Positions 1 to 64,000 of a stretch of DNA of 64,000 nucleotides are shown here, piece after piece. Each line of letters starts with the position of its first letter. Position 1 is the stretch's first letter. This DNA comes from Nematopogon swammerdamellus (taxonomy: Eukaryota > Arthropoda > Insecta > Lepidoptera > Adelidae), in contig OX336343.1 of NCBI GenBank assembly GCA_946902875.1, positions 5,693,754-5,757,753 of the forward strand, in the 5' to 3' direction. The notes beneath the pieces were generated by a model, which did no database searches, had not been told where the DNA came from, and was given only the letters and a program-made list of their open reading frames with translations. The position numbers were made by a program, and so were the translations under genes.

Positions 1-818
1 TTTTGCCCGCAGCTTCGCTCGCGTGAAATTCGTATTTAAAGCAAAGAAAGTAAGTAAGCCCGCTACCGTTCCTTTATTTCGGCGCGCAGAACAATTTGGT
101 TTGTATGAGAGAAACATATTAGCGTAATCGGAACTGAATTTTATTTTACCTATTCTGTGTCCCGTATAGTTAAATTTGCTTGTACTAAGTTTCATCGAAT
201 TCGGATGATCGGTTTAAGAGTTATGATTTATGATGAAGGAACATACGTATAGAAAATAATTCTAAAACTCGTCAGTTTAGTTTTAGTATCATACCTAGAG
301 TCTACAAACGCAATATCTCTTAAAACAAAGTTAATTACTCCATGATGATCACCCTTACAGATTTATTATTAGTATTGGTGTAAATTTAACTAACATGATT
401 TTTTTTATTTAAACAATTTTGTGAGACACATGTACGAGTGTACTTGTGTCTCACAAAATTCGCTAAGCGGTACCGATCAATCTCTATCTTCTCTATTTCT
501 CTCTATTTCTTATAAAAGGGAATGTCTGTCTGTATGTATGTATGTCTGTATGTATGTATGTTTGAGGTTAACTCCGGAACCACTGAACAGATTTGGATGC
601 GGTTTGTACCAATGGAAAGAGTAATTTTTGGGGCTCACTATAGGCCATATACCATCACGCTAAATATCCTTAGGGCTGAGCAGTAACAAAGAAAGTATGG
701 TATGGACGGGAGAGAGCGAGAGAGAATATAAGAGAAGCTATCGTTTATTATCGTATTTACGTTTAAATCGGATTTGCTATTAAACCGAGTCTACCGCGAG
801 CGAAGCCGCGGGCAAAAG
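1..818. repeat. Repeat with GGGCAAAA-type inverted ends
   Basis: Starts TTTTGCCCGCAGCTTCGCTC and ends with the inverted form (GAAGCCGCGGGCAAAA). It contains a TGTATG microsatellite at about 519-560. Related ends occur at 4365-4392, 9362-9640 and 11209-11435. Non-coding; short ORFs inside look incidental. Confidence 0.6.
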
Positions 819-837
819 ATAGTATATAACAATTTCG

Positions 838-918
838 TACCGTGTGGGGTCGGTACTTAAAAAGAATAGCCCCACTGCATCTCTCCCCGTCGCATGTTGT
901 AAAAGTCGACTAAGGGAT
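838..918 (+). repeat. Fragment of repeat family B (GTGTGGGGCCGGTAC type)
   Basis: Matches the end shared by the family B copies (for example 13195-13275 and 44698-44780): GTGTGGGGTCGGTACTTAAA, then the motif around GCCCCACTGCAT and the TAAAAG.CGACTAAGGGATAA motif. Confidence 0.6.
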
Positions 919-930
919 AAGAAAATTCGT

Positions 931-1316
931 CAGCCTCGGTAGCTCAGTGGCGCGGTTGGTTAGTCAACTGTTATTAAGCAACGCTGAGCGCGGTCAGTGA
1001 TTGGATGGGTGACCGCTCGACCGTTGGAGGCTGACCGTGGTTCGGATTCCACGTTAAACTGTAGGTCCCTTCCCTTCTTACCTTACTAGGTGGTAGGGTT
1101 TATCCCGGCCGGGTTGGTACCACCGCACTGAACGAAACGTCGGTCGAAACGGCTATGTAAATAGTTCGTGTTTTCCGTCGAGTTCAGTGTAGCCGACATG
1201 AAATGAAGGGAAGCACTGACATGGCACCTAGTTCACCCTGTGTTATGGGCTGACATCACGGATGTTGTAGGTGATGTAGCCAACCGTGTCAGGTTCCATA
1301 AAAAAAAAAAAAAAAA
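931..1316 (+). mobile_element. tRNA-derived SINE, family A, full length
   Basis: The head has an A-box-like GGTAGCTCAGTGG and a B box GGTTCGGATTCC about 100 nt later, followed by a body ending in GATGTAGCCAACCGTGTCAG, then a poly-A of about 17. RNA polymerase III promoter type. This is the reference copy for the family in this window; other copies are mostly truncated. Confidence 0.8.
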
Positions 1317-1589
1317 TTGGGAACCGCTGATCTAGCATTATATAAAAAAAAACCTTGCGTTGTGTTAAGGTCAACAGATCCAATTATAAAAAGTTCAAGC
1401 CATGTAAAATGCTAAGCTCGATAAAATGCACACACGCAACAAAATTGTTTTAATTTCGAGCTTATGCAGCGGAACACATTTTTTTATTGCATGTAGGCAG
1501 TTAGTTACCTACAGTACAATCAAGTAAATAAGTTACACGCGCGGAATCTCGTCAAGTCACTCTGCAAGTACTGTCAGCGCTCATCAAAA

Positions 1590-1915
1590 CATACATAACA
1601 CACGCTGTATCCCGACAATCAGGGTAAGCAGAGTAATTGGTGTTGTGCTATGAGGACTCTGGCAAATTACAGCACAACACCGACCACCGCGTTTAGCAGA
1701 GTATACGGAGAAGGCAACTATCAAGCAGCAAGTAAGGCACGAAGAACCCACCTGCTGCATGACTAGGTGGAAGGACTGCGCCAAGGTGAGAAGTGGCTAG
1801 CCTGTCGCCTTGTCGCGTGGCTATCTTGTCCTTATCCCTTAGTCGCCTCTTACGACATGCACGTGGAGAGATGCAGTGGGCCTATTCTTTTTAAGAACCG
1901 GCCCCACATGGTACT
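1590..1915 (-). repeat. Repeat family B copy
   Basis: Runs from CACGCTGTATCCCGACAATC to the GGCCCCACATGGTAC end. Same family as 13195-13500, 16515-16850, 20685-20955, 22080-22400 and 29860-30525. Non-coding, probably a SINE or LINE 3' part. Confidence 0.6.
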
Positions 1916-2878
1916 CATCAAAACACAACGCGAGAATTGAGAGTCAGATAGATCTAGGAGTTTATTTAAACGTTTTGAAAGGACTGTATGAGCAAACTTC
2001 CCACTGATACAGTTAGTTAATTTTATTCGTATTACGCGATATTTATTAAAAAAAAAAATTCTATTTTTATTTTCATTACTAGAATGAAATTAACATAATG
2101 AAGAACATATTAAAAATATACAAAAACTAAATTAATTTAATGCGCAAAGAAAGAGAAAACGGGATGTGTGCTGACACTGTGCTTCGGTGCATAGAGAAAG
2201 GGGAAAATGATGAATGAAAGAAAACATGAGTGGATGATATCCTTTGTGATTTGTGTAGCCTTCTTTAGCACCGCCTTCAACTCTAGGGTTAGATTTTTTT
2301 TATTTCATACATTTTTGAAGGCGGTTTTTATATTTTTTTAAATAGTTTTAGACAGACAGCCTTGACTGATACGCCTGAATGCAGTTAAAAGTAGTTGGTT
2401 TTATGAGAATGCGAACATTGTGAAAATGTGTGAATTAAAGAGGCGCGTTGATAAAGATATACTAGGCCACAAGTTTGACAGACATAAACATAATACGAAT
2501 TTTAAATTACGTGTTTGTTCAAACCTATATTATTGATAATGACTCCGCCTGTTCAACGCCTCATGCCTCATTGTTTTACAATGTTTGGTCTGTTTGTAAT
2601 ATTATTAGCAGAAACCTTCGGCACTCGGTCGATACCCGGAAAATAATTAGGAAAAAGCGAAGCACTGACGTTAGAAGCAGGGCATAATGTGTGATCGCGA
2701 GACATAATTATGCGTGTGGGTTCGTCTTCACTTTGTACCTACGTGCTCGTACGTCAATCACGCGCTCTCGGCAGCTGTATTCAGTTTCACAACACAGCGA
2801 CGACGAGACGACGACGCGTCAGCTCGAGCCATAGTCAGGCCAGGCGCACTCCGCACTTTAGTTAGGAAGCTACAAGTA

Positions 2879-3147
2879 CAAACGGCTATGTAAATAGTTT
2901 GTGTTTTCCGTCCAGTTCAGTGTATTCGGCACGATTGAACGGCACGTTGATAACACCGCACTGAACGAAAGGTCGTTCGAAACGGCTACCTATGTTAATA
3001 GTTCGTGTTTTCCGTCCAGTTCAGTGTAGCCGACATGACACGGAGGGAAGCACTGACGTGGCACCAAGTTTACCCGGTGTTATGGGCTGACATCACGGAC
3101 GTTGTAGGTGATGTAGCAAACCGTGTCAGTTTCCATGAAAAAAAAAT
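2879..3147 (+). mobile_element. SINE family A, 3' part with internal partial duplication
   Basis: The segment ACGGCTATGTAAATAGTTTG appears and then recurs in a second form about 105 nt later, before the usual body and a poly-A. It is therefore two joined 3' parts. Confidence 0.65.
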
Positions 3148-4340
3148 CTGCGGGCCCGGCTAGGCGGGCCAATTCAGTGAAACGTGCCGCGTCAGAAGAG
3201 ATAGAGTTACGCGATAGAAAGACAAGAATGTTGTAGGTGCATATAATTTTAGGCAAGCAGCGCTATGCGAGCTGGATTGCACCTTATTGCGTCGTAGCAA
3301 GAGTAGCTATTTATTTATGTGTCTTTGTAGAGTGGTCCTTCTGTACGTTAGTACTATTTATGTATTCTGTGCCACAATCGAGTAGGTAATACAAAAGTGG
3401 ATATGCACTGTAGAATTACTCGCTCGAGTAAAATGTCTTGAGTCGCGTAGTGAGCGTGACCTGCTGTTAGGTAGGACGAACCAATATTGATAACATTGTA
3501 GGTACTTTACGGAAAAATAAACATCAGAAGCAGAATCAGCACCTTTACTTTTAGAGCTAATTGTAAAATAAATGAAATGAAATGCAATATGTTTTTTTTT
3601 TACTTTATATTAATATTACATGGAAGCAGCAAGATAAATTGGTGTCTGTCTCAGCTTATTGCTGCGACATTATGCGAGCGTTCTGCCGCAACACAGATTT
3701 TCAGACAGACCCCCGTTAACATTATAACTAATATGCAGATACATAATATAATATACAACCGAACGTGAGAAATTTTACGTACATACTACATCAAAACTAT
3801 GTATTATTCAATCCGGACTATACATTAACGAAAAAAACTTTATCTATAGAAATGAATATGCTACTCGAAACAAAAAACATTTGCTAGGTAATAATTAGTG
3901 AATGTGTGTTAAATGGACTACCGGGTAAGTCATACTAATCGCGTCTCACGAAATAATATTAAAAAAAAAATTTCAAAATCCAAACCTTTAAAGTCCTGCG
4001 ACTCATAATAAGAAATATTTGACGAATAGTGGGAGTATAAAGCTCATAATAGCAAAGAACCATCATAACATGAGTGGAAGCGCGTTATGTTATTATGAAA
4101 CAGAATGTGGCGGCGCGAGGCGTGGCGAGCAGGCGGCGCGCGGCGCGTGGTCACGCCGGCTGGTGCCTCCGTCTGATTACGGCGGCGCGGCGGCGGCGCG
4201 GCACCTATTATTTGACTGGTCGATGTCCTTACCTGTCCGCCGTAATTACGGGCAAGCTACAATTTCCACGTGACAAGTGGACCAGGGGGAAAATGTGAAA
4301 TAATTCGATAACCTTTGCTTTTTAGGGTTCCGTATCCATA
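3148..4340. other. No gene seen
   Basis: AT-rich with a GC-rich island at about 4,100-4,210. No splice-bounded coding block or known repeat could be recognised, apart from a GGGCAAAA-type repeat end just beyond it at 4,365-4,392. Confidence 0.4.
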
Positions 4341-5033
4341 CGGAATTGCTATTAAACGGAGTCTACCGCGAGCGAAGTCGCGGGCAAAAGCTAGTCATAA
4401 ATAATTCATTAGACGACCAAATAATGCAACGATGAAGCAAAACTAGATTAGCTGACAATACGCCTATGGATGTGCAACGCGACATTTATCTATCCTTTGA
4501 TTTCGTCAAGCCTTAAACAAAAAATCATGTAATCAGCAGAATGATACTATTGGTTAGAGCGTTGTGTAAGTTTACGCAGTCGTCAGTTTGTCAGTAGCGA
4601 TGGTTATGCCACGAAATGCCTGGCCGTGCGTAGGTCGACGCGGTTTCGAAACAAATTTGCTCACTGCACTGAGCTCGTCTTGTAGATGCCTAGCTGCTCA
4701 CACAATAATGTAATAATTTCAAATAAGATACATTGCTTGCATACAATTAAATAGCCGACGACGTGTCCCGCGATCTAGAACCACTGCAACGGTTAAGTGT
4801 GTACCAATTACTGGGAAAAAACGTCGTCATTTTAACGCCCTATTCTACGCAGAACTTGTTGTTGTTATGTGATATTATAAGTTATAACACTCGCTCAGCG
4901 GCCATTTTTTCCAGGATTCCCAATTTAAATTTACCTAATGTAGCTGTCAATTGACAGCATCAAACATTAATAAAATTCGAATTCTGAAAATTTTACGTTC
5001 GACTAATCTTCACACTGCTCTGTCACATCACAC

Positions 5034-5112
5034 CAGTGTGAAGGTTAGGAAAATTATTTCCTAACCTTCACATTAGTGTTAAGGATAGGAAGTCGCTTTC
5101 CTAACCTTCACT
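5034..5112. repeat. Short inverted repeats (AGTGTGAAGGTTAGGAAA type)
   Basis: AGTGTGAAGGTTAGGAAA is followed directly by its complement TTTCCTAACCTTCACATTAG, then by a second, imperfect round. Hairpin-forming, non-coding. Confidence 0.6.
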
Positions 5113-5546
5113 CCGTCAAATTTCTTTTCTCACCTTCACACTCGATTGCATTTCGTGCGCTTTATTTTCAAAACCATCAAACAGTTTTTATTTCACAGTA
5201 GCAATATATTCAGCACATCGCAGACACGGTTACGAACACTGAAATTAAATCATGCCGCCATCCATCTTGCTCTAACCAACTATCTGAAGCGCAGCAGGAT
5301 TGAATGGGATACCCGGGATAGCTGGATGACAAGCGTGCACGTGCATCGCCTTTGGACTTCGCACGCTACTTCCATACCTCGGCGAACATAATAATATAAA
5401 CACTATTCTCCGAACCGAATTCGACGCTCGACAGAATTCTCATACGCCAATTTTAACAAAAGACAGCTGCGTCTATTTAAAAGCTTTAAAGGAGCATTTT
5501 TAACCCCCGACGCAAAAAAGGGGTGTTATTTATGGTATATCAATAG

Positions 5547-5713
5547 TAGGTAACGATACGCTAAGGGGTGTATGTGTATCAGATACTGATCACGTTTTCA
5601 TACCAATTTTTTTACGTTAATTTGAGGAGTGAGTGGGTTTTTTATATCGTAATATTGGTATGGGAACGTGATCAGTATCTGATACACATACACCCCTTAG
5701 CGTATCATTACCT
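5547..5713. repeat. Long inverted repeat (hairpin, MITE-like)
   Basis: GATACGCTAAGGGGTGTATG and following bases to about 5,611 are repeated as the reverse complement from about 5,650 to 5,713, with a roughly 40-nt centre. It sits in a repeat whose other parts (ACCCCCGACG before, GCATGCATCATCGTAGCTCC after) recur at 7,470-7,575. Confidence 0.7.
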
Positions 5714-5902
5714 AATAATGAAAGACCTTATACATACAAGTTTAACGTGTGTATCTGTGTATCTGTGGCATGCATCATCGTAGCTCCTAAACGGATTGGC
5801 CGATTTGGATGCGTTTTTGTTTTGTTAGAAAGCTGCTTTAACCGGGATGGTTCTTAGCTATGTCAGTAACCAAGTAATAAATTAATTATGAAGAAAGTAA
5901 GA

Positions 5903-6097
5903 AGAACCGGTTTATTCAGTGCGGTGGTATCAACGCGGGCGAGTCAAATCCTACCACCTAGTAAGGTAAGAAGGGAAGGGACCTACAGTTTTACGTGGAA
6001 TCCGAAACACGGTCACCCACCCATCCACTGACCGCGCCCAGGTGTGTTTATGATCCGACCGACAGTCGACTGACCGCACCACTGAGCTACCGAGTCT
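5903..6097 (-). mobile_element. SINE family A, 5' part
   Basis: Reverse complement of the tRNA-like head and first body part (CACCACTGAGCTACCGAG at the right end). No 3' body or A tail, so truncated. Confidence 0.7.
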
Positions 6098-6099
6098 GA

Positions 6100-7275
6100 C
6101 AATCGAAGTGGAAGCTCGCGGTAGTGTGGAAGCCTTCGAAGACATTCGAGTGCGATGCGAACGTCGCGTCGTCGACGCGCGTGCGTGACCGCCCGGGAGC
6201 ATCCGTCAACTACTCGTCAGACGCAATGAATGAACTGCAGTGTTCATTGCCAGCTTTTAATTATTTATTTCGCATTTTGAGTGTGTGCGTATCGCATATC
6301 CAAGTTTTCGTACTTCTATGAATCACTAATGTAAAAATTACTATTTGACTCTGCAATAGTATTCCGATCCATCCTCAGTTCAAATTGTGAAATGTTTTAT
6401 ATACCTAATTAAGTAAGGTTTTATTTTCTTTAATAAAACATTCTGTTTACATTTTAACATCAAATGTTTCAACAACTTTATAAAAAAAAACTGAATGAGT
6501 TGGTTTAACGTTTGACATTGAAAACTGTTTATACAAATATTGTGTATGTTTTTGGAACATTGACTGAGGCCCGGAACATGGACAAAAACAATTAAATTAA
6601 TAAAAAACATTTTTGGAAACGTATGATATTATGTTAATTAATTTTAGGTCTATTATTATAACTGTTTTGCATTGTCATTTGCAACAAATTAGTGTTTATG
6701 TAACTGTTTAAAACTATATTTTTTACTAGGTTGAGGTGTCGACATTAGTCTACATCTCAATAACTGCAAATGGTATTTATTATTCTTCCTGAATTATGTA
6801 ACTGGCCATAAATCCTACATTTTATAAAATTTCCAGAATAAATTTTTTTTATATCTTCCGTGCCCCCCTCAATGTTAAAATTTTTTTGGGATCATTCTGA
6901 CATGAAACTCTACATTTCTGAGAAAAATATTCCGTTTCAAAATATAATGCGTTTCCCAAACCACATTGTTCCCGAGTAAGGTACTCGTATATACTATTAG
7001 AAGCATCGATTATTAGAAGTATGGTTAGCAGGCAAAGCTGGCGCGTAGAGTATGCTTTTAAAATAAATGTACTTACCCTAATCTGTGCGTGCAGACTGTG
7101 ATACTTTGTGATGAAGTATGTGATGAAATTGGAGGAACCCATTGAGCGTTTATTCCCAACGAATTTCCCACGCACAAGAATGAATCTCATGTAACAATAA
7201 CGTACTTACCGAGCCAGAACATTTTTAATGTGATTTCATAAAGAAAACATTATGTTATGTTATTAATTTCAGAAC
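6100..7275. other. No gene seen
   Basis: AT-rich non-coding sequence. Open stretches here lack any recognisable domain or splice context. Confidence 0.4.
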
Positions 7276-7278
7276 TCA

Positions 7279-7470
7279 TTCATCAGCCTCGGTATAGCTC
7301 AATGGTGCGATCGGTCGATTGTCGTTTACGATAGTTTAAGCACACCTGGACGCGGTCAGAACTTGGATGGGTGACCGTTCCACCGTTAGAGGCTGACCGT
7401 GGTTCGGATTCCACGTTAAACTTTCGGTCCCTTCCCTTCTTACCTTACTAGGTGGTAGGGTTTAGTAAAA
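7279..7470 (+). mobile_element. SINE family A, 5' part
   Basis: Head with GGTATAGCTCAATGG and B box GGTTCGGATTCC, breaking off after GGTGGTAGGGTTT into another repeat shared with 5,500-5,880. Confidence 0.7.
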
Positions 7471-7774
7471 AACCGCATGCAAATCGGCCAATCGGTTTGG
7501 GAGCTACGATGCCACAGACAGACAGACTTAGGCGTCAACTTATAACACCCATCTTTTTCGTCGGGGGTTAAAAACATACCAACAGTTACAAACATTTTTA
7601 TAAAACCCGACAATGAAAAACTAATCAAATAACTGTCAACATTGAACTTTGACAAAATTATTCGTACACGCCCGACAACACGTTACACGACCCAACGTGT
7701 TGTTCGATTAACTTTCCTTCAGTATGGATACGGAACCCTAGAAAGACATTTTTCTTTGCATACCTATAGGTTTT

Positions 7775-8100
7775 TGTTTTATGGAAACTGACACGTTCGG
7801 CTACATCACCTACAACATCCGTGATGTCAGCCCATAACACCGGGTGAACTTGGTGCCACGTCAGTGCTTCCCTTCGGTCGTGCCGGCTACACGGAACTGG
7901 ACGGAAAACACAAACTATTTACATAGCCGTTACGACCGACCTTTCATTCAGTGCGGTGGTACCAAGCCTGGCAGGTTAAACCCTACCACCTAGTAATATA
8001 AGAAGGGAGTCATATCCCTTAGTCGCCTTTTACGACATACACGGAGAGAGATGCAGTGGGGATATTCTTTTAAAATACCGGCCCCACACTGTACTTATTG
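7775..8100 (-). mobile_element. Chimeric SINE (family B end joined to family A tail)
   Basis: Read on the minus strand: GTGTGGGGCCGGTATTTT, CGACTAAGGGATATGACTCC, then CTTATATTACTAGGTGGTAG and the family A 3' body. The same join occurs at 44695-45018. Confidence 0.7.
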
Positions 8101-8297
8101 CATGTACCTACATACTTTTTTTCCTCATAAAATACTGAGGCATTTACGTACTTCCCGATATTGAATAAGTTAACTACATCAGCCGTCTTTCATGGTTAGC
8201 TATAATAAGTTAATTGAAAAATATTATTACCTACTACTACATAGAGGTTGTTACTGTAAATTAAAGTACAGCACGCGACATTAAATAATGCACATCG

Positions 8298-8384
8298 GGC
8301 TTTAGAAAGAGACAATCCGGTTGTAGAGCGTCGTCCCTGTCGCACTAATTCGCACGTCTCTACAAGCGGATTGTCTTTCTAAAG
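8298..8384. repeat. Hairpin repeat (AGAAAGAGACAATCCGG type)
   Basis: CTTTAGAAAGAGACAATCCG at the left is mirrored by CGGATTGTCTTTCTAAAG at the right. Same family as 59409-59533. Confidence 0.65.
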
Positions 8385-8499
8385 TTCTGTACAATCATAG
8401 ATACTGCAAATATATGTAATTTTACCAAATTAATTCATAGATACCTACCGCGTGGACAAAAATTTACCTTGGAACGTTCACTAGGACATTTCCTTTTTT

Positions 8500-8790
8500 T
8501 TTTTTTTTTATGGAAACTGACACGGTTGGCTACATCACCTACAACGTCCGTGATGTCAGCCCATAACACCGGGTGAACTAGGTGCCATGTCAGTGCTTCC
8601 CCCTTTGATCGTGCCGGCTACACTGAACTGGTCGGAAAACACAAACTATTTACATAGCCGTTTAGACCGACGTTTCATTCAGTGCGGTGGTACCAACCCG
8701 GGCGGGTTAAACCCTACCACCAAGTAAGATTAGGAGGGAAGGGACCTACAGTTTTACGAGGAATCCGAACCTCGGTCAGCCTCCAACGGT
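8500..8790 (-). mobile_element. SINE family A, 3' part with A tail
   Basis: T-rich tail at the left (8,495-8,510), then the reverse complement of the family A body up to the region just before the B box. Confidence 0.7.
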
Positions 8791-8884
8791 CAGCGGTCAT
8801 TTGAAGTCAAAAAATCTAGACGTCAATCCTCTGCTAATTCTCTTTCTATTCAAAACTCCGTTTTTCATACAAGTCAACAGTACT

Positions 8885-9185
8885 TACAGATTTTTATTTG
8901 TCGATCAAAGTGATTGTCGATCGAACAAACGTGCGAGTCGAACTCGCGCACCGAGGGTTCCGTATCGCCATGTCATGGTAAGCGGCACTCACGCCATCTA
9001 TGGCGTTTTATGAAATGCTTCTTATAGTTCAAATTCATGATTAGTTAAAATGCTTCATACTCTTTTCAGTAGATGGCGCGCATACAATTTTTAGCTTCTT
9101 ATAAGGGGACCCCCGTGAATTTTTTACTTTTTCTTATTTGTTGTTATATCGGCCATAATAATAACACATATTCTGTGATCTAATC
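8885..9185. repeat. Repeat family D (CGAGTCGAACTCGCGCACC type)
   Basis: Contains GTGCGAGTCGAACTCGCGCA, CGAGGGTTCCGTA and CCATAATAATAACACATATT. Other copies: 9,650-9,765, 12,438-12,735, 13,552-13,905, 13,912-14,095, 14,286-14,575, 15,638-15,985, 38,440-39,062. Several hold a GTCT/GTCC microsatellite. Confidence 0.55.
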
Positions 9186-9361
9186 TAATCTGCGGAACAT
9201 GCCGGTGAAAGGTTCACGCTACGTCTTTGTACATCCTGTACGTAGGTACTAGTATTAAATCTCAAGGTGTTTCTATTACCGCAATACTAGCCGTATCGAG
9301 ATATTTTCTCCATTCAGTGGTTAGTAGTTATCTATCACTCACCAAGAAAAATATAAATAAC

Positions 9362-9640
9362 TAGCTTTTGCCGGCGGCTTCGATCGCGTGAAATTCGTAT
9401 TTAAGAAAGTAAGTAAGTAAGCAAGAAGGACGAGCTGTGCGTACTCCTGCGTTACCTTTATTACGGCGCGCGGAAAAATTCGGTTTGTATGAGAGCCACA
9501 TCGTAGTGTAACCAGAATTCAATTTTATTTAACCTATCCTGCGTCACGTATAGTTAAATGTGCTTGTACTGAGTTTCATCGCATTCGGGTGATCGGTGGA
9601 AGAGTTAAGGAGGAATAAGGAAATCATAGATACATTAGAA
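9362..9640. repeat. GGGCAAAA-type repeat, left end, running into family D
   Basis: GCTTTTGCCGGCGGCTTCGA followed by CGTGAAATTCGTATTTAAG as at position 1-60, then family D sequence from about 9,645. Confidence 0.55.
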
Positions 9641-9769
9641 AAAACCGGCCAAGTGCGAGTCGAACTCGCGCACCGAGGGTTCCGTGTCGCCATGTCATGG
9701 TTAGCGCCACACAGGTTAATGTTTAGGTAGCAAACATGTTTTGTTAAATTTCTCGAAAGTAATGCTAAA

Positions 9770-10355
9770 AACACATAATTTTTTTTCCGTAACCAATTTA
9801 TTTGAGTGCGTATGTAACCCTCCCGAAGTTATTAACATGACTAACGAAACACCGTGTATATAAAAGTTTTGTTATCTAACGACGACTAATAAAAGTGGAA
9901 ATATTATGTAAATTATGTGTGCTTTTTTTTATTTATTGTGTACAAAATATAATTATATTGTAAAAAATCTAGTACTTGTTGATAAATAGGTCACATAGTA
10001 TACCAGCCTAGTTTTCACCGCCTCTCGCAGTCAGCCGTAAAATTACATAGAAAATACTAACCACAAACTTACGCAACGACCAATAATCAAATCCGAAGGA
10101 GCGACAATGCGATAGCACGAGGAATGAGTATACAATCGGAAGGTATTGTTTACTCATTTTGTTAAGAGATTTAAGATTGTGAAAAGAGGCGAAGGAGTGA
10201 AAAGTGTAGAGCTACCATTTTTTGTTGCTTGCACATAATTTAGTTCGTCACCAACATATGACTTGAAACGTGAACGAAGAAGGGTTTACTGGAAAATATG
10301 ACCGGTCAAGTCCGTCTTTGCACTGTAACCGAACGATGTAAATTCGGTAAAAATT
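9770..10355. other. No gene seen
   Basis: AT-rich, no recognisable coding or repeat signature. Confidence 0.35.
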
Positions 10356-10395
10356 ATTTAAGAGGCTGGCTGGCAGAGGTTCGACGCAAGGACTT

Positions 10396-10575
10396 TCGGT
10401 AACGTCCTAGGAAAGCTCCTTATTGATAAGTCTGGTGACCGACGCGCCAAGTCTTTCTTCTTTCAGCAAATAGGCCTAGCCATTCAAAGGGGCAACGCAG
10501 CCCGCATATTGGGTACTGTGGCGGAGTCGGAGAAGTTGGACGACTCCGACTACAGTAAGTACTGTAAGACTTACA
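10396..10575 (+). pseudogene. LINE reverse-transcriptase ORF C-terminal relic
   Basis: One frame reads GKLLIDKSGDRRAKSFFFQQ then IGLAIQRGNAARILGTVAES and on to DDSDY. The LAIQRGNAA.ILGT wording resembles the C-terminal end of non-LTR retrotransposon polyproteins. Short and isolated, so a relic at best. Recognition is from memory. Confidence 0.35.
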
Positions 10576-10579
10576 TCAT

Positions 10580-11578
10580 GTTAGTATTTAGTTTTTATTT
10601 ATTTATTAGGTTAATTTTATCAATATTATACATTTGTCTCATTACAATTTGAAAGATACCAAATAGATTAAAATTAATTATCAATTCGGTGTCAGAATTT
10701 GTGAATAATTATGTGTAAGATCGCACCTCAATTTTTTCCCCCTGGAAGTTCTTTCCCAATTACTGTTGTGTGAAATAAAAAATGTCAACAGTATTCTATA
10801 TTCAACAAATGCACACAATTAATGATGTGCGACGGATGTTTCGATACGTCCACGAGCGGGAAGAGAGATGTACATATAGGAAGGGTACAGTGGAAGAAGG
10901 GGCTCATCGCAAAAAAAACAAAATTTTCACAATTATCAATTAAATAATTAAACTGCACCTGACGGGATATATAATTTATTTTATTCTAAAGTAATAATGG
11001 AAGTTCATATAGAAATTTATCTAGAAATGTGGAAAAAAATAGAAATACTCAATCTTAATACTATATTATAGAAAAATGATAAAAAATACAAAACATGGCC
11101 GATTTTGTCAGTGCAAGAAGGAGCTCATTTCATAATTAGCCCCTTCTTGTATAGTACGAAATATTTGATAGATGGTTGAATGGAAACAATGAATTTTATA
11201 TTATTACTAGCTGTGCTGTGCCCGCGGCTCTGCCCGCTCTCATATTTCATTTCACTGCTAACCTCATAAGCCATTTAGCGTGATAGTAAGTAGCCTATAG
11301 TTGATGGGAAGAATCAAGCTATCCGTAGATTTTTTTTTATTAAAATCGGTTCAGTGGTTCTTGAGTTATAAGCGGACAGATAGACATACATACACTCAGA
11401 CAGAAAGCAGACGTTGGATCTTATTATAGGTAAGGATAAGGAAGGAAAGGAAGGATGTTTACAATTTCTGCTTTAGGTTCCGTAACCTAGAAGAAAAAAA
11501 AACGGAATGTAATGGTGTGCGTGACTCTGCGTCCTTTAGTTTAGCCTGTCTGCAATTTCGTCCGTCTATTAGGTACAT
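10580..11578. other. No gene seen; GGGCAAAA-type repeat fragment at 11,209-11,435
   Basis: AT-rich sequence. Around 10,900 and 11,115-11,145 a motif with GAAGAAGGGGCTCAT / AGCCCCTTCTTG recurs inverted, suggesting the ends of a small mobile element. Confidence 0.35.
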
Positions 11579-11880
11579 GTTTTTTATGGAAACTGACACG
11601 GTTGGCAACATCACCTACAACATCCGTGATGTCAGCCCATAACACCGGGTGAACTAGGTGCCATGTCAGTGCTTCCCTTCATGTCATGTCGACTATACTG
11701 AACTGAACGAAAAACACGAACTATTTACATAGGTAGCCGTTTCGACCGACCTTTTATTCAGTGCGGTGGTATCAACCCGGGCGGGATAAACCCTACCATC
11801 TAGTAAGGTAAGAAGGGAAAGACCTACAGTTTTACGTGGAATCCGAACCACGGACAGCCTCCGGCGGTCGAGCGGCCATA
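11579..11880 (-). mobile_element. SINE family A, 3' body
   Basis: TTTTTTATGGAAACTGACAC at the left, then the reverse complement of the body to the B-box region at about 11,850. Confidence 0.7.
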
Positions 11881-11883
11881 ACT

Positions 11884-12190
11884 ACTGAACGGTGGCTAGC
11901 CTGTCGGCCTTTAGCACGGCACCTTGTCCTTATCCTTAGTCGCCTTTTACGACATGCACGGGGAGAGATGCAGTGAGGCTATTCTTTTTAAGTACCACCG
12001 TCCCCACACGGTACCTTGGAACGGTCATTCTACCGAGTCGTGCAGCGGGTGGGTCTTCGTGCCTTACTTGCTGCTAAATAGTTATACTTTGCTAAACGTG
12101 GTGGTCGGTATTGTGCTCTAATTTACAAGAGTAAGTACCAGCAGCACAACTCCGATTACTCTGCTTACCCCGATTTTCGGGACACAGCCT
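11884..12190. repeat. Repeat family B, two pieces in opposite orientation
   Basis: The first piece (to about 12,010) runs minus-wise to GTCCCCACACGGTAC; it then switches to plus-wise CCTTGGAACGGTC through CTGCTTACCCCGATTTTCGG. An inverted rearrangement of one element. Confidence 0.55.
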
Positions 12191-12437
12191 AAACGGTTGG
12201 GTGTTGTATCAAGTTGAAATTTGGCAAGAATTTACATAATATAATTCCGCACAAAATCTAGAATACCATTTCAAAAAAAAATTTTTTTTTTTTATGTGTT
12301 AGTACTAAGCATGATCCCGCTTTCTATATTTTTCTTTTAGATAAATTTTTTCTCTTCATTTTCGGCTTTGCGTTTATCTAAAAGAATAACATTTCAAAAT
12401 TTATTAAAAATTGCTGTCGAAAGTGACATTGAAAAAT

Positions 12438-12735
12438 AAAACCGGCCAAGTGCGAGTCGGACTCGCGCACCGAGGTTTCCGCACCACAAAAAAAAACACG
12501 TTTATTGTATGGGAACCCCCCTAAATTTTTTACTTTTTCAATTTTTTATTATTTGTTGTTATATCCGCCATAATAACACATATTCCGTGAAAATTTCAAC
12601 GGGCTACCTATTACTATACGGTTCTAGAGATACAGCCCTCGGGCAGACAGACGGACGGACCGACGGACGGACGGACAGACAGACAGACAGACGGCGGCGT
12701 AGGCTTAGTAATAGTACGGGATACGGAAACCTAAA
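12438..12735. repeat. Repeat family D with (GACG/GACA)n microsatellite
   Basis: Starts GGCCAAGTGCGAGTCGGACT, has CCATAATAACACATATTCCG and an ACGG/ACAG microsatellite at 12,650-12,692. Confidence 0.55.
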
Positions 12736-13189
12736 AATATTGTTTTATGTATGTGGCAAGTGACTCGATGGCTCTTCTATGATTTTGAAAATAATGTCAG
12801 AAATTACAGATTGTTTTGGCCGTCGTCGTCGGCATTGGTTATGTGCACGAAGCCAACGCGATAATGCACTGCCGATTGTAAGTATGTAGTTATGCAAACT
12901 TAAGCGATATCGGAGAGAACATTTTTACAAATGTTTGTAACTACTTACCGTGTTAGCGTTAACTACGGAAACGTAGCCAACATAGGTAGGCGTAGGCTAG
13001 ACACAGGTGTGTGACTCGTGGACCCACTGACTTTGTACCACCATGACTCATGGTCCCACTAGACCTAATATTCTGGACTCGTGGTCCCACACACATCTTG
13101 GTGGGACCACGCAGCAGTTAGGCTGTCTTAAAATCCAAGAACATTTGGTGTTCTTGTTAAAATCTATAGATTTAGATTTGATTGTACCA

Positions 13190-13510
13190 TCTGGGTTCGG
13201 TATTTAAAAAGAATAGCCCCACTGCATGTCTCCCCGTACATGTCGTAAAAGGCGACTGAGGGATAAGGACAAGGTGCCGTGCATAAGGGCGACAGGCTAG
13301 CTCTCACCTTGGCACGGTCCTTCCACCGAGTTATGCAGTAGATTCGTGCCTTACTTGCTGCTTGATATTTATCTTGTCCTAATACTTTGCTAAATGTGGT
13401 GCGGTCGGTGTCGTGCTGTAATTTATTCTGTTCTCGGGTACTTGCAGCACAATACCGACGACTCTCCTTACCGTGATTGTCGGGACACAGCATTTAGTGT
13501 GTATATATGT
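13190..13510 (+). repeat. Repeat family B copy
   Basis: Plus-oriented from the AAAAGAATAGCCCCACTGCA end to GATTGTCGGGACACAGC. Confidence 0.6.
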
Positions 13511-13551
13511 TTATGTAGGTATGTACCTATTGATTTTTCAATTTATTTCTT

Positions 13552-14100
13552 GGTTTTTAGGTTTCCGTATTCCGTACGGAAGCCTATTACTAAGCCTCCA
13601 CTGTCTGTCTGTCCGTCCGTCCATCCGTCCGTCCGTCTGTCTGTCCGAGGGCTGTTTGAAATTTTCACAGAATATGTGTTACTATGGCGGATATAACAAC
13701 AAATAATAAAAAAAGAAAATGTTAAAAATTAAGGGGCTCCCCTTACAACAAACGTGCGAAAAATCGATTAGTCACGCTACTGAATAATAGATGGCGCCAC
13801 AGGATTTTATACATTGTATTGCTGAAAGACAAAAGATAGGCGGATATTATTGATAGCGGATAAATACGGAAACCTCCGTGCGCGAGTAAAATTCGCACTT
13901 AAAAGATTTTTCAGTTTCCGTACCATACGGGTATGAAATCCTATTACTAAGCAAGCCTACGCCTTCTGTTCGTCTGTCTCTGTATGTATCTTTTGAACCG
14001 TAATAGGTAGCCGGATGAAATTTTCACATATATGTGTTATCTATTAATAAGTATAATTTTAAGGGTCCCGTACCGGATACGGAACCCTAAAAATTATACT
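13552..14100. repeat. Two head-to-tail repeat family D copies
   Basis: GTTTCCGTATTCCGTACGG with a GTCT/GTCC microsatellite (13,600-13,650), then a second, shorter copy from 13,912. Confidence 0.55.
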
Positions 14101-14149
14101 TATTAATAAATTATACTGATAACTAAACAGTATGCAGGTAAATTATATA

Positions 14150-14670
14150 AATCATCATCATCATCATCAGCCCGTACCGGTCCACTGCTGGATATAGGCC
14201 TCTCCCAAGGCGCGCCACCACCACAGAATACTTCCACAACACGCAGTATTCCGCTCTTCTCATCCATCCACTCCCGGGGCTAACTTTTTAGAGTTCCGTA
14301 TCCGTTGTACGGGACCCTATTACTAAGCCTACGCCGTCTGTCTGTCCAAGGGCTGTATCTCTTCAACCGTAATAGGTTGAAATTTTCACAGAATATGTGT
14401 TATTTTATGGCCGTTATTACAACAAATAATAAAAATAAGAAAAAATAAAAAATTCACGGGGGTTCCCATAGAAGAAACTAAAAAGTGTATGCGCGCCATC
14501 TACCGAAAAAAGTATAAAGCATTTTAACTAATACATAGATGGCGTGAGTGGCGCTGACTCCTCGGTGCGCCTGCTTGTACGTGGCCTCCATTCGAGCACC
14601 CGTCTACACCCCAACGGTTATCGGGTCTGCGACAGATGTGCTCAGCCCACTGCCACTTGACTATAGGTAG
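14150..14670. repeat. LINE 3' tail split by a repeat family D insertion
   Basis: (ATC)n, then CCACTGCTGGATATAGGCCT and CATCCATCCACTCCCGG; after a family D insertion (about 14,286-14,575) the text resumes with GGCCTCCATTCGAGCACCCG and CAGCCCACTGCCACTT. The two halves join as one common lepidopteran repeat. Confidence 0.55.
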
Positions 14671-15003
14671 GTATACTTAAATAATACATAATTAATGTTA
14701 CGTGAACCAACGAAATGACTGCCAGGCGATTAAATACAGGGGCAATCATCACTACATTTTGTTATAGTCATTTAGAATACATTTACTATTCCAAGTAAAG
14801 TTTAATTTAGGTAAAATTGAAAATTTCACACTTTCTAATAAACGAAGTGTTACCGACGACGGAGACCGAAAACATTTTGGAGTTGGACTGTGGGGCATCG
14901 CGCGTAACCGGAACCGCTCCGTGATGCGGCGGCGCGGGCGGCGGCGGCGCGGCAGATGCTGAACAGCGAACATCATCACTTCATCAGACGTAGTCCGGGT
15001 ACA

Positions 15004-15360
15004 CAGGGTTGCCAGATATCCGGTTTTGGACCGGACAGTCCGGTTTTTGAGGCTTGTGTCCGGTCTCCAAAATAAAGAAAAACCGGACACCAAAACTTCA
15101 GATTTTTCTTCATATAAATCAAATATTAACTTTTTCAGAACATTTTAATACTAATATTACTGTGTTCTTCGATTTTTCAGTAAGTTCGATCAATTTAACC
15201 ATTCCATTTATTACTCTATCTCCAATCTATTTTCAAAAGTAAAGGTCATGATCATGAAACATTTGGTACATAAAATCAACTTAAATTTTGTACCTGAAAA
15301 ATCAAAGGCCCTTTGTTGAAAAATGTCCGGTTTTTTCAACTGTGCCATCTGGCAACCCTG
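15004..15360. mobile_element. hAT-type MITE (CAGGGTTGCCAGAT ends)
   Basis: Left end CAGGGTTGCCAGATATCCGG, right end ATCTGGCAACCCTG. Internal copies of TGTCCGGTTTT. Same family as 29892-30244, which has a target duplication. Non-coding. Confidence 0.7.
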
Positions 15361-15434
15361 GGGCAATGCTGGGGTCAACAATCATGATCTCGTTGTGTCA
15401 CTTTAGCCTGCGTATTATAAATACGGATTTGAAC

Positions 15435-15615
15435 TATGATGCGCTTCGGTTGGACGGGAAAACGTAGCGCGAGAAGATCGCCCGCCAGGTGGGACGGCGA
15501 CATCAAATTTGTCTCGGCGGAAAGCAGTAGTGGTCCGCTGAAGGCCGGGAGGACTGGAGGAAAATTGGAGAGGCGTATGTCTGGCAGTGGCCGCATATAC
15601 GTTGACTGACTGAGC
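15435..15615 (-). pseudogene. RTE-type LINE, ORF C-terminal fragment
   Basis: On the minus strand: a fragment matching the longer copy at 61493 ([17 protein letters not shown]..), here from the ARW..DI part through EGREDW to the CAGTCAGTCAAC tail. Typical terminal part of RTE-like LINE reverse transcriptase. Confidence 0.5.
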
Positions 15616-15637
15616 TTCGGGTGTTGATGATGTTTTT

Positions 15638-15985
15638 TAGGTTTCCGTATCCCGTACGCCTCCGTACTAAGCCTCCGCCGTCCGTCCGTCCGTCCGTCTG
15701 TCCGAGGGCTGTATCTCTTGAACCGTAATAGGTAGCCCGTTGATATTTTCACAGAATATGTGTTACTATGGCGGATATAACAACAAATAATTAAAAAAAG
15801 AAAATGTTAAAAATTAAGGGGAGCTCCCATACAACAAACGTACAATAAAATCGATTAGTCACACTACTGAATAATAGATGGCGCCACAGGCTTTTATACA
15901 TTGCATTGCTGAAAGACAAAAGATAGGCGTATAATAGCGGATAGATACGGAACCTCCGTGCGCGAGTAAAACTCGCACTTAACAG
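15638..15985. repeat. Repeat family D copy
   Basis: GGTTTCCGTATCCCGTACGC, a GTCC microsatellite at 15,676-15,700 and the ATATGTGTTACTATGGCGGA motif. Confidence 0.55.
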
Positions 15986-16019
15986 ATTGTTTAATTTTTT
16001 TTTTTATCTCTGTGGAGTA

Positions 16020-16265
16020 TCTACGCATTGTACGAGGGAACGGACTATTGAAACGTTGAAAAATTATATTGTTTATATTACTCATAAATTTTCCAAAAAC
16101 AACTTTCTCTGTAATTTTATTCCGCATCATCCAAAGGTTGACTGGAAGAAATCACTTGCAGTGATAAGTTCGCCTTTGCGCACTCATGTAATTATTGTTT
16201 CTTTTCGTGTAACTACTGTTCTTCTATCAATTATGTGCAATAAATAGTTTCTATTCTATTCTATA
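16020..16265 (+). mobile_element. LINE 3' end with TTCTATTC tail
   Basis: GGTTGACTGGAAGAAATCAC, then ATGTGCAATAAATAGTTTC and a TATTCTATTCTAT tail. A tail of short repeats rather than poly-A is the habit of CR1-type LINEs. A partial inverted relative lies at about 29,555-29,625, and the AT-side of a like tail at 16,380-16,400. Confidence 0.5.
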
Positions 16266-16514
16266 ACAATAACTAAATTCAAATATGTATACAGATTACC
16301 TACATTGATCGCTGTTATTTTAGGAATTTAATATACCTACGGGAAATGTCTCAGGCGGGTTAGCCTTTCTAGCTCAGAGAATAGAATAGAAATGATTTAT
16401 TGCACACAAAAACACAAACAGAGATACAGTAGACAGAAGATAACATACAGAAGAGCAATATAAATTAACAATACTTCACACAGAAATAAGCTTGGAGGAG
16501 AAACAAGAGAACAT

Positions 16515-16850
16515 ACATACACATACCACACGCTGTATCACGACAACCAGGGTAAGCAGAGAAATCGGTGTTGTCCTGCAAGTACTCTTGCAAATTACAG
16601 TACAACACCGACTACCACGTTTAGCAATTTATTAGGACAAGATAACTATCAAACAGCAATATTAAGGCACGGAGACTCACCTGCTGCATGACTCGGTGGA
16701 AGGACCGTGCCAAGGTGAGAGGTGGCTATCCTGTCGCCCTTTAGCACGGCACCTTATTCTTATCCCTTAGTCGCCTTTTACGACATGCACGGGGAGAGAT
16801 GCATTGGGGCTATTCGTTTTAAGTACCGTCCCCACACGGTACTAGCATGT
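16515..16850 (-). repeat. Repeat family B copy
   Basis: CACACGCTGTATCACGACAA through TACCGTCCCCACACGGTAC. Confidence 0.6.
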
Positions 16851-17061
16851 AGAACAGTAGCGTGAAAAAGCGGACGCAGTACCTACCTATGTAGTTAGAT
16901 ACTGAAAACTTTAAAAGTATATATTTATGGTGAAGTTTGAATATTATTAACTTGCAGTCGGCCCTGCCAACTATGAAATTCATCGTAAATATAATTATTA
17001 GCTCTTTTTCCGAAGATCTTGAATGCGTTATATTTTCAAAATTTCGCAAATGGCCGTAGGA

Positions 17062-17776
17062 CAGCGTTTCTTAAAGTGGGGTCCACGGACCCCTTAGGGG
17101 TCCGTAGCATGTGTATCAGGGGTCCGCAGTAGCTCAGTTAAACCTTAACATATTTATTAGGAAATTGTACAAAAAGAGGTGTCAACGCATCTGGAAACCT
17201 TGCAGAAGTATTTTGAAGGTTACTTTAGCTCAGAAGAGCTTGATAAGGAAACTTGGGTGCGGAGTCAATTTTTAATCAAGTATGGATAATATCAGCGATG
17301 AAGATCTTATTAAAGATGACTTAATTGACATGAGATCTAAAGAAGTTTTGAAAGCTGAATTTAATGAAAAAGGTCTTGGCGAGTTTTGGTGTTCTTTTAG
17401 TCAAGCTTACCCTCTTCTTGTCAAACGAGCTATGTCCGTTCTTATACCATTTGCTACTGCGTATCTTTGTGAGGCAGGGTTCTCGGTTCTGGTGTCGATA
17501 AAAACAAAAAAATCGCAACCGATTGAACGTCGCAGATGACATGCGCCTTGCCTTGTTGAAGAAAAATCCACAATTTCACGTACTCATTGATGCCAAACAG
17601 CAGCATCCTTCTCATTAATATAGTATTTTGTGTAATGAAACTACCAATAAAAGTTATTTTTTAATATAAATAAGGCTTGTTTTTTTTTCTAACCTAAAAT
17701 ATTATTTGACAGGGGTCCGCGGATATTTTTAAATTCTGTAAGTGGTCCGTGACTGCAAAAAGTTTAAGAAACCCTG
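17062..17776 (+). mobile_element. Decayed hAT transposon with C-terminal transposase remnant
   Basis: Ends CAGCGTTTCTTAAAGTGGGG and AAAAAGTTTAAGAAACCCTG are inverted repeats, flanked by 8-bp copies CCGTAGGA / CCGTACGA (7 of 8). Inside, from about 17,282, one frame reads GLGEFWCSFSQAYPLLVKRA then MSVLIPFATAYLCEAGFSVL, the C-terminal dimerisation part of hAT transposases (ZBED/SCAND3-like), followed after a frame change by DDMRLALLKKNPQFHVLID. Most of the transposase is gone. Confidence 0.75.
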
Positions 17777-18114
17777 CCGTACGAGTTCTCCCGAGAGTTC
17801 TCCTCAACGTTTGGACACAGCTTTGGGTTATCTATCTATCATGAACATGAAAGAGTGTGGAGTGCGTCAGCGGTAATTTGTTTTATTATGCCAATTTATT
17901 ATGGCTAGTAACAAAACAAACAATGATACAACTAAACATAACAAAACTAAACATGCCAAGACTAAACAATAAAGTCAATGGGAGTGGCAGAGAACAATTA
18001 ATAAGGAAATTATATCGCGCGATCAAAACAAAACTGTAACTCCTAGTTCATCCGGTGTTATGGGCTGACATCACGAATGTTGTAGGTGATGTAGCCAACC
18101 GTGTCAGTTTAGAT

Positions 18115-18865
18115 AAATAAAAATTGGAGATGATGTGGATATACAATGTCAACAAACAATAAAACAATACCTGGACGAGAGAGCTTCGCTCGGCGTCTAC
18201 ACCTCATAGATGAACTTGAAAAAACCAACATTATCTAAATACAAAATTAATTCAACATATAATGCAATTATATATTTATTTATAAGGATAAATATTATAT
18301 ATAATACAAGCTTAGCTCACTTAATATAAATACAACTACGTACATAACAAATTGATAATAAATTAGTTCTTTTGATTAAGTAGGAGCAAGAGAACATTTT
18401 TTTTCTGAAATAAAGTCATAGAAATTTGATTTTTGTTTTATTTCACAATTGTTCGTGCCATTTTTTACGAACGTAGGTAATATGTTGATGTTTCAAGATA
18501 AAGCCTACAATCTAGATGAAACATGGACAAATAAAATAACTGACAAGACATTGTATTTTAAGGTATTTTTACTTTTAAGGGACCATTTATGCTACAGAAC
18601 GATGTGTCATTAGTTTTTGATAAAAACGATGACATCGGGTACCTATATTAACATGACGGACAAAATCTTGCTATATTTAACGTTCTTGGAACCCTAACAA
18701 TTTATTCAAACTTATTTTTAGTATAAACAACGCAACTGCGCTGTAAACGGTAAACCACAGCAATTTATGCAAGTTTTTCGCTCATCACTTTGCGCTCTTC
18801 CACCTTATCTTTGGTGACAATAGTAACTCATCTTCATAGACTGTGTACGTACGTACATTAGGCTG
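18115..18865. other. No gene seen
   Basis: AT-rich. A SINE family A tail fragment (GATGTAGCCAACCGTGTCAG) lies just before it at 18,040-18,110. Nothing else recognised. Confidence 0.35.
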
Positions 18866-18871
18866 AAACAG

Positions 18872-19765
18872 GGTTGCCAGATGTCCGGTTTTGCACAAGA
18901 TATTCCGGTTTTTTGAGGTTTGTGTCCGGTATCCAAAATAATGTAAAAACCGGACATCAAACGTACGGTTTTTTCTTTTTTCAGAACATTTTAATACTAT
19001 ATTTTTATTAGAAAAATTCAAAGCGAAAATCATTGGCAAAAATACATCCCGGCCAGGATAATTTTTCCTATCAATTCGATTCAACAGTTCGATCAATTCA
19101 ACCATTTTATTGACTTCCTCTCCGATTCATTTTCAAAAGTAAAGGCCATGAAACATTTTGTGGGTGGGTTTAGTTACTGGCCGGTGTCGGAGGGGGGAGG
19201 GGGGGAGCTTGGTGTATCGATTTATGAACCTCCCCCCGCCCCTCCCCGAGGAGGGGCCGTTTAGGGAGGGGGGCATACAAAGTACCTCCAAAAAGGGAGC
19301 GAAAATGAGAAATGAAGCATATAAAACAATGAAGGGAGCAGAAAAAGTTTTCAGTTATTTGCAAAAAATTCAAACGTACGATTACAGCGGACGGGGGCTG
19401 CACTCCCTCCGCGCCTCCGGCTTATATAAACACTCTAGGGAATAGCCATACTAACAGGTTATGTCGGGGCGGTGAATTTAGTTTTTCCGCAAAGTAGCCA
19501 TGTCTGACCAGTGACCTGTTAATATTTTAAAAAAAAATCTCGAAAAGTATTGATCTCCTCGGGCTAAATTCTTTCACTAATATTCTTCTAACATCCTAAA
19601 CTACAGAATATTAACTACCGGCAATTTGCTATCAAACCGGCCATTAACTAAACCTCACCCACATTTTGATTTTTTTATGAAATATTCGTAAGTACCTGAA
19701 AAATCAATGGCCCTTTGATGAAAAATATCCGGTTTTATTCAAACTGAACCATCTGACACCCCTGG
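18872..19765. mobile_element. hAT-type MITE split by an unidentified insertion
   Basis: Left part 18,872-19,160 (CAGGGTTGCCAGATGTCCGG) and right part about 19,690-19,765 (GAACCATCTGACACCCCTGG) belong to the 15004 family. The middle 19,160-19,690 is GC-rich foreign DNA with GGGGAGGG/CCCTCCCC motifs. Confidence 0.5.
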
Positions 19766-20359
19766 GCTGATGATGAAACCTTGGCCACCTTCGCTGATAG
19801 TGAGATAAAATTTTTCTCTCATAAAATAAGTAGGTACTTTGGTAGTAAGTTGGTACCTAAACCTGCCTCTATTGTTGTACATGGAGAAATTACAAACAAA
19901 TAAATTAAGTAACGTTCTATGTTTATAATGACGTACCTACCGAAAACCTGAAAGTAAACAAGTGTCAAACAAACGACATACATACCTATGCGTAGATATC
20001 ACCCGCAAATTGTCTTCTCGTAAACACCGTCAACTTGTCTTATCAATCACTTATCATCACCAGTCCCGTCCATCACTGAAATAACTTCTCTTGGAATTAT
20101 CTATTCCCACGGTAAAGCGGTTTTTTTTAGGGTTCTGTAGAAGTTGGAGTTTTGTTTTGATCACGCGATATAATTCTCGCGTACCGAACGGGCGGCCCGT
20201 GAAGCGAGCGCGATATTCCGTGCGCTCTTTCGACCAAGTCGGCGTATACTAAACAAGCAAGCAAGACTCACTTCACTGCCGGCGGCGCGGGGGACGGCCG
20301 GCGCGCGCGGAGGAAGTGGAAAGCAGCCGGCCGTGGTCATAATAAATAATATATAGTGG

Positions 20360-20655
20360 TCCTCCTGTTCGCCTTCGCCAAACCCGCCATACTCTCGCGG
20401 AACACCCTTTTGTAGTCGACAGAAGAGTTCTTCGAACTGCACGATTCTCTAAATCGTTCTTGTGCCGCACTGCAAAGGTGTGGAACGGGCTCCCAGGAAA
20501 TATCTTTCCCCACTCCTACAATCCACGGATCTTCAAATCGCGGGTTAATAGCCTTTCCCCAGCAACATTAGTCCACCTCCAAGCCGGACTGGCACCTCCT
20601 CGGCGCGGTGAAATTGGCTGCGCCTGAGGTTTCGACCACGGGCAGAGCCACCCAG
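20360..20655 (+). pseudogene. LINE reverse-transcriptase C-terminal fragment
   Basis: Plus-strand translation with frame breaks reads AEHPFVVDRR-like text, then VLRTARFSKSFLCRTAKVWN and GLPGNIFP. The same ending, less broken, is at 20,968-21,279. Confidence 0.5.
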
Positions 20656-20684
20656 TTCGGAAGCAATAAAAAAAAGCTACATAC

Positions 20685-20955
20685 CACACGCTGTATCCCG
20701 ACAATCAGGATAAGCAGAGTAATCGGTGTTGTGCTGCAAGGACTCTTGTAATTTACAGCGCAACACCGAACACCATAACCAGCACGTTTAGCAAATTATT
20801 CGGACAAGATAAATTTTCAAGCAGCCAGCAAGACACGAAGAACCACATGCTGCATGACTCGGTGGAACGACCGTGCCAAGGTGAGAGGTGGCTACCCTTT
20901 CACCCTTTCTTTAGTACGGCATCTTGTCCTCATCGCCTTATAGTCGCCTTTTACG
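20685..20955 (-). repeat. Repeat family B copy
   Basis: CACACGCTGTATCCCGACAA through GTCGCCTTTTACGA, 3' end missing. Confidence 0.6.
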
Positions 20956-20967
20956 AATGACTTACAG

Positions 20968-21279
20968 ATGGTCTTGCTGGAGTCCCTGAGTCGCAGACGA
21001 TTTGTGGGTTCGCTTAGTCTGTTTTACAGATACCTACTATCACGGACGCTGCTCTGCGGAACAGCATCCCTTATTCCCTGCCACCCGTCCTATCTCCGCA
21101 TGACTCGTTGCAGAGAGACTCACCACCCTTTTGTTGTTGACATTGGGCTTTTGAGAACCCATCGGTTCTCTAAATCGTTTCTTTGTCGCACCGCTAGAGT
21201 GTGGAACTGTCTTCCGGCGAGTGTATTTCCTGAATCCTTTAACCTGCGGGTGTCTTCAAGCGTCGTATTAACGGGCTAG
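20968..21279 (+). pseudogene. LINE reverse-transcriptase C-terminal fragment
   Basis: Open for 103 codons: ESLSRRRFVGSLSLFYRYLL, HPFVVDIGLLRTHRFSKSFL, CRTARVWNCLPASVFPESFN. This is the familiar end of insect non-LTR ORF2. There is no upstream reverse-transcriptase core, so a 5'-truncated copy. Confidence 0.55.
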
Positions 21280-21534
21280 ACAGCCTAGCAACAATCCGCA
21301 AATATGCTGGCATGGCACCTAACTGAGCGTGGTTTCGCGACGAGAGGTGATTTTGGCTCTGTCGAGTGTCGACTGCACCATTGGTCTCTCGGCACAGCCA
21401 CCCATACTGGTTTACATAAAAAAAATGCGAGGGAGAGATGCAGTGAGGTTAAAGTACCGACTCCACGCGGCCCCAAGAGTGAGTACCTACTTGTGAGAAA
21501 ATTGTACATAGGAAAGGGAAGGTGTGGATCTAAG

Positions 21535-21900
21535 CTTGCGATGGCTTCACCGAACATATCCGGGCCCATCGGCAGTAGAGGAGGGTATTAATCGAGGTCG
21601 GGACTAGCGAGTGGCCACTCCAAATTTCCCGCGCATGCTTCATGTTTCGGCTCGCTTCTGGAACACCAGTCCCGCTCTCGACATCCCTCTCTCTACCTAT
21701 CCATATTCTGTAGGATGCTTCCAGTGACGTTTTCGAAGCATTCTCCATGTATGAGCTTAGGGTCGACCTTGGCAGCCCTAGATTCTTGAAAAGACTGTAG
21801 AGCGACTTTGCTGGTAGTCCTCTTACTCCGACTTCCACAGCAAAGAGATCAGTCTTGAATCCATTTCTCACAATCCGGTCTACTAAGTTGCAGTACTTGT
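21535..21900 (-). repeat. LINE fragment (shared with 46,950 and 61,765 regions)
   Basis: GCGATGGCTTCACCGAACAT through GGTAGTCCTCTTACTCC. Three copies in the window share this block, sometimes with internal gaps. Minus-strand frames read like a LINE ORF piece, but I cannot name it. Confidence 0.45.
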
Positions 21901-22074
21901 TAGGTTTGAGTATATCCGGTCTTTATGCTGTGGTACAGATTTCCGAAGGCATCTGGTAATGCTTCTCATGTGTGTCCATCAACAATTCCCAATGCTTTGC
22001 TGCTCCCAAAATTGAAGAAGGTTTTGTCCTATCTTTGGGCAGCTTTTTGGCTCCAGATATACATACATACATAT

Positions 22075-22400
22075 ACATATCACACACGCTGAATCCCGAC
22101 AATCAGGGTAAGCAGAGTAATCGGTGTAGTGCTGCAAGAACTCTGTTAAATTACAGCACAACACCGACCACCACGTTTCGAAAATTATTCGAACAAGATT
22201 CAATCGATCAAGCAGCAAGTAAGGCACGATGACCCACCTGCTGCATGACTCGGTGGAAGTACCGTGCCAAGGTGAGAGGTGGCGAGCCTGTCGCCCTTTA
22301 GCATGGCATCTTGTCCTTATCCCTTAGTCGCCTTTTACGACATGCACGGGGAGAGATGCAGTGAGGCTATTCTTTTTAAGTACCGGCCCCACACGAAGAA
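22075..22400 (-). repeat. Repeat family B copy
   Basis: CACACGCTGAATCCCGACAA through ACCGGCCCCACACG, nearly full length. Confidence 0.6.
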
Positions 22401-22479
22401 AATTGTATTGCTGTATACTTGGGGATCTCTGGACTCTGAGGACTAGCTAGACGCACGCAGGCTGTTAAATTAATAATTT

Positions 22480-22720
22480 ACTAGAGGCCAAATGTCAGTC
22501 ATTCAGTCAGCGTGTATACTTCCACGCTGCTGGACATACGCCTGTATAATCTTCCAGTCCTGCCGGCCTTCAGCGGTACGGAAACGCACTGCTTTCCGCC
22601 GACGCCCCATCTGGCGGGTGGTCTTCCCACGCTCCGTTCTCCTGTCCACGGCCGCCAGTGTAGGACACGGTTACTCCAACACGGTGCCCAGTCCAGTGCC
22701 ACTTGAGCTTAGCCGCCCGG
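22480..22720 (-). pseudogene. RTE-type LINE, ORF C-terminal fragment
   Basis: Minus strand: [20 protein letters not shown] then PPARWGVGGKQ and on to RRMSSS, the same text as at 15435, 30930 and 61490, with a few changes. Confidence 0.5.
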
Positions 22721-23062
22721 TATCAGTGGCCAAATACAAGGAGACTATGAAACTCGCACCAAGCCCCAATAAAAAAGAAGCTAAGCGTGAGGACCGGTGA
22801 ACAAAAAACCTGTCGAACACCCGAAGGCAGGAAGTACAGTTTCAGATACTGAATCGTATAGGCTAGTTTTTATTTAATTTAAACCGGAGATCGCAGCGCT
22901 AACACCATCTGCTGACAAAAAGCTTCACTCTTTTGAGATCTATCTGTCGAACAGGCGCTCAATATTAAGATGTGCTCAACCTAGACGTGAAATTGCAAAC
23001 TGTCTACAGATATATTTATACCTTTTTATTTTATTATATTTTCTGTCCTCTGCAAATCCAAA

Positions 23063-24130
23063 ATGAGTCAGTGCTCTGTCTGCACAGAAAAAATCACAAG
23101 AATAAAACCTGGCCTGCAATGTATGGGGGAATGCAATGGATGGTATCACATAAAATGTACAAAACTTACAACTCAAGACATAGCGACCATCAAGAAAAGC
23201 CAGCTGGAGTGGAAATGTGAAGCCTGCAAGAAATCATCAAAAAGACCATCATTCATAATGGAAGAGGAGCCGCCGACCAGCCCTTTCACTGCTCCGCTCG
23301 ACATCAGTAACGCGGTCACCTCCGTCCAGTTCGATGTGAAGCGGATTCTCGCAGCTCTGCAGAAAAACGAGGAGAAGCTCGACGAAATACAGAGAACTCA
23401 AAATGAGCAAATACGAAAGCTCCAGGACCAGGTGAAGTCACAAGACGAGCAACTGAGGTTGGCCGGTGACGAACGTGACGAGCTGCGTCGGACTATCGAG
23501 GAAATTCGGTATAAATTCGACACCCTGGAACAGGATGCCCTTGCAGCCAACTTGGAAATACAGGGAATACCAGACAGCGTGGACCCGTCTGCGGCTATAA
23601 TGAAGCTGTGCGAGCGCGCGGGGTGCCCTATTACAGAAGCAGATATTGTATCCAGCTACCGTCTCCCGCCGCCACCAGCTCGGCCCACACGCACCGGACG
23701 CACCGATGCTGCCCCCACCACCACCGGTACCGGTACCGGTCCCGCCTCAGCCTCCACTGATCTCAACATGGGAGAAACACCAGCTCCGCTGCGCACGTCT
23801 TCCGTCATCGTGAAGTTGGCTAGCGTGGAACTAAAACGGACGGTTATAAAGGGATGCCGCAAGATGCAGCCTCCAGTCAAAGCGAACATCTTCAACGCAG
23901 TACTACAACCAAAATCAGCAGCATCAATTTATATAAACGAACATCTCACGACTCAGCGCAAAACCTTGCTTAAAAAAACAAAATTGTTTGCAAAAGATAA
24001 CGGGTACACCTATGTATGGATAAGAAACGGACATGTTCTCTTAAAGAAACAAGAAGGAGGCAAGGTACATTACATAAAAAGTGCAAAGGATTTTTTAAAA
24101 CTAGGGAATGTTTCGAGTGCTATAAACTAG
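23063..24130 (+). CDS. LINE ORF1 protein (PHD finger, coiled coil, FP_C-like domain)
   Basis: 355 residues. Residues 4-55 form a PHD-type zinc finger (C4, C7, C20, C24, H29, C32, C52, C55). About 95-165 is a heptad-rich coiled coil (NEEKLDEIQRTQNEQIRKLQ). A Pro/Thr/Gly-rich linker follows, then about 275-350 resembles the FP_C domain (QRKTLLKKTKLFAKDNGYTY). ORF1 proteins of this type bind the element's RNA and help form the particle that carries the reverse transcriptase. The start ATG directly precedes the zinc finger. No frame breaks. Confidence 0.8.
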   Translation: MSQCSVCTEKITRIKPGLQCMGECNGWYHIKCTKLTTQDIATIKKSQLEWKCEACKKSSKRPSFIMEEEPPTSPFTAPLDISNAVTSVQFDVKRILAALQKNEEKLDEIQRTQNEQIRKLQDQVKSQDEQLRLAGDERDELRRTIEEIRYKFDTLEQDALAANLEIQGIPDSVDPSAAIMKLCERAGCPITEADIVSSYRLPPPPARPTRTGRTDAAPTTTGTGTGPASASTDLNMGETPAPLRTSSVIVKLASVELKRTVIKGCRKMQPPVKANIFNAVLQPKSAASIYINEHLTTQRKTLLKKTKLFAKDNGYTYVWIRNGHVLLKKQEGGKVHYIKSAKDFLKLGNVSSAIN

Positions 24131-24604
24131 TCATTTTGCCGGTACAAAATGAAAAAAGCCGGATCTATGGGACTCGAAACACGATACGTATTACTGCTAT
24201 GCATTCATGTACAAATATTTTAGAAATGTTCTATACCTGTATTGATTGCAATTTTATTTATTTTTTACTTTATGTGTTTAACCACTTACAGATTACATTT
24301 GTGCCAAATGCATGGAAACTGTGTACCAGCAAATCAATTATGTCTGATCTAACATTTATTTCTGTGTTATGTGTTCTTTATACTCCGTATAAATTTCTAA
24401 CTTATATTAATATTAATATAAAATATTTTAAAATAACAAACCCTTTTTACTACTCTCATATGCATGAAGTCTATCATATCCATTATTCTATCATAACAAT
24501 ATACATCCATAAACAGTCCTTTACAGAAAACCTATTTAAAAATAGCCAGATTATGCCAGTCTGCAAAATGATATCTAGCCGATTATTCATAAGTAAAAAC
24601 AAAA

Positions 24605-27600
24605 ATGTTCGACTTAAGTACTGCCTACGCAAATTCCTTGAAAATGGTTAGACACACGAACGAAGATCTATGTAATAACATTGATAACGACGAATCGGCT
24701 GGATTACACAAATTCATAATGACAGACTGGCAACATTTTAGTTTCCCCGGAAACAAAGAAACAACTTTAACATGCCTTACGCTAAACATCAGAAGTGCGA
24801 ACAAAAATTTTAATAATCTAACAGTTCTCTTAGCCAAACTAAATATAATGTTTGACGTAATTATTCTAACTGAAGCATGGCTCAAAGATACATCCTATCA
24901 ACCCCAACACATTAATGGTTATGTGGCTTATAGTACCACCAAACATAATCGGCAAAACGATGGAGTCATAGTATACATTAGAACTCAAATTACAGTAATT
25001 ACTGAAGAACCTGATCTTAAAGATGCAAACGGACTACTACTGAAAATAGGTACCGATTGTGTAATTTTAGCGATCTACAGATCACCCTCAGTCCAAAACA
25101 TTGACCCGTTCCTGGATTCGGTATACGAAACTCTGAAACTGTACCATAATAAAAACTGTTGCATTATGACTGGTGACATTAACATAGATATATCAAATAA
25201 AGCAAGAAGTGAGAGAAAAACAAAATACCTATGTCTCTGTGCTGAATTATCCCTGAAACCAGCAGTAACCGATGTAACACGAGAAAACGCCTGTCTAGAC
25301 CACGTAATGATAAAAAGCAAATCAGAAATAACAACTATAGTCTATGAAGCAACTATAACAGACCACTCGCCTGTAATTTCTTTCTTACATAATCAAAAGA
25401 GCAAAATAAAGAATACCACGACTACACAATCATCTAAAACTGATTTCATTAATCTATATAAACATTTAGAGACTACTGACTGGACTGACACTCTCTGCGA
25501 ACAAAACACAAATTACGCGGCTGATACATTTATAAATACACTTCAAACAGCCATAAGCAAATTTACATCCACAAGCACAGTTAATACTAAAACTAAGATA
25601 AAAAAACCATGGATAACAAAGGGATTGATTAAATGTTTCAACAAACGGGACAAGTTGCATAAACTAGCGAAGACTTATCCATTTACCTATTTAGAGAAAT
25701 ACAAATGCTATAGGAACATATGCAACTTGGCCGTAAAAACTGCCAAAAATAACTACTATGAAAGAGAAATAGCTAAAAATATCAGAAACACTAAAAACAT
25801 GTGGAAAATTCTAAAAGAAGCCGCAGATATAAATACATCAAAGGACCAATCAGCATCAATACATCTAATAAAAACCGAGGAAACCAATGCCGAAAAAGAA
25901 GAAAAACTGAATATGTATAACCAATACTATATAGGAGTAGGAGTAAACTATGCTAATAAAAATCTTAAAAGAATTAAAAAAGGAGAAATTGATCTGATAA
26001 AGGAGGAGGAAGCTGTGGGAAACGCAACAAATGACTCGTTTTATATGAGACCAACAGATCCACATGAAATAACAAAAATAATAAAAGCATTGAAACAGGA
26101 TAGTGCATCAGGTTGGGACGGCATAGGCGGTAAACACATTAAAAGCATATGCACTTTGGTACTCGAACCACTAACCCATATATGCAATCTAAGTTTAAAA
26201 ACGGGTGTCTTCCCAACAGCCTTCAAAACTGCAATCGTATGTCCAATCTTTAAATCAGGTGACCATAGTGAAATAAAAAACTATCGTCCTATATCTCTGC
26301 TTCCTACCCTATCAAAAATATTAGAAAAAATAGTGAAAACCAGATTAATGTGCTTTTTAGAAAACAAAAACCTTCTGTCGAATAACCAATATGGTTTTAG
26401 GCCAAAACGATCGTGCGAAAATGCAGTTAATTGCCTAACCCAATACACTGTCGAACGCCTTGACAGGGGCCAAAAAACTCTAGCAGTATTTCTGGATCTT
26501 GCCAAGGCGTTTGACACAGTATCAATACCCATACTACTAATTAAAATGGAAAAAATTGGTATTAGAGGTCTACCTTTAAAATGGTTCCATACCTATTTAA
26601 AAAATAGGCATCAATTAGTTAAAATAGGCGATTATAAAAGCAAAACTGCTGAGATAAATTATGGCGTCCCTCAAGGCAGTGTGCTGGGTCCTTTACTGTT
26701 CCTAATTTATATAAATAACCTCTGTAACCTTACACTACACAACTGTCAAATCATTACCTATGCGGACGACACAGTTCTATTATTCTCGGGTAGGACATGG
26801 GCAGAAATATTCGAAAATGCAGGAAAAGGTCTAATTAAAACAAAAACATGGCTAGAAAATAATCTTCTCACACTGAACTCCGCAAAAACTAAATACATGT
26901 GTTTCTCTATAAATGCAGCAGGACAACCGGACAGTACACATAAGCTTAAACTTCATGACACAAGTTGCCCCATATCAGGTACATGCATCTGTGAAATATT
27001 AGAAAGGGTAAATCAGTTTAAGTATTTGGGAGTTACAATAGACAAGCACCTAACGTGGCGGTTTCACATAGAAATTGTAGCAAATAGACTCAGAAAGCTG
27101 ACCTACTTTTTCAAATCAATTCGAAACTGTGCCACCGTGCAAACAATAAAAACAGTATTTAGGGCTGTCGCCGAACCCATTATTGCCTATTGTTTAACAG
27201 TCTGGGGAGGTGCAGCTAAAACCTATTTAATCGAGGCTGAGCGCGCCCAACGCACAGCTCTAAAAGTTCTATTTAAAAAACCTTACAGGTATGGCACACA
27301 AGACCTGCTTCTAGAGACTGGAATGCTATCTGTGAGGCAATTGTACATATATAATACTATTTTTGCTGTGCAACAAACTAAAAGTACTGCTATAACAGAT
27401 AGACCTAACACGAGGAACCGAGAAAATCCACAGACAAATCGTTTACACACAACCTTCGCCCAAAGATTCAATATTTTCCTAAGTAACCACCTATATAACA
27501 AAGCTATAAAATGCTGTAATTTTCAAGAGAAAACTGGCAAACGTCGCAAACAGGAAATTCTCTCATGGCTGAAAACACTAAATTACGAAGCTACTGAAGA

Positions 27601-27622
27601 CTTACTTGCTGTTTTGTCTTAA
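24605..27622 (+). CDS. LINE ORF2 (apurinic endonuclease plus reverse transcriptase)
   Basis: 1,005 residues. The N-terminal APE-type endonuclease shows LTLNIRS, the catalytic TEAWL, GDINIDI and TDHSPV. The reverse transcriptase follows with NYRPISLLPTLSKILEKIV, NQYGFRPKRSCENAV, FLDLAKAFDTV, GVPQGSVLGPLLFLIYINNL and the YADD active site at residues 719-722, then KYLGVTID. The enzyme nicks target DNA and primes reverse transcription from the nick. No stop or frameshift is seen. Shorter ORFs on both strands here are shadows. Confidence 0.9.
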   Translation: MFDLSTAYANSLKMVRHTNEDLCNNIDNDESAGLHKFIMTDWQHFSFPGNKETTLTCLTLNIRSANKNFNNLTVLLAKLNIMFDVIILTEAWLKDTSYQPQHINGYVAYSTTKHNRQNDGVIVYIRTQITVITEEPDLKDANGLLLKIGTDCVILAIYRSPSVQNIDPFLDSVYETLKLYHNKNCCIMTGDINIDISNKARSERKTKYLCLCAELSLKPAVTDVTRENACLDHVMIKSKSEITTIVYEATITDHSPVISFLHNQKSKIKNTTTTQSSKTDFINLYKHLETTDWTDTLCEQNTNYAADTFINTLQTAISKFTSTSTVNTKTKIKKPWITKGLIKCFNKRDKLHKLAKTYPFTYLEKYKCYRNICNLAVKTAKNNYYEREIAKNIRNTKNMWKILKEAADINTSKDQSASIHLIKTEETNAEKEEKLNMYNQYYIGVGVNYANKNLKRIKKGEIDLIKEEEAVGNATNDSFYMRPTDPHEITKIIKALKQDSASGWDGIGGKHIKSICTLVLEPLTHICNLSLKTGVFPTAFKTAIVCPIFKSGDHSEIKNYRPISLLPTLSKILEKIVKTRLMCFLENKNLLSNNQYGFRPKRSCENAVNCLTQYTVERLDRGQKTLAVFLDLAKAFDTVSIPILLIKMEKIGIRGLPLKWFHTYLKNRHQLVKIGDYKSKTAEINYGVPQGSVLGPLLFLIYINNLCNLTLHNCQIITYADDTVLLFSGRTWAEIFENAGKGLIKTKTWLENNLLTLNSAKTKYMCFSINAAGQPDSTHKLKLHDTSCPISGTCICEILERVNQFKYLGVTIDKHLTWRFHIEIVANRLRKLTYFFKSIRNCATVQTIKTVFRAVAEPIIAYCLTVWGGAAKTYLIEAERAQRTALKVLFKKPYRYGTQDLLLETGMLSVRQLYIYNTIFAVQQTKSTAITDRPNTRNRENPQTNRLHTTFAQRFNIFLSNHLYNKAIKCCNFQEKTGKRRKQEILSWLKTLNYEATEDLLAVLS

Positions 27623-28119
27623 CAAAACTGTATAACATTTAATGGATAGCTAATTAAAATCATTCAATTAATTTATATATTTAACAAAATTAACTAATGC
27701 TTAACAAACAACTAAAACACAAAACACAAAGAAAATCTAATAGAAAAAAAAAAAAAAAAAAAACTAACAACTATAGAACTAACTTTCCTATTACTAAAAA
27801 CTAAGAACATCATAATGTCTATACTCTATCCCATTTTAATCTTAATTTTATATGAAACTTATTTTATTAAACTCAATAAGAGCGCCATCATGTAATTAAT
27901 ATATACGTGTTATTCTATAAAACAAGTCTTCCTGCAAGACAGAGTTTCTCTAGGGCAGGAGACATGATTGTAAAATAGGCTTAAACACTTTTCTAAATAA
28001 AATAATTTTCATTTTCATAATTTTCATTTTCATTTTTCATTTTCATTTCATTTCATTTCAATTCGGACAAAATTTTTCAATTAAAAAATAGAATTAGTAT
28101 CACGACCTTTTACTTCTAA

Positions 28120-28335
28120 TGCAAAATTCTCTAGGAGGCGCGGCGGGGAGGTAGCGGCGCGCGCGAGACACAAAGCGCCCGCCGCCGCCGCCGCCTTGCC
28201 GCCAGTGTCATAGTCATACATAACATAACGTGAAGGCAGAGAGCGTGTTCTTATGTCTTTAGTGAAATTCTTTGTAAAATAATTTGCTGATTTTATTTTT
28301 TGTCTTCTGTACTGAAAATGAAGTCGGTATGTGCT
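28120..28335 (+). other. GC-rich block with possible upstream exon and donor
   Basis: A (GCC)n-rich stretch at 28,140-28,200, then GTACTGAAAATGAAGTCG followed by gtatgtgc, which looks like a short exon end plus donor. It could be an upstream first exon of crol or nothing. No further support. Confidence 0.2.
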
Positions 28336-28599
28336 TTGAGGTCAGTTAGTGTGCAACAAACTATTATTTTGTATACCTAATAAGTTTTAGAATATTACCT
28401 AGGTAGTTACTTAGAAGACTGATATCACGTGCTTAAGACATTATGGTAGTAGGGTTTAACTTCACATCACTGTTATGATGGCATGCCTCGTATGGCATGC
28501 AGACATAAATTTAGTTATTTAAAAGCATCTTGATACTTAGGAATAATTGAAAAAGGGCATTTTCATATAAATTAGCCTCTCCGATTCAGTATCTAAGAT

Positions 28600-28780
28600 C
28601 TACTGGATGTAAGATGGCCACAAGCAACCTCGGTTGTGTTCTCCTCTAGTCCCGTATAGCCAGCAATCCAGGGAAGTCTCCGGTATGGCACCTACCTTCT
28701 CGGAGGTGATATTGGCTGGTTAGAGCATGTGCTTTGGCCCCTCCGACTCAGCCACACATACCGGATTACATAAAAAAAAA
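28600..28780 (+). mobile_element. SINE family C fragment with A tail
   Basis: ATCCAGGGAAGTCTCCGGTA, GGAGGTGATATTGGCTGG and CATACCGGATTACAT followed by A9. Plus copy of the family best seen at 33552-33968. Confidence 0.6.
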
Positions 28781-29081
28781 ACAAATCTGAAACTGTACTT
28801 CCTGCCTTAGGGTGTTCGACAGGTTTTTTGTTCACCGTGTATAATAGTTTCGTCCGATCGTTGAGGCTGGCCGTGGTTCGAAATCCAAATAAAACTGTAA
28901 GTCCGTTCCCTTACCTTCGGATGTTTGAAAGTCGTATGTATGTTGTGAAATATAAGTAGGTAGTAGCAAAAAAACCATAATATACACATATAAGTACGTA
29001 GGTAACTACTGGTTAATTAAAAAGTAATACATGAATACATTTACTGATTACAATTTATATAAATGTAATATCTTAATATAC

Positions 29082-29499
29082 AGGGTGTTAAAACGGCGAG
29101 TACATTAATTTCGCCCTTTGACAAAAAGATAAAAAAGCAAATAATTTTTTTCTCTAAAGTGTCTGTTTAGTTTTCGAGATATGAATTTTTGAAATATAGG
29201 TATGTTTTCGTCTAGTGTAATTTAACGCGTTGTTGCCGCTCCGCACCCTCCGCCTGCCGACCTCCGTCCTCCACTCACAAAGCTAACCCCCCGCCCTTCC
29301 CGCCAACACCTTCGTCCGCGCCGCCCTGTTGTCATTAGATCATTTTTACACTAAAATAATCAATTAGTTTGTATGAAAACTGAACTTTTTAATTTTTATT
29401 AAAGGGAATTCAGAAAAAAGTTATTTGACTTTTTTGTTACCTACTCTTGATCCCAATAATCATTTCCTAAATTTAATGTACTCGCCGTTTTTACACCCG
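29082..29499. mobile_element. Mariner-like MITE
   Basis: Left end CAGGGTGTTAAAACGGCGAG and right end CTCGCCGTTTTTACACCCG are inverted repeats that continue through GTACATTAA. TA flanks on both sides. A GC-rich segment lies inside at 29,230-29,335. Non-coding. Confidence 0.7.
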
Positions 29500-29859
29500 T
29501 ATATACAAACCAAGAAATTTGGACGGGGAAATGACAGATAGAACAATAGCCGCACAAAGGCGAACGGCGAACTTATCACTATCGGGTAGTGATTTCTTCC
29601 AGTCAACATTTAATTTGCCGAATCAAAATTTCACTCTTCTCTCTTTATGCGTTTCGTTTTCTTGTGGCTAATAAGGCGTGAATCGAGAAATTGTTGGTCT
29701 CGGCAAGCCGCAAGGCAGGCCACATGCTGTGCTTGTCAAATGGTGGCGATCATCGTGACATGACGTGTCGATAGCTTCCATGGTTTTATTTAATTCGTCG
29801 CCATAATAAGCTGTTTTTCATTTTATTTATTATTTACCTAAGTTGGTAACATACACACC

Positions 29860-30525
29860 GCACGCCGTATCCCGACAATCGGGGTAAGCAGCAGGGTTGC
29901 CAGATGTCCGGTTTTGGACCGGACAGTCCGGTTTTTGAGGCTTGTGTCCGGTCTCCAAAATAATGAAAAACCGAACACCAAAACGTCCGGTTTTTTCTTC
30001 ATATAACGCAAATATTTACTTTTTCAGAACATTTTAATACAATCTTACATTGTTCTTCGATTTTGCAGTAAATTCGATCAATTCAACCCTTTTATCTATT
30101 ACTTTATCTCCCATCTATTTTAAAAAGTAAAGGTCATGAAACATTTGGTACATAAAAATCAAATTTCATTTTGTACATGAAAAATCGAAGGCCCTTTGAT
30201 GAAAAATGTCCGGTTTTTTTCAACTGAACCATCTGGCAACCCTGGTAAGCAAAGTAATCGGTGTTGCGCTACAAGTATTCTGGTAAATTACAGCACAACA
30301 CCGACCACCACGTTTAGCAAAGTATTCGGACAAGATAACTCAGATCAGGCAGCAAGTAAGGCCTGCTGCAAGACTCGGTGGAAACACCGTGCCAAGGTGA
30401 GAGGTGGCTATCCTGTCGCCCTTATGCACGGCATCTTGTCCTTATCCCTTGGTAGCCTTTTACGACATGCACGGGGAGAGATGCAGTGGGGCTATTCTTA
30501 TTAAGTACCGGCCCCACACAGGTTG
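29860..30525 (-). repeat. Repeat family B copy interrupted by a hAT MITE
   Basis: CGCACGCCGTATCCCGACAA to 29,891, then the MITE, then from 30,245 GTAAGCAAAGTAATCGGTG to GTACCGGCCCCACAC. The two halves rejoin exactly. Confidence 0.7.
29892..30244. mobile_element. hAT-type MITE inserted in repeat family B
   Basis: 353 bp, ends CAGGGTTGCCAGATGTCCGG and ATCTGGCAACCCTG, target duplication GTAAGCAG / GTAAGCAA (8 bp, one change). This copy proves the termini and target-site size of the family (also 15004 and 18872). Confidence 0.85.
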
Positions 30526-30719
30526 GTAAATAATGGCAAAAAAGGTGTGCAAAAATAGGAGTTCTGTGGCAACGACACACACCCCTCGCCCAGTGGAAAA
30601 TAAGGTACATATGCACTTATGTAAGTGAGTCCTCCCGGTTATGACGTACGGGTGTGAACCGTGGACTCTGAAGGTCGCTGTAGTCCAAAGGTTGAAATTT
30701 GCTCAGTGAGAAATGGAGT

Positions 30720-30850
30720 GAGCCAGTATAGCCAGCAATCCAGGGAAGTCTCCGGTATGGCACCTACCTTCTCGGAGGTGATATTGGCTGGTCGGAGCAT
30801 GCGCTTTGGCCCCTCCAACTCAGCCACCCATACCGGATTACATAAAAAAA
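30720..30850 (+). mobile_element. SINE family C fragment
   Basis: AGCAATCCAGGGAAGTCTCC through CATACCGGATTACAT and A8, as at 28600. Confidence 0.6.
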
Positions 30851-30929
30851 AATTATGGAATATCGCTACGTGATACGGTGCGTAGGTAACGAGGCAATCA
30901 GCCGACGCACCATAAAGTAGTCGATATTG

Positions 30930-31195
30930 AACACCGGGGCGCTAAGCTCAAGTGGCAGTGGGCTGGGTACGTCAGCCGAAGAGACCGTTGGGGTAACCGT
31001 GTCCTACCCTGACGGCCGTGGACAAGAAAACTGACTATGGAAAGAACACCCGCCAGGTGGGACGACGACATCAATCAAATACATCGGCGGAAAGCAGTCT
31101 GTAGTTCCGTACCGCTGAAGGCCGGGAGGAGTGAAGGAAAATTTGAGAAGTGTATGTCCAGCAGTGGACGCAAACACGCTGACTGACTGACCTTA
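30930..31195 (+). pseudogene. RTE-type LINE, ORF C-terminal fragment
   Basis: KLKWQWAGYVSRRDRWGNRV-like text, then GRPWTRKLTMERTPARWDDD, frame-broken, ending in the (TGAC)n tail. RTE elements often end in short tandem repeats. Confidence 0.5.
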
Positions 31196-31199
31196 GTAA

Positions 31200-31740
31200 C
31201 GATCTTGTGTTATTTAGGTATTATTGTAAAGTTTGCTATCTCGTACGCGACTAACAGCTTCACTACTCCTCCCTCGTTCGGATCTAATGTTGTAAGATTG
31301 TAAGTATTTATTACCTGTGCTGTGAAGTATTACAATACAAAATCAGATATTTCCCTCCGAATTACTTTTTTTTCAAGTTTGGCGCCGCGCCGCTCCGCGC
31401 CGCGAGCGAGGGAAGTGATTGTTCTGAAAAGGTGAGTGTTTGTAGGCCCTCTATCGACGAAACAAAGGAATAACGAAGCGCAACGGCTTGGCGCAGCAGG
31501 TGCACCAATTTAAAAATGTTTGACGCCGCGGTGCAAGCGCCATCTATCAATAGCTTGATTAAACGGACATCGGAAGAAATTGAAATACATATTTCTAAAT
31601 ATTTTATCTACTTTCATTATAAAATCCTTATCTTATTTATATTATGTTAAATTTTAAAAATGTTGCCTATATAACACTTTTGTAATAGAAACGTTTAGAC
31701 AACATTGTGAGGAATTTCTTTTGTGCGGACTTCACATCGC
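31200..31740. other. No gene seen upstream of crol
   Basis: Contains a GC-rich patch at 31,380-31,410. May include distal promoter or an untranslated exon, not determinable here. Confidence 0.3.
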
Positions 31741-31859
31741 CATGTTGGCGGCCCTGCCGCCATGACACCTCTACCTCTCGCCCCTCGCGGCTCGGCGGAG
31801 TGTTTACCGTGCTCTTTATTCGCTTCTCGTAAATCGAAATTCTCGTAGAATTCGAAACG

Positions 31860-32127
31860 TTATCTTCGTCGAGAGTGATATTCCGGTAAAAGCAGTGTGA
31901 GCGATGCGGCAACGCCGGGAGCCGGCCTCCGGCGCGCCGTGCGTGGCGAATTAGACTCGGTTTTGTGCGTGTTGTCTCGTAATGGCGGGCGGTCGCGTCC
32001 CCCGCGCTGCGCCGCGCCTGCAGCTCGCTGACAGCCCACTCCCCGCCGCTCCTGCTCACCCCGAACGCTGTTTACGCGCGTTTTGATTGTTATTTTGATT
32101 ATTTTCCGCGTGTGAGGGCTTCGTATA
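31860..32127 (+). promoter_or_regulatory. GC-rich, CpG-rich 5' region of crol (5' UTR and probable promoter)
   Basis: The sequence turns sharply GC-rich between about 31,740 and 32,190 compared with the AT-rich surroundings, and ends at the start codon at 32128. There is no long ORF in the sense frame. I infer 5' UTR and probably the proximal promoter. No TATA box or initiator could be assigned with confidence, and upstream untranslated exons are possible. Confidence 0.45.
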
Positions 32128-32190
32128 ATGAATCCTGAGCATCACAACCTCAACACCGCGGGCGGGCAGCCACCGGGGAACGCTGGCGAA
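32128..32190 (+). CDS. crol: crol exon 1 (start codon)
   Basis: Begins ATG and reads [20 protein letters not shown] then E, followed by the donor gtgagt. Ends in phase 0. The start is chosen because this is the first ATG after the GC-rich leader and because the next exon joins in frame. The segment is polar and rich in Asn, Pro and Gly. Confidence 0.8.
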
Positions 32191-35100
32191 GTGAGTTCGA
32201 TCAATGCTTTAAAAAAAATTGCCTCTCATTTAATCATTTGAAGTGAATTTCATGTTTTTCGAGCCCTCACTGAGCACATCTCTACAAGTGGACCACTGGG
32301 CGCCATCGGTCGGTAGGTACCTGCCATTACATTGCACGGTCGAGCGTCGGGTGGGAGTGGGTGTACCGCCCAGCTATGTATATATTGTATGTCGGTACCT
32401 ACTTGCCGCTATAGGCAAATTGGTTGAAGTTTAGACCTCTTTGTGAAACGTCTTCACTTTTAGTTTCACGAGTACATAATTTGAACCGTACCTGCCTATG
32501 AATGATTAGAGCTAGGTAAAGTAGGTATTATCCATTCATACCAAGTATGAAATGTGCTCTGTAGAATCTATTTCGTTTTTGAGGATCATAAATGATAAAT
32601 AACTGTCCAATGGGATAACTATCCAGTCGAAATATTACTACTTCCACTGTAGAATTGAATTACGTACTTACAAAGTGTCCCATTCAAGTTTGCGCATCCA
32701 TGGGCAGTTACACGCAACCACCATAGTGATGTCACAGCGTCAGCGGCAAACCTGAGTGGGACATGTTGTACCTGTAGAGTTGTATGGTACCAAGGCAGTT
32801 CGAGTTTTTGTCTGTTAGGTACTGTTGTACATAGTACCTAGCTAAATAAATAGTTTCACAATGCTGTTTTCAAATTTATTCATGTATTTGTAGCTGTCGA
32901 ATATTCTATGTGATTCTACAATCTAAATGAATCTACTTTTTCTGGTGTTGAAATATATTTTTATTATCACCAAATAGTATGGCTTTATTATTTACATAAT
33001 AATAATGTATGTAAAATTAATATGAAAGTTTAAAAACGTGAATAAAGAGAAATATTAAAAAAATTACACACAAATATTTCGAAGTGTCTGTCGTCATCAG
33101 TGGAAATAATATATTTATAATATATAATAACTAGATGTGGTTCTGGTGTGGGACAGGGTGGGTGTGTATTCTGTTCACTTGACCAGTCTTTGTCCACGGT
33201 CTGGCTATTTCTCGGATGACGGATGCCGACGTTTTGATGGAGACGAATATCGTTTGTCCACTACGTTCGATCCCGGACGAACCAAATGTTCAAACGCGCA
33301 AGAACATCCTGTCAAAATGATGAATTCGGCACACTGGACGTCGCGGACAAGAGCTCATGCGTTTTGTATTGCTGCTACTCTGGACCGGACCGATGTAGCG
33401 GTTCGGTTAAAGTCGGTCCGTCATGAAGAGTCTCGTACTCCGGATGCCTAGTGGAAAGACCGTCATATAAATGCACAGTCGGTCCATCATGACGAATCTC
33501 GGATGACGGATGCCTAGTTCGAATCATAGCTGACGTTGGTAGTACAATTAGCTCTAAAAAAAATTTTTTTTTATGTAATCCGGTATGGGTGGCTGAATCA
33601 GAGGGGCCAAAGCACATGATCTGACTAGCCAATATCACCTCCAAGAAGGTAGGTGCCATACCAGAGACTTCCCTGGATTGCTGGCTATACTGGACTAGAG
33701 GAGAACACAACCGAGGCTGCTATGCGGCCATCTTACATCCAGTACGGTGGTACCAACCCAGTCGGCTACAATTTAAGCCTACCACCTAGTAAGGGGCAAG
33801 GGAAGGGACCTACAGTTTTACACCGATTCTGAATGGTGAAGCAGCAGGTGTAGGGTTGCACGTACATTTTTTCGACAGAAAAAACTCATTGGTACATGCC
33901 GACTGGATTCGAACCTCGGACCTCCCGCATGAGAAGGCGATGCCCATACCACTCGGCCACCAGCCGATCATTACTTAGGGTTTTTTTTGTTAACAATTAT
34001 TATTTTTATTTTATTATGACGCATGTATGTGGCTATACACGCGTCGTGCCACATATGCAACACAATTTCAGTTCCTGTATACAGGAACTCAATCCTACAC
34101 ACCTTGTCACACTCTCACACGTAACGCGTATTGCTGTAGGCCAGCCAGCGCACATCGCAGAGCCAGCAGCCCGCGGGAACGGCCCTTACACCGACGACAT
34201 CGGCCACCGACCTCCGCGTCAACTCGACGGCCGTCAACGTTGCTCTCTCCAGCGTTGCCAAGTACTGGGTCTTCACCAACATACTGTCGGGGCCGCAGGT
34301 CTCTATATACGGTCTGCCGACGGGCGCACGTCTTGAGAATGGGAAACCGGTGCAGGTGAGGCTTATTTTGTGAATGCAAAACGAAATTTTCATACTACTC
34401 AAGACAGTTGGTGACAGAAGGAACTTTATGTGAGGCAATATCTGTCACATAGTATTATCCCTAGACATCAAATGGGAGTTGAATGGTCAGCCCTTAGCTT
34501 TCGCAGTTATAATGAGTGTTTTATAAATGACCTTGAATGAATTGCTACGGTTTGTCTATAACTGCGATACTGGCTGAAGTGACATCTTTAGGTTGATAAT
34601 GCAAAATAAAAAAAAATCTAAATTCCATATATTTGATCATGCTGTAATGCCTCATTTTTTCTAGAACTTTTTGTATCATTTCTTTGTTAGGCGTTACGAT
34701 GGACCAGCCCAAACCACATTATCTAAAAAAAATTGTGTTATGTCGTGCTATTTACAAAGTAGCACTTTGAAAAAAGTCAGATCGATAAATATAACTAATT
34801 GCTATATTTTAGTGTAAAATAAAATTTTCATATAGATACAGACATTTGCTTTAAGCAAATGTCTTGATGAACACAATATTGTCAACTTTTTTTAGTAAAT
34901 GCTGAATCTGTATGGAAATTAAATACAAGTTTCATGCTAAAATATCGCTATTAATCTATCGGTGCAACTCTTTTCAAAGTACTTCTTGATAATTAGTGCA
35001 TAATATAAATAATTTTTGCAGAATGTGTTTCTGGCGCTTGGCACCATAACTAAACTGAATAGAAAATAAAATTCCATGTGTGCGTATACCTAGATTCTTT

Positions 35101-38100
35101 GCAGTTAGCAACAAGTTGAAATTTCAGGATGCTCTAACTCAGCAGCATGCAACTGGAATCCTGAACGGGGACCCCAACATTATTTTGGGCCACCACGCTC
35201 CGGGTCAGCCCCCAGTCAGCATCGTGGCCTCTGGGGGCCAGCAGATACCCGTCTCACAGATTGTCGCCACGCAGGCCACTCAGGGACACGGTAATTTTTG
35301 TGTTTTTTTAATTAATGCTCGAAAGTCGATTCTTTATTGATTTCAACAGTTTATTATTTTATTTATTTATTTATTTATTTATTTTAGACAGGCGGCCTAG
35401 GCTGATACGTCTAAATCCAGTTAAAGTTTGTTGTTTTTCGTCATTATCTTAGATTTTTTTTTTATTATGGTTCTTGAGCACTCTTTTTGAGATTATGTTT
35501 TATCAATAAATTCATATAATATCAAATTCTAAATCACAATATGTAAATATTTATTTAAATGTAAAGTGTTTTTTTTTTTATGTAATCCGGTATGGGTGGC
35601 TGTGTCGGGGGATGGGGGGCAAAGCGCATGCTCCGACCAGCCAATATCACCTCCGAGAAGGTAGGTGCCATACCGGAGACTTCCCTGGATTGCTTACCAT
35701 ACTGGACTAGAGGAGAACACAACTGAGGCTGCTATGCGGCCATCTTACATCCAGTACGTTGGTACCAACCCTGTCGGCTACAATTTGAGCCTACCACCTA
35801 GTAATGGGCAAGGGAATTACCATACCTCTGACTTTTTCAGCGCTAACAGGGCCAGACACAAAGAAAAATAAAAAAAATGTATAATTTGTAATTTTTATTA
35901 TTTATCGCCATCGCCAACAATTACCTTTTCCTCCTGACTCTGTTCATTCATTTCACTCGTTTGCAATTATTATTGGTGAAAGAGAGACAGCGCCCTGGGT
36001 GACGTGATCGCACGGCAGCACAAGACGTCGACGCGACACCGCGCCCGCGCCGCCGCCGCTGCCTACCTACTTATCTCGTGTATTGTCTTGCATGCATGCA
36101 ACGCAGTGCGTAAATAAGTAGATCAACATCGGAATTTTCGTCATCGTTCAAGGTCGCACGTTGCACACACACACACGCGCACGCTCGATGTGTGTAGGTG
36201 CAGCGCAATGTAGTACCTACAATCTTTGGTTCAACACCCCTCCGACTCAGTCACTCATATCGGATTACATTTAAAAAAAAAATCGCAAAGAGTACGCGTG
36301 TATATGGTGACTGAGAGCAGCGTGGTTGTGTCAGGTCTGGTGGCGCACCAGCAGCAGGAGGCTCAGCACGCGCAGGGCTCAGCCGCGTCGCAGGCCTCCG
36401 CCGCTGCCGCGCACTCGGCGTCGCACTCGCACCACCACCAGGTCAGGCAGGCGCACAGCTCTTTTTTTTTTATTTGTTGTTGGTGTTGTTTATCGGGGTG
36501 ACTCTAAGCCTTGGTTACTACAAATTTCCACTCAGTCTGAGAAGGAATATTGAGTGACAGATTCTCCGTACTATATCTGTCACAAAACTTTTCTAGCCCT
36601 AAGTGGAAGATGAAATACCAGGTTCTTAGCCTGCAGATGAGTCCCTGTTGGTCAGGGATAAATTGTTCAAAAAATTTATAAAAAATGATGCATTTAAATA
36701 ATAATTAATGAAAACAGTTACAACGTTTAAATTAAATACCTACTATTGTAAATATTTTGTGTGGCCAGTTGGTGCATTTTTTTATCTATTAGGAAAACCT
36801 TGAGAGTAATTTTTCTAGAATTAAACTTTCTAAGTATGAAAGTTATATTTGATGGCTACAATAAGTGTCCAAAATTGTTTTACTGAGGGACATTTTTAAC
36901 ATTTTATAAGGAAAAATGGAATGTTGATATCTGTTAGCTGAATCTCTTTAAACATTTTGATATTGCCAAATCAGACGGGCACGTGATTTTAAAACAGCAG
37001 GAAGCGTACACTAATTGGTCCATTATGGCCCATCGCACCTCGTGATTACAGTGTACGTGAAGTGTACGGAATGACAATAGGGTAGACTAAAGTAGTGTAA
37101 CACAATGCAGACGGGACACCACGGGCAGCAGCAACAGCACCTCATGCAGCAGCAGCTGATGGCGGGCCGCGAGCACGCCGGCACTCAACAGGTAACTACA
37201 TCTACTAGCCTCCCCACACCCGCCCCGCTCCGCCCGACTCACTCCCCCCGCCCCTCGCCGGACTCACTAGCCCCGCCCCGCCCGGACTCGAGGTACGTTC
37301 CGTTACTAGGTGCACGTAGTGTTATCGGTGTTGTTCTGTAGTTGTCGAATGTGGTCAAAAAAAAAACAATAACTAAAACTGTAATAAAGAAAAAAACAGT
37401 TTTCATAATATTCTTTCTGACAAGATTTCATAATTTTCTCGGAAGCTCTATTTCAAACTGCTGTAATTTTTTTTTTTTAACTGTTTGACCTTTCATCTTC
37501 GCTCTTGTACTTCGGTCGTGTTTTCTCTCCGCTTCAATTTCTTCCGCATTTTTCGCTATCGCTCCGTTTGCCGAGCGAATATTTCGAACTTTTAGTACAA
37601 CTAGCACTACTCGACACTACAACAATCCGACGATGACTTGCAGCAAATCCAGCTGACTGTGTCGGAGGACGGGATCGTGACGGTGGTGGAGCCGGGGGGC
37701 GGCGGGGGTGGCAAGCTGGGCGGGGCGGGTGAGAAGGAGGAGCACGGGGGGGCGGAGCCCCTGAAGCTCCCCGGGGGAGACCACGCCCTCACCGTGCACC
37801 AGCTACAGCAGATAGTTGGACAGCAGGTTACTCACTCAATAAAAAGGCGTACACAGATTAATCTGGAAACCCTCGAAAATGTACATAATCCAAGTGTATC
37901 TCTGTATTTTAACCTGAACCTACACCTAACCTTCCTTCCTCTTTTATTACTACATTAATTCTGGGTATTTGAGAGTATCATCATAGGATCAACACTGCAT
38001 CAGAGTATAAAACAATTTCTCATTCATTTTAAACAAGAATTCAATAACATCCCAAACAAAAAGTATGCATAGATAGGTTAAGAATGAACGGGTGATAAAA

Positions 38101-41100
38101 AATAAATTGCATTTTACCCTTTAGTTCGTGTGATATCGAATCAAGATACATTTAAAACCATGTCACTCGCGATCATCAAATCGTGTCGTCATTGTCGTCG
38201 TATTCTCAACACATTTGTCCCAACACTAGGTCCTATCATGTCGTTCTGCGTATGCTGGATGTATAAAGACGCACCTTGAGCCCACGTCACCAGGTAAGTT
38301 AGTGGTAAAAAGAACCAGACAGCTTTTTCATATAAAATAAAAGCAATACACAACATAAATAAAATAAACCAACAGGGAACATATATACGAACACACCAGC
38401 TTCGGCTGCTCGTTCATCAAGTAAAAAATAAAAAAAACGGCCAAGTGCGAGTCGAACTCTCGCACCGAGGGTTTCCGTTCCGTATGTCATGGTCAAAGCC
38501 ACTCACGCCATCTATGGCGTGTTTATGAAATCCTTCATATTGCAGTCAGAACTTCAAAAACAAAACAAAAATCTGTTTTTGATCTTGCTCTCAAGCTGTA
38601 TTTTCAATCGACTGTAGGCGGTGTTATTATGTGGATAGTCACTAAATGCTTGTAAAAATTATTATGAAAAAAAACCCTGCGAAGTTTCTTACCGGTTCTT
38701 CTTCGTGGGTGTAATCGAATCGGATAGAACAAATTGTGACAAATTCGAGTACAGTCATGCTGTCTAATGAATGCTTAATAAACAATATACAATATACAAT
38801 ATACAATTAGTTAAAATGCTTTATACTCTTTTCGGTAGATGGCAATCACTTACACTTTTTAGTTTCTTCTATCTATGGGAACCCCCGTGATTTTTTTACT
38901 TTTTCTTATTTGATTATTTAATATCGGCCATTATAACACATATTCTGTGGAAATTTCAACGGGCTACCTACTACGGTTCAAGATATACAGCCATCGGACA
39001 GACAGACGGACAGTGTAGGCTTAGTAATAAGGTCCTGTACCAGATACGGAACCCTAAAAATCAATTAATGTCTCCATGTAAGTTGTATTGGGTTTATGAA
39101 ATAATTTAATATTGCATCGCCAAAGAGTCTGGTGGGTGTGCAGGTCGAAAGGTCCCCGGTATGCCCTATTACACTCTGCATACACCTGAATAGAGCTACA
39201 TACTTTAGAATTCAACAGTGTGTGTAGTCCTGACTAGGGTTGTAATGAATATCCGTATTCACATTCGAAATTCCGAATATTCGGTTCATTTTTAATATTA
39301 AAGTTGATACTAAAGTTTAATTATTAAATAAAGAAGTCCGTATTCATATAATTTTAGGACTCAATGTAGGTAGATCTACATATACAGGGTGTCCCAAAAA
39401 CCGACGATAATCCTTTGACAGGAGATAGGGCTGCTAATTACCTCTCAGAATATCTAATTTTAGGTTTAGTAAAAATGGCTTAGTTTTTGAGATATTGTCA
39501 TTTTTGTAAAAATCCAAAATTTTCTCCCTCAGCTCATTTTTTTAAATGCCACAAGTACAAATGTAAGATTTTCTTAAATCTAGTTTTTGTTAAATATTCC
39601 TGAAAAGTAACGCTTTCACACAGTATAATTTATTTTTTCATGTTTAATCCTGTTTAGCTGAAAAACTACTTAAGTTATAAATAAGTTATAAATACGACCA
39701 TATGTTAAAAATATTTCAGCCTCATCCCTTGAGTTTGGCCCTTCGCGGTGAAAAAAAAAAATACTACACTAAAGTGGCATTATGCAACAAAAATACGCCC
39801 ATCTAATATAGTTTTTAAAATGGTACATCACTTACCGATTTGCCCGATAATTTATGAGATATTGTTATTTAACTGCAAAAGGACCTCGAAATTTGATAAC
39901 TGTTCTACCAAGTACAAATTGGAATAAAATAAACACTTGAAGTAAATTGGTCTTTATTAACCTGTTAAAGTAGATGTTCAAATAGTTTACCACCTGCACA
40001 AATGCTAGCTAGATATCTTCTCACAAATGCCCGGTTGATGCGTCGAGCAAGTACTCTATGCAAGTGCTGATACGTCCACCTATGCTATGTAGTTTTTTCC
40101 GTCCAGTTGAGTGTAGCCGGCACGACCGAAGGGAAGCACTGACGTGGCACCAAGTTCACCCGGTGTTATGGGTTGACATCACGGATGTTGTAGGTGATGT
40201 AGCCAACCAATTTCAATTCTTTCTTTGAGCTCTATCAAGTTTTCCACCGGTTTCCCGTAAGCTTTTTCTTTTAAATAGCCCCAATAATAAAAATCTAATG
40301 CCTTTAAATCCGGTGATCTAGACATCCGGTCTATCTGTGGGGATGCAAGTGGCTAGGAGGCCACAAGACGTCCGTTGAATTGGAGAGACTTTAAACGGGC
40401 GAATTATCTTGAGTTTCTGCAACAGGAGCTTCAGAGCCTTTTAGAAGATGTGCCATTGGCCATACGGAGGTGGTTGCAAAATGATGGCTGCCCAGCCCAT
40501 TACGCTAGAGAAGTGCGTAATTTTTTAGACCAAGCATATCCCCACAGATGGATCGGACGTCTAGGTCACCGGATTTAAATATGTTAGATTTTTATTATTG
40601 GGGCTATTTAAAAGAAAAAGTTTACGGAAAACCGGTGGAAAACTTGATAGAGCTCAAAGAAAGAATTACGGCAGTAGCTCAGGTTTTTTTTTATGTAAAC
40701 TGTCATGGTTGGCTACATCAACTACAACTTCCGTGATGTCAGCCCATAACACCGGGTGAACTTGGTGCCACGTCAGTGCTTCCCTTCGGTCGTGCCAACT
40801 AATAGTCAACTGGACGGAAAACACAAACTATTTACATAGCATAGGTGGACGTATCTGCACTTGCATCGAGTACTTGCTCGACGCATCAACCGGGCATTTG
40901 TGAGAAGATGTCGAGCTAGCATTTGTGCAGGTTGTAAACAATTTGAACATCTACTTTAACAGGTTAATAAAGACCAATTACTTCAAGTGTTTATTTTATT
41001 CAAATTCGTAGTTGGTAGAACAGTTATCAAATTCCGAGGTGTTTTTGCAGTTAAATAACAATATCTCATAATTTATTAGGCAAATCGGTAAGTGATGCAC

Positions 41101-44100
41101 CATTTTAAAAACTACATTAGATAGGCGTATTTTTGTTGCATAATGCCACTTTAATGTAGTAATTTTTTTTTTTCACTGCGAAGGGCCAAACTCAAGGGAT
41201 GAGGCTGAAATTTTTTTAACATGTGGCTCTTAAGTCGTTTTTCAGCTAAACAGGATTAAACATGAAAACATAAATCTTACCGTGTGAAAGCCTTACTTTT
41301 CAGGAATATTTGACAAAAACTAGATTTAAGAAAATCTTACATTTGTACTTGTGGCATTTAAAAAAATGAGCTGAGGGAGAAAATTTTGGTTTTTTACAAA
41401 AATGACAATATCTCAAAAACTAAGCCATTTTTTTACTAAACCTAAAATTAAATATTCTGAGAGGTAATTAGCAGCCCTATCTCCTGTTAAAGGATTATCG
41501 TCGGTTTCTGGGACACCCTGTATAATAGAAAATTTAACCCTTCGAGTCTCAAGTGGAGCGCGCGCTCCCGTTTTCGTCGCCTACCCTTGGCTCCCAAGTG
41601 GAGCGCGCGCTCCACTTATTGCGCGCCGCTAGTTTTAATTCAGTATCTAATTCTACCAATTTTCTAACAAAACACTCAATACTGGTATCATTTCTTGGTT
41701 AAAACTTACTAATAACTATTCTCAGACACGACTGGGCACACAATAACCTTCACACAGAAAAAAAATAATGAAGTTGACAGAAAATAAAATGTCACTTTTG
41801 GCAGCTGACATTTCCACTGACCCTGGAATAGACAAAGATTGTACCCGTAAACGTATTTCGGTATTTGATAGTTCGTTTCAATGCGCTTATTTCGGTATAC
41901 CATATGTAAGACGAAATTGTACAGTTTTGGTCAGAAAAATTCAAAAAAAAAATTCGAGTGTGTTTTTTTTTGCCTGGAGTTCAAAAAATCGGTCTGTGCT
42001 TCTAAATAAGTGAATCCTGAAGAGTTTGGTATCACTGAACGCGTAATTTCAGTACAAACAAGACAGAATAACGAGTATTGATGGATCGATCGATTGAGGC
42101 GGGATATTCGAATTTGTGTGGGAGCGCGCGCGCCAAAATTTTGCGTTTTTGAGCGCCGCCAAAAGGGCCTGGGAGCCAAGGGGAGTAGGACTATTTTGAG
42201 TCAAAGGGACTCAAAGGGTTAAGTGGATAAGAAAGTTTAATTTTTCATTTAGATATACAATTTCATATTTTTTTTTTCAATATTCGTATTCGTATTCGCG
42301 AATATCATTTTGGAATATTCGTATTCGCGAATGTGAAAAAATTGGCATTTGTTACAACACTAGTCCTGACAAGGGGTTATGCGGTCTCGGATAGGTGTTA
42401 GACAGCGTGGTGCGCATCGAGCAGGCGACGGGCGAGCCGGCCAACATCCTCGTGACGCACAACGCGGACGGCACGACGTCGTTCGAGGCGAGCGCCTCGG
42501 ACGCGCTCGTCAAGGACGAGAAGAGCGTACCGACCAAGCTGGAGGCGGGCCAGTTTGCGATTCCAGCCGACGTCAAGGAGATCAAGGGAGCCATCGATCT
42601 CAAGGTTAGATCGTGTTTGCGGAACTGCCCGATGTAAACTCTTAACGCTCACATAAATTTGACAACATGAGTGAAGCTATATTTTGAAACAGTAGAGAAT
42701 AAAATAATTGTACATAAATATAAGAAGGTGGTAGCATCAGTATCTCTACTTCTTATAAAAGGGAAGGTCTGTTTGTATGTATGTATCTTTGAAGTAAACT
42801 CTGGAACCGCTGAACAGATATTAATGCGGTTTCCATAAACGGAAAGAGTAGTCCTTGAGGCTCACTATAGTAATGTAAAGTTCTATCTTAGATGCTAAAC
42901 AATTGTTAGCAGATTCAGTTCTGTTACTTTTTGCATTGCATGTTGTGTTATCAATACAAGAATCAGTATTAGTTTCATCGAAAGTGAAATAGTCTCTGAC
43001 GTTGTTTGATGCGATGTGGGGCAGAGCGTGGGCGGGATGGGCATGGAGGGTGCGGTGGTGAAGATCTCGGCTGGAGCGGCGGAGCACGACCTGCACGCCA
43101 TGTACAAGGTGAACGTGGAGGACCTGTCTCAGCTCCTCGCCTACCACGAGGTCTTCGGCAAGCTCAACACGGAGCCGCAGACGCAGGCTAAGGTGACACT
43201 CACTTTGTGATACTGCCAATATGACACTATGGTCTAGTGACAGTCTGACACTTTGGCTACTGACAAACTGACACTTTTGGTTACCGAGAATCTGACACTT
43301 TAGCTACCGACAAACTGGCACATTGGGTTACTGAGAATCTGACACTTTGACTACCGACAATCTGACACTTTGTGCTAAAGAGAATCTGACACTTAGGGCA
43401 ACCGAGAATCTGACACTTCGGACTACCGAGTATCCTACCAACAATCTTACACTTTCGGCTACCGAGACTGACACTTTGGACTACTGATAATCTGACACTT
43501 TGGCTACCAACAATCTGGACAATCTAACACTTTGGGCTACCGAGAATCTGACACTTTGGACTACCGAGAATCCTACCAACAATCTGACACTTAGGGCTAC
43601 GGAGAATCTGACACTTTAGCTACCAACAATCTGACACTTTGGGCTACAGAGAATCTGACACTTTGGACTACTGATAATTTGACACTTTGGCTACCAACAA
43701 TCTGGACAATCTGACACTTTGGGCTACCGAGAATCTGACACTTTGGACTACCGAGAATCCTACCAACAATCTGACACTTTGGGCTACCGAGAATCTGGAC
43801 TACTGATAATTTGACACTTTGGCTGCCAACAATCTGGACAATCTGACACTTTGGGCTACCGAGAATCTGACACTTTGGCTACCGACAATCTGACACTTTG
43901 GCTACTAACAATCTGACATTTGGGCTGCTGACAATATCGACACTTTGGACTACAGGTATGCCAAGCAACTGAATGCAAATAGCGAATTGTGTGAGTGCGC
44001 AGGTCCTGTCGGAGGTGGAGACGGAGGCGGGGCCGAGCGCGGGGCTGACGGAGGCGGAGTCGCCGCCCGCCGCCGGCGGCCACCACGCCTGCGACATCTG

Positions 44101-47100
44101 CGGGAAGCTCTTCCAGTTCCGCTACCAGCTCATCGTTCACAGGTCACCTACCTACACTACCATCAACCGTCCGTCGACGTTAGCTTAAGCCACAAACCGT
44201 GATTACCGTTTATAATACCGATATGCCGTACCAGATATTCACAGCCCCTGAGTCCTATTATCACAGCAACCTAGATATTGTGATCGTTCAATAGTTCGGA
44301 CGAGTTCGGACATTTCATTTCATTTTCATTTTAAGATAATATCAAGCAGCATGTAAGGTACGCAGAATCACCTGCAGCGTGACTCGGTGGGAGGACCATG
44401 CCAAGGTGAGGTGTATAGCACAGCATGCCATCCTTATCCTTTAGTCGTCTTTTACGACATGCTCACTATATTTGTGAAGTGCAATGTTCAACTCACAATT
44501 TGGAATCAAAACAAACGTCAGTGCATTGTATGTAAGGTATACGACATATTTTTGTAGAAAATTTAGTAATGATTGCAACCAACCATGCTAAATTTGCTAT
44601 ATGTGTTCATGGCCTCATCGACCGCATCAACCTCAACGTTTTATGGAGATGAGGCCACGGCGGCGCCGACGCCTGAGCGGTTAAACTACATTGATTTTGT
44701 ACCGTGTGGGGCTGGTACTTTAAAAGAACAGCCCCACTGCATGTCTCCCCGTGTATGTCGTAAAAGGCGACTAAGGGATATGACTCCCTTCTTATATTAC
44801 TAGGTGGTAGGGTTTAACCCGCCCGGGACGGTACCACCGCACTGAATGAAAGGTCGTTCGAAACGGCTATGTAAATAGTTTGTGTTTTCCATCCAGTTCA
44901 GTGTAGCCGGCACGACCGAAGGGAAGCACTGACGTGGCACCAAGTTCACCCAGTGTTATGGGCTGACATCACGGATGTTGTAGGTGATGTAGCCAACCGT
45001 GTCAGTTTCCATAAAAAAAAAAATTTACAGACTAGATAGAGCGTTACCGCTAACACTGGGTGTAGCTTGAGATAAGTGTGGGTGTGGTGTTGCAGACGTT
45101 ACCACGCGGAGCGCAAGCCGTTCACGTGCCAGGTGTGCGGGCAGGCGTTCTCGTCGCCGGCCGACCTCACGCGGCACGGCAAGTGCCACCTCGGTGGGTC
45201 CATGTTCACCTGCGCCGTCTGCTTCCATGTCTTCGCCAATGCACCCAGTCTCGGTACTTAGACTTACCACCTACCTAGCACCTAGCCGTACCTACCCGCA
45301 CCGCCCACCCCTCGTATGTGTCGTCCAGATAGACAGTGTTATGTTATAGTCTTCGTCCTCTAAACCCAGCGAAAAGCCATACAATCATTGACTCATTGTT
45401 AAGTGGATTGATATGGGATATTTGTTCCGAATGACTACTGCAATAAAGTTCAGTTTAGCATAATTAAAAAAAATTAACACTTCATACATACCACAGCACT
45501 AAAACAGTTCACCCTTTTATGGCCTTTCTTTGGGTTTAGATGGTGAATACTATACAACCGAATGTTTTTCCAATAGTATTGTGAGAATTCAAATTGAATA
45601 ATCTCAGACACAGTAATGAAAGTGTTAATAGAACTAGGGTCGTGCTTATGGCATGTACACTAAAAGCACTAACAATGAAAAATAATTGCAATAATACTAA
45701 ATGCATGTCAAAAATTTATTATCGCCTGTCACAAAGTAATGATCGATTCATAACAATAATTGTGCCTTTTCCAACCTTACTCATCTCTGAAGATAATTTC
45801 CTCAGATCAGCATGTGCTTTTAGAACGCCTCCCATTCAGCTGTGTTTTAAAAAAATTGTTTAAAATAAACAAAATCAATCAATATAGGCTAAATTCTTAA
45901 TTAAAGAATTTGACCTATATGGAAAGAAAGCTATGTTTTACCGAGACTGTGCATGTAATATATAACTTACTCACATTTTAAATTTGCATGAAACATTTCA
46001 AACTCCCGACAGTTTTAAACCCACACTTACAATCTCTATTCCTGCCTGACCCAGTCTAGATTTCATGAAAACTTAATCCATCGTCCTAATATACACTAAC
46101 AAGACCGAAACAGGTAATGCTGAACATAATATTTACTTACATGAACTCTGAATATGTACAAGTACAAATATCCAAGTGTTACACAATACATAGTCTTACT
46201 TTTTGTCCTTTAGATAATATTTACAAGAGAGAATGTGAAGAAATGAAAAGCCATAAATAATAATGTTGTGAGTGGGTAGTATGGGTTAATTAATAATTAT
46301 AAGTAGGTAGGTATATATAATAATTATAAGGCACTAATAAAACATATTGTCTTTCAAAGTTTGTTTGTCCGTTCTTCACGTTGAAATAGAACTGGCGGAA
46401 TTTTCAACATATCCAAGACTATCCTTAATTATGCAATAATCAATAAAACCATATCTCGTTTTCTACAATGTTTCTTCTATGTAGTGTCACTTGAACATTC
46501 ATTGCTGTTTGGGAGAGTAAGAGAAATAAGATTTATTGCAGGGGGGGGGGGGGGGGGGGGGGGGGGGATTAGGAGGAATTGAGCCCAAAAAAATTGCACA
46601 CAGCAGAAATATCCTCTGATTTCGTCTTATTATATGTTCTGTATCTGTATTGTTTTTGTTTATTGTTTATTTAGAATCTATTGCTGCGCTCAGATTTGTA
46701 ATATTTACATTGTAACATTCCGCCAGTTCGATTATCACAGCGAAGAAGAACTGACAAGAAACTTCACTGGACATTTTCTCAATGTGAGAAAATCCGAATA
46801 TTAGTGAAATCATATACAATCAAGAGGATAATCTTCCTTCACGCAAATTGGGCCCAAGAGTCCAAAGCAGAGTACCTTAATTAGCTTTGCAGAAATTTGT
46901 AGACACCCCGTACGCACGATTGGTTGATGAGGGCGCAGGTGACGAACTCGTCACACAGTGGCTTCACCGAACACATCTGGGCCCATTGCAAGTTGGAGAA
47001 GATTTGAATTGAGCATATGTCTTAGCGATTGGCCTATCTTGCTCTCTTACAGCGAGCTAGAACTTTCGGCTCAGTCAAGCCCTCTTCCGCTAGTCTGGCG

Positions 47101-50100
47101 CCGACTAGGGCGCGTAGCAGAACTAGTCGCGCACTCTATTTCCCTCTCTCTTCAGATCCAAATTCTTAAGAGGCATTCAGACCTCTTAGTCCGGACTCGA
47201 CCCTGCTGACCGACCGGTCAGTGTAACTAGGAAATGCTACAGTACATCATAAGATTCGCCGATTAGCGCTGATGATCAGCGTGACTCGGTCAAGTATATA
47301 CTTATCACCAATCTAGGCAAGCTTATGGACGCCACACACCTTCAATTAATATTTCGCAAGTCCAGACTTGTGCAAGTCTGCATGACGGTGATGGAAACTT
47401 GACACGGTTGGCTACATCACGTACAACATCCGTGATGTCGGCCCATAACACCGGGTGAACTAGGTGCCATGTCAGTGCTTCCCTTCATTTCGCGCCGGCT
47501 ACACTGAACTGGACGGAAAACACGAACTATTTACATAGCCGTTTCGACCGACGTTTCGCTCAGTGCGGTGGTACCAACCCGGCCGGGATAAACCCTACCA
47601 CCTAGTAAGGTAAGAAGGGAAGGGACCTACAGTTTAACGTGGTATCCGAACCACGGTCAGCCTCCAACAGTCGGGCGGTCATCCATCCAATAACTGACCG
47701 CACCATTAAGCTGCCGAGGCTGACGATCCCTTAGTCGACTTTTACGACATGCGACGGGGAGAGATGCAGTGGGACTATTCTTTTTAAGTACCGACCCCAC
47801 ACGGTACACTTGCACAAATCTGGACTTGCGCAATATTAGTTGAAGGTGTGTGGCGCCCATTAGGTTGTTGACACGGAGAGCGTGCATAGTGAAATGTAGC
47901 GTCGGTACGAGGGGTGACGGTGTGTGTGGTTGCAGAGCGGCACGCCAAGCGGCACGCGCAGGAGAAGCCCTACGCCTGCACCACCTGCCACAAGAGTTTC
48001 GCGCGCAAGGAGCACCTCGACAACCACGTCCGCAGCCACACCGGCGAGACGCCCTACAGGTCGCGCACCGTTTTACGTTCATTAAAATATATTCCGCTCC
48101 AACCGCTCTCGCGTCATCACCGCTCACCGCTTGCGGTCAAAATACGATCCTCGGCGGAGCCTCTAACCGGTGGTGAGTAGTGTCATGGCACCTTGTCGGC
48201 ACCATGATGTATTCCTCCCTCGCTCTGCACGGCAGAGAGGTCTATCTACAGCACAATTGTAGCCGACTGGGTTGATACCACCATACTGGATGTAAGATGG
48301 CCGCATAACAGCCTCGGTTGTGTTCTCTAGTTCAGTATAGTCAGCAATCCAGGGAAGTCTCTGATATGGCATCTACCTTCTCGGAGGTGATATTGGCTGG
48401 TCGGAGTAGGTGCTTTGGCCCCTCTCACCCTGATAGTCAGGAAAAAAAATTGACACCAATTATTAAATTAAATTATGAAAATATGCCAGAAACAGCGCCA
48501 GGGTCGCGTATATCTGCCCAGTCGTAAAGAAAAGTGTCCAGGGATGCCAGGAGTTTTCAAGCAAACTCCGCCCCGAACCTCCAGCGAAAATATAAAGAAA
48601 GGTGACAGAATAGAATTTAATTTAAAAATAAATATTAATATAGATATAGCTGACAAATGTGACGAGTTTCTGGTGCCGCTTGATCGGGACCAATAATAAT
48701 AATGTGGGATTGTGCGACGCGGTGCAGGTGCCAGTACTGCGCGAAGACGTTCACGCGCAAGGAGCACATGGTGAACCACGTGCGCAAGCACACGGGCGAG
48801 ACGCCGCACCGCTGCGACATCTGCAAGAAGAGCTTCACCCGCAAGGAGCACTTCATGAACCACGTCATGTGGCACACCGGTGCGTACACCCCTAACTACT
48901 CACCCTTAACTAAACATAACCTCACTTGACACTTTAATGTGTATATGTTAACCGGCTTAGGACAAACTACATAGTTTGGCACTACTGTGTTTTAGGGTTT
49001 GGTACCTCGGTACAAAAGAGGAAAAACAAAACGGAACTCTTATAGGATCACTCTTGTGTCTGTCTGTCTGTGTCTGTCACAGCTTGTTTTCTCCGAATCT
49101 ACTGCTGGGATGAAATGTTTTTAAATTTTGTACATGTGTAGAGTTGGATGACCCAACCACAGACATATAGCTTATATCAGTGGTGCCCAAACGGTCGATC
49201 GCGATCGACCGGTCGATCCCAAGAGGCTTTTAGGTCGATCACTGAAAAATGTAGAGCAAAAAGTGACTTGTAGAAACATCAAAGAATTCATAGTATTTGA
49301 TGTGACAAACATTTTCCGGGTAGTGTCGTCGTCTTCCACAAGGTCCGCAATAGTAACAAATATAAAGAATGTAATGAACATAGCTTTCTATTCAGACAAA
49401 AATGACTACAAATTATCAAACAACGAAAATTTTGGTACAATTTTCGATCTCACAACCTTTAATTTTTTGTAGGTAGATCTTCATAGAAAAAAATAGGGGC
49501 ACCACTGGCTTATATCAATGATGTTGATTTTGGGGCACAAATTAGAAAGTTTAAAAAAATATTTTTTTAAGTGCATCATGTGACATCTGTTAGTTTAGGT
49601 TGAATGAGCACTTTTCTTATTTATTTACATTTATATAAAACATTTTAAAAATATTAAAACATAAAAAAAAACGGTTAATTAAAGGCCACTGCATAACATA
49701 ATTTTTTTACAGACTGTTTATCTTCACCGATAGCTCAGCAATTTCTTTAAAACGTTGAGCGTTTGTTTTGTTTTTGAGTGCTATTTCCGCCTTAAATGAG
49801 GTGGAAACGTGTTGTGTTAGAATCGTGTGAACAGACCTATAAATGACTACACAATTTGAAGAATGTCAATGGTATCTAGTTTTGACTGAATCCTGAGCTC
49901 CTTTAGAGTTTGAAGATCCAGACTATTGAATTTTTGTGTTTGTTCTAGGCAACAATAAAAAGATTATTAGATGTATGTTTGTGTAACATGCTTCGAATTT
50001 TCGCAGTAAATATAAGAAGGAATGCAGATACAGATATTATTTAAAAAATGAAGAAAAAGGAAATGTTAAACTTCATTTAGTCAACGATTTTGTAAACATT

Positions 50101-53100
50101 TTATCGTGACAAACATTTAGCGTTAGGCACAGTCACATTGTCATACAGATAATGATGATGAAGCAATAACCCCTTGTACCAATCAGTAGTTACTCTAAGC
50201 CTAGCGCCACACTCACTCTATTTTGCGCAGCGCATTTTGCAGAGTATTTCGACGTAACAACGTATTTTGTGCTCAGTGTGGTGCACAGTAGAAATTTATA
50301 TGTAGAGCAATATATAATACGTACGACACAATTCACAAACGCAGTGAAAAATACCCTCAAGTGTGGCACTAGCATAAAAGAATGTAACTCATTTGTATTA
50401 TCGTAATTTATATTTCCTGTCTCAGGATATTTTGTATATTAGTGATTATCGCAATTTTCACAACTCACTCATTTCTAATATCAATCAATTGCTTATATAC
50501 AGTATCCTAGCATACTAATTCATCACAAAATGGCTGTACTTATGCTTTACAATTTGACTAGCTGTAACTGCAGCTTCGCTTTGCAGAAATATATCCAAAA
50601 ACCATCCTAAAGGAGCGTACTCACCGGGAACTAGAAGTTCGCGTTACAAATTTTGTCTCGCCACATGATCCCCCAAATTTTACCAAAATGTATCTTCTAG
50701 TAAAATACATACGTACATACATACCACCTGCTGTGAGCCGGCAATCAGGGTAAGTTAAAAGTTTGCGCGAACTTTTGTTCACGGCGCGAATGTTTCTGAT
50801 GAGTACGCTCCTTTAGATGTGCCTTAATGTGTGAGTGAACACCCCACATTCATTGATTGAGTACTTCTCGACTTATATGGGAACGCAGAATGATGCCGTA
50901 TCGAATTTACTTTGTGCTCTGCTTAATGTCTGGGTTATCGCGTATTCTATTTCAACTCATAATTTTGTTTGAACCTGTCTGGATAGCTCTGATATAATTA
51001 TTTTCAGTGAAACATCTGTATGGAATTATTATGTGAAAATATTATTTTGATATTGAAAATATAAACTGAATACATGACCTAGGTAACTAAATGAATTGCC
51101 AGACAGCCAATTTGTGATACACATCCTATATTGGGTTTCTACGTCGACTGTTGAAATGTTGAAGTAAATGTGAAGAATGCATGAGTTCATCAGAAGAGCA
51201 ATGAGTTTCATCTGTCGCCGGAGCACGGTCACCACTGTGGTGGTCACCACTGTTATGAGGCGAAGCCATCTTATCCCAAGACGCACCAGTTTTACAGCTA
51301 ACTTAGTACGTGATGTCAGGGTAGACTTCCCATTGAATGATTCAACTATGCCATACTTCATTGGTATGGATCGTAAAACTATCAAAATTTGATTCCTGAA
51401 AGAACCTACCGATCACCAATTAAGTTTGCAGAATGGTGTTGAAATATGTTTCGTATGCTCGTAATAGTTGCATCATTGAATATTAACATATTATTTTTCG
51501 CTCCCCTTCGTAGGTGAGACACCCCACCATTGTCAGATTTGCGGCAAGAAGTATACTAGGAAGGAACACTTAGCGAACCATATGCGCTCCCATACAAATG
51601 ACACCCCGTTTAGATGCGAACTCTGCGGGAAATCATTTACGCGTAAGGAGCACTTCACCAACCACATTATGTGGCACACCGGTCAGTATGCTGCCTCTAT
51701 TTCTTGTTTTACTCACTCTTCAATTACTCCCGGGCCCTTCCTTCATAATAATATCGTCCGCGATGGGATGACTGACGGGTGTTCACCCGAAGATTGCCTC
51801 AAGATGATGCTTAAAATGTTGAAACTGACTCCATGTGATGCAAGGGCCCGGTGGTCGTTCATTAACAATTGACTGAAAGTAGGGATCCAGAGTTATCCAG
51901 GAGAGCTTATAAATGGCATTGCACGATAGATAACATTCCATGCCAGTCGCTTACTATTTGATCGTGTAAAGTTGGTGTGATGCTTGGGATAAGCTGTGGA
52001 GCTGTACACTGGCATATTCCCGCGACACCAACCGCGCGCTCGGCTCAGAGCCACAAGCGATGACGTGAGCCAGCTCGCGCGCTGCGTGCTGTCCTTTTAC
52101 TTTCTCTTTAACTTTTGTTTATTGTTTATTGAGCATTATTATGGCATTAAGACTGCACTCGAACTTGTCACTATTTTTATGTTCTATTCGTTCTTCTTTT
52201 GAACTCACTTTTTTAACCTTTTTGCTTTGTTCTTTTATAGTTAATTATTTTCGTTGTTAGTTTTATAGCCAATGTTTTTATCAATGCAAATTTCAAACTC
52301 AACTTTAAACATCTTGAGACGAGCTGCCTTTTTCAATGTTTCATATCCTCCACTGAGGCATGCTGTCTCTTGCATACTTTCAAAAAGATTCCAAGTTCAT
52401 CAAACGAACGACATGGCAGACACTTCAAATATTAATTTACTAACACTAACAAACCACAATGACAATACAATAAGTCACGGGAACGATCTGACGATGTTTC
52501 CGGAGCGAGAGCTCGTGGTGGTGTGCCTGTGGTTGCGAGCGCGGCGGGCGGGTTTGGTTTGCTAGTCCCCGGCGGGCACATAACAGTGGATGTGACGTTA
52601 CCATGCGGCAGGCGAGACCCCGCACCGTTGCGACTTCTGCTCTAAGACGTTCACTCGCAAGGAGCACCTACTGAACCACGTGCGCCAACACACAGGGGAG
52701 TCCCCGCACCGATGCAACTACTGCTCCAAGTCCTTCACGCGCCGCGAGCACCTCGTCAACCACGTCCGCCAGCACACCGGCGAGACGCCCTTCCAGTGCG
52801 GCTACTGCCCCAAGGCCTTCACGCGCAAGGACCACCTCGGTGAGTTCACCGCACGCTTCGGCCTTCCGCCAACTCTCACTCGACCGAAATATCAATGCAT
52901 GCTTCCTGCCTTCAGAATCCCCCCAGTATTAGAGGTTCCCCTAAGTGAGCAATAGCCATATTTATGTATAGCAAGTTTATTAAAAAAAATTTGTCACAGT
53001 TTCTTAGTGAACCCCCCTACCAACCCAGATGTGTACGTGCTAAAAATTTTGATTTTATACGTTTTATGTTCTCGTTTGCAGTTTCACAATATTTGAAATA

Positions 53101-56100
53101 GTATTAGTGAATAATTCTAGAAGAGAAGAGTGGTTGTTAGTGTTTTCATTTTACGAAGGCCTCGTGCCTTCAGGTACGATGTAGGAAGTGGTGCGAGAGG
53201 CGACCGCGTGGAGCTCAGTAGAGAACGAACTCAGTGCCCGGTCGGTACACACGTTCTACTCGTCTCTGCATCGCTCCGTCGAACCAAGTCGTTCCCTACT
53301 GAGCTTCGCGCGGTCTCACACCACTTCCTACCTCATACCCCTCGTGCCTTCGTAAAATGAAAACACGCTATTGCTGCTGTATGTGAAGAAGAGAAGTGCG
53401 TGAATGAGTGCGTGCCCGCCCGCAGTGAACCACGTGCGGCAGCACACGGGCGAGTCGCCGCACAAGTGCTCGTACTGCACCAAGTCGTTCACGCGCAAGG
53501 AGCACCTCACCAACCACGTGCGCCAGCACACGGGCGAGTCGCCGCACCGCTGCCACTACTGCTCCAAGTCCTTCACGCGCAAGGAGCACCTCACCAATCA
53601 TATACGGTGAGTGCGCGGCGCGGCGGGTGTTGCGGGCGCGGCGGGCCGACGTCGAGCGTAGTCCAGCGACAATATATTTTTTTTTGTGTAAACCAACATG
53701 GGTTGCTGTGCCGAGAGACCAATGATGCATTCGACAGAGCCAAAAACACCTCTCCTCGCGAAACCACGGCTCTCGGCTGTCTAGCCTGTTAATATGACGT
53801 TTGAAGACACACGTTATTGTGTAGCCTTGTGCAATTGTCGCTATCAATATCTGAGGCTCGGTCAATGATCTCTAGATTAATCCCTAGATTCGAGGTTAGT
53901 CTCTCGACTGGTTTTTAGACTAGACTCGGGACCGGCTCCTAAACATGTCTGGTTTCTGGTCAAATATGTAGACTAGCTTCTGGACATGTTTTTAGACTAG
54001 TCTGTATACTAGACTCTCGCCCAGTCTCTAGGCTACTGTAGACTAAACTTGTTCGAATACACAAATATTCACCTTGGTGACATAGATTGTAGCTGAACCC
54101 AAATTCAAAACAACAAATCAAAACAAATGTTATAAACTAGCCGAAGATATTGTCATCCAAGCACTTAGGGTGAGACCGAACGAGTGTAATTTTGTGAGTT
54201 CTGAGACGTATATTTTGTTTGAGTCACGTAATTTACGCTGCATGCTATCAGACAACTCATTTTGCGTCGCGGTGTGGCATAAACCGAACTTTTATATGAA
54301 GCCGAATGCAGCGTTAATTACGCGACTTGAAATACGCGACTTACAACTCACAAAATTACGCTTGTTTGGCCTCACCCTTAATGGGAACTCAGACTTAACA
54401 AATATTTAAATGCACACCCGTCAACAATTCATGATAAGTTGAAAGGGACTAATTCGCAGACTACACTCGACTACAACTGAATCCGCAATGCTCTGTTATC
54501 TATCTAGTTAGTTATTTGGAAGAACAATTTGTTTTGTCCGTTTAGAGGTGGTATTTTTTGCATGAAATTAAACTTTTAGATGTATGGCTTGGTGAATGAG
54601 GCCTCAGATCATGTCCTGTGGTGTAGGTTCAGTTGGTCGAAACGTTTTTATCAGAAAAGACCACATCTTCACTTTGCTAAAGAACAAAACAAAAAAAAAA
54701 CAATAACTTGTGTAAATCCCCACGTCATACTATTATAAGTTGACTGCTTGGAATGTCTGTATAATTAAAAAAATAGCGCGGTATCTAGAGTGATTGGGAA
54801 TGCTTGAGCAGAAGTGTGTGCACAGGGGGGAGGGGGGCGGGAGGTGTGGTTGTTTTCTGATAAATGCCGTTTGTTGTTGAGCAGTCAACACACAGGTGAG
54901 ACACCGTTCAAGTGCTCGCTCTGCCCCAAATGGTTCAGTCGCAGAGAGCACCTGACGAACCATGTGCGACACCACACCGGCGACTTGCCACACAAATGCC
55001 AATATTGCACCAAGGCCTTCTCCCGCAAGGAACACCTCACCAACCACACGAGGTAAGTGCGGCGGCGGCCGCGGCCGGCCGGCTTGACAGTCTCGGCGCG
55101 GAGTGTGTGTCACCCGTACGTTGTGAATACGCGCGCGTGCAATCAGTTTGAACATTGGTCATTTTGATGTGACTGCATAAACGACACAGGATAGATTTTT
55201 CGTTAAGTGACACATCGATGTGAACGAGACTATCAATCTTGTTGCGTCCGGTCGGTGCATGTAGTCCCTGTTGCGAGATATAACGATTTATTTACGTTTT
55301 AAGCTGGAACACTTGTACTTTTTTTCAACTCGCTCTCTTTGCTGTAAATTTTTATTTCCTCTAATTTGTGCATATTTTTTTATTTTAATTAATAGAAATA
55401 TTACATCAATTAATGTATAATGTAGATAAATTTGTTTTATATCTCGTAACATAGGCAAGCGTGCGACTCTAATATTGACCTTTATTAATTTTTCATTTTC
55501 ATTTTGGTTACAAAGGTCAATGTTAGTGGTACAACGTACATTTGTGTGAGTTTCCGCCTGGGCAGTATCTCGGTAACATTTTGTAAGCACGCAGGAATGT
55601 ACATTCCGATTTGAGCGTAACTTCAACTCAATCTTCACTTTTCTGGGTCTTCGCGCTCCATTCCTTACATTTCCTTCCCTACACAACCGGTGGATGGCAT
55701 ATAGGATCGAGAATGTAATAGTAAGTTTGAAGATGAACATTCAAAGATGTCCACTAGTAATGATTCTGTGTCGAGTATGCGGCGAAATGTTATACTCCTA
55801 AGCCGAGTTACTCGGAGAGCTAAAATCCATCTCCGCATGACGTGAGCTTGAGCGCGAGGTGCGTGGGCGGGGGCGGCGTCGCTCGAAACGTATCTCAAAT
55901 CGGAACGTACGTTCTCTGTTGCGCAGGCAGCACACTGGGGAAACTCCACACAAGTGCACGTATTGCGCGAAGGCGTTCTCGCGCAAGGAGCACCTCACCA
56001 TCCACATCCGGCAGCACACGGGCGAGACGCCGCACCAGTGCACCTACTGCAGCAAGGCGTTCAGCCGCAAGGAGCACCTCACCAATCACATTCGGTACGT

Positions 56101-59100
56101 ACCGGCCGACGTTACCTCGCCCCGTCTCTCACACCCGACACACGCACACGCGACACCGCTCACACCGGCCAGTACGCAGTCTCCGTCCACAGCGACGGCT
56201 AAGTCGCGACCACGGCAGCTGGGGAGACAATAATGCTTGGAGGAAAAAAATTAGGCCTCAGCGGTCTCGCAGAATAATTCACAAAATCTGACACACCAAA
56301 TTGATAATAACCACATGCAAAAATGACGTATGAAATATGACACTATAAATGTTTGCCTCTAAGCAAAAATGTATGAAAAATCTTTGAACAGTTTTCGCAC
56401 TGGCCGGCGACAGTAACAACAAATGACACATTTTTATCTCCACTGAAGCTGTGCTGTGGCCGTTGTCGTCTAGTGCGCAAGCGACCAATATAGACATTGG
56501 TCGCTGATCAGCGTAGAGATGCATCGAAGAACTAAACATTAGGCATACGACTAATCGTATTTAATTGTAAAATTTGTGATAGTGAAAAATTAAAAAAAAA
56601 CATCCAATATTTTCTTGTACAGTTGACTTGAATTTGTAATTAATATTGATTCAACATTATTTATAAAATGGTCTCGCTGATATCTTTTGGGTTCAAATCG
56701 GAACACATTTTTTTGATATTTTAAAATAACTTTCAAACGATTAGAATTGACTTCTCCGCCAGATGGTGCATTCCGATTGGGACTGAAAGGATTCCTTGCT
56801 CGCGAACTAAAATGAGTTGTTGCAATAGAAATTCAGTTGGATGTGTTCTAATCGGAATGTACTGCGTGCAGACAGCACACTGGTGAGACCCCATACAAGT
56901 GTACGTACTGCACCAAGGCCTTCAGTCGCAAGGAGCATCTCAACAACCACATTCGGTACGTAGCGCATACATACATACGTCGTACGTTAGATTACGTTAC
57001 ACGCACACACGTGTACAGCTGTTACGATCGGTAGACCTATACAATCTCACCCTTAGACTTAAGCTGCAGCGGAGATTGTGCGAGATGGTAAGAAACGGTC
57101 GCGTTCGCTGATTGGCTTCGGTCTAATCTTTGCGGTTCAAATCGGAATAGTTGGTAGTTTTTTTGCGGTTAGTTTTCTTACTTTTTAACGGACAATTCCA
57201 TGAATGATAATCATGTGTTTGGCATTGCGCAGTTGCGCTGAAATTTATCTTTTTAATGCAATGCTTAGTTTTTCGGAGTTGTGTGTTGTTGAAATATTGC
57301 ACTGAACCAAAAATGCATGCTGAATGATCTATGAAATCAAGTTAACTCTTTCACTGTTACGAATGAACGAATTGTCCGACAAACCGAAATGCGCTCTGAA
57401 CAATTCGTTTGTGGTGGTGAATAGGTTAAGAGTTTCTTAATTTTGTTTTGATTTGACGTTTTGTATTGTTTGTTTTATATTTTTTATCGGTATCATTGTA
57501 ATCAGAATTTAAAACTGAATTTCTTTTAAATAATGAATAACATAAGAAATCATAAAATAAAAGTTATTCAAATTTATCATAATCTTGACTGTGGAATCAG
57601 TGGAAAAAAATTGTAATCAGCATGCAATTCAAAAACATTTTTGGTTACAGACAAAACAGTTGTAGTATTACAATGTAGACAGAGCTCTGCTATATACATC
57701 AGTGCAGTTCTCAAGAGCGCATTATTTCTCGAACTAAACGGATCTAAGCTAATGTTTAGGATGATCTTTTTGGAATTGTCTATGAAAGTTTTATGGCGCG
57801 TGTAAAGGTTATTTTGCGAGCTAGACAGTGCATTCCGATTGGGACTGAAAGGATTTTGTCGTTAGCGAATTAAAAGAGTAAAGAAACATACGGATGAGTT
57901 AAACTGGATGTTCTAATCGGAATGTACTGCGCGCAGACAGCACACGGGCGAGACGCCGTACAAGTGCACGTACTGCACGAAGGCGTTCAGTCGCAAGGAG
58001 CACCTCACCAACCACATACACATGCATACCGGAGAAACTCCCCACAAGTGCCAGTACTGCGCCAAGACCTTCTCGCGCAAGGAGCATCTCACCAACCACG
58101 TCAGGTCAGTTGTCGCCCGCGTCGCACTCTCCACTCACTCGCCCCACTCCCGCGGCGCAGCCCAAACAGCTTGTACTAGAGTACGGATCTGGCAACGCGG
58201 ATGCAGTGATGTGCGGGAAAATTTCCGTATATTGTGTGCACCGCGGCGTCCTTTTGCAAAAAAGCCGCAGTGTATGGAGATTGGTGCCTCGCACAATCGC
58301 ATCGGGCATTGTCACGCTTATAACCTGAGACGCTATCGTGGGATGTTTAGGATCAAATTAATGATGAATGATTTCGTCCGTTTCGAAAATATTTGTGTGG
58401 GAAACGGTTGCACAAACTCACTTGTTAGAGGTGCGTGTGTTTTGTCCGTATATTATTTTCGAAATGGGCGAAATTTGTTTGTCGTTCATTTGATTTACTT
58501 TAACGTAAACATCCCTCTGTGCAGAGTCCACGCTGTCACTAATCCAAGCTGCCATACAGATTCTCCGAGTAAAATAATCATCTGAGTTTAAATAATTGTA
58601 AATTAGAGCTGAATTGTAAGTAGAGGAGATTAGCTTTTGCAAATGAAATGAGCTGTCGCCGGGGTGGGTGAATGGCCGCTCTAATGCGTACGTGCTGGGT
58701 GCAGACAGCACACCGGCGAGACTCCGTTCAAATGCACGTACTGCACGAAGGCGTTCAGTCGCAAGGGGCACCTCGCCAGCCACATACTCAGGCACACCGG
58801 CGCGACGCCGCACAAGTGCGCGTACTGCCCCAAGGCGTTCTTGCGCAAGGAGCATCTCACCAACCACACCAGGTCAGTGTGCGAACCCATCTCTTCTTTT
58901 AACTCTCGGATTACACTCCGGCCGATCCATCGACCACGCTCCACTATACTAACATGCTGTTTAAATCACTATTATATTGTCGCTGGAATTTGACTGACAA
59001 GAGGGGAGATTTCATCATCTTGGGCTAAAATCTAGCTGAGGGTTAACTCCTGTCAACTGTGTGAGAAATTTCACTCTAAGCGAAAGAAAGTTAGTCGAGT

Positions 59101-62100
59101 CTTAACCGGAGTTGGTGAAAGAAGCCAAAAGATATCAAATTTCCAGCGATGATATTAGCGACTGCAAATCGGTAAGTAGAAGTAAGCAGGGTAGCAATAA
59201 ATAGACTGAAGCTTATGAACACGACACATTGTACTTAATCTAGATTAATAGTAATTTAAGATATATAACTGTGCACATACTAAAACATGTTGCAGGTTCT
59301 CTATTGTGTACTGAATGAACAATGTCCAGAGTTTTATGTGATCAGTTAGTCCAAAATAACCACTTGTGGCAATGACAATTTGGTACAGTTCCCGGCAGCA
59401 AATAATGCGTGTCGAGCTTGAGAAAGAGACGTACCGATTGTAGAGCGTCGTCCCTGTCGCGCAGAGACGTGCGAGTTCGTGCGACAGGGACGACGCTCTA
59501 CAACCGGACGGTCTCTTTCTAAAGCTCGACACACTATATTTACTGCCGCGAACTGTAGCGAACAAATTCTAACAGTTTATGAATACCATACTTACCGTTT
59601 AGTTATGTAGGTAGAGAGAATAAAATTTTCCTCATTTTTACAGACAATAATTTATTTGGAACTATTTTGTGTGGACAAATGAAATTTGAGGGGCTATATA
59701 CAGGGTGTCCCAAAACTCAACGTCAAGCGGGAACCAGGGAGTAGGCCAGTTTATGAGTACCCAGGGAAAAATAAGAAAAAAAATCGGAATCATTTGTTTT
59801 TTATGATATGAGCATTTTTTTGAGAAACATTTTTTTAACATTTACATTTTTCTTGTAGAAATGGAACTAGAAATCAAATGTGCACGTTTGATTTGATACT
59901 GTTTGAATGCAACTTCTTCTGTGTGCTGTTCGGCTCTTTTCCGGTGATGGTTTAAAAAATGGTATATCTTCTCTTGGGCTGTTGTGTGTTGTCAATAATG
60001 TCACTGAAATAACTGAGAACTCGGCGTATGAGAGTGCGGACGAAGGACGACGACTTATTGAGGGTGAGAGGATTGAGAATGATAGGAAGGATCGGCTTAC
60101 TTATTGCAAATCAGAAGAAACGGCTATGTAAATAGTTTGTGTTTTCCGACCAGTTCAGTGTAGCCGGCACGATCAAAGGGGGAAGCACTGACATGGCACC
60201 TAGTTCACCCGGTGTTATGGGCTGACATCACGGACGTTGTAGGTGATGTAGCCAACCGTGTCAGTTTCCAGAAAAAAAAAAAAATTAGAACTTAATGTGA
60301 ATAAACACATTACCCTCCTTTGCGTCGTGCAGTCGGGTAAAAAGAGGAATGATCGACTTCTTAATGCTAATGAAAGGAATAATCTACTTACTTAATGCAA
60401 ATGAGAGGAGTGTACAACTTACTTAATACGAATTAGAGGAATGTACGACTTACTTAATACAAATGAAAGGAATGTACGACTTACTTAAAACGAATGAGAG
60501 GAATGTGCAACCTTACTTAATGCAAATGAGAGGAATGTACGACTTACTTAATACAAATGAGAGGAATGTACGAATTACTTAATACAAATGAGAGGAATGT
60601 ACAACCTTACTTAATGCGAATGAGAGGAATGTACAACTTGATGCGAATGAGACGAATGATTCACTTACTTAATGCAAATGAGAGGAATGTACGAATTACT
60701 TAAAAGGAATGATCTGCTTACTTAATATGAGTGAGAGGAATGATTGACCTTACTTAATGCGAATGAAAGGAAAATCTACTTATTAATGTGAATGAGAGGA
60801 ATGATCAACTTAACGCGAATGAGAAGAATGATCAACTTACATATTGTGTTGCACAGAATTCACACGGGCGAGTCGCCGCACCGCTGCGACTTCTGTCAAA
60901 AGACGTTCACACGCAAGGAGCATCTGACCAATCACCTGAAGCAGCACACTGGCAACACTCCGCACACTTGCAAGGTGTGCACGAAGCCGTTCACCCGCAA
61001 GGAGCACCTCGTTAATCACATGAGGTACGTACCGGCCGACCGACCTGTTCCTTTTTTTTTATGTAATCCGGTATGTGTGGCTGAGTCAGAGGGGCCAAAG
61101 CGCATGCTCCGACCAGCCAATATCACCTCTGAGAAGGTAGGTGCCATACCGGAGACTTCCCTGGATTGCTGGCTATACTGAACTAGAGGAGAACACAACC
61201 GAGGCTGCTATGCGGCCATCTTACATCCAGTACGATGGTACCAACCCATGCTACAACCTCTACTGATTCGTTTTCTAACATTGTCTGTCTCGAGCTCGCG
61301 ATAATATTACTATTATCATTCTCCACAGAGCCTCACAATCATTTAGCGGTATGAACAAATGAATATAGGTATTCTTAATTGTGTTGGTATCGCTCCTGAG
61401 ACGGGCTGATGGTTATATTATGTCACACTCGAGCTGTCAGTGGCACTTGATTTGCCTCCAGTTATACCTATTGTCATAGTACAGATACGTAGTTGACATT
61501 GGACGCTAAGCTCAAGTGGCAGTGTGCTGGGCACGTCAGCCGAAGAGGCGACAACCGTTGGAGTAACTGTGTCCTACACTGGCGGCCGTGGACAGGAAAA
61601 CGTGAGTGTGGTAATACCCACGGGACGGCATCATGTACGTCGAAGGTTAGCAGGGGTTCCGTACCGCTGAACGCCGGGAGGATTGGAGGAAAATTGGAGA
61701 GGCGTATGTCCAGCAGTGGACGCTTACACTCTGACTGACTGACTGACATAAGAAGGAAAGTGGGGAACTAAGCTTGCGATGGCTTCACCGAACATATCTG
61801 GGCCCATGGACAGTAGAGGAGGGTGTTCATCGAGGTCGGGCGCGGGACTAACGACTGGCCACTCTAAATTTCCCGCGCATGCTTCACATTTCGGCTCGCA
61901 TCAAGCCCTCGTCAGCTAGTCTGCGTTGACTAGGACGCGGGGAAACACCAGTCCCGCTCTCGACCTCCCTCTCTCTACCTATCCATATTCTGTAGGATGC
62001 TTCCAGTGATGTTTTCGAAGCTCTCTCCATGTATGAGCTTAGCGTCGATCTTGACAGCCCTAGATTCTTGAAGAGACTGTGAGCGATTTCGCTGGTAGTC

Positions 62101-63265
62101 CTCTTGCTCCATCGTAAAAAGAGAGGCAGATTATAACGTAAAATCGAATGATAAAATAATAAGATGGCCGTGTGGTATATGTGTCGCCGCCAGCCGGTGT
62201 CACACGGGAGAGCGTCCGTTCAGCTGCGCCGAGTGCGGCAAGTCCTTCCCGCTGAAGGGCAACCTGCTGTTCCACGAGCGCTCGCACAACAAGGGCCCGG
62301 CCGCCAGCCGGCCCTTCCGCTGCGACCTCTGCCCAAAGGACTTCATCTGTAAAGGTAAACACCACATTTTTAATGTCTTTTGAAATATTTTATTCTTTTT
62401 ATAATAGTTCAAATGTTTGTGCAGTCTTTTTAATTATTTGTGTAATATTTCAAATGTTTGTGCTGTTTTTTGAAATATTTGTGTAATATTTCAAATGTTT
62501 GTGCTGTTTTTTTTAATATTTGCGTAATATTTCAAAAGTTTGTGCAGTCTTTTTAATTATTTGTGTAATATTTCAAATGTTTGTGCTGTTTTTTGAAATA
62601 TTTGTGTAATATTTCAAATGTTTGTGCTGTTTTTTGAAATATTTGCGTAATATTTCAAAAATTTGTGCAGTTTTTGAGTATTATTTGTGCAATATTTCAA
62701 ATGTGTGTGCTGTCTTTTGAAATGTTTGTGTAATATTTCAAATGTATCCAGTTTTTGAATATTATTTGTGCCATATTTCAAATGTTTCTGCTGTCTTTTG
62801 AAATATTTGCGTAATATTTCAAATGTTTGTGCTGTCTTTTGAAATATTTGCTTAATATTTCAAATGTTTGTGCTGTCTTTTGAAATATTTGTGTAATATT
62901 TCATAATGTTTGTGCAGTCTTTTTAAATATTTGTTCAATATTTCAAATTTTTGTACATTCTTTCAACTACTGCTTCTAGTTTTACAATGTTCATAAATTC
63001 TTTTAAGTATATTTAAATGTTAACGCACGGTGACAGGACACCTGGTGTCTCACCGCCGTGCGCACATGGACGGCGGCGAGTCTGTCGCGGAGGTGGTGGC
63101 GGCGGCGGGCGCGGGCGCCGGCGCGGTGGAGGCGCCGGGCGCGGCCGAGGCGGCGCCTCCGCCCGGCCCCGAGGGCCACGTCGTCTCCGCCATGTGCGCG
63201 CTCTGCGTCAAGAGCTTCCCCGACGAGGCGGCGCTGCAGCGTCACGTGCGGAAACACCACGACAG
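32128..63265 (+). CDS. crol: crooked legs (crol) homologue, multi-C2H2 zinc finger protein, 23 exons, open at 3' end
   Basis: Seen: 23 plus-strand coding blocks bounded by AG/GT sites with matching phases, 3,656 nt in all, with no in-frame stop in the joined frame. Coding segments: 32128-32190, 34140-34355, 35128-35290, 36335-36441, 37111-37191, 37644-37826, 42395-42604, 43025-43192, 44003-44142, 45096-45253, 47936-48059, 48728-48879, 51514-51681, 52612-52839, 53426-53606, 54885-55052, 55927-56094, 56872-56955, 57937-58104, 58705-58872, 60857-61024, 62194-62354, 63037-63265. Known: Drosophila crol encodes nuclear C2H2 isoforms made by alternative splicing, is ecdysone-inducible and is needed for leg morphogenesis. 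Matches to that family: the YHEVFGKL block, the order of the fingers, the rare MSRCH spacing in finger 24 and the PLKGNLLFH finger. The predicted protein is nuclear and DNA-binding. Finger count is up to 27 if every exon is used, more than I recall for the fly protein. The 3' end lies outside the window or at an intron-retention stop at 63267-63269. Confidence 0.87.
32191..33550. other. crol intron 1, left part
   Basis: AT-rich; a degenerate repeat of GGATGACGGATGCC / TCCATCATGACGAATCTC near 33,200-33,520 (partly tandem). No coding exon recognised. Confidence 0.4.
33552..33968 (-). mobile_element. SINE family C, full length with tRNA-like head
   Basis: Minus strand. The right end reads as a tRNA-like head: A-box-like GGTGGCCGAGTGGTATGG and B box GGTTCGAATCC. 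The body includes CTAGTAAGGGGCAAGG (complement of TAGGTGG side, shared with family A) and the left end is a T9-10 tail at 33,553-33,570. Lies in crol intron 1. Other copies are truncated. Confidence 0.75.
34140..34355 (+). CDS. crol: crol exon 2 (N-terminal domain)
   Basis: Phase 0 to 0, 72 codons, after acceptor ctgtag and before donor gtgagg. It contains the hydrophobic block [20 protein letters not shown] followed by [20 protein letters not shown], a conserved-looking non-finger segment. The 5' boundary could instead lie at one of two in-frame CAGs a few codons downstream. Longer open readings of this stretch in other frames are shadows. Confidence 0.75.
34356..35127. other. crol intron 2
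   Basis: AT-rich intron, nothing recognised. A short inverted pair, ACATTTGCTTTAAGCAAATGT, lies at 34,842-34,862. Confidence 0.4.
35128..35290 (+). CDS. crol: crol exon 3
   Basis: Acceptor aatttcag, donor gtaatt, phase 0 to 1. Reads [20 protein letters not shown] and continues with a Gly/Pro/Gln-rich stretch ending in VATQATQGH. Typical low-complexity insect activator-like region, no known fold. Confidence 0.8.
35566..35820 (-). mobile_element. SINE family C copy in crol intron 3
   Basis: T10 then ATGTAATCCGGTATGGGTGG through CCTACCACCTAGTAATGGGC, head missing. Plus a separate fragment (CGACTCAGTCACTCATATCG) at 36,236-36,275. Confidence 0.65.
35990..36070. other. GC-rich block in crol intron 3
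   Basis: GCGACACCGCGCCCGCGCCG and neighbours stand out from the AT-rich intron, with a CA/CG microsatellite at 36,165-36,183. It could be an internal promoter or an unrecognised exon. No open frame with splice sites was convincing. Confidence 0.25.
36335..36441 (+). CDS. crol: crol exon 4 (Gln/Ala/His-rich)
   Basis: Acceptor gtgtcag, donor gtcagg, phase 1 to 0. Reads [20 protein letters not shown] followed by an Ala/Ser run and HSHHHQ. Low complexity, probably a flexible linker or transactivation segment. The donor is weak (gtcagg). Confidence 0.7.
36442..37110. other. crol intron 4
   Basis: AT-rich intron, no repeat or exon recognised. Confidence 0.4.
37111..37191 (+). CDS. crol: crol exon 5 (Gln-rich)
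   Basis: Acceptor aatgcag, donor gtaact, phase 0 to 0, 27 codons. Reads [20 protein letters not shown] and on. The tract before the acceptor is purine-rich rather than pyrimidine-rich, so this exon may be skippable. Skipping would keep the frame. Confidence 0.65.
37644..37826 (+). CDS. crol: crol exon 6
   Basis: Acceptor acttgcag, donor gttact, phase 0 to 0, 61 codons. Begins [20 protein letters not shown], then a Gly/Glu/Lys-rich stretch, and ends [12 protein letters not shown]. The donor gttact is non-ideal. Confidence 0.78.
38440..39062. repeat. Repeat family D copy in crol intron 6, interrupted
   Basis: Starts GGCCAAGTGCGAGTCGAACT and ends CCAGATACGGAACCCTAAAA; the middle (38,540-38,810) is foreign and ends in an AATATAC microsatellite. 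Confidence 0.55.
39385..41520. mobile_element. Foldback mariner-like element with about 0.95-kb inverted arms
   Basis: Ends CAGGGTGTCCCAAAAACCGA and TCGGTTTCTGGGACACCCTG, TA flanks. The left arm (39385 to about 40345) and the right arm (about 40536-41520) are reverse complements over nearly their whole length, each with the same SINE family A piece inside. The unique centre, about 190 bp, encodes part of a transposase. Confidence 0.8.
40375..40730 (+). pseudogene. Mariner/Tc1-type transposase remnant
   Basis: Frame 1 (from 40375) reads [20 protein letters not shown] then [12 protein letters not shown]; after a small deletion and frame change, frame 2 reads [20 protein letters not shown] then [18 protein letters not shown]. 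The NDG.PAHY and SPDLN.LDF.YWG motifs hold two of the catalytic aspartates of DDE/D transposases. The N-terminal part is missing, and it is cut at 40,683 by a SINE. Confidence 0.7.
41538..42218. mobile_element. piggyBac-type MITE
   Basis: TTAA on both sides (41534-41537 and 42219-42222), ends CCCTTCGAGTCTCAAGTGGA and GAGTCAAAGGGACTCAAAGGG-like (about 13-16 bp inverted). GC-rich subterminal GGAGCGCGCGCTCC palindromes. Middle AT-rich, no transposase. Confidence 0.7.
42395..42604 (+). CDS. crol: crol exon 7
   Basis: Acceptor ggatag, donor gttaga, phase 0 to 0, 70 codons. Begins [20 protein letters not shown] and ends [10 protein letters not shown]. Strongly GC-rich coding bias. Its acceptor sits about 30 nt to the right of a 3.1-kb nested transposon block. 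Confidence 0.78.
42605..43024. other. crol intron 7
   Basis: Contains GTCTGTTTGTATGTATGTAT and GAACCGCTGAACAGATATTA, part of the repeat at 1-818. No exon. Confidence 0.4.
43025..43192 (+). CDS. crol: crol exon 8 (conserved YHEVFGK block)
   Basis: Acceptor gtggggcag, donor gtgaca, phase 0 to 0, 56 codons. Contains [20 protein letters not shown] followed by KLN, the best conserved non-finger segment shared with Drosophila crol and the main reason, together with the finger order, for the gene call. Confidence 0.85.
43210..43955 (+). repeat. Minisatellite, about 22-25 bp unit, crol intron 8
   Basis: Some 30 imperfect copies of ATCTGACACTTTGGCTACCG with variants ACCAACA, GGCTACCGAGA and GGACTACTGATA, arranged partly as higher-order blocks. 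It ends about 50 nt before exon 9. Confidence 0.85.
44003..44142 (+). CDS. crol: crol exon 9 (acidic linker, start of finger 1)
   Basis: Acceptor gtgcgcag, donor gtcacc, phase 0 to 2. Acidic and Ala-rich linker, then [18 protein letters not shown], the first C2H2 finger, cut between its two histidines. Confidence 0.85.
44340..44465 (-). repeat. Repeat family B fragment in crol intron 9
   Basis: CAAGCAGCATGTAAGGTACG and GACTCGGTGGGAGGACCATG through GTCGTCTTTTACGACATGC. Confidence 0.55.
44695..45018 (+). mobile_element. Chimeric SINE (family B end joined to family A tail), crol intron 9
   Basis: GTACCGTGTGGGGCTGGTAC, GGCGACTAAGGGATATGACT, CCCTTCTTATATTACTAGGT, then the family A body and A tail. 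Same breakpoint as the minus copy at 7775-8100. Confidence 0.75.
45096..45253 (+). CDS. crol: crol exon 10 (fingers 1-3)
   Basis: Acceptor gtgttgcag, donor gtactt, phase 2 to 1. Completes finger 1 (RRYH), then finger 2 ([21 protein letters not shown]) and most of finger 3 ([14 protein letters not shown]). The GGSMF linker between fingers 2 and 3 is not the usual TGEKP type, as in the fly protein. Confidence 0.85.
45254..46945. other. crol intron 10, left part
   Basis: AT-rich, no exon recognised. Holds a run of 27 G at 46541-46567. Confidence 0.4.
46541..46567 (+). repeat. Poly-G run (27 G)
   Basis: Unbroken G27 after ATTTATTGCA. Could fold as a G-quadruplex in the transcript or be a sequencing/assembly artefact. 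Confidence 0.9.
46950..47240 (+). repeat. LINE fragment (same family as 21,535 and 61,765)
   Basis: GTGGCTTCACCGAACACATC and GGGCCCATTGCAAGTTGGAG and TCTCGGCTCAGTCAAGC-like text, divergent. Confidence 0.4.
47330..47863. mobile_element. Palindromic element carrying SINE family A and a family B piece
   Basis: CCACACACCTTCAATTAATA with TCGCAAGTCCAGACTTGTGC at the left is mirrored by CTTGCACAAATCTGGACTTG and TAGTTGAAGGTGTGTGGCGC at the right. Between the arms sits a minus SINE A (47,395-47,715) and a family B end (47,720-47,812). It ends about 70 nt before crol exon 11. Confidence 0.65.
47936..48059 (+). CDS. crol: crol exon 11 (fingers 3-4)
   Basis: Acceptor gttgcag, donor gtcgcg, phase 1 to 2. 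Completes finger 3 (ERHAKRH) and encodes finger 4, [20 protein letters not shown] then H, with a TGETPY linker. This is the first finger with the RKEHL helix that dominates the rest of the protein. Confidence 0.85.
48265..48432 (+). mobile_element. SINE family C fragment in crol intron 11
   Basis: ACCATACTGGATGTAAGATG through GGAGGTGATATTGGCTGGTC and GGTGCTTTGGCCCCTC. Confidence 0.6.
48728..48879 (+). CDS. crol: crol exon 12 (fingers 5-6)
   Basis: Acceptor gcggtgcag, donor gtgcgt, phase 2 to 1. Fingers 5 ([21 protein letters not shown]) and 6 ([21 protein letters not shown]) with TGETPH linkers. The VMWH pattern of finger 6 recurs in finger 8. Confidence 0.87.
49178..49507. mobile_element. 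hAT-type MITE in crol intron 12
   Basis: Ends CAGTGGTGCCC and GGGGCACCACTG, perfect 8-bp target duplication GCTTATAT (49170-49177 and 49508-49515). Subterminal GGTCGATCGCGATCGACC palindrome. Short ORFs on both strands inside look incidental. Confidence 0.85.
49516..51513. other. crol intron 12, right part
   Basis: AT-rich. A small family B fragment (CACCTGCTGTGAGCCGGCAA) lies at 50,725-50,755. No exon recognised. Confidence 0.4.
51514..51681 (+). CDS. crol: crol exon 13 (fingers 7-8)
   Basis: Acceptor cttcgtag after a clear pyrimidine tract, donor gtcagt, phase 1 to 1. Fingers 7 ([21 protein letters not shown]) and 8 ([21 protein letters not shown]), joined by the unusual linker TNDTP. Codons are visibly more AT-rich than in the neighbouring finger exons. 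Confidence 0.87.
51682..52611. other. crol intron 13
   Basis: AT-rich, no repeat or exon recognised. Open reading continues some way after exon 13, which is incidental. Confidence 0.4.
52612..52839 (+). CDS. crol: crol exon 14 (fingers 9-11)
   Basis: Acceptor gcggcag, donor gtgagt, phase 1 to 1. Fingers 9 ([21 protein letters not shown]), 10 ([21 protein letters not shown]) and the first part of 11 ([14 protein letters not shown]). Confidence 0.87.
53140..53366. repeat. Long inverted repeat (MITE-like) before crol exon 15
   Basis: GTGTTTTCATTTTACGAAGG at the left is matched exactly (21 bp in all) by its complement at 53346-53366; the arms continue imperfectly (GTAGGAAGTGGTG with CACCACTTCCTAC, GAGCTCAGTAG with CTACTGAGC) so most of the 227 bp can fold. 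No clear target duplication. Confidence 0.75.
53426..53606 (+). CDS. crol: crol exon 15 (fingers 11-13)
   Basis: Acceptor cccgcag, donor gtgagt, phase 1 to 2. Completes finger 11 (VNHVRQH) and encodes fingers 12 ([21 protein letters not shown]) and 13 up to its first histidine. From here on all donors and acceptors through exon 21 are phase 2, the frame of the cassette array. Confidence 0.87.
53670..53790 (-). repeat. SINE-like fragment in crol intron 15
   Basis: TTTTTTTTTGTGTAAACCAA then GGGTTGCTGTGCCGAGAGAC and CGAAACCACGGCTCTCGGC; the reverse form occurs at 21,335-21,430. Confidence 0.5.
53880..54050. repeat. CTAG-rich degenerate repeat
   Basis: Repeated words of the type TAGACTAG, TCTCTAG and TCTGGTC at irregular spacing, as in an old minisatellite. 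Confidence 0.4.
54885..55052 (+). CDS. crol: crol cassette exon 16 (fingers 13-15)
   Basis: Acceptor gagcag, donor gtaagt (strong), phase 2 to 2, 168 nt. Closes finger 13 (RQH), encodes finger 14 ([21 protein letters not shown]) and finger 15 up to its first His. The linker is TGDLP, not TGETP. The first base is T, so it makes Arg only after an exon ending in CG (15, 17 or 18), fitting its place directly after exon 15. Confidence 0.83.
55594..55915 (+). promoter_or_regulatory. Intronic inverted complement before crol exon 17 (candidate docking site and selector)
   Basis: 5' arm GTACATTCCGATTTGAG (55599-55615) and 3' arm CTCAAATCGGAACGTAC (55894-55910) pair at 16 of 17 positions, and 5 more pairs (two of them G-U) extend the stem outward to 55594/55915. 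The loop is about 280 nt. The 3' arm ends 11 nt before exon 17. The 5' arm also matches the arms in front of exons 18 and 19 over 13 perfect bases. I infer a splicing-control RNA structure. A pair of MITE ends is the alternative. Confidence 0.6.
55927..56094 (+). CDS. crol: crol cassette exon 17 (fingers 15-17)
   Basis: Acceptor ttgcgcag, donor gtacgt, phase 2 to 2, 168 nt. Fingers [21 protein letters not shown] and [19 protein letters not shown]. The intron in front holds a 22-position inverted complement (55594-55615 with 55894-55915) whose 3' arm ends 11 nt before the exon. Confidence 0.85.
56692..56703 (+). promoter_or_regulatory. Extra AAATCGGAA element in crol intron 17
   Basis: TTCAAATCGGAA, complementary over 12 positions (one G-U) to the 5' arm TTCCGATTTGAG at 55604-55615. 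It has no own partner close by, so it could be a competing pairing site or a decayed copy. Confidence 0.4.
56764..56864 (+). promoter_or_regulatory. Intronic stem before crol exon 18 (candidate selector)
   Basis: 5' arm 56764-56780 (core GCATTCCGATTGG) and 3' arm 56848-56864 (CTAATCGGAATGTACTG) form 17 consecutive pairs when G-U is allowed, with a loop of 67 nt. The 3' arm starts with a CTAAT branch-point-like motif and ends 7 nt before exon 18. Confidence 0.6.
56872..56955 (+). CDS. crol: crol cassette exon 18 (single finger, 84 nt)
   Basis: Acceptor tgcgtgcag, donor gtacgt, phase 2 to 2, exactly half the size of its neighbours. Encodes one finger, [19 protein letters not shown]. Including or skipping it shifts the finger count by one. 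A 17-bp stem with G-U pairs ends 7 nt before it. Confidence 0.83.
57136..57147 (+). promoter_or_regulatory. Extra AAATCGGAA element in crol intron 18
   Basis: TTCAAATCGGAA again, identical to the copy at 56692-56703 and complementary to 55604-55615. It lies 180 nt after exon 18. Confidence 0.4.
57826..57929 (+). promoter_or_regulatory. Intronic stem before crol exon 19 (candidate selector)
   Basis: 5' arm CAGTGCATTCCGATTGG (57826-57842) and 3' arm CTAATCGGAATGTACTG (57913-57929) form 17 consecutive pairs with two G-U, loop 70 nt, ending 7 nt before exon 19. The arrangement is the same as in front of exon 18. Confidence 0.6.
57937..58104 (+). CDS. crol: crol cassette exon 19 (two fingers)
   Basis: Acceptor tgcgcgcag, donor gtcagt, phase 2 to 2, 168 nt. 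Fingers [21 protein letters not shown] and [19 protein letters not shown]. The preceding intron tail is clearly homologous to that of exon 18, so the exon and about 110 nt upstream were duplicated together. Confidence 0.85.
58705..58872 (+). CDS. crol: crol cassette exon 20 (two fingers, divergent)
   Basis: Acceptor gggtgcag, donor gtcagt, phase 2 to 2, 168 nt. Fingers [21 protein letters not shown] and [19 protein letters not shown]. Helix E to G, N to S, linker TGATP and FLRK depart from the family pattern, so this copy is either specialised or under weak constraint. All Cys and His ligands are kept. Confidence 0.8.
59409..59533. repeat. Hairpin repeat in crol intron 20
   Basis: GTGTCGAGCTTGAGAAAGAG and TAGAGCGTCGTCCCTGTCGC are mirrored to GCTCGACAC; same family as 8298-8384. 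Confidence 0.7.
59700..60110. other. Mariner-like end and unidentified sequence in crol intron 20
   Basis: ACAGGGTGTCCCAAAACTCA looks like a mariner terminus. No matching right end was found. Confidence 0.35.
60118..60285 (+). mobile_element. SINE family A, 3' part with A tail
   Basis: ACGGCTATGTAAATAGTTTG through GTAGCCAACCGTGTCAGTTT and A13. Confidence 0.7.
60330..60840 (+). repeat. Minisatellite, about 30 bp unit, before crol exon 21
   Basis: About 16 imperfect copies of GAGAGGAATGTACGACTTAC followed by TTAATACAAAT, with length variants. It runs to within about 20 nt of the exon 21 acceptor. Confidence 0.85.
60857..61024 (+). CDS. crol: crol exon 21 (fingers 23-24)
   Basis: Acceptor gttgcacag, donor gtacgt, phase 2 to 2, 168 nt. 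Finger 23 [21 protein letters not shown], linker TGNTP, finger 24 [18 protein letters not shown](S). It matches the penultimate RKEHL fingers of crol in order and wording. A minisatellite runs up to about 15-20 nt before its acceptor. Confidence 0.86.
61050..61250 (-). mobile_element. SINE family C copy in crol intron 21
   Basis: T10 then ATGTAATCCGGTATGTGTGG through CATCTTACATCCAGTACGAT, 25 nt after the exon 21 donor. Confidence 0.65.
61490..61745 (+). pseudogene. RTE-type LINE, ORF C-terminal fragment in crol intron 21
   Basis: Frame from 61,493: [20 protein letters not shown] then [20 protein letters not shown]; a second frame resumes with the [14 protein letters not shown] part, ending in (TGAC)n. 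Best preserved of four copies. Confidence 0.55.
61765..62115 (+). repeat. LINE fragment in crol intron 21
   Basis: GCGATGGCTTCACCGAACAT through GCTGGTAGTCCTCTTGCTCC, same block as 21,535-21,900. Confidence 0.5.
62194..62354 (+). CDS. crol: crol exon 22 (fingers 24-26)
   Basis: Acceptor gccgccag, donor gtaaac, phase 2 to 1. Completes finger 24 as [10 protein letters not shown] (His-x4-His instead of x3, as in the fly protein), then finger 25 [21 protein letters not shown] and the start of finger 26 [12 protein letters not shown]. An extended linker ([11 protein letters not shown]) lies between 25 and 26. Confidence 0.86.
62362..62960 (+). repeat. Minisatellite, about 43 bp unit, crol intron 22
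   Basis: About 13 copies of TAATATTTCAAATGTTTGTG followed by CTGTTTTTTGAAATATTTG, some copies shorter. It occupies most of the intron between exons 22 and 23. Confidence 0.88.
63037..63265 (+). CDS. crol: crol exon 23 (fingers 26-27), last exon seen
   Basis: Acceptor ggtgacag, donor gtagct, phase 1 to 2. Completes finger 26 (HLVSHRRAH), then a long Ala/Gly/Glu/Pro spacer and finger 27 [21 protein letters not shown]. Reading through the donor gives AGG TAG, so intron retention would end the protein right after HHDR. If spliced, the C-terminal part lies beyond the window. Confidence 0.78.
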
Positions 63266-63308
63266 GTAGCTAACATTATATTGATTTACTCTTTCTTTAC
63301 GCAAGACC

Positions 63309-64000
63309 TGTCAGCCTTGGTAGCTCAGTGGTGCGGTCGGTCGACTGTTGTTAATGCAACGCTGAGTGCGCTCGTACTTGGATGCTAGAACGATAAAAAA
63401 GGTATGGACTCCGAACCCTATCCTCGCCAGCGTAACACGATATAAGCAAAAGCATGCTTGTTTTGTATGGACGGTCGCGCGCTGGCCCGTCAGTCTGTCA
63501 TCGGCCGCGTTCGCAAAAACCTGTTTAAAGTGCCCGCATGCTCTGTGTTTACGTGTAAAAACACTACAGCCAAGTTTAGTGTGCACAATAGTGGAATATC
63601 TTATCATCGGTAAGTACACTCCGCTCCCCGCAACTCGGCGACGCTAGTTCTCATACAAGCATTTTCCAGTCAGGCGTCCATACCTTTTTTATCGTTCTAG
63701 CTTGGATGAGTGACCGCTCGACCGCTGGAGGCTGACCTTGGTTCGGATTCCACGTAAAACTGTAGGTCCCTTCCCTTCTTACCTTACTAGGTGGTAGGGT
63801 TTATCCCGCCCGGATTGGTACCACCGCACTGAATGAAACGTCGGTCGAAACAGCTATGTAAATAGTTCGTGTTTTCCGTACAGTTCAGTGTAGCCGACAT
63901 GAAATGAAGGGAAGTATTGACATGGCACCTAATTCACCCGGTGTTATGGACTGACATCACGGATGTTGTAGGTGATGCAGCCAACCGTGTCAGTTTCCAT
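63309..64000 (+). mobile_element. SINE family A, full length, split by a P-like element
   Basis: Head GTCAGCCTTGGTAGCTCAGT to 63,384, interruption, then from 63,701 B box GGTTCGGATTCC and body to the window edge at the last bases before the A tail. Confidence 0.8.
63385..63700 (+). mobile_element. P-element-like short transposon with THAP-domain exon
   Basis: 25-bp perfect inverted ends (CTAGAACGATAAAAAAGGTA at the left), 8-bp target duplication CTTGGATG on both sides. Inside, KVPACSVFTCKNTTAKFSVH then NSGISYHR is followed by the donor gtaagt at 63,610. This resembles the start of a THAP domain (C..C, GISYHR), the DNA-binding exon of P transposases. The rest of the transposase is absent, so the copy is non-autonomous. 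Confidence 0.7.

What the first reader, a model, noticed from the sequence alone, without database searches (positions are those of the whole stretch)
55594..57929. Docking-site/selector-like RNA pairing in the crol zinc-finger cassette array
The introns before exons 17, 18 and 19 each hold a 5' element of type CATTCCGATT and a 3' element of type AATCGGAA(T/C)G close to the acceptor, able to pair over 17-22 positions. Pairing is kept through G-U pairs where the sequence differs (exons 18 and 19). The copy at 55599-55611 (GTACATTCCGATT) is perfectly complementary to 56850-56862 and 57915-57927, so one upstream site can reach the selectors of all three exons, and it also fits two further elements at 56692 and 57136. 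This is the layout known from mutually exclusive exons of Dscam, here in a zinc-finger transcription factor. Seen: the complementarity. Known: competing stems control mutually exclusive splicing in insects. Inferred: that they do so here.
Basis: partly seen in the sequence, partly recalled or inferred. Interest (0 to 1): 0.9.

Follow-up and report, generated by a model that had tools for sequence, protein, structure and literature searches.

The report
Branch-point hairpins before zinc-finger exons
In a moth or butterfly gene for a many-fingered DNA-binding protein (crol), the introns before three skippable finger exons carry matched RNA hairpins that would cover a signal the splicing machinery needs, which suggests, but does not yet prove, that RNA folding sets which fingers the protein gets.

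Summary
The gene is crol; exons 16-20 are five in-frame zinc-finger cassettes. The introns before exons 17, 18 and 19 each hold their own 20-22 nt hairpin whose 3' arm runs into the acceptor; before exons 18 and 19 it buries the best branch-point match (CTAAT). The exon-18/19 arms occur only here in the 699 Mb genome, so they are no MITE. They are 48/48 identical between these two introns while spacer and fourfold sites diverged; all four positions changed on both sides between hairpins 17 and 19 still pair; four of five arm pairs are much more stable on the sense strand. A further upstream arm competes for the same partner in the exon-18 intron. This favours one local hairpin switch per exon over one docking site for all three: cross-pairs break at co-changed positions. 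Strict mutual exclusivity is not supported: of 14 lepidopteran crol models, 4 carry the exon-17-like and exon-19-like cassettes together, 6 only the latter, 2 only the former, 2 neither. No RNA-seq and no introns of other species could be reached, so function is inferred. A 2.4 kb fold preferred long-range pairing and stands against the local reading.

The parts
54885..55052 (+). crol exon 16 (cassette, two C2H2 fingers, phase 2-2, 168 nt); no matching hairpin at its acceptor
   Evidence: control
55594..55616 (+). P1, 5' arm of hairpin 17; holds the 14-nt palindrome GGAATGTACATTCC (55594-55607)
55893..55915 (+). M1, 3' arm of hairpin 17, in the branch region of exon 17 (no YTNAY motif found in -50..-1)
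55927..56094 (+). crol exon 17 (cassette, two fingers; of the two-finger cassettes here the closest to cassette A of other Lepidoptera, 71-80%, but 75-80% to cassette B too)
56681..56703 (+). M2, upstream competitor arm; pairs with the 3' part of P2 (about 22 nt with two mismatches, -29 kcal/mol)
   Evidence: (z -3.9, 0/500)
56763..56793 (+). P2, shared arm: 56764-56783 pairs with M3, 56770-56793 with M2 or M4; 28/28 identical to P3 over 56766-56793
56845..56865 (+). M3, 3' arm of hairpin 18; contains CTAAT 56848-56852, unpaired probability 0.011
56872..56955 (+). crol exon 18 (cassette, one finger, 84 nt; copy of the first finger of exon 19, 73/84 nt identical)
57125..57148 (+). M4, relative of M2 in the next intron (77% over 35 nt); can pair with the 3' part of P2 or P3 (24 nt, two mismatches)
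   Evidence: with P3 not significant over the upstream intron (20/200)
57825..57855 (+). P3, shared arm of hairpin 19
57910..57930 (+). M5, 3' arm of hairpin 19; contains CTAAT 57913-57917, unpaired probability 0.001
57937..58104 (+). crol exon 19 (cassette, two fingers; 84-88% identical to cassette B of other Lepidoptera)
58705..58872 (+). crol exon 20 (cassette, two fingers); CTAAT at the same -24 place but no matching hairpin, CTAAT unpaired 0.922
60857..61024 (+). crol exon 21, to which exon 15 (53426-53606) would join when no cassette is used

Best explanation
The introns before crol exons 17, 18 and 19 carry local RNA hairpins (P1-M1, P2-M3, P3-M5) whose 3' arm is the branch/acceptor region. 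Closed, the hairpin hides the branch region of a pyrimidine-poor acceptor and the cassette is skipped; opened, the cassette joins in frame and adds one or two fingers. In the exon-18 and exon-19 introns an upstream arm (M2, M4) can pair with an overlapping part of the same P arm, so P is either held upstream (branch point free, exon in) or on the acceptor (branch point hidden, exon out). For exon 18 the upstream state forms first during transcription and the two states come close to balance in some fold windows. Shown by computation: pairing, strand, copy number, conservation between copies, paired changes, in-frame cassettes, use of 0-2 cassettes in orthologous models. Inferred: that pairing happens in cells, that it masks rather than helps the acceptor, and that M2/M4 act as release arms.
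For: Acceptor arm against local sequence z -6.65, -7.0, -8.0, nothing at five control acceptors. Four positions changed on both sides between hairpins 17 and 19: 4/4 still pair, two of them with a G-U on one side; cross-pairs P17-M19 and P19-M17 fail at 3/4 and 4/4 of them. Arms 48/48 identical between the exon-18 and exon-19 introns, spacer 32/48 plus 8 gap columns (Fisher 7e-6), fourfold sites of the exons 4/10 (Fisher 5e-6). Sense versus antisense duplex: P2-M3 -29.9/-15.8, P3-M5 -32.1/-19.2, M2-P2 -24.0/-13.4, M4-P3 -24.8/-14.2. CTAAT unpaired 0.011 and 0.001 for exons 18 and 19 against 0.922 for exon 20. M2-P2 core pairing 0.91 before M3 is made, then competition; P2 against the 100 nt upstream z -3.9, 0/500. 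Only here in the genome. All 21 junctions among exons 15-21 read Arg in frame; cassettes skippable in orthologous models.
Against: No RNA-seq, no probing, no introns of other species. Hairpins 18 and 19 are copies of each other, so paired changes rest on about two independent hairpins, and the four strand-asymmetric pairs share arms that were picked on the sense strand; P1-M1 shows no asymmetry, -29.5/-29.7. The 2.4 kb fold prefers P1-M5 (0.955), P2-M2 (0.804) and P3-M3 (0.848) over the local hairpins. The exon-18 balance flips with the fold boundary. Over -40..-18 the branch region is as closed at exon 16, which has no such hairpin, as at exon 17 (both 0.16), and exons 18 and 19 (0.33, 0.36) are only a little more closed than 20 and 21 (0.43, 0.44). 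M4-P3 20/200 and P1 upstream partner 31/200 are not significant; the exon-18 intron is 8/100 in the whole-intron test. Exon 17 lacks a YTNAY branch point. In known insect systems pairing by an acceptor can activate it (passages).
Confidence: 0.46

Rival explanations
1. Dscam-like competition across introns: P1 (and P2) act as docking sites, the acceptor arms M1, M3, M5 as selectors; long-range pairing loops out the exons between and makes the choice among 17, 18 and 19 exclusive or nearly so.
For: P1-M3 -33.2 and P1-M5 -30.4 kcal/mol with 13 contiguous Watson-Crick pairs; the 2.4 kb fold gives P1-M5 0.955 and P3-M3 0.848; copying of exon plus intronic arms is a published route to such systems (PMC6071210, abstract and Discussion read).
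Against: Each intron has its own P arm; cross-pairs 17 versus 18/19 fall to 15-17 of 21 and break at the co-changed positions; 4 of 14 orthologous models hold both main cassettes; exons differ in size (84 against 168 nt).
Confidence: 0.21
2. The hairpins help rather than hide: they displace a repressor, bring the acceptor nearer or keep decoys away, so pairing raises inclusion of weak acceptors.
For: In Dscam1 exon 6 and in PGRP-LC pairing by the acceptor is said to activate it (passages of PMC8042237 and PMC9013439); pyrimidine content in -22..-4 is 0.42 for exons 18-20, the lowest of the eight acceptors compared.
Against: The stem includes the CTAAT itself, unpaired 0.011 and 0.001; exon 20 has an equally weak acceptor without the hairpin.
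Confidence: 0.15
3. No RNA function: inverted sites for a DNA-binding protein (CATTCC/GGAATG resembles the TEAD/Scalloped core; recalled, not tested), or leftovers of inverted and tandem duplication.
For: Short shared core in both orientations; P1 holds a 14-nt palindrome; duplications are evident.
Against: 12-13 further paired positions beyond the 8-nt core in each local pair; strand asymmetry in four of five arm pairs (arms picked on the sense strand); arms kept while the spacer is not; G-U compensations do not follow from template switching (reasoning).
Confidence: 0.14
4. Dispersed MITE ends.
For: Hairpin-like arms in introns; other inverted repeats lie nearby.
Against: 27-nt P arm with up to 3 mismatches: 2 places, both here; 20-nt M arm: 2 exact places here, 16 others all at 3 mismatches, against 7 for the reversed control; 106-nt stretch: 2 places, both here. 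Tool counts are lower bounds; P1 and M1 were not searched.
Confidence: 0.01
5. The double strands serve A-to-I editing rather than splice choice.
For: An editing QTL thought to act through local RNA structure is reported for Drosophila crol (PMC4573499, two passages read).
Against: Stems of 20-22 nt are short for ADAR (recalled); nothing here tests editing.
Confidence: 0.03

Closest known systems
Docking site-selector competition in insect mutually exclusive exons (Dscam1 exon 6 and relatives)
   Same: Intronic arms by the acceptors of tandem duplicated exons; one sequence able to pair with several; paired changes and G-U intermediates.
   Different: Each intron has its own partner arm and the local pair fits best; two acceptor arms include the branch-point motif; orthologous models use 0, 1 or 2 cassettes; exons of unequal size; a zinc-finger gene.
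Stem-loops that hide a branch site (review PMC11802352, section 5 read)
   Same: Branch-point motif inside a stable local stem beside a skippable exon.
   Different: Here the unit is copied over neighbouring exons and has an upstream arm competing for the same partner.
Duplication model for competing structures (Ivanov and Pervouchine 2018, PMC6071210, abstract and Discussion read)
   Same: Exon and intronic arms were copied together (exon 18/19 units).
   Different: Both hairpin arms, and a related upstream arm, are present at each copy, giving local switches rather than one docker and many selectors.
Drosophila crol isoforms (D'Avino and Thummel 1998; only the title seen, in a reference list; 12-18 fingers recalled)
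   Different: The cassette block between exons 15 and 21 is absent from the two beetle models seen; the fly gene was not examined here.

Membership tests
Docking site-selector mutually exclusive exon cluster | One docking site complementary to the selectors of all variable exons | tested here: inconclusive
   P1 pairs 13 nt with M3 and M5, but each intron has its own P arm, and 17 versus 18/19 cross-pairs are worse than own pairs
Docking site-selector mutually exclusive exon cluster | Exactly one exon of the cluster per mRNA | tested here: not met
   In orthologs only: 4 of 14 lepidopteran models hold A and B together, 2 hold none; not testable in this species
Docking site-selector mutually exclusive exon cluster | Compensatory changes in the arms across species | not testable with these tools
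   No introns of other Lepidoptera were reached (searches found no locus); between the copies here 4/4 double changes keep pairing
Branch-site-masking hairpin | Branch-point motif lies in a stable local stem | tested here: met
   By folding: CTAAT unpaired 0.011 and 0.001 for exons 18, 19 against 0.922 for exon 20. Not met for exon 17, which has no YTNAY; actual branch points unmapped
Branch-site-masking hairpin | Opening the stem raises exon inclusion | not testable with these tools
   Needs minigenes
Competing structures made by duplication | Exon and adjacent intronic arms duplicated together | tested here: met
   P arm, M arm and first finger copied between the exon-18 and exon-19 units; M2/M4 related, 77% over 35 nt
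MITE or other dispersed repeat | Many copies in the genome | tested here: not met
   (exon-18/19 arms)
crol (crooked legs) orthologs | Sequence of the N-terminal region and order of fingers | tested here: met
   Protein searches: 14 lepidopteran models, 57-68% identical over the N-terminal query; tblastn of one of them, P0134, printed against the window, blocks up to 86%. The name crol rests on shared N-terminal and finger order with beetle models and is otherwise recalled

The most novel reading that the evidence does not exclude
A duplicated three-arm RNA switch (upstream M, shared P, branch-point M) works co-transcriptionally at successive introns: whether P is taken first by the upstream arm or later by the branch-point arm decides, exon by exon, how many zinc fingers crol receives, so that transcription speed or an RNA-binding protein tunes the DNA-reading domain of a regulator.
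Probability: 0.24. Interest if true: 0.8.

Novelty: new variant of a known kind. Interest (0 to 1): 0.62.

Why it matters
If right, RNA folding sets the length of a DNA-binding finger array in an ecdysone-pathway regulator. It would extend structure-controlled splicing from genes such as Dscam1 to the DNA-reading part of a transcription factor, and offer a small natural system in which a hairpin switch was copied with its exon, so that origin and co-evolution of such switches can be followed in related Lepidoptera.

Tried and rejected
MITE reading: rejected by genome searches. One universal docking site: lowered by cross-pair counts. Strict mutual exclusion: lowered by orthologous models. Viral and prokaryotic contig collections scanned once each for another crol locus with introns: 7 and 16 pattern matches, none a relative. 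The 2.4 kb fold gave a long-range arrangement unlike the local folds; I give it less weight because long folds are unreliable, but it counts against me. The covariation tool was not used: three rows, two nearly identical.

Papers. Ten searches: (crooked legs, zinc finger, mutually exclusive, splicing: none; docking site and Lepidoptera: two, both Dscam/MXE; crol isoforms: nine listed; 14 listed; six listed; 15 listed; 348 papers, 12 listed; 15,412 papers, 12 listed, none with 'crooked legs': uninformative; crooked legs and Lepidoptera: two, one of them on Bombyx FoxO, neither opened), 67 (crooked legs and alternative splicing: four, none opened). By titles and starts of abstracts none reports RNA structure or cassette control in crol; most subscription papers are not held. 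Opened only by passages: PMC10325914, PMC8042237, PMC4573499, PMC11802352 (plus section 5), PMC7404189, PMC9013439, PMC6027157; the passages of PMC7404189 and PMC6027157 were not used. PMC6071210: outline, abstract and Discussion.

Dropped before the count of 14 models: P0071, P0075, P0121 and P0136 (end or go out of frame before exon 15) and P0137 (424-aa weak hit, sequence not looked at). Of the 14, 13 run through exon 21; P0127 does not and turns into an odd repeat after its cassette; I count it as A only. P0122 I assign to A by eye, its 57-residue cassette being one residue out of step in the scoring. The 14 are representatives of clusters at 90% identity, several of them numbered predicted isoforms; other isoforms of the same species were not seen. 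Beetle, ant and unnamed insect pieces P0010, P0104, P0140 end before the cassette site and were not counted.

An earlier count gave the palindrome three bases too far right; one search is correct.
Full report
What the region is. The window lies in a 699 Mb, 39-contig genome held without a name. The + strand from about 32.1 kb on encodes an ortholog of crooked legs (crol): 14 lepidopteran models match its N-terminal part at 57-68%, and tblastn of P0134 finds its blocks in order with up to 86% identity. Exon 15 is 53426-53606 and exon 21 is 60857-61024; between them lie five cassettes, 16 (54885-55052), 17 (55927-56094), 18 (56872-56955), 19 (57937-58104) and 20 (58705-58872), of two, two, one, two and two fingers. 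All are phase 2-2 and all 21 junctions among exons 15-21 read Arg in frame. Exon boundaries are my own from splice signals; no transcript was available.

What the elements are. Three elements carry TTCCGATT (P1, P2, P3) and five carry AATCGGAA (M1-M5). Order: P1-M1-exon 17-M2-P2-M3-exon 18-M4-P3-M5-exon 19. M1, M3 and M5 end 7-14 nt upstream of the exons. Eight of the 11 copies of the 8-mer in 64 kb lie in these 2.3 kb.

Chance. Against shuffles of the local upstream sequence the acceptor arms reach z -6.65, -7.0 and -8.0, while acceptors 14, 15, 16, 20 and 21 show nothing. A harsher test, a 50-nt tail against the whole intron, leaves introns 16/17 and 18/19 at 0/100 and 17/18 at 8/100; the four others are at 10, 9, 23 and 30/100, so in that test the exon-18 intron does not stand out by itself. 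Against 2000 real non-exonic places in the window each hairpin is matched or beaten by 26-28, because the window has other inverted repeats. P2 against the 100 nt upstream of it (M2): z -3.9, 0/500; P3 against its upstream intron (M4): 20/200; P1 against its upstream intron: 31/200.

Not a mobile element. The 106-nt hairpin stretch has two places in the genome, both here; the 27-nt P arm with up to three mismatches two, both here; the 20-nt M arm two exact places here and 16 others, all at three mismatches, against 7 for the reversed control pattern. These counts are lower bounds by the tool's own note, and P1 and M1 were not searched.

Evidence for RNA. The introns before exons 18 and 19 are identical at 48 of 48 arm positions (28 in P, 20 in M; also without gaps), but at 32 of 48 spacer positions with 8 gap columns; the aligner put one further gap column at the 3' edge of the P arm. 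The first fingers of the two exons agree at 4 of 10 fourfold sites. The M arm's identity could partly reflect branch-point function; the P arm's cannot. Between hairpins 17 and 19 four positions changed on both sides (k = -7, -6, +8, +11 in the register) and all still pair, two with a G-U on one side. Own pairs reach 19, 20 and 20 of 21; P17 with M18 or M19 17, P18 or P19 with M17 15; 18 and 19 are interchangeable at 20. Duplex energies are much lower on the sense than the antisense strand in four of five arm pairs and equal in P1-M1. The arms were picked on the sense strand, and the four pairs share arms, which weakens this.

What pairing would do. CTAAT lies at -24 of exons 18, 19 and 20. 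In folds of -400..+60 it is unpaired with probability 0.011, 0.001 and 0.922: exon 20, with the same motif and equally poor pyrimidine content but no such hairpin, is a natural contrast. Over the wider branch region (-40..-18) the contrast is small, and exon 16 is as closed as exon 17 without any such hairpin. Local folds give P1-M1 0.993, P2-M3 0.90-0.997 and P3-M5 0.999. Before M3 is transcribed, M2-P2 has 0.91; afterwards M2-P2/P2-M3 moves with the end points, for example 0.65/0.29, 0.0002/0.999, 0.62/0.32 and 0.02/0.97. The 2.4 kb fold instead gives P1-M5 0.955, P2-M2 0.804, P3-M3 0.848. So the arms can compete locally and across introns; the co-changed positions speak for local pairs as the selected ones.

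Isoforms. In 14 lepidopteran models that reach past exon 15 the next stretch holds no cassette in 2, one like exon 19 in 6, one like exon 17 in 2, and both in 4 (the exon-19-like cassettes are 84-88% identical to exon 19, the scored exon-17-like ones 71-80% to exon 17). Two beetle models join 15 to 21 directly. So cassettes are skippable and the two main ones are not strictly exclusive in those species. Exons 16, 18 and 20 have no separate counterpart in these models; whether introns of other species hold such arms could not be tested.

Known ground. Competing intronic pairing in tandem duplicated insect exons is established (PMC8042237 passages; PMC6071210 abstract and Discussion), and hiding a branch site in a stem has been proposed (PMC11802352 section 5). 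I found no report of either for crol in the searches listed under Tried and rejected. I file this as a new variant of structure-controlled splicing, not as a member of the docking-selector family.

Noticed in passing
51514-51683: Exon 13 (two fingers) and the double cassette A+B never occur together in the 14 lepidopteran models: 4 of 4 A+B models lack exon 13, 10 of 10 with exon 13 have at most one cassette. Could be coupled splicing that keeps finger number constant, or an effect of seeing one representative per cluster.
   Followed up: partly
55594-55607: Perfect 14-nt palindrome GGAATGTACATTCC at P1, the only match in the window with up to 2 mismatches.
   Followed up: partly
53140-53366: Nested inverted repeats (arms of 21, 26 and 27 nt, 88-100% complementary) about 60 nt before exon 15; looks like a small inserted element, and would fold next to that acceptor.
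   Followed up: partly
54162-54383 and 59379-59562: Two further inverted repeats (54-nt and 82-nt arms), MITE-like, in introns 15/16 and 20/21; copy number not searched.
   Followed up: no
22991-27622: Two long open frames on the + strand upstream of the crol start codon, resembling a non-LTR retrotransposon with endonuclease and reverse transcriptase (by eye).
   Followed up: no
60069-60483: Repeats with a 31-nt spacing in the exon 20/21 intron.
   Followed up: no
45190-45270: Frame for an extra finger block (FTCAVCFHVFANAPSL); CFHVFAN is absent from all 14 lepidopteran models and present in 4 of 5 other insect pieces checked, so it may be skipped or dead in Lepidoptera.
   Followed up: partly
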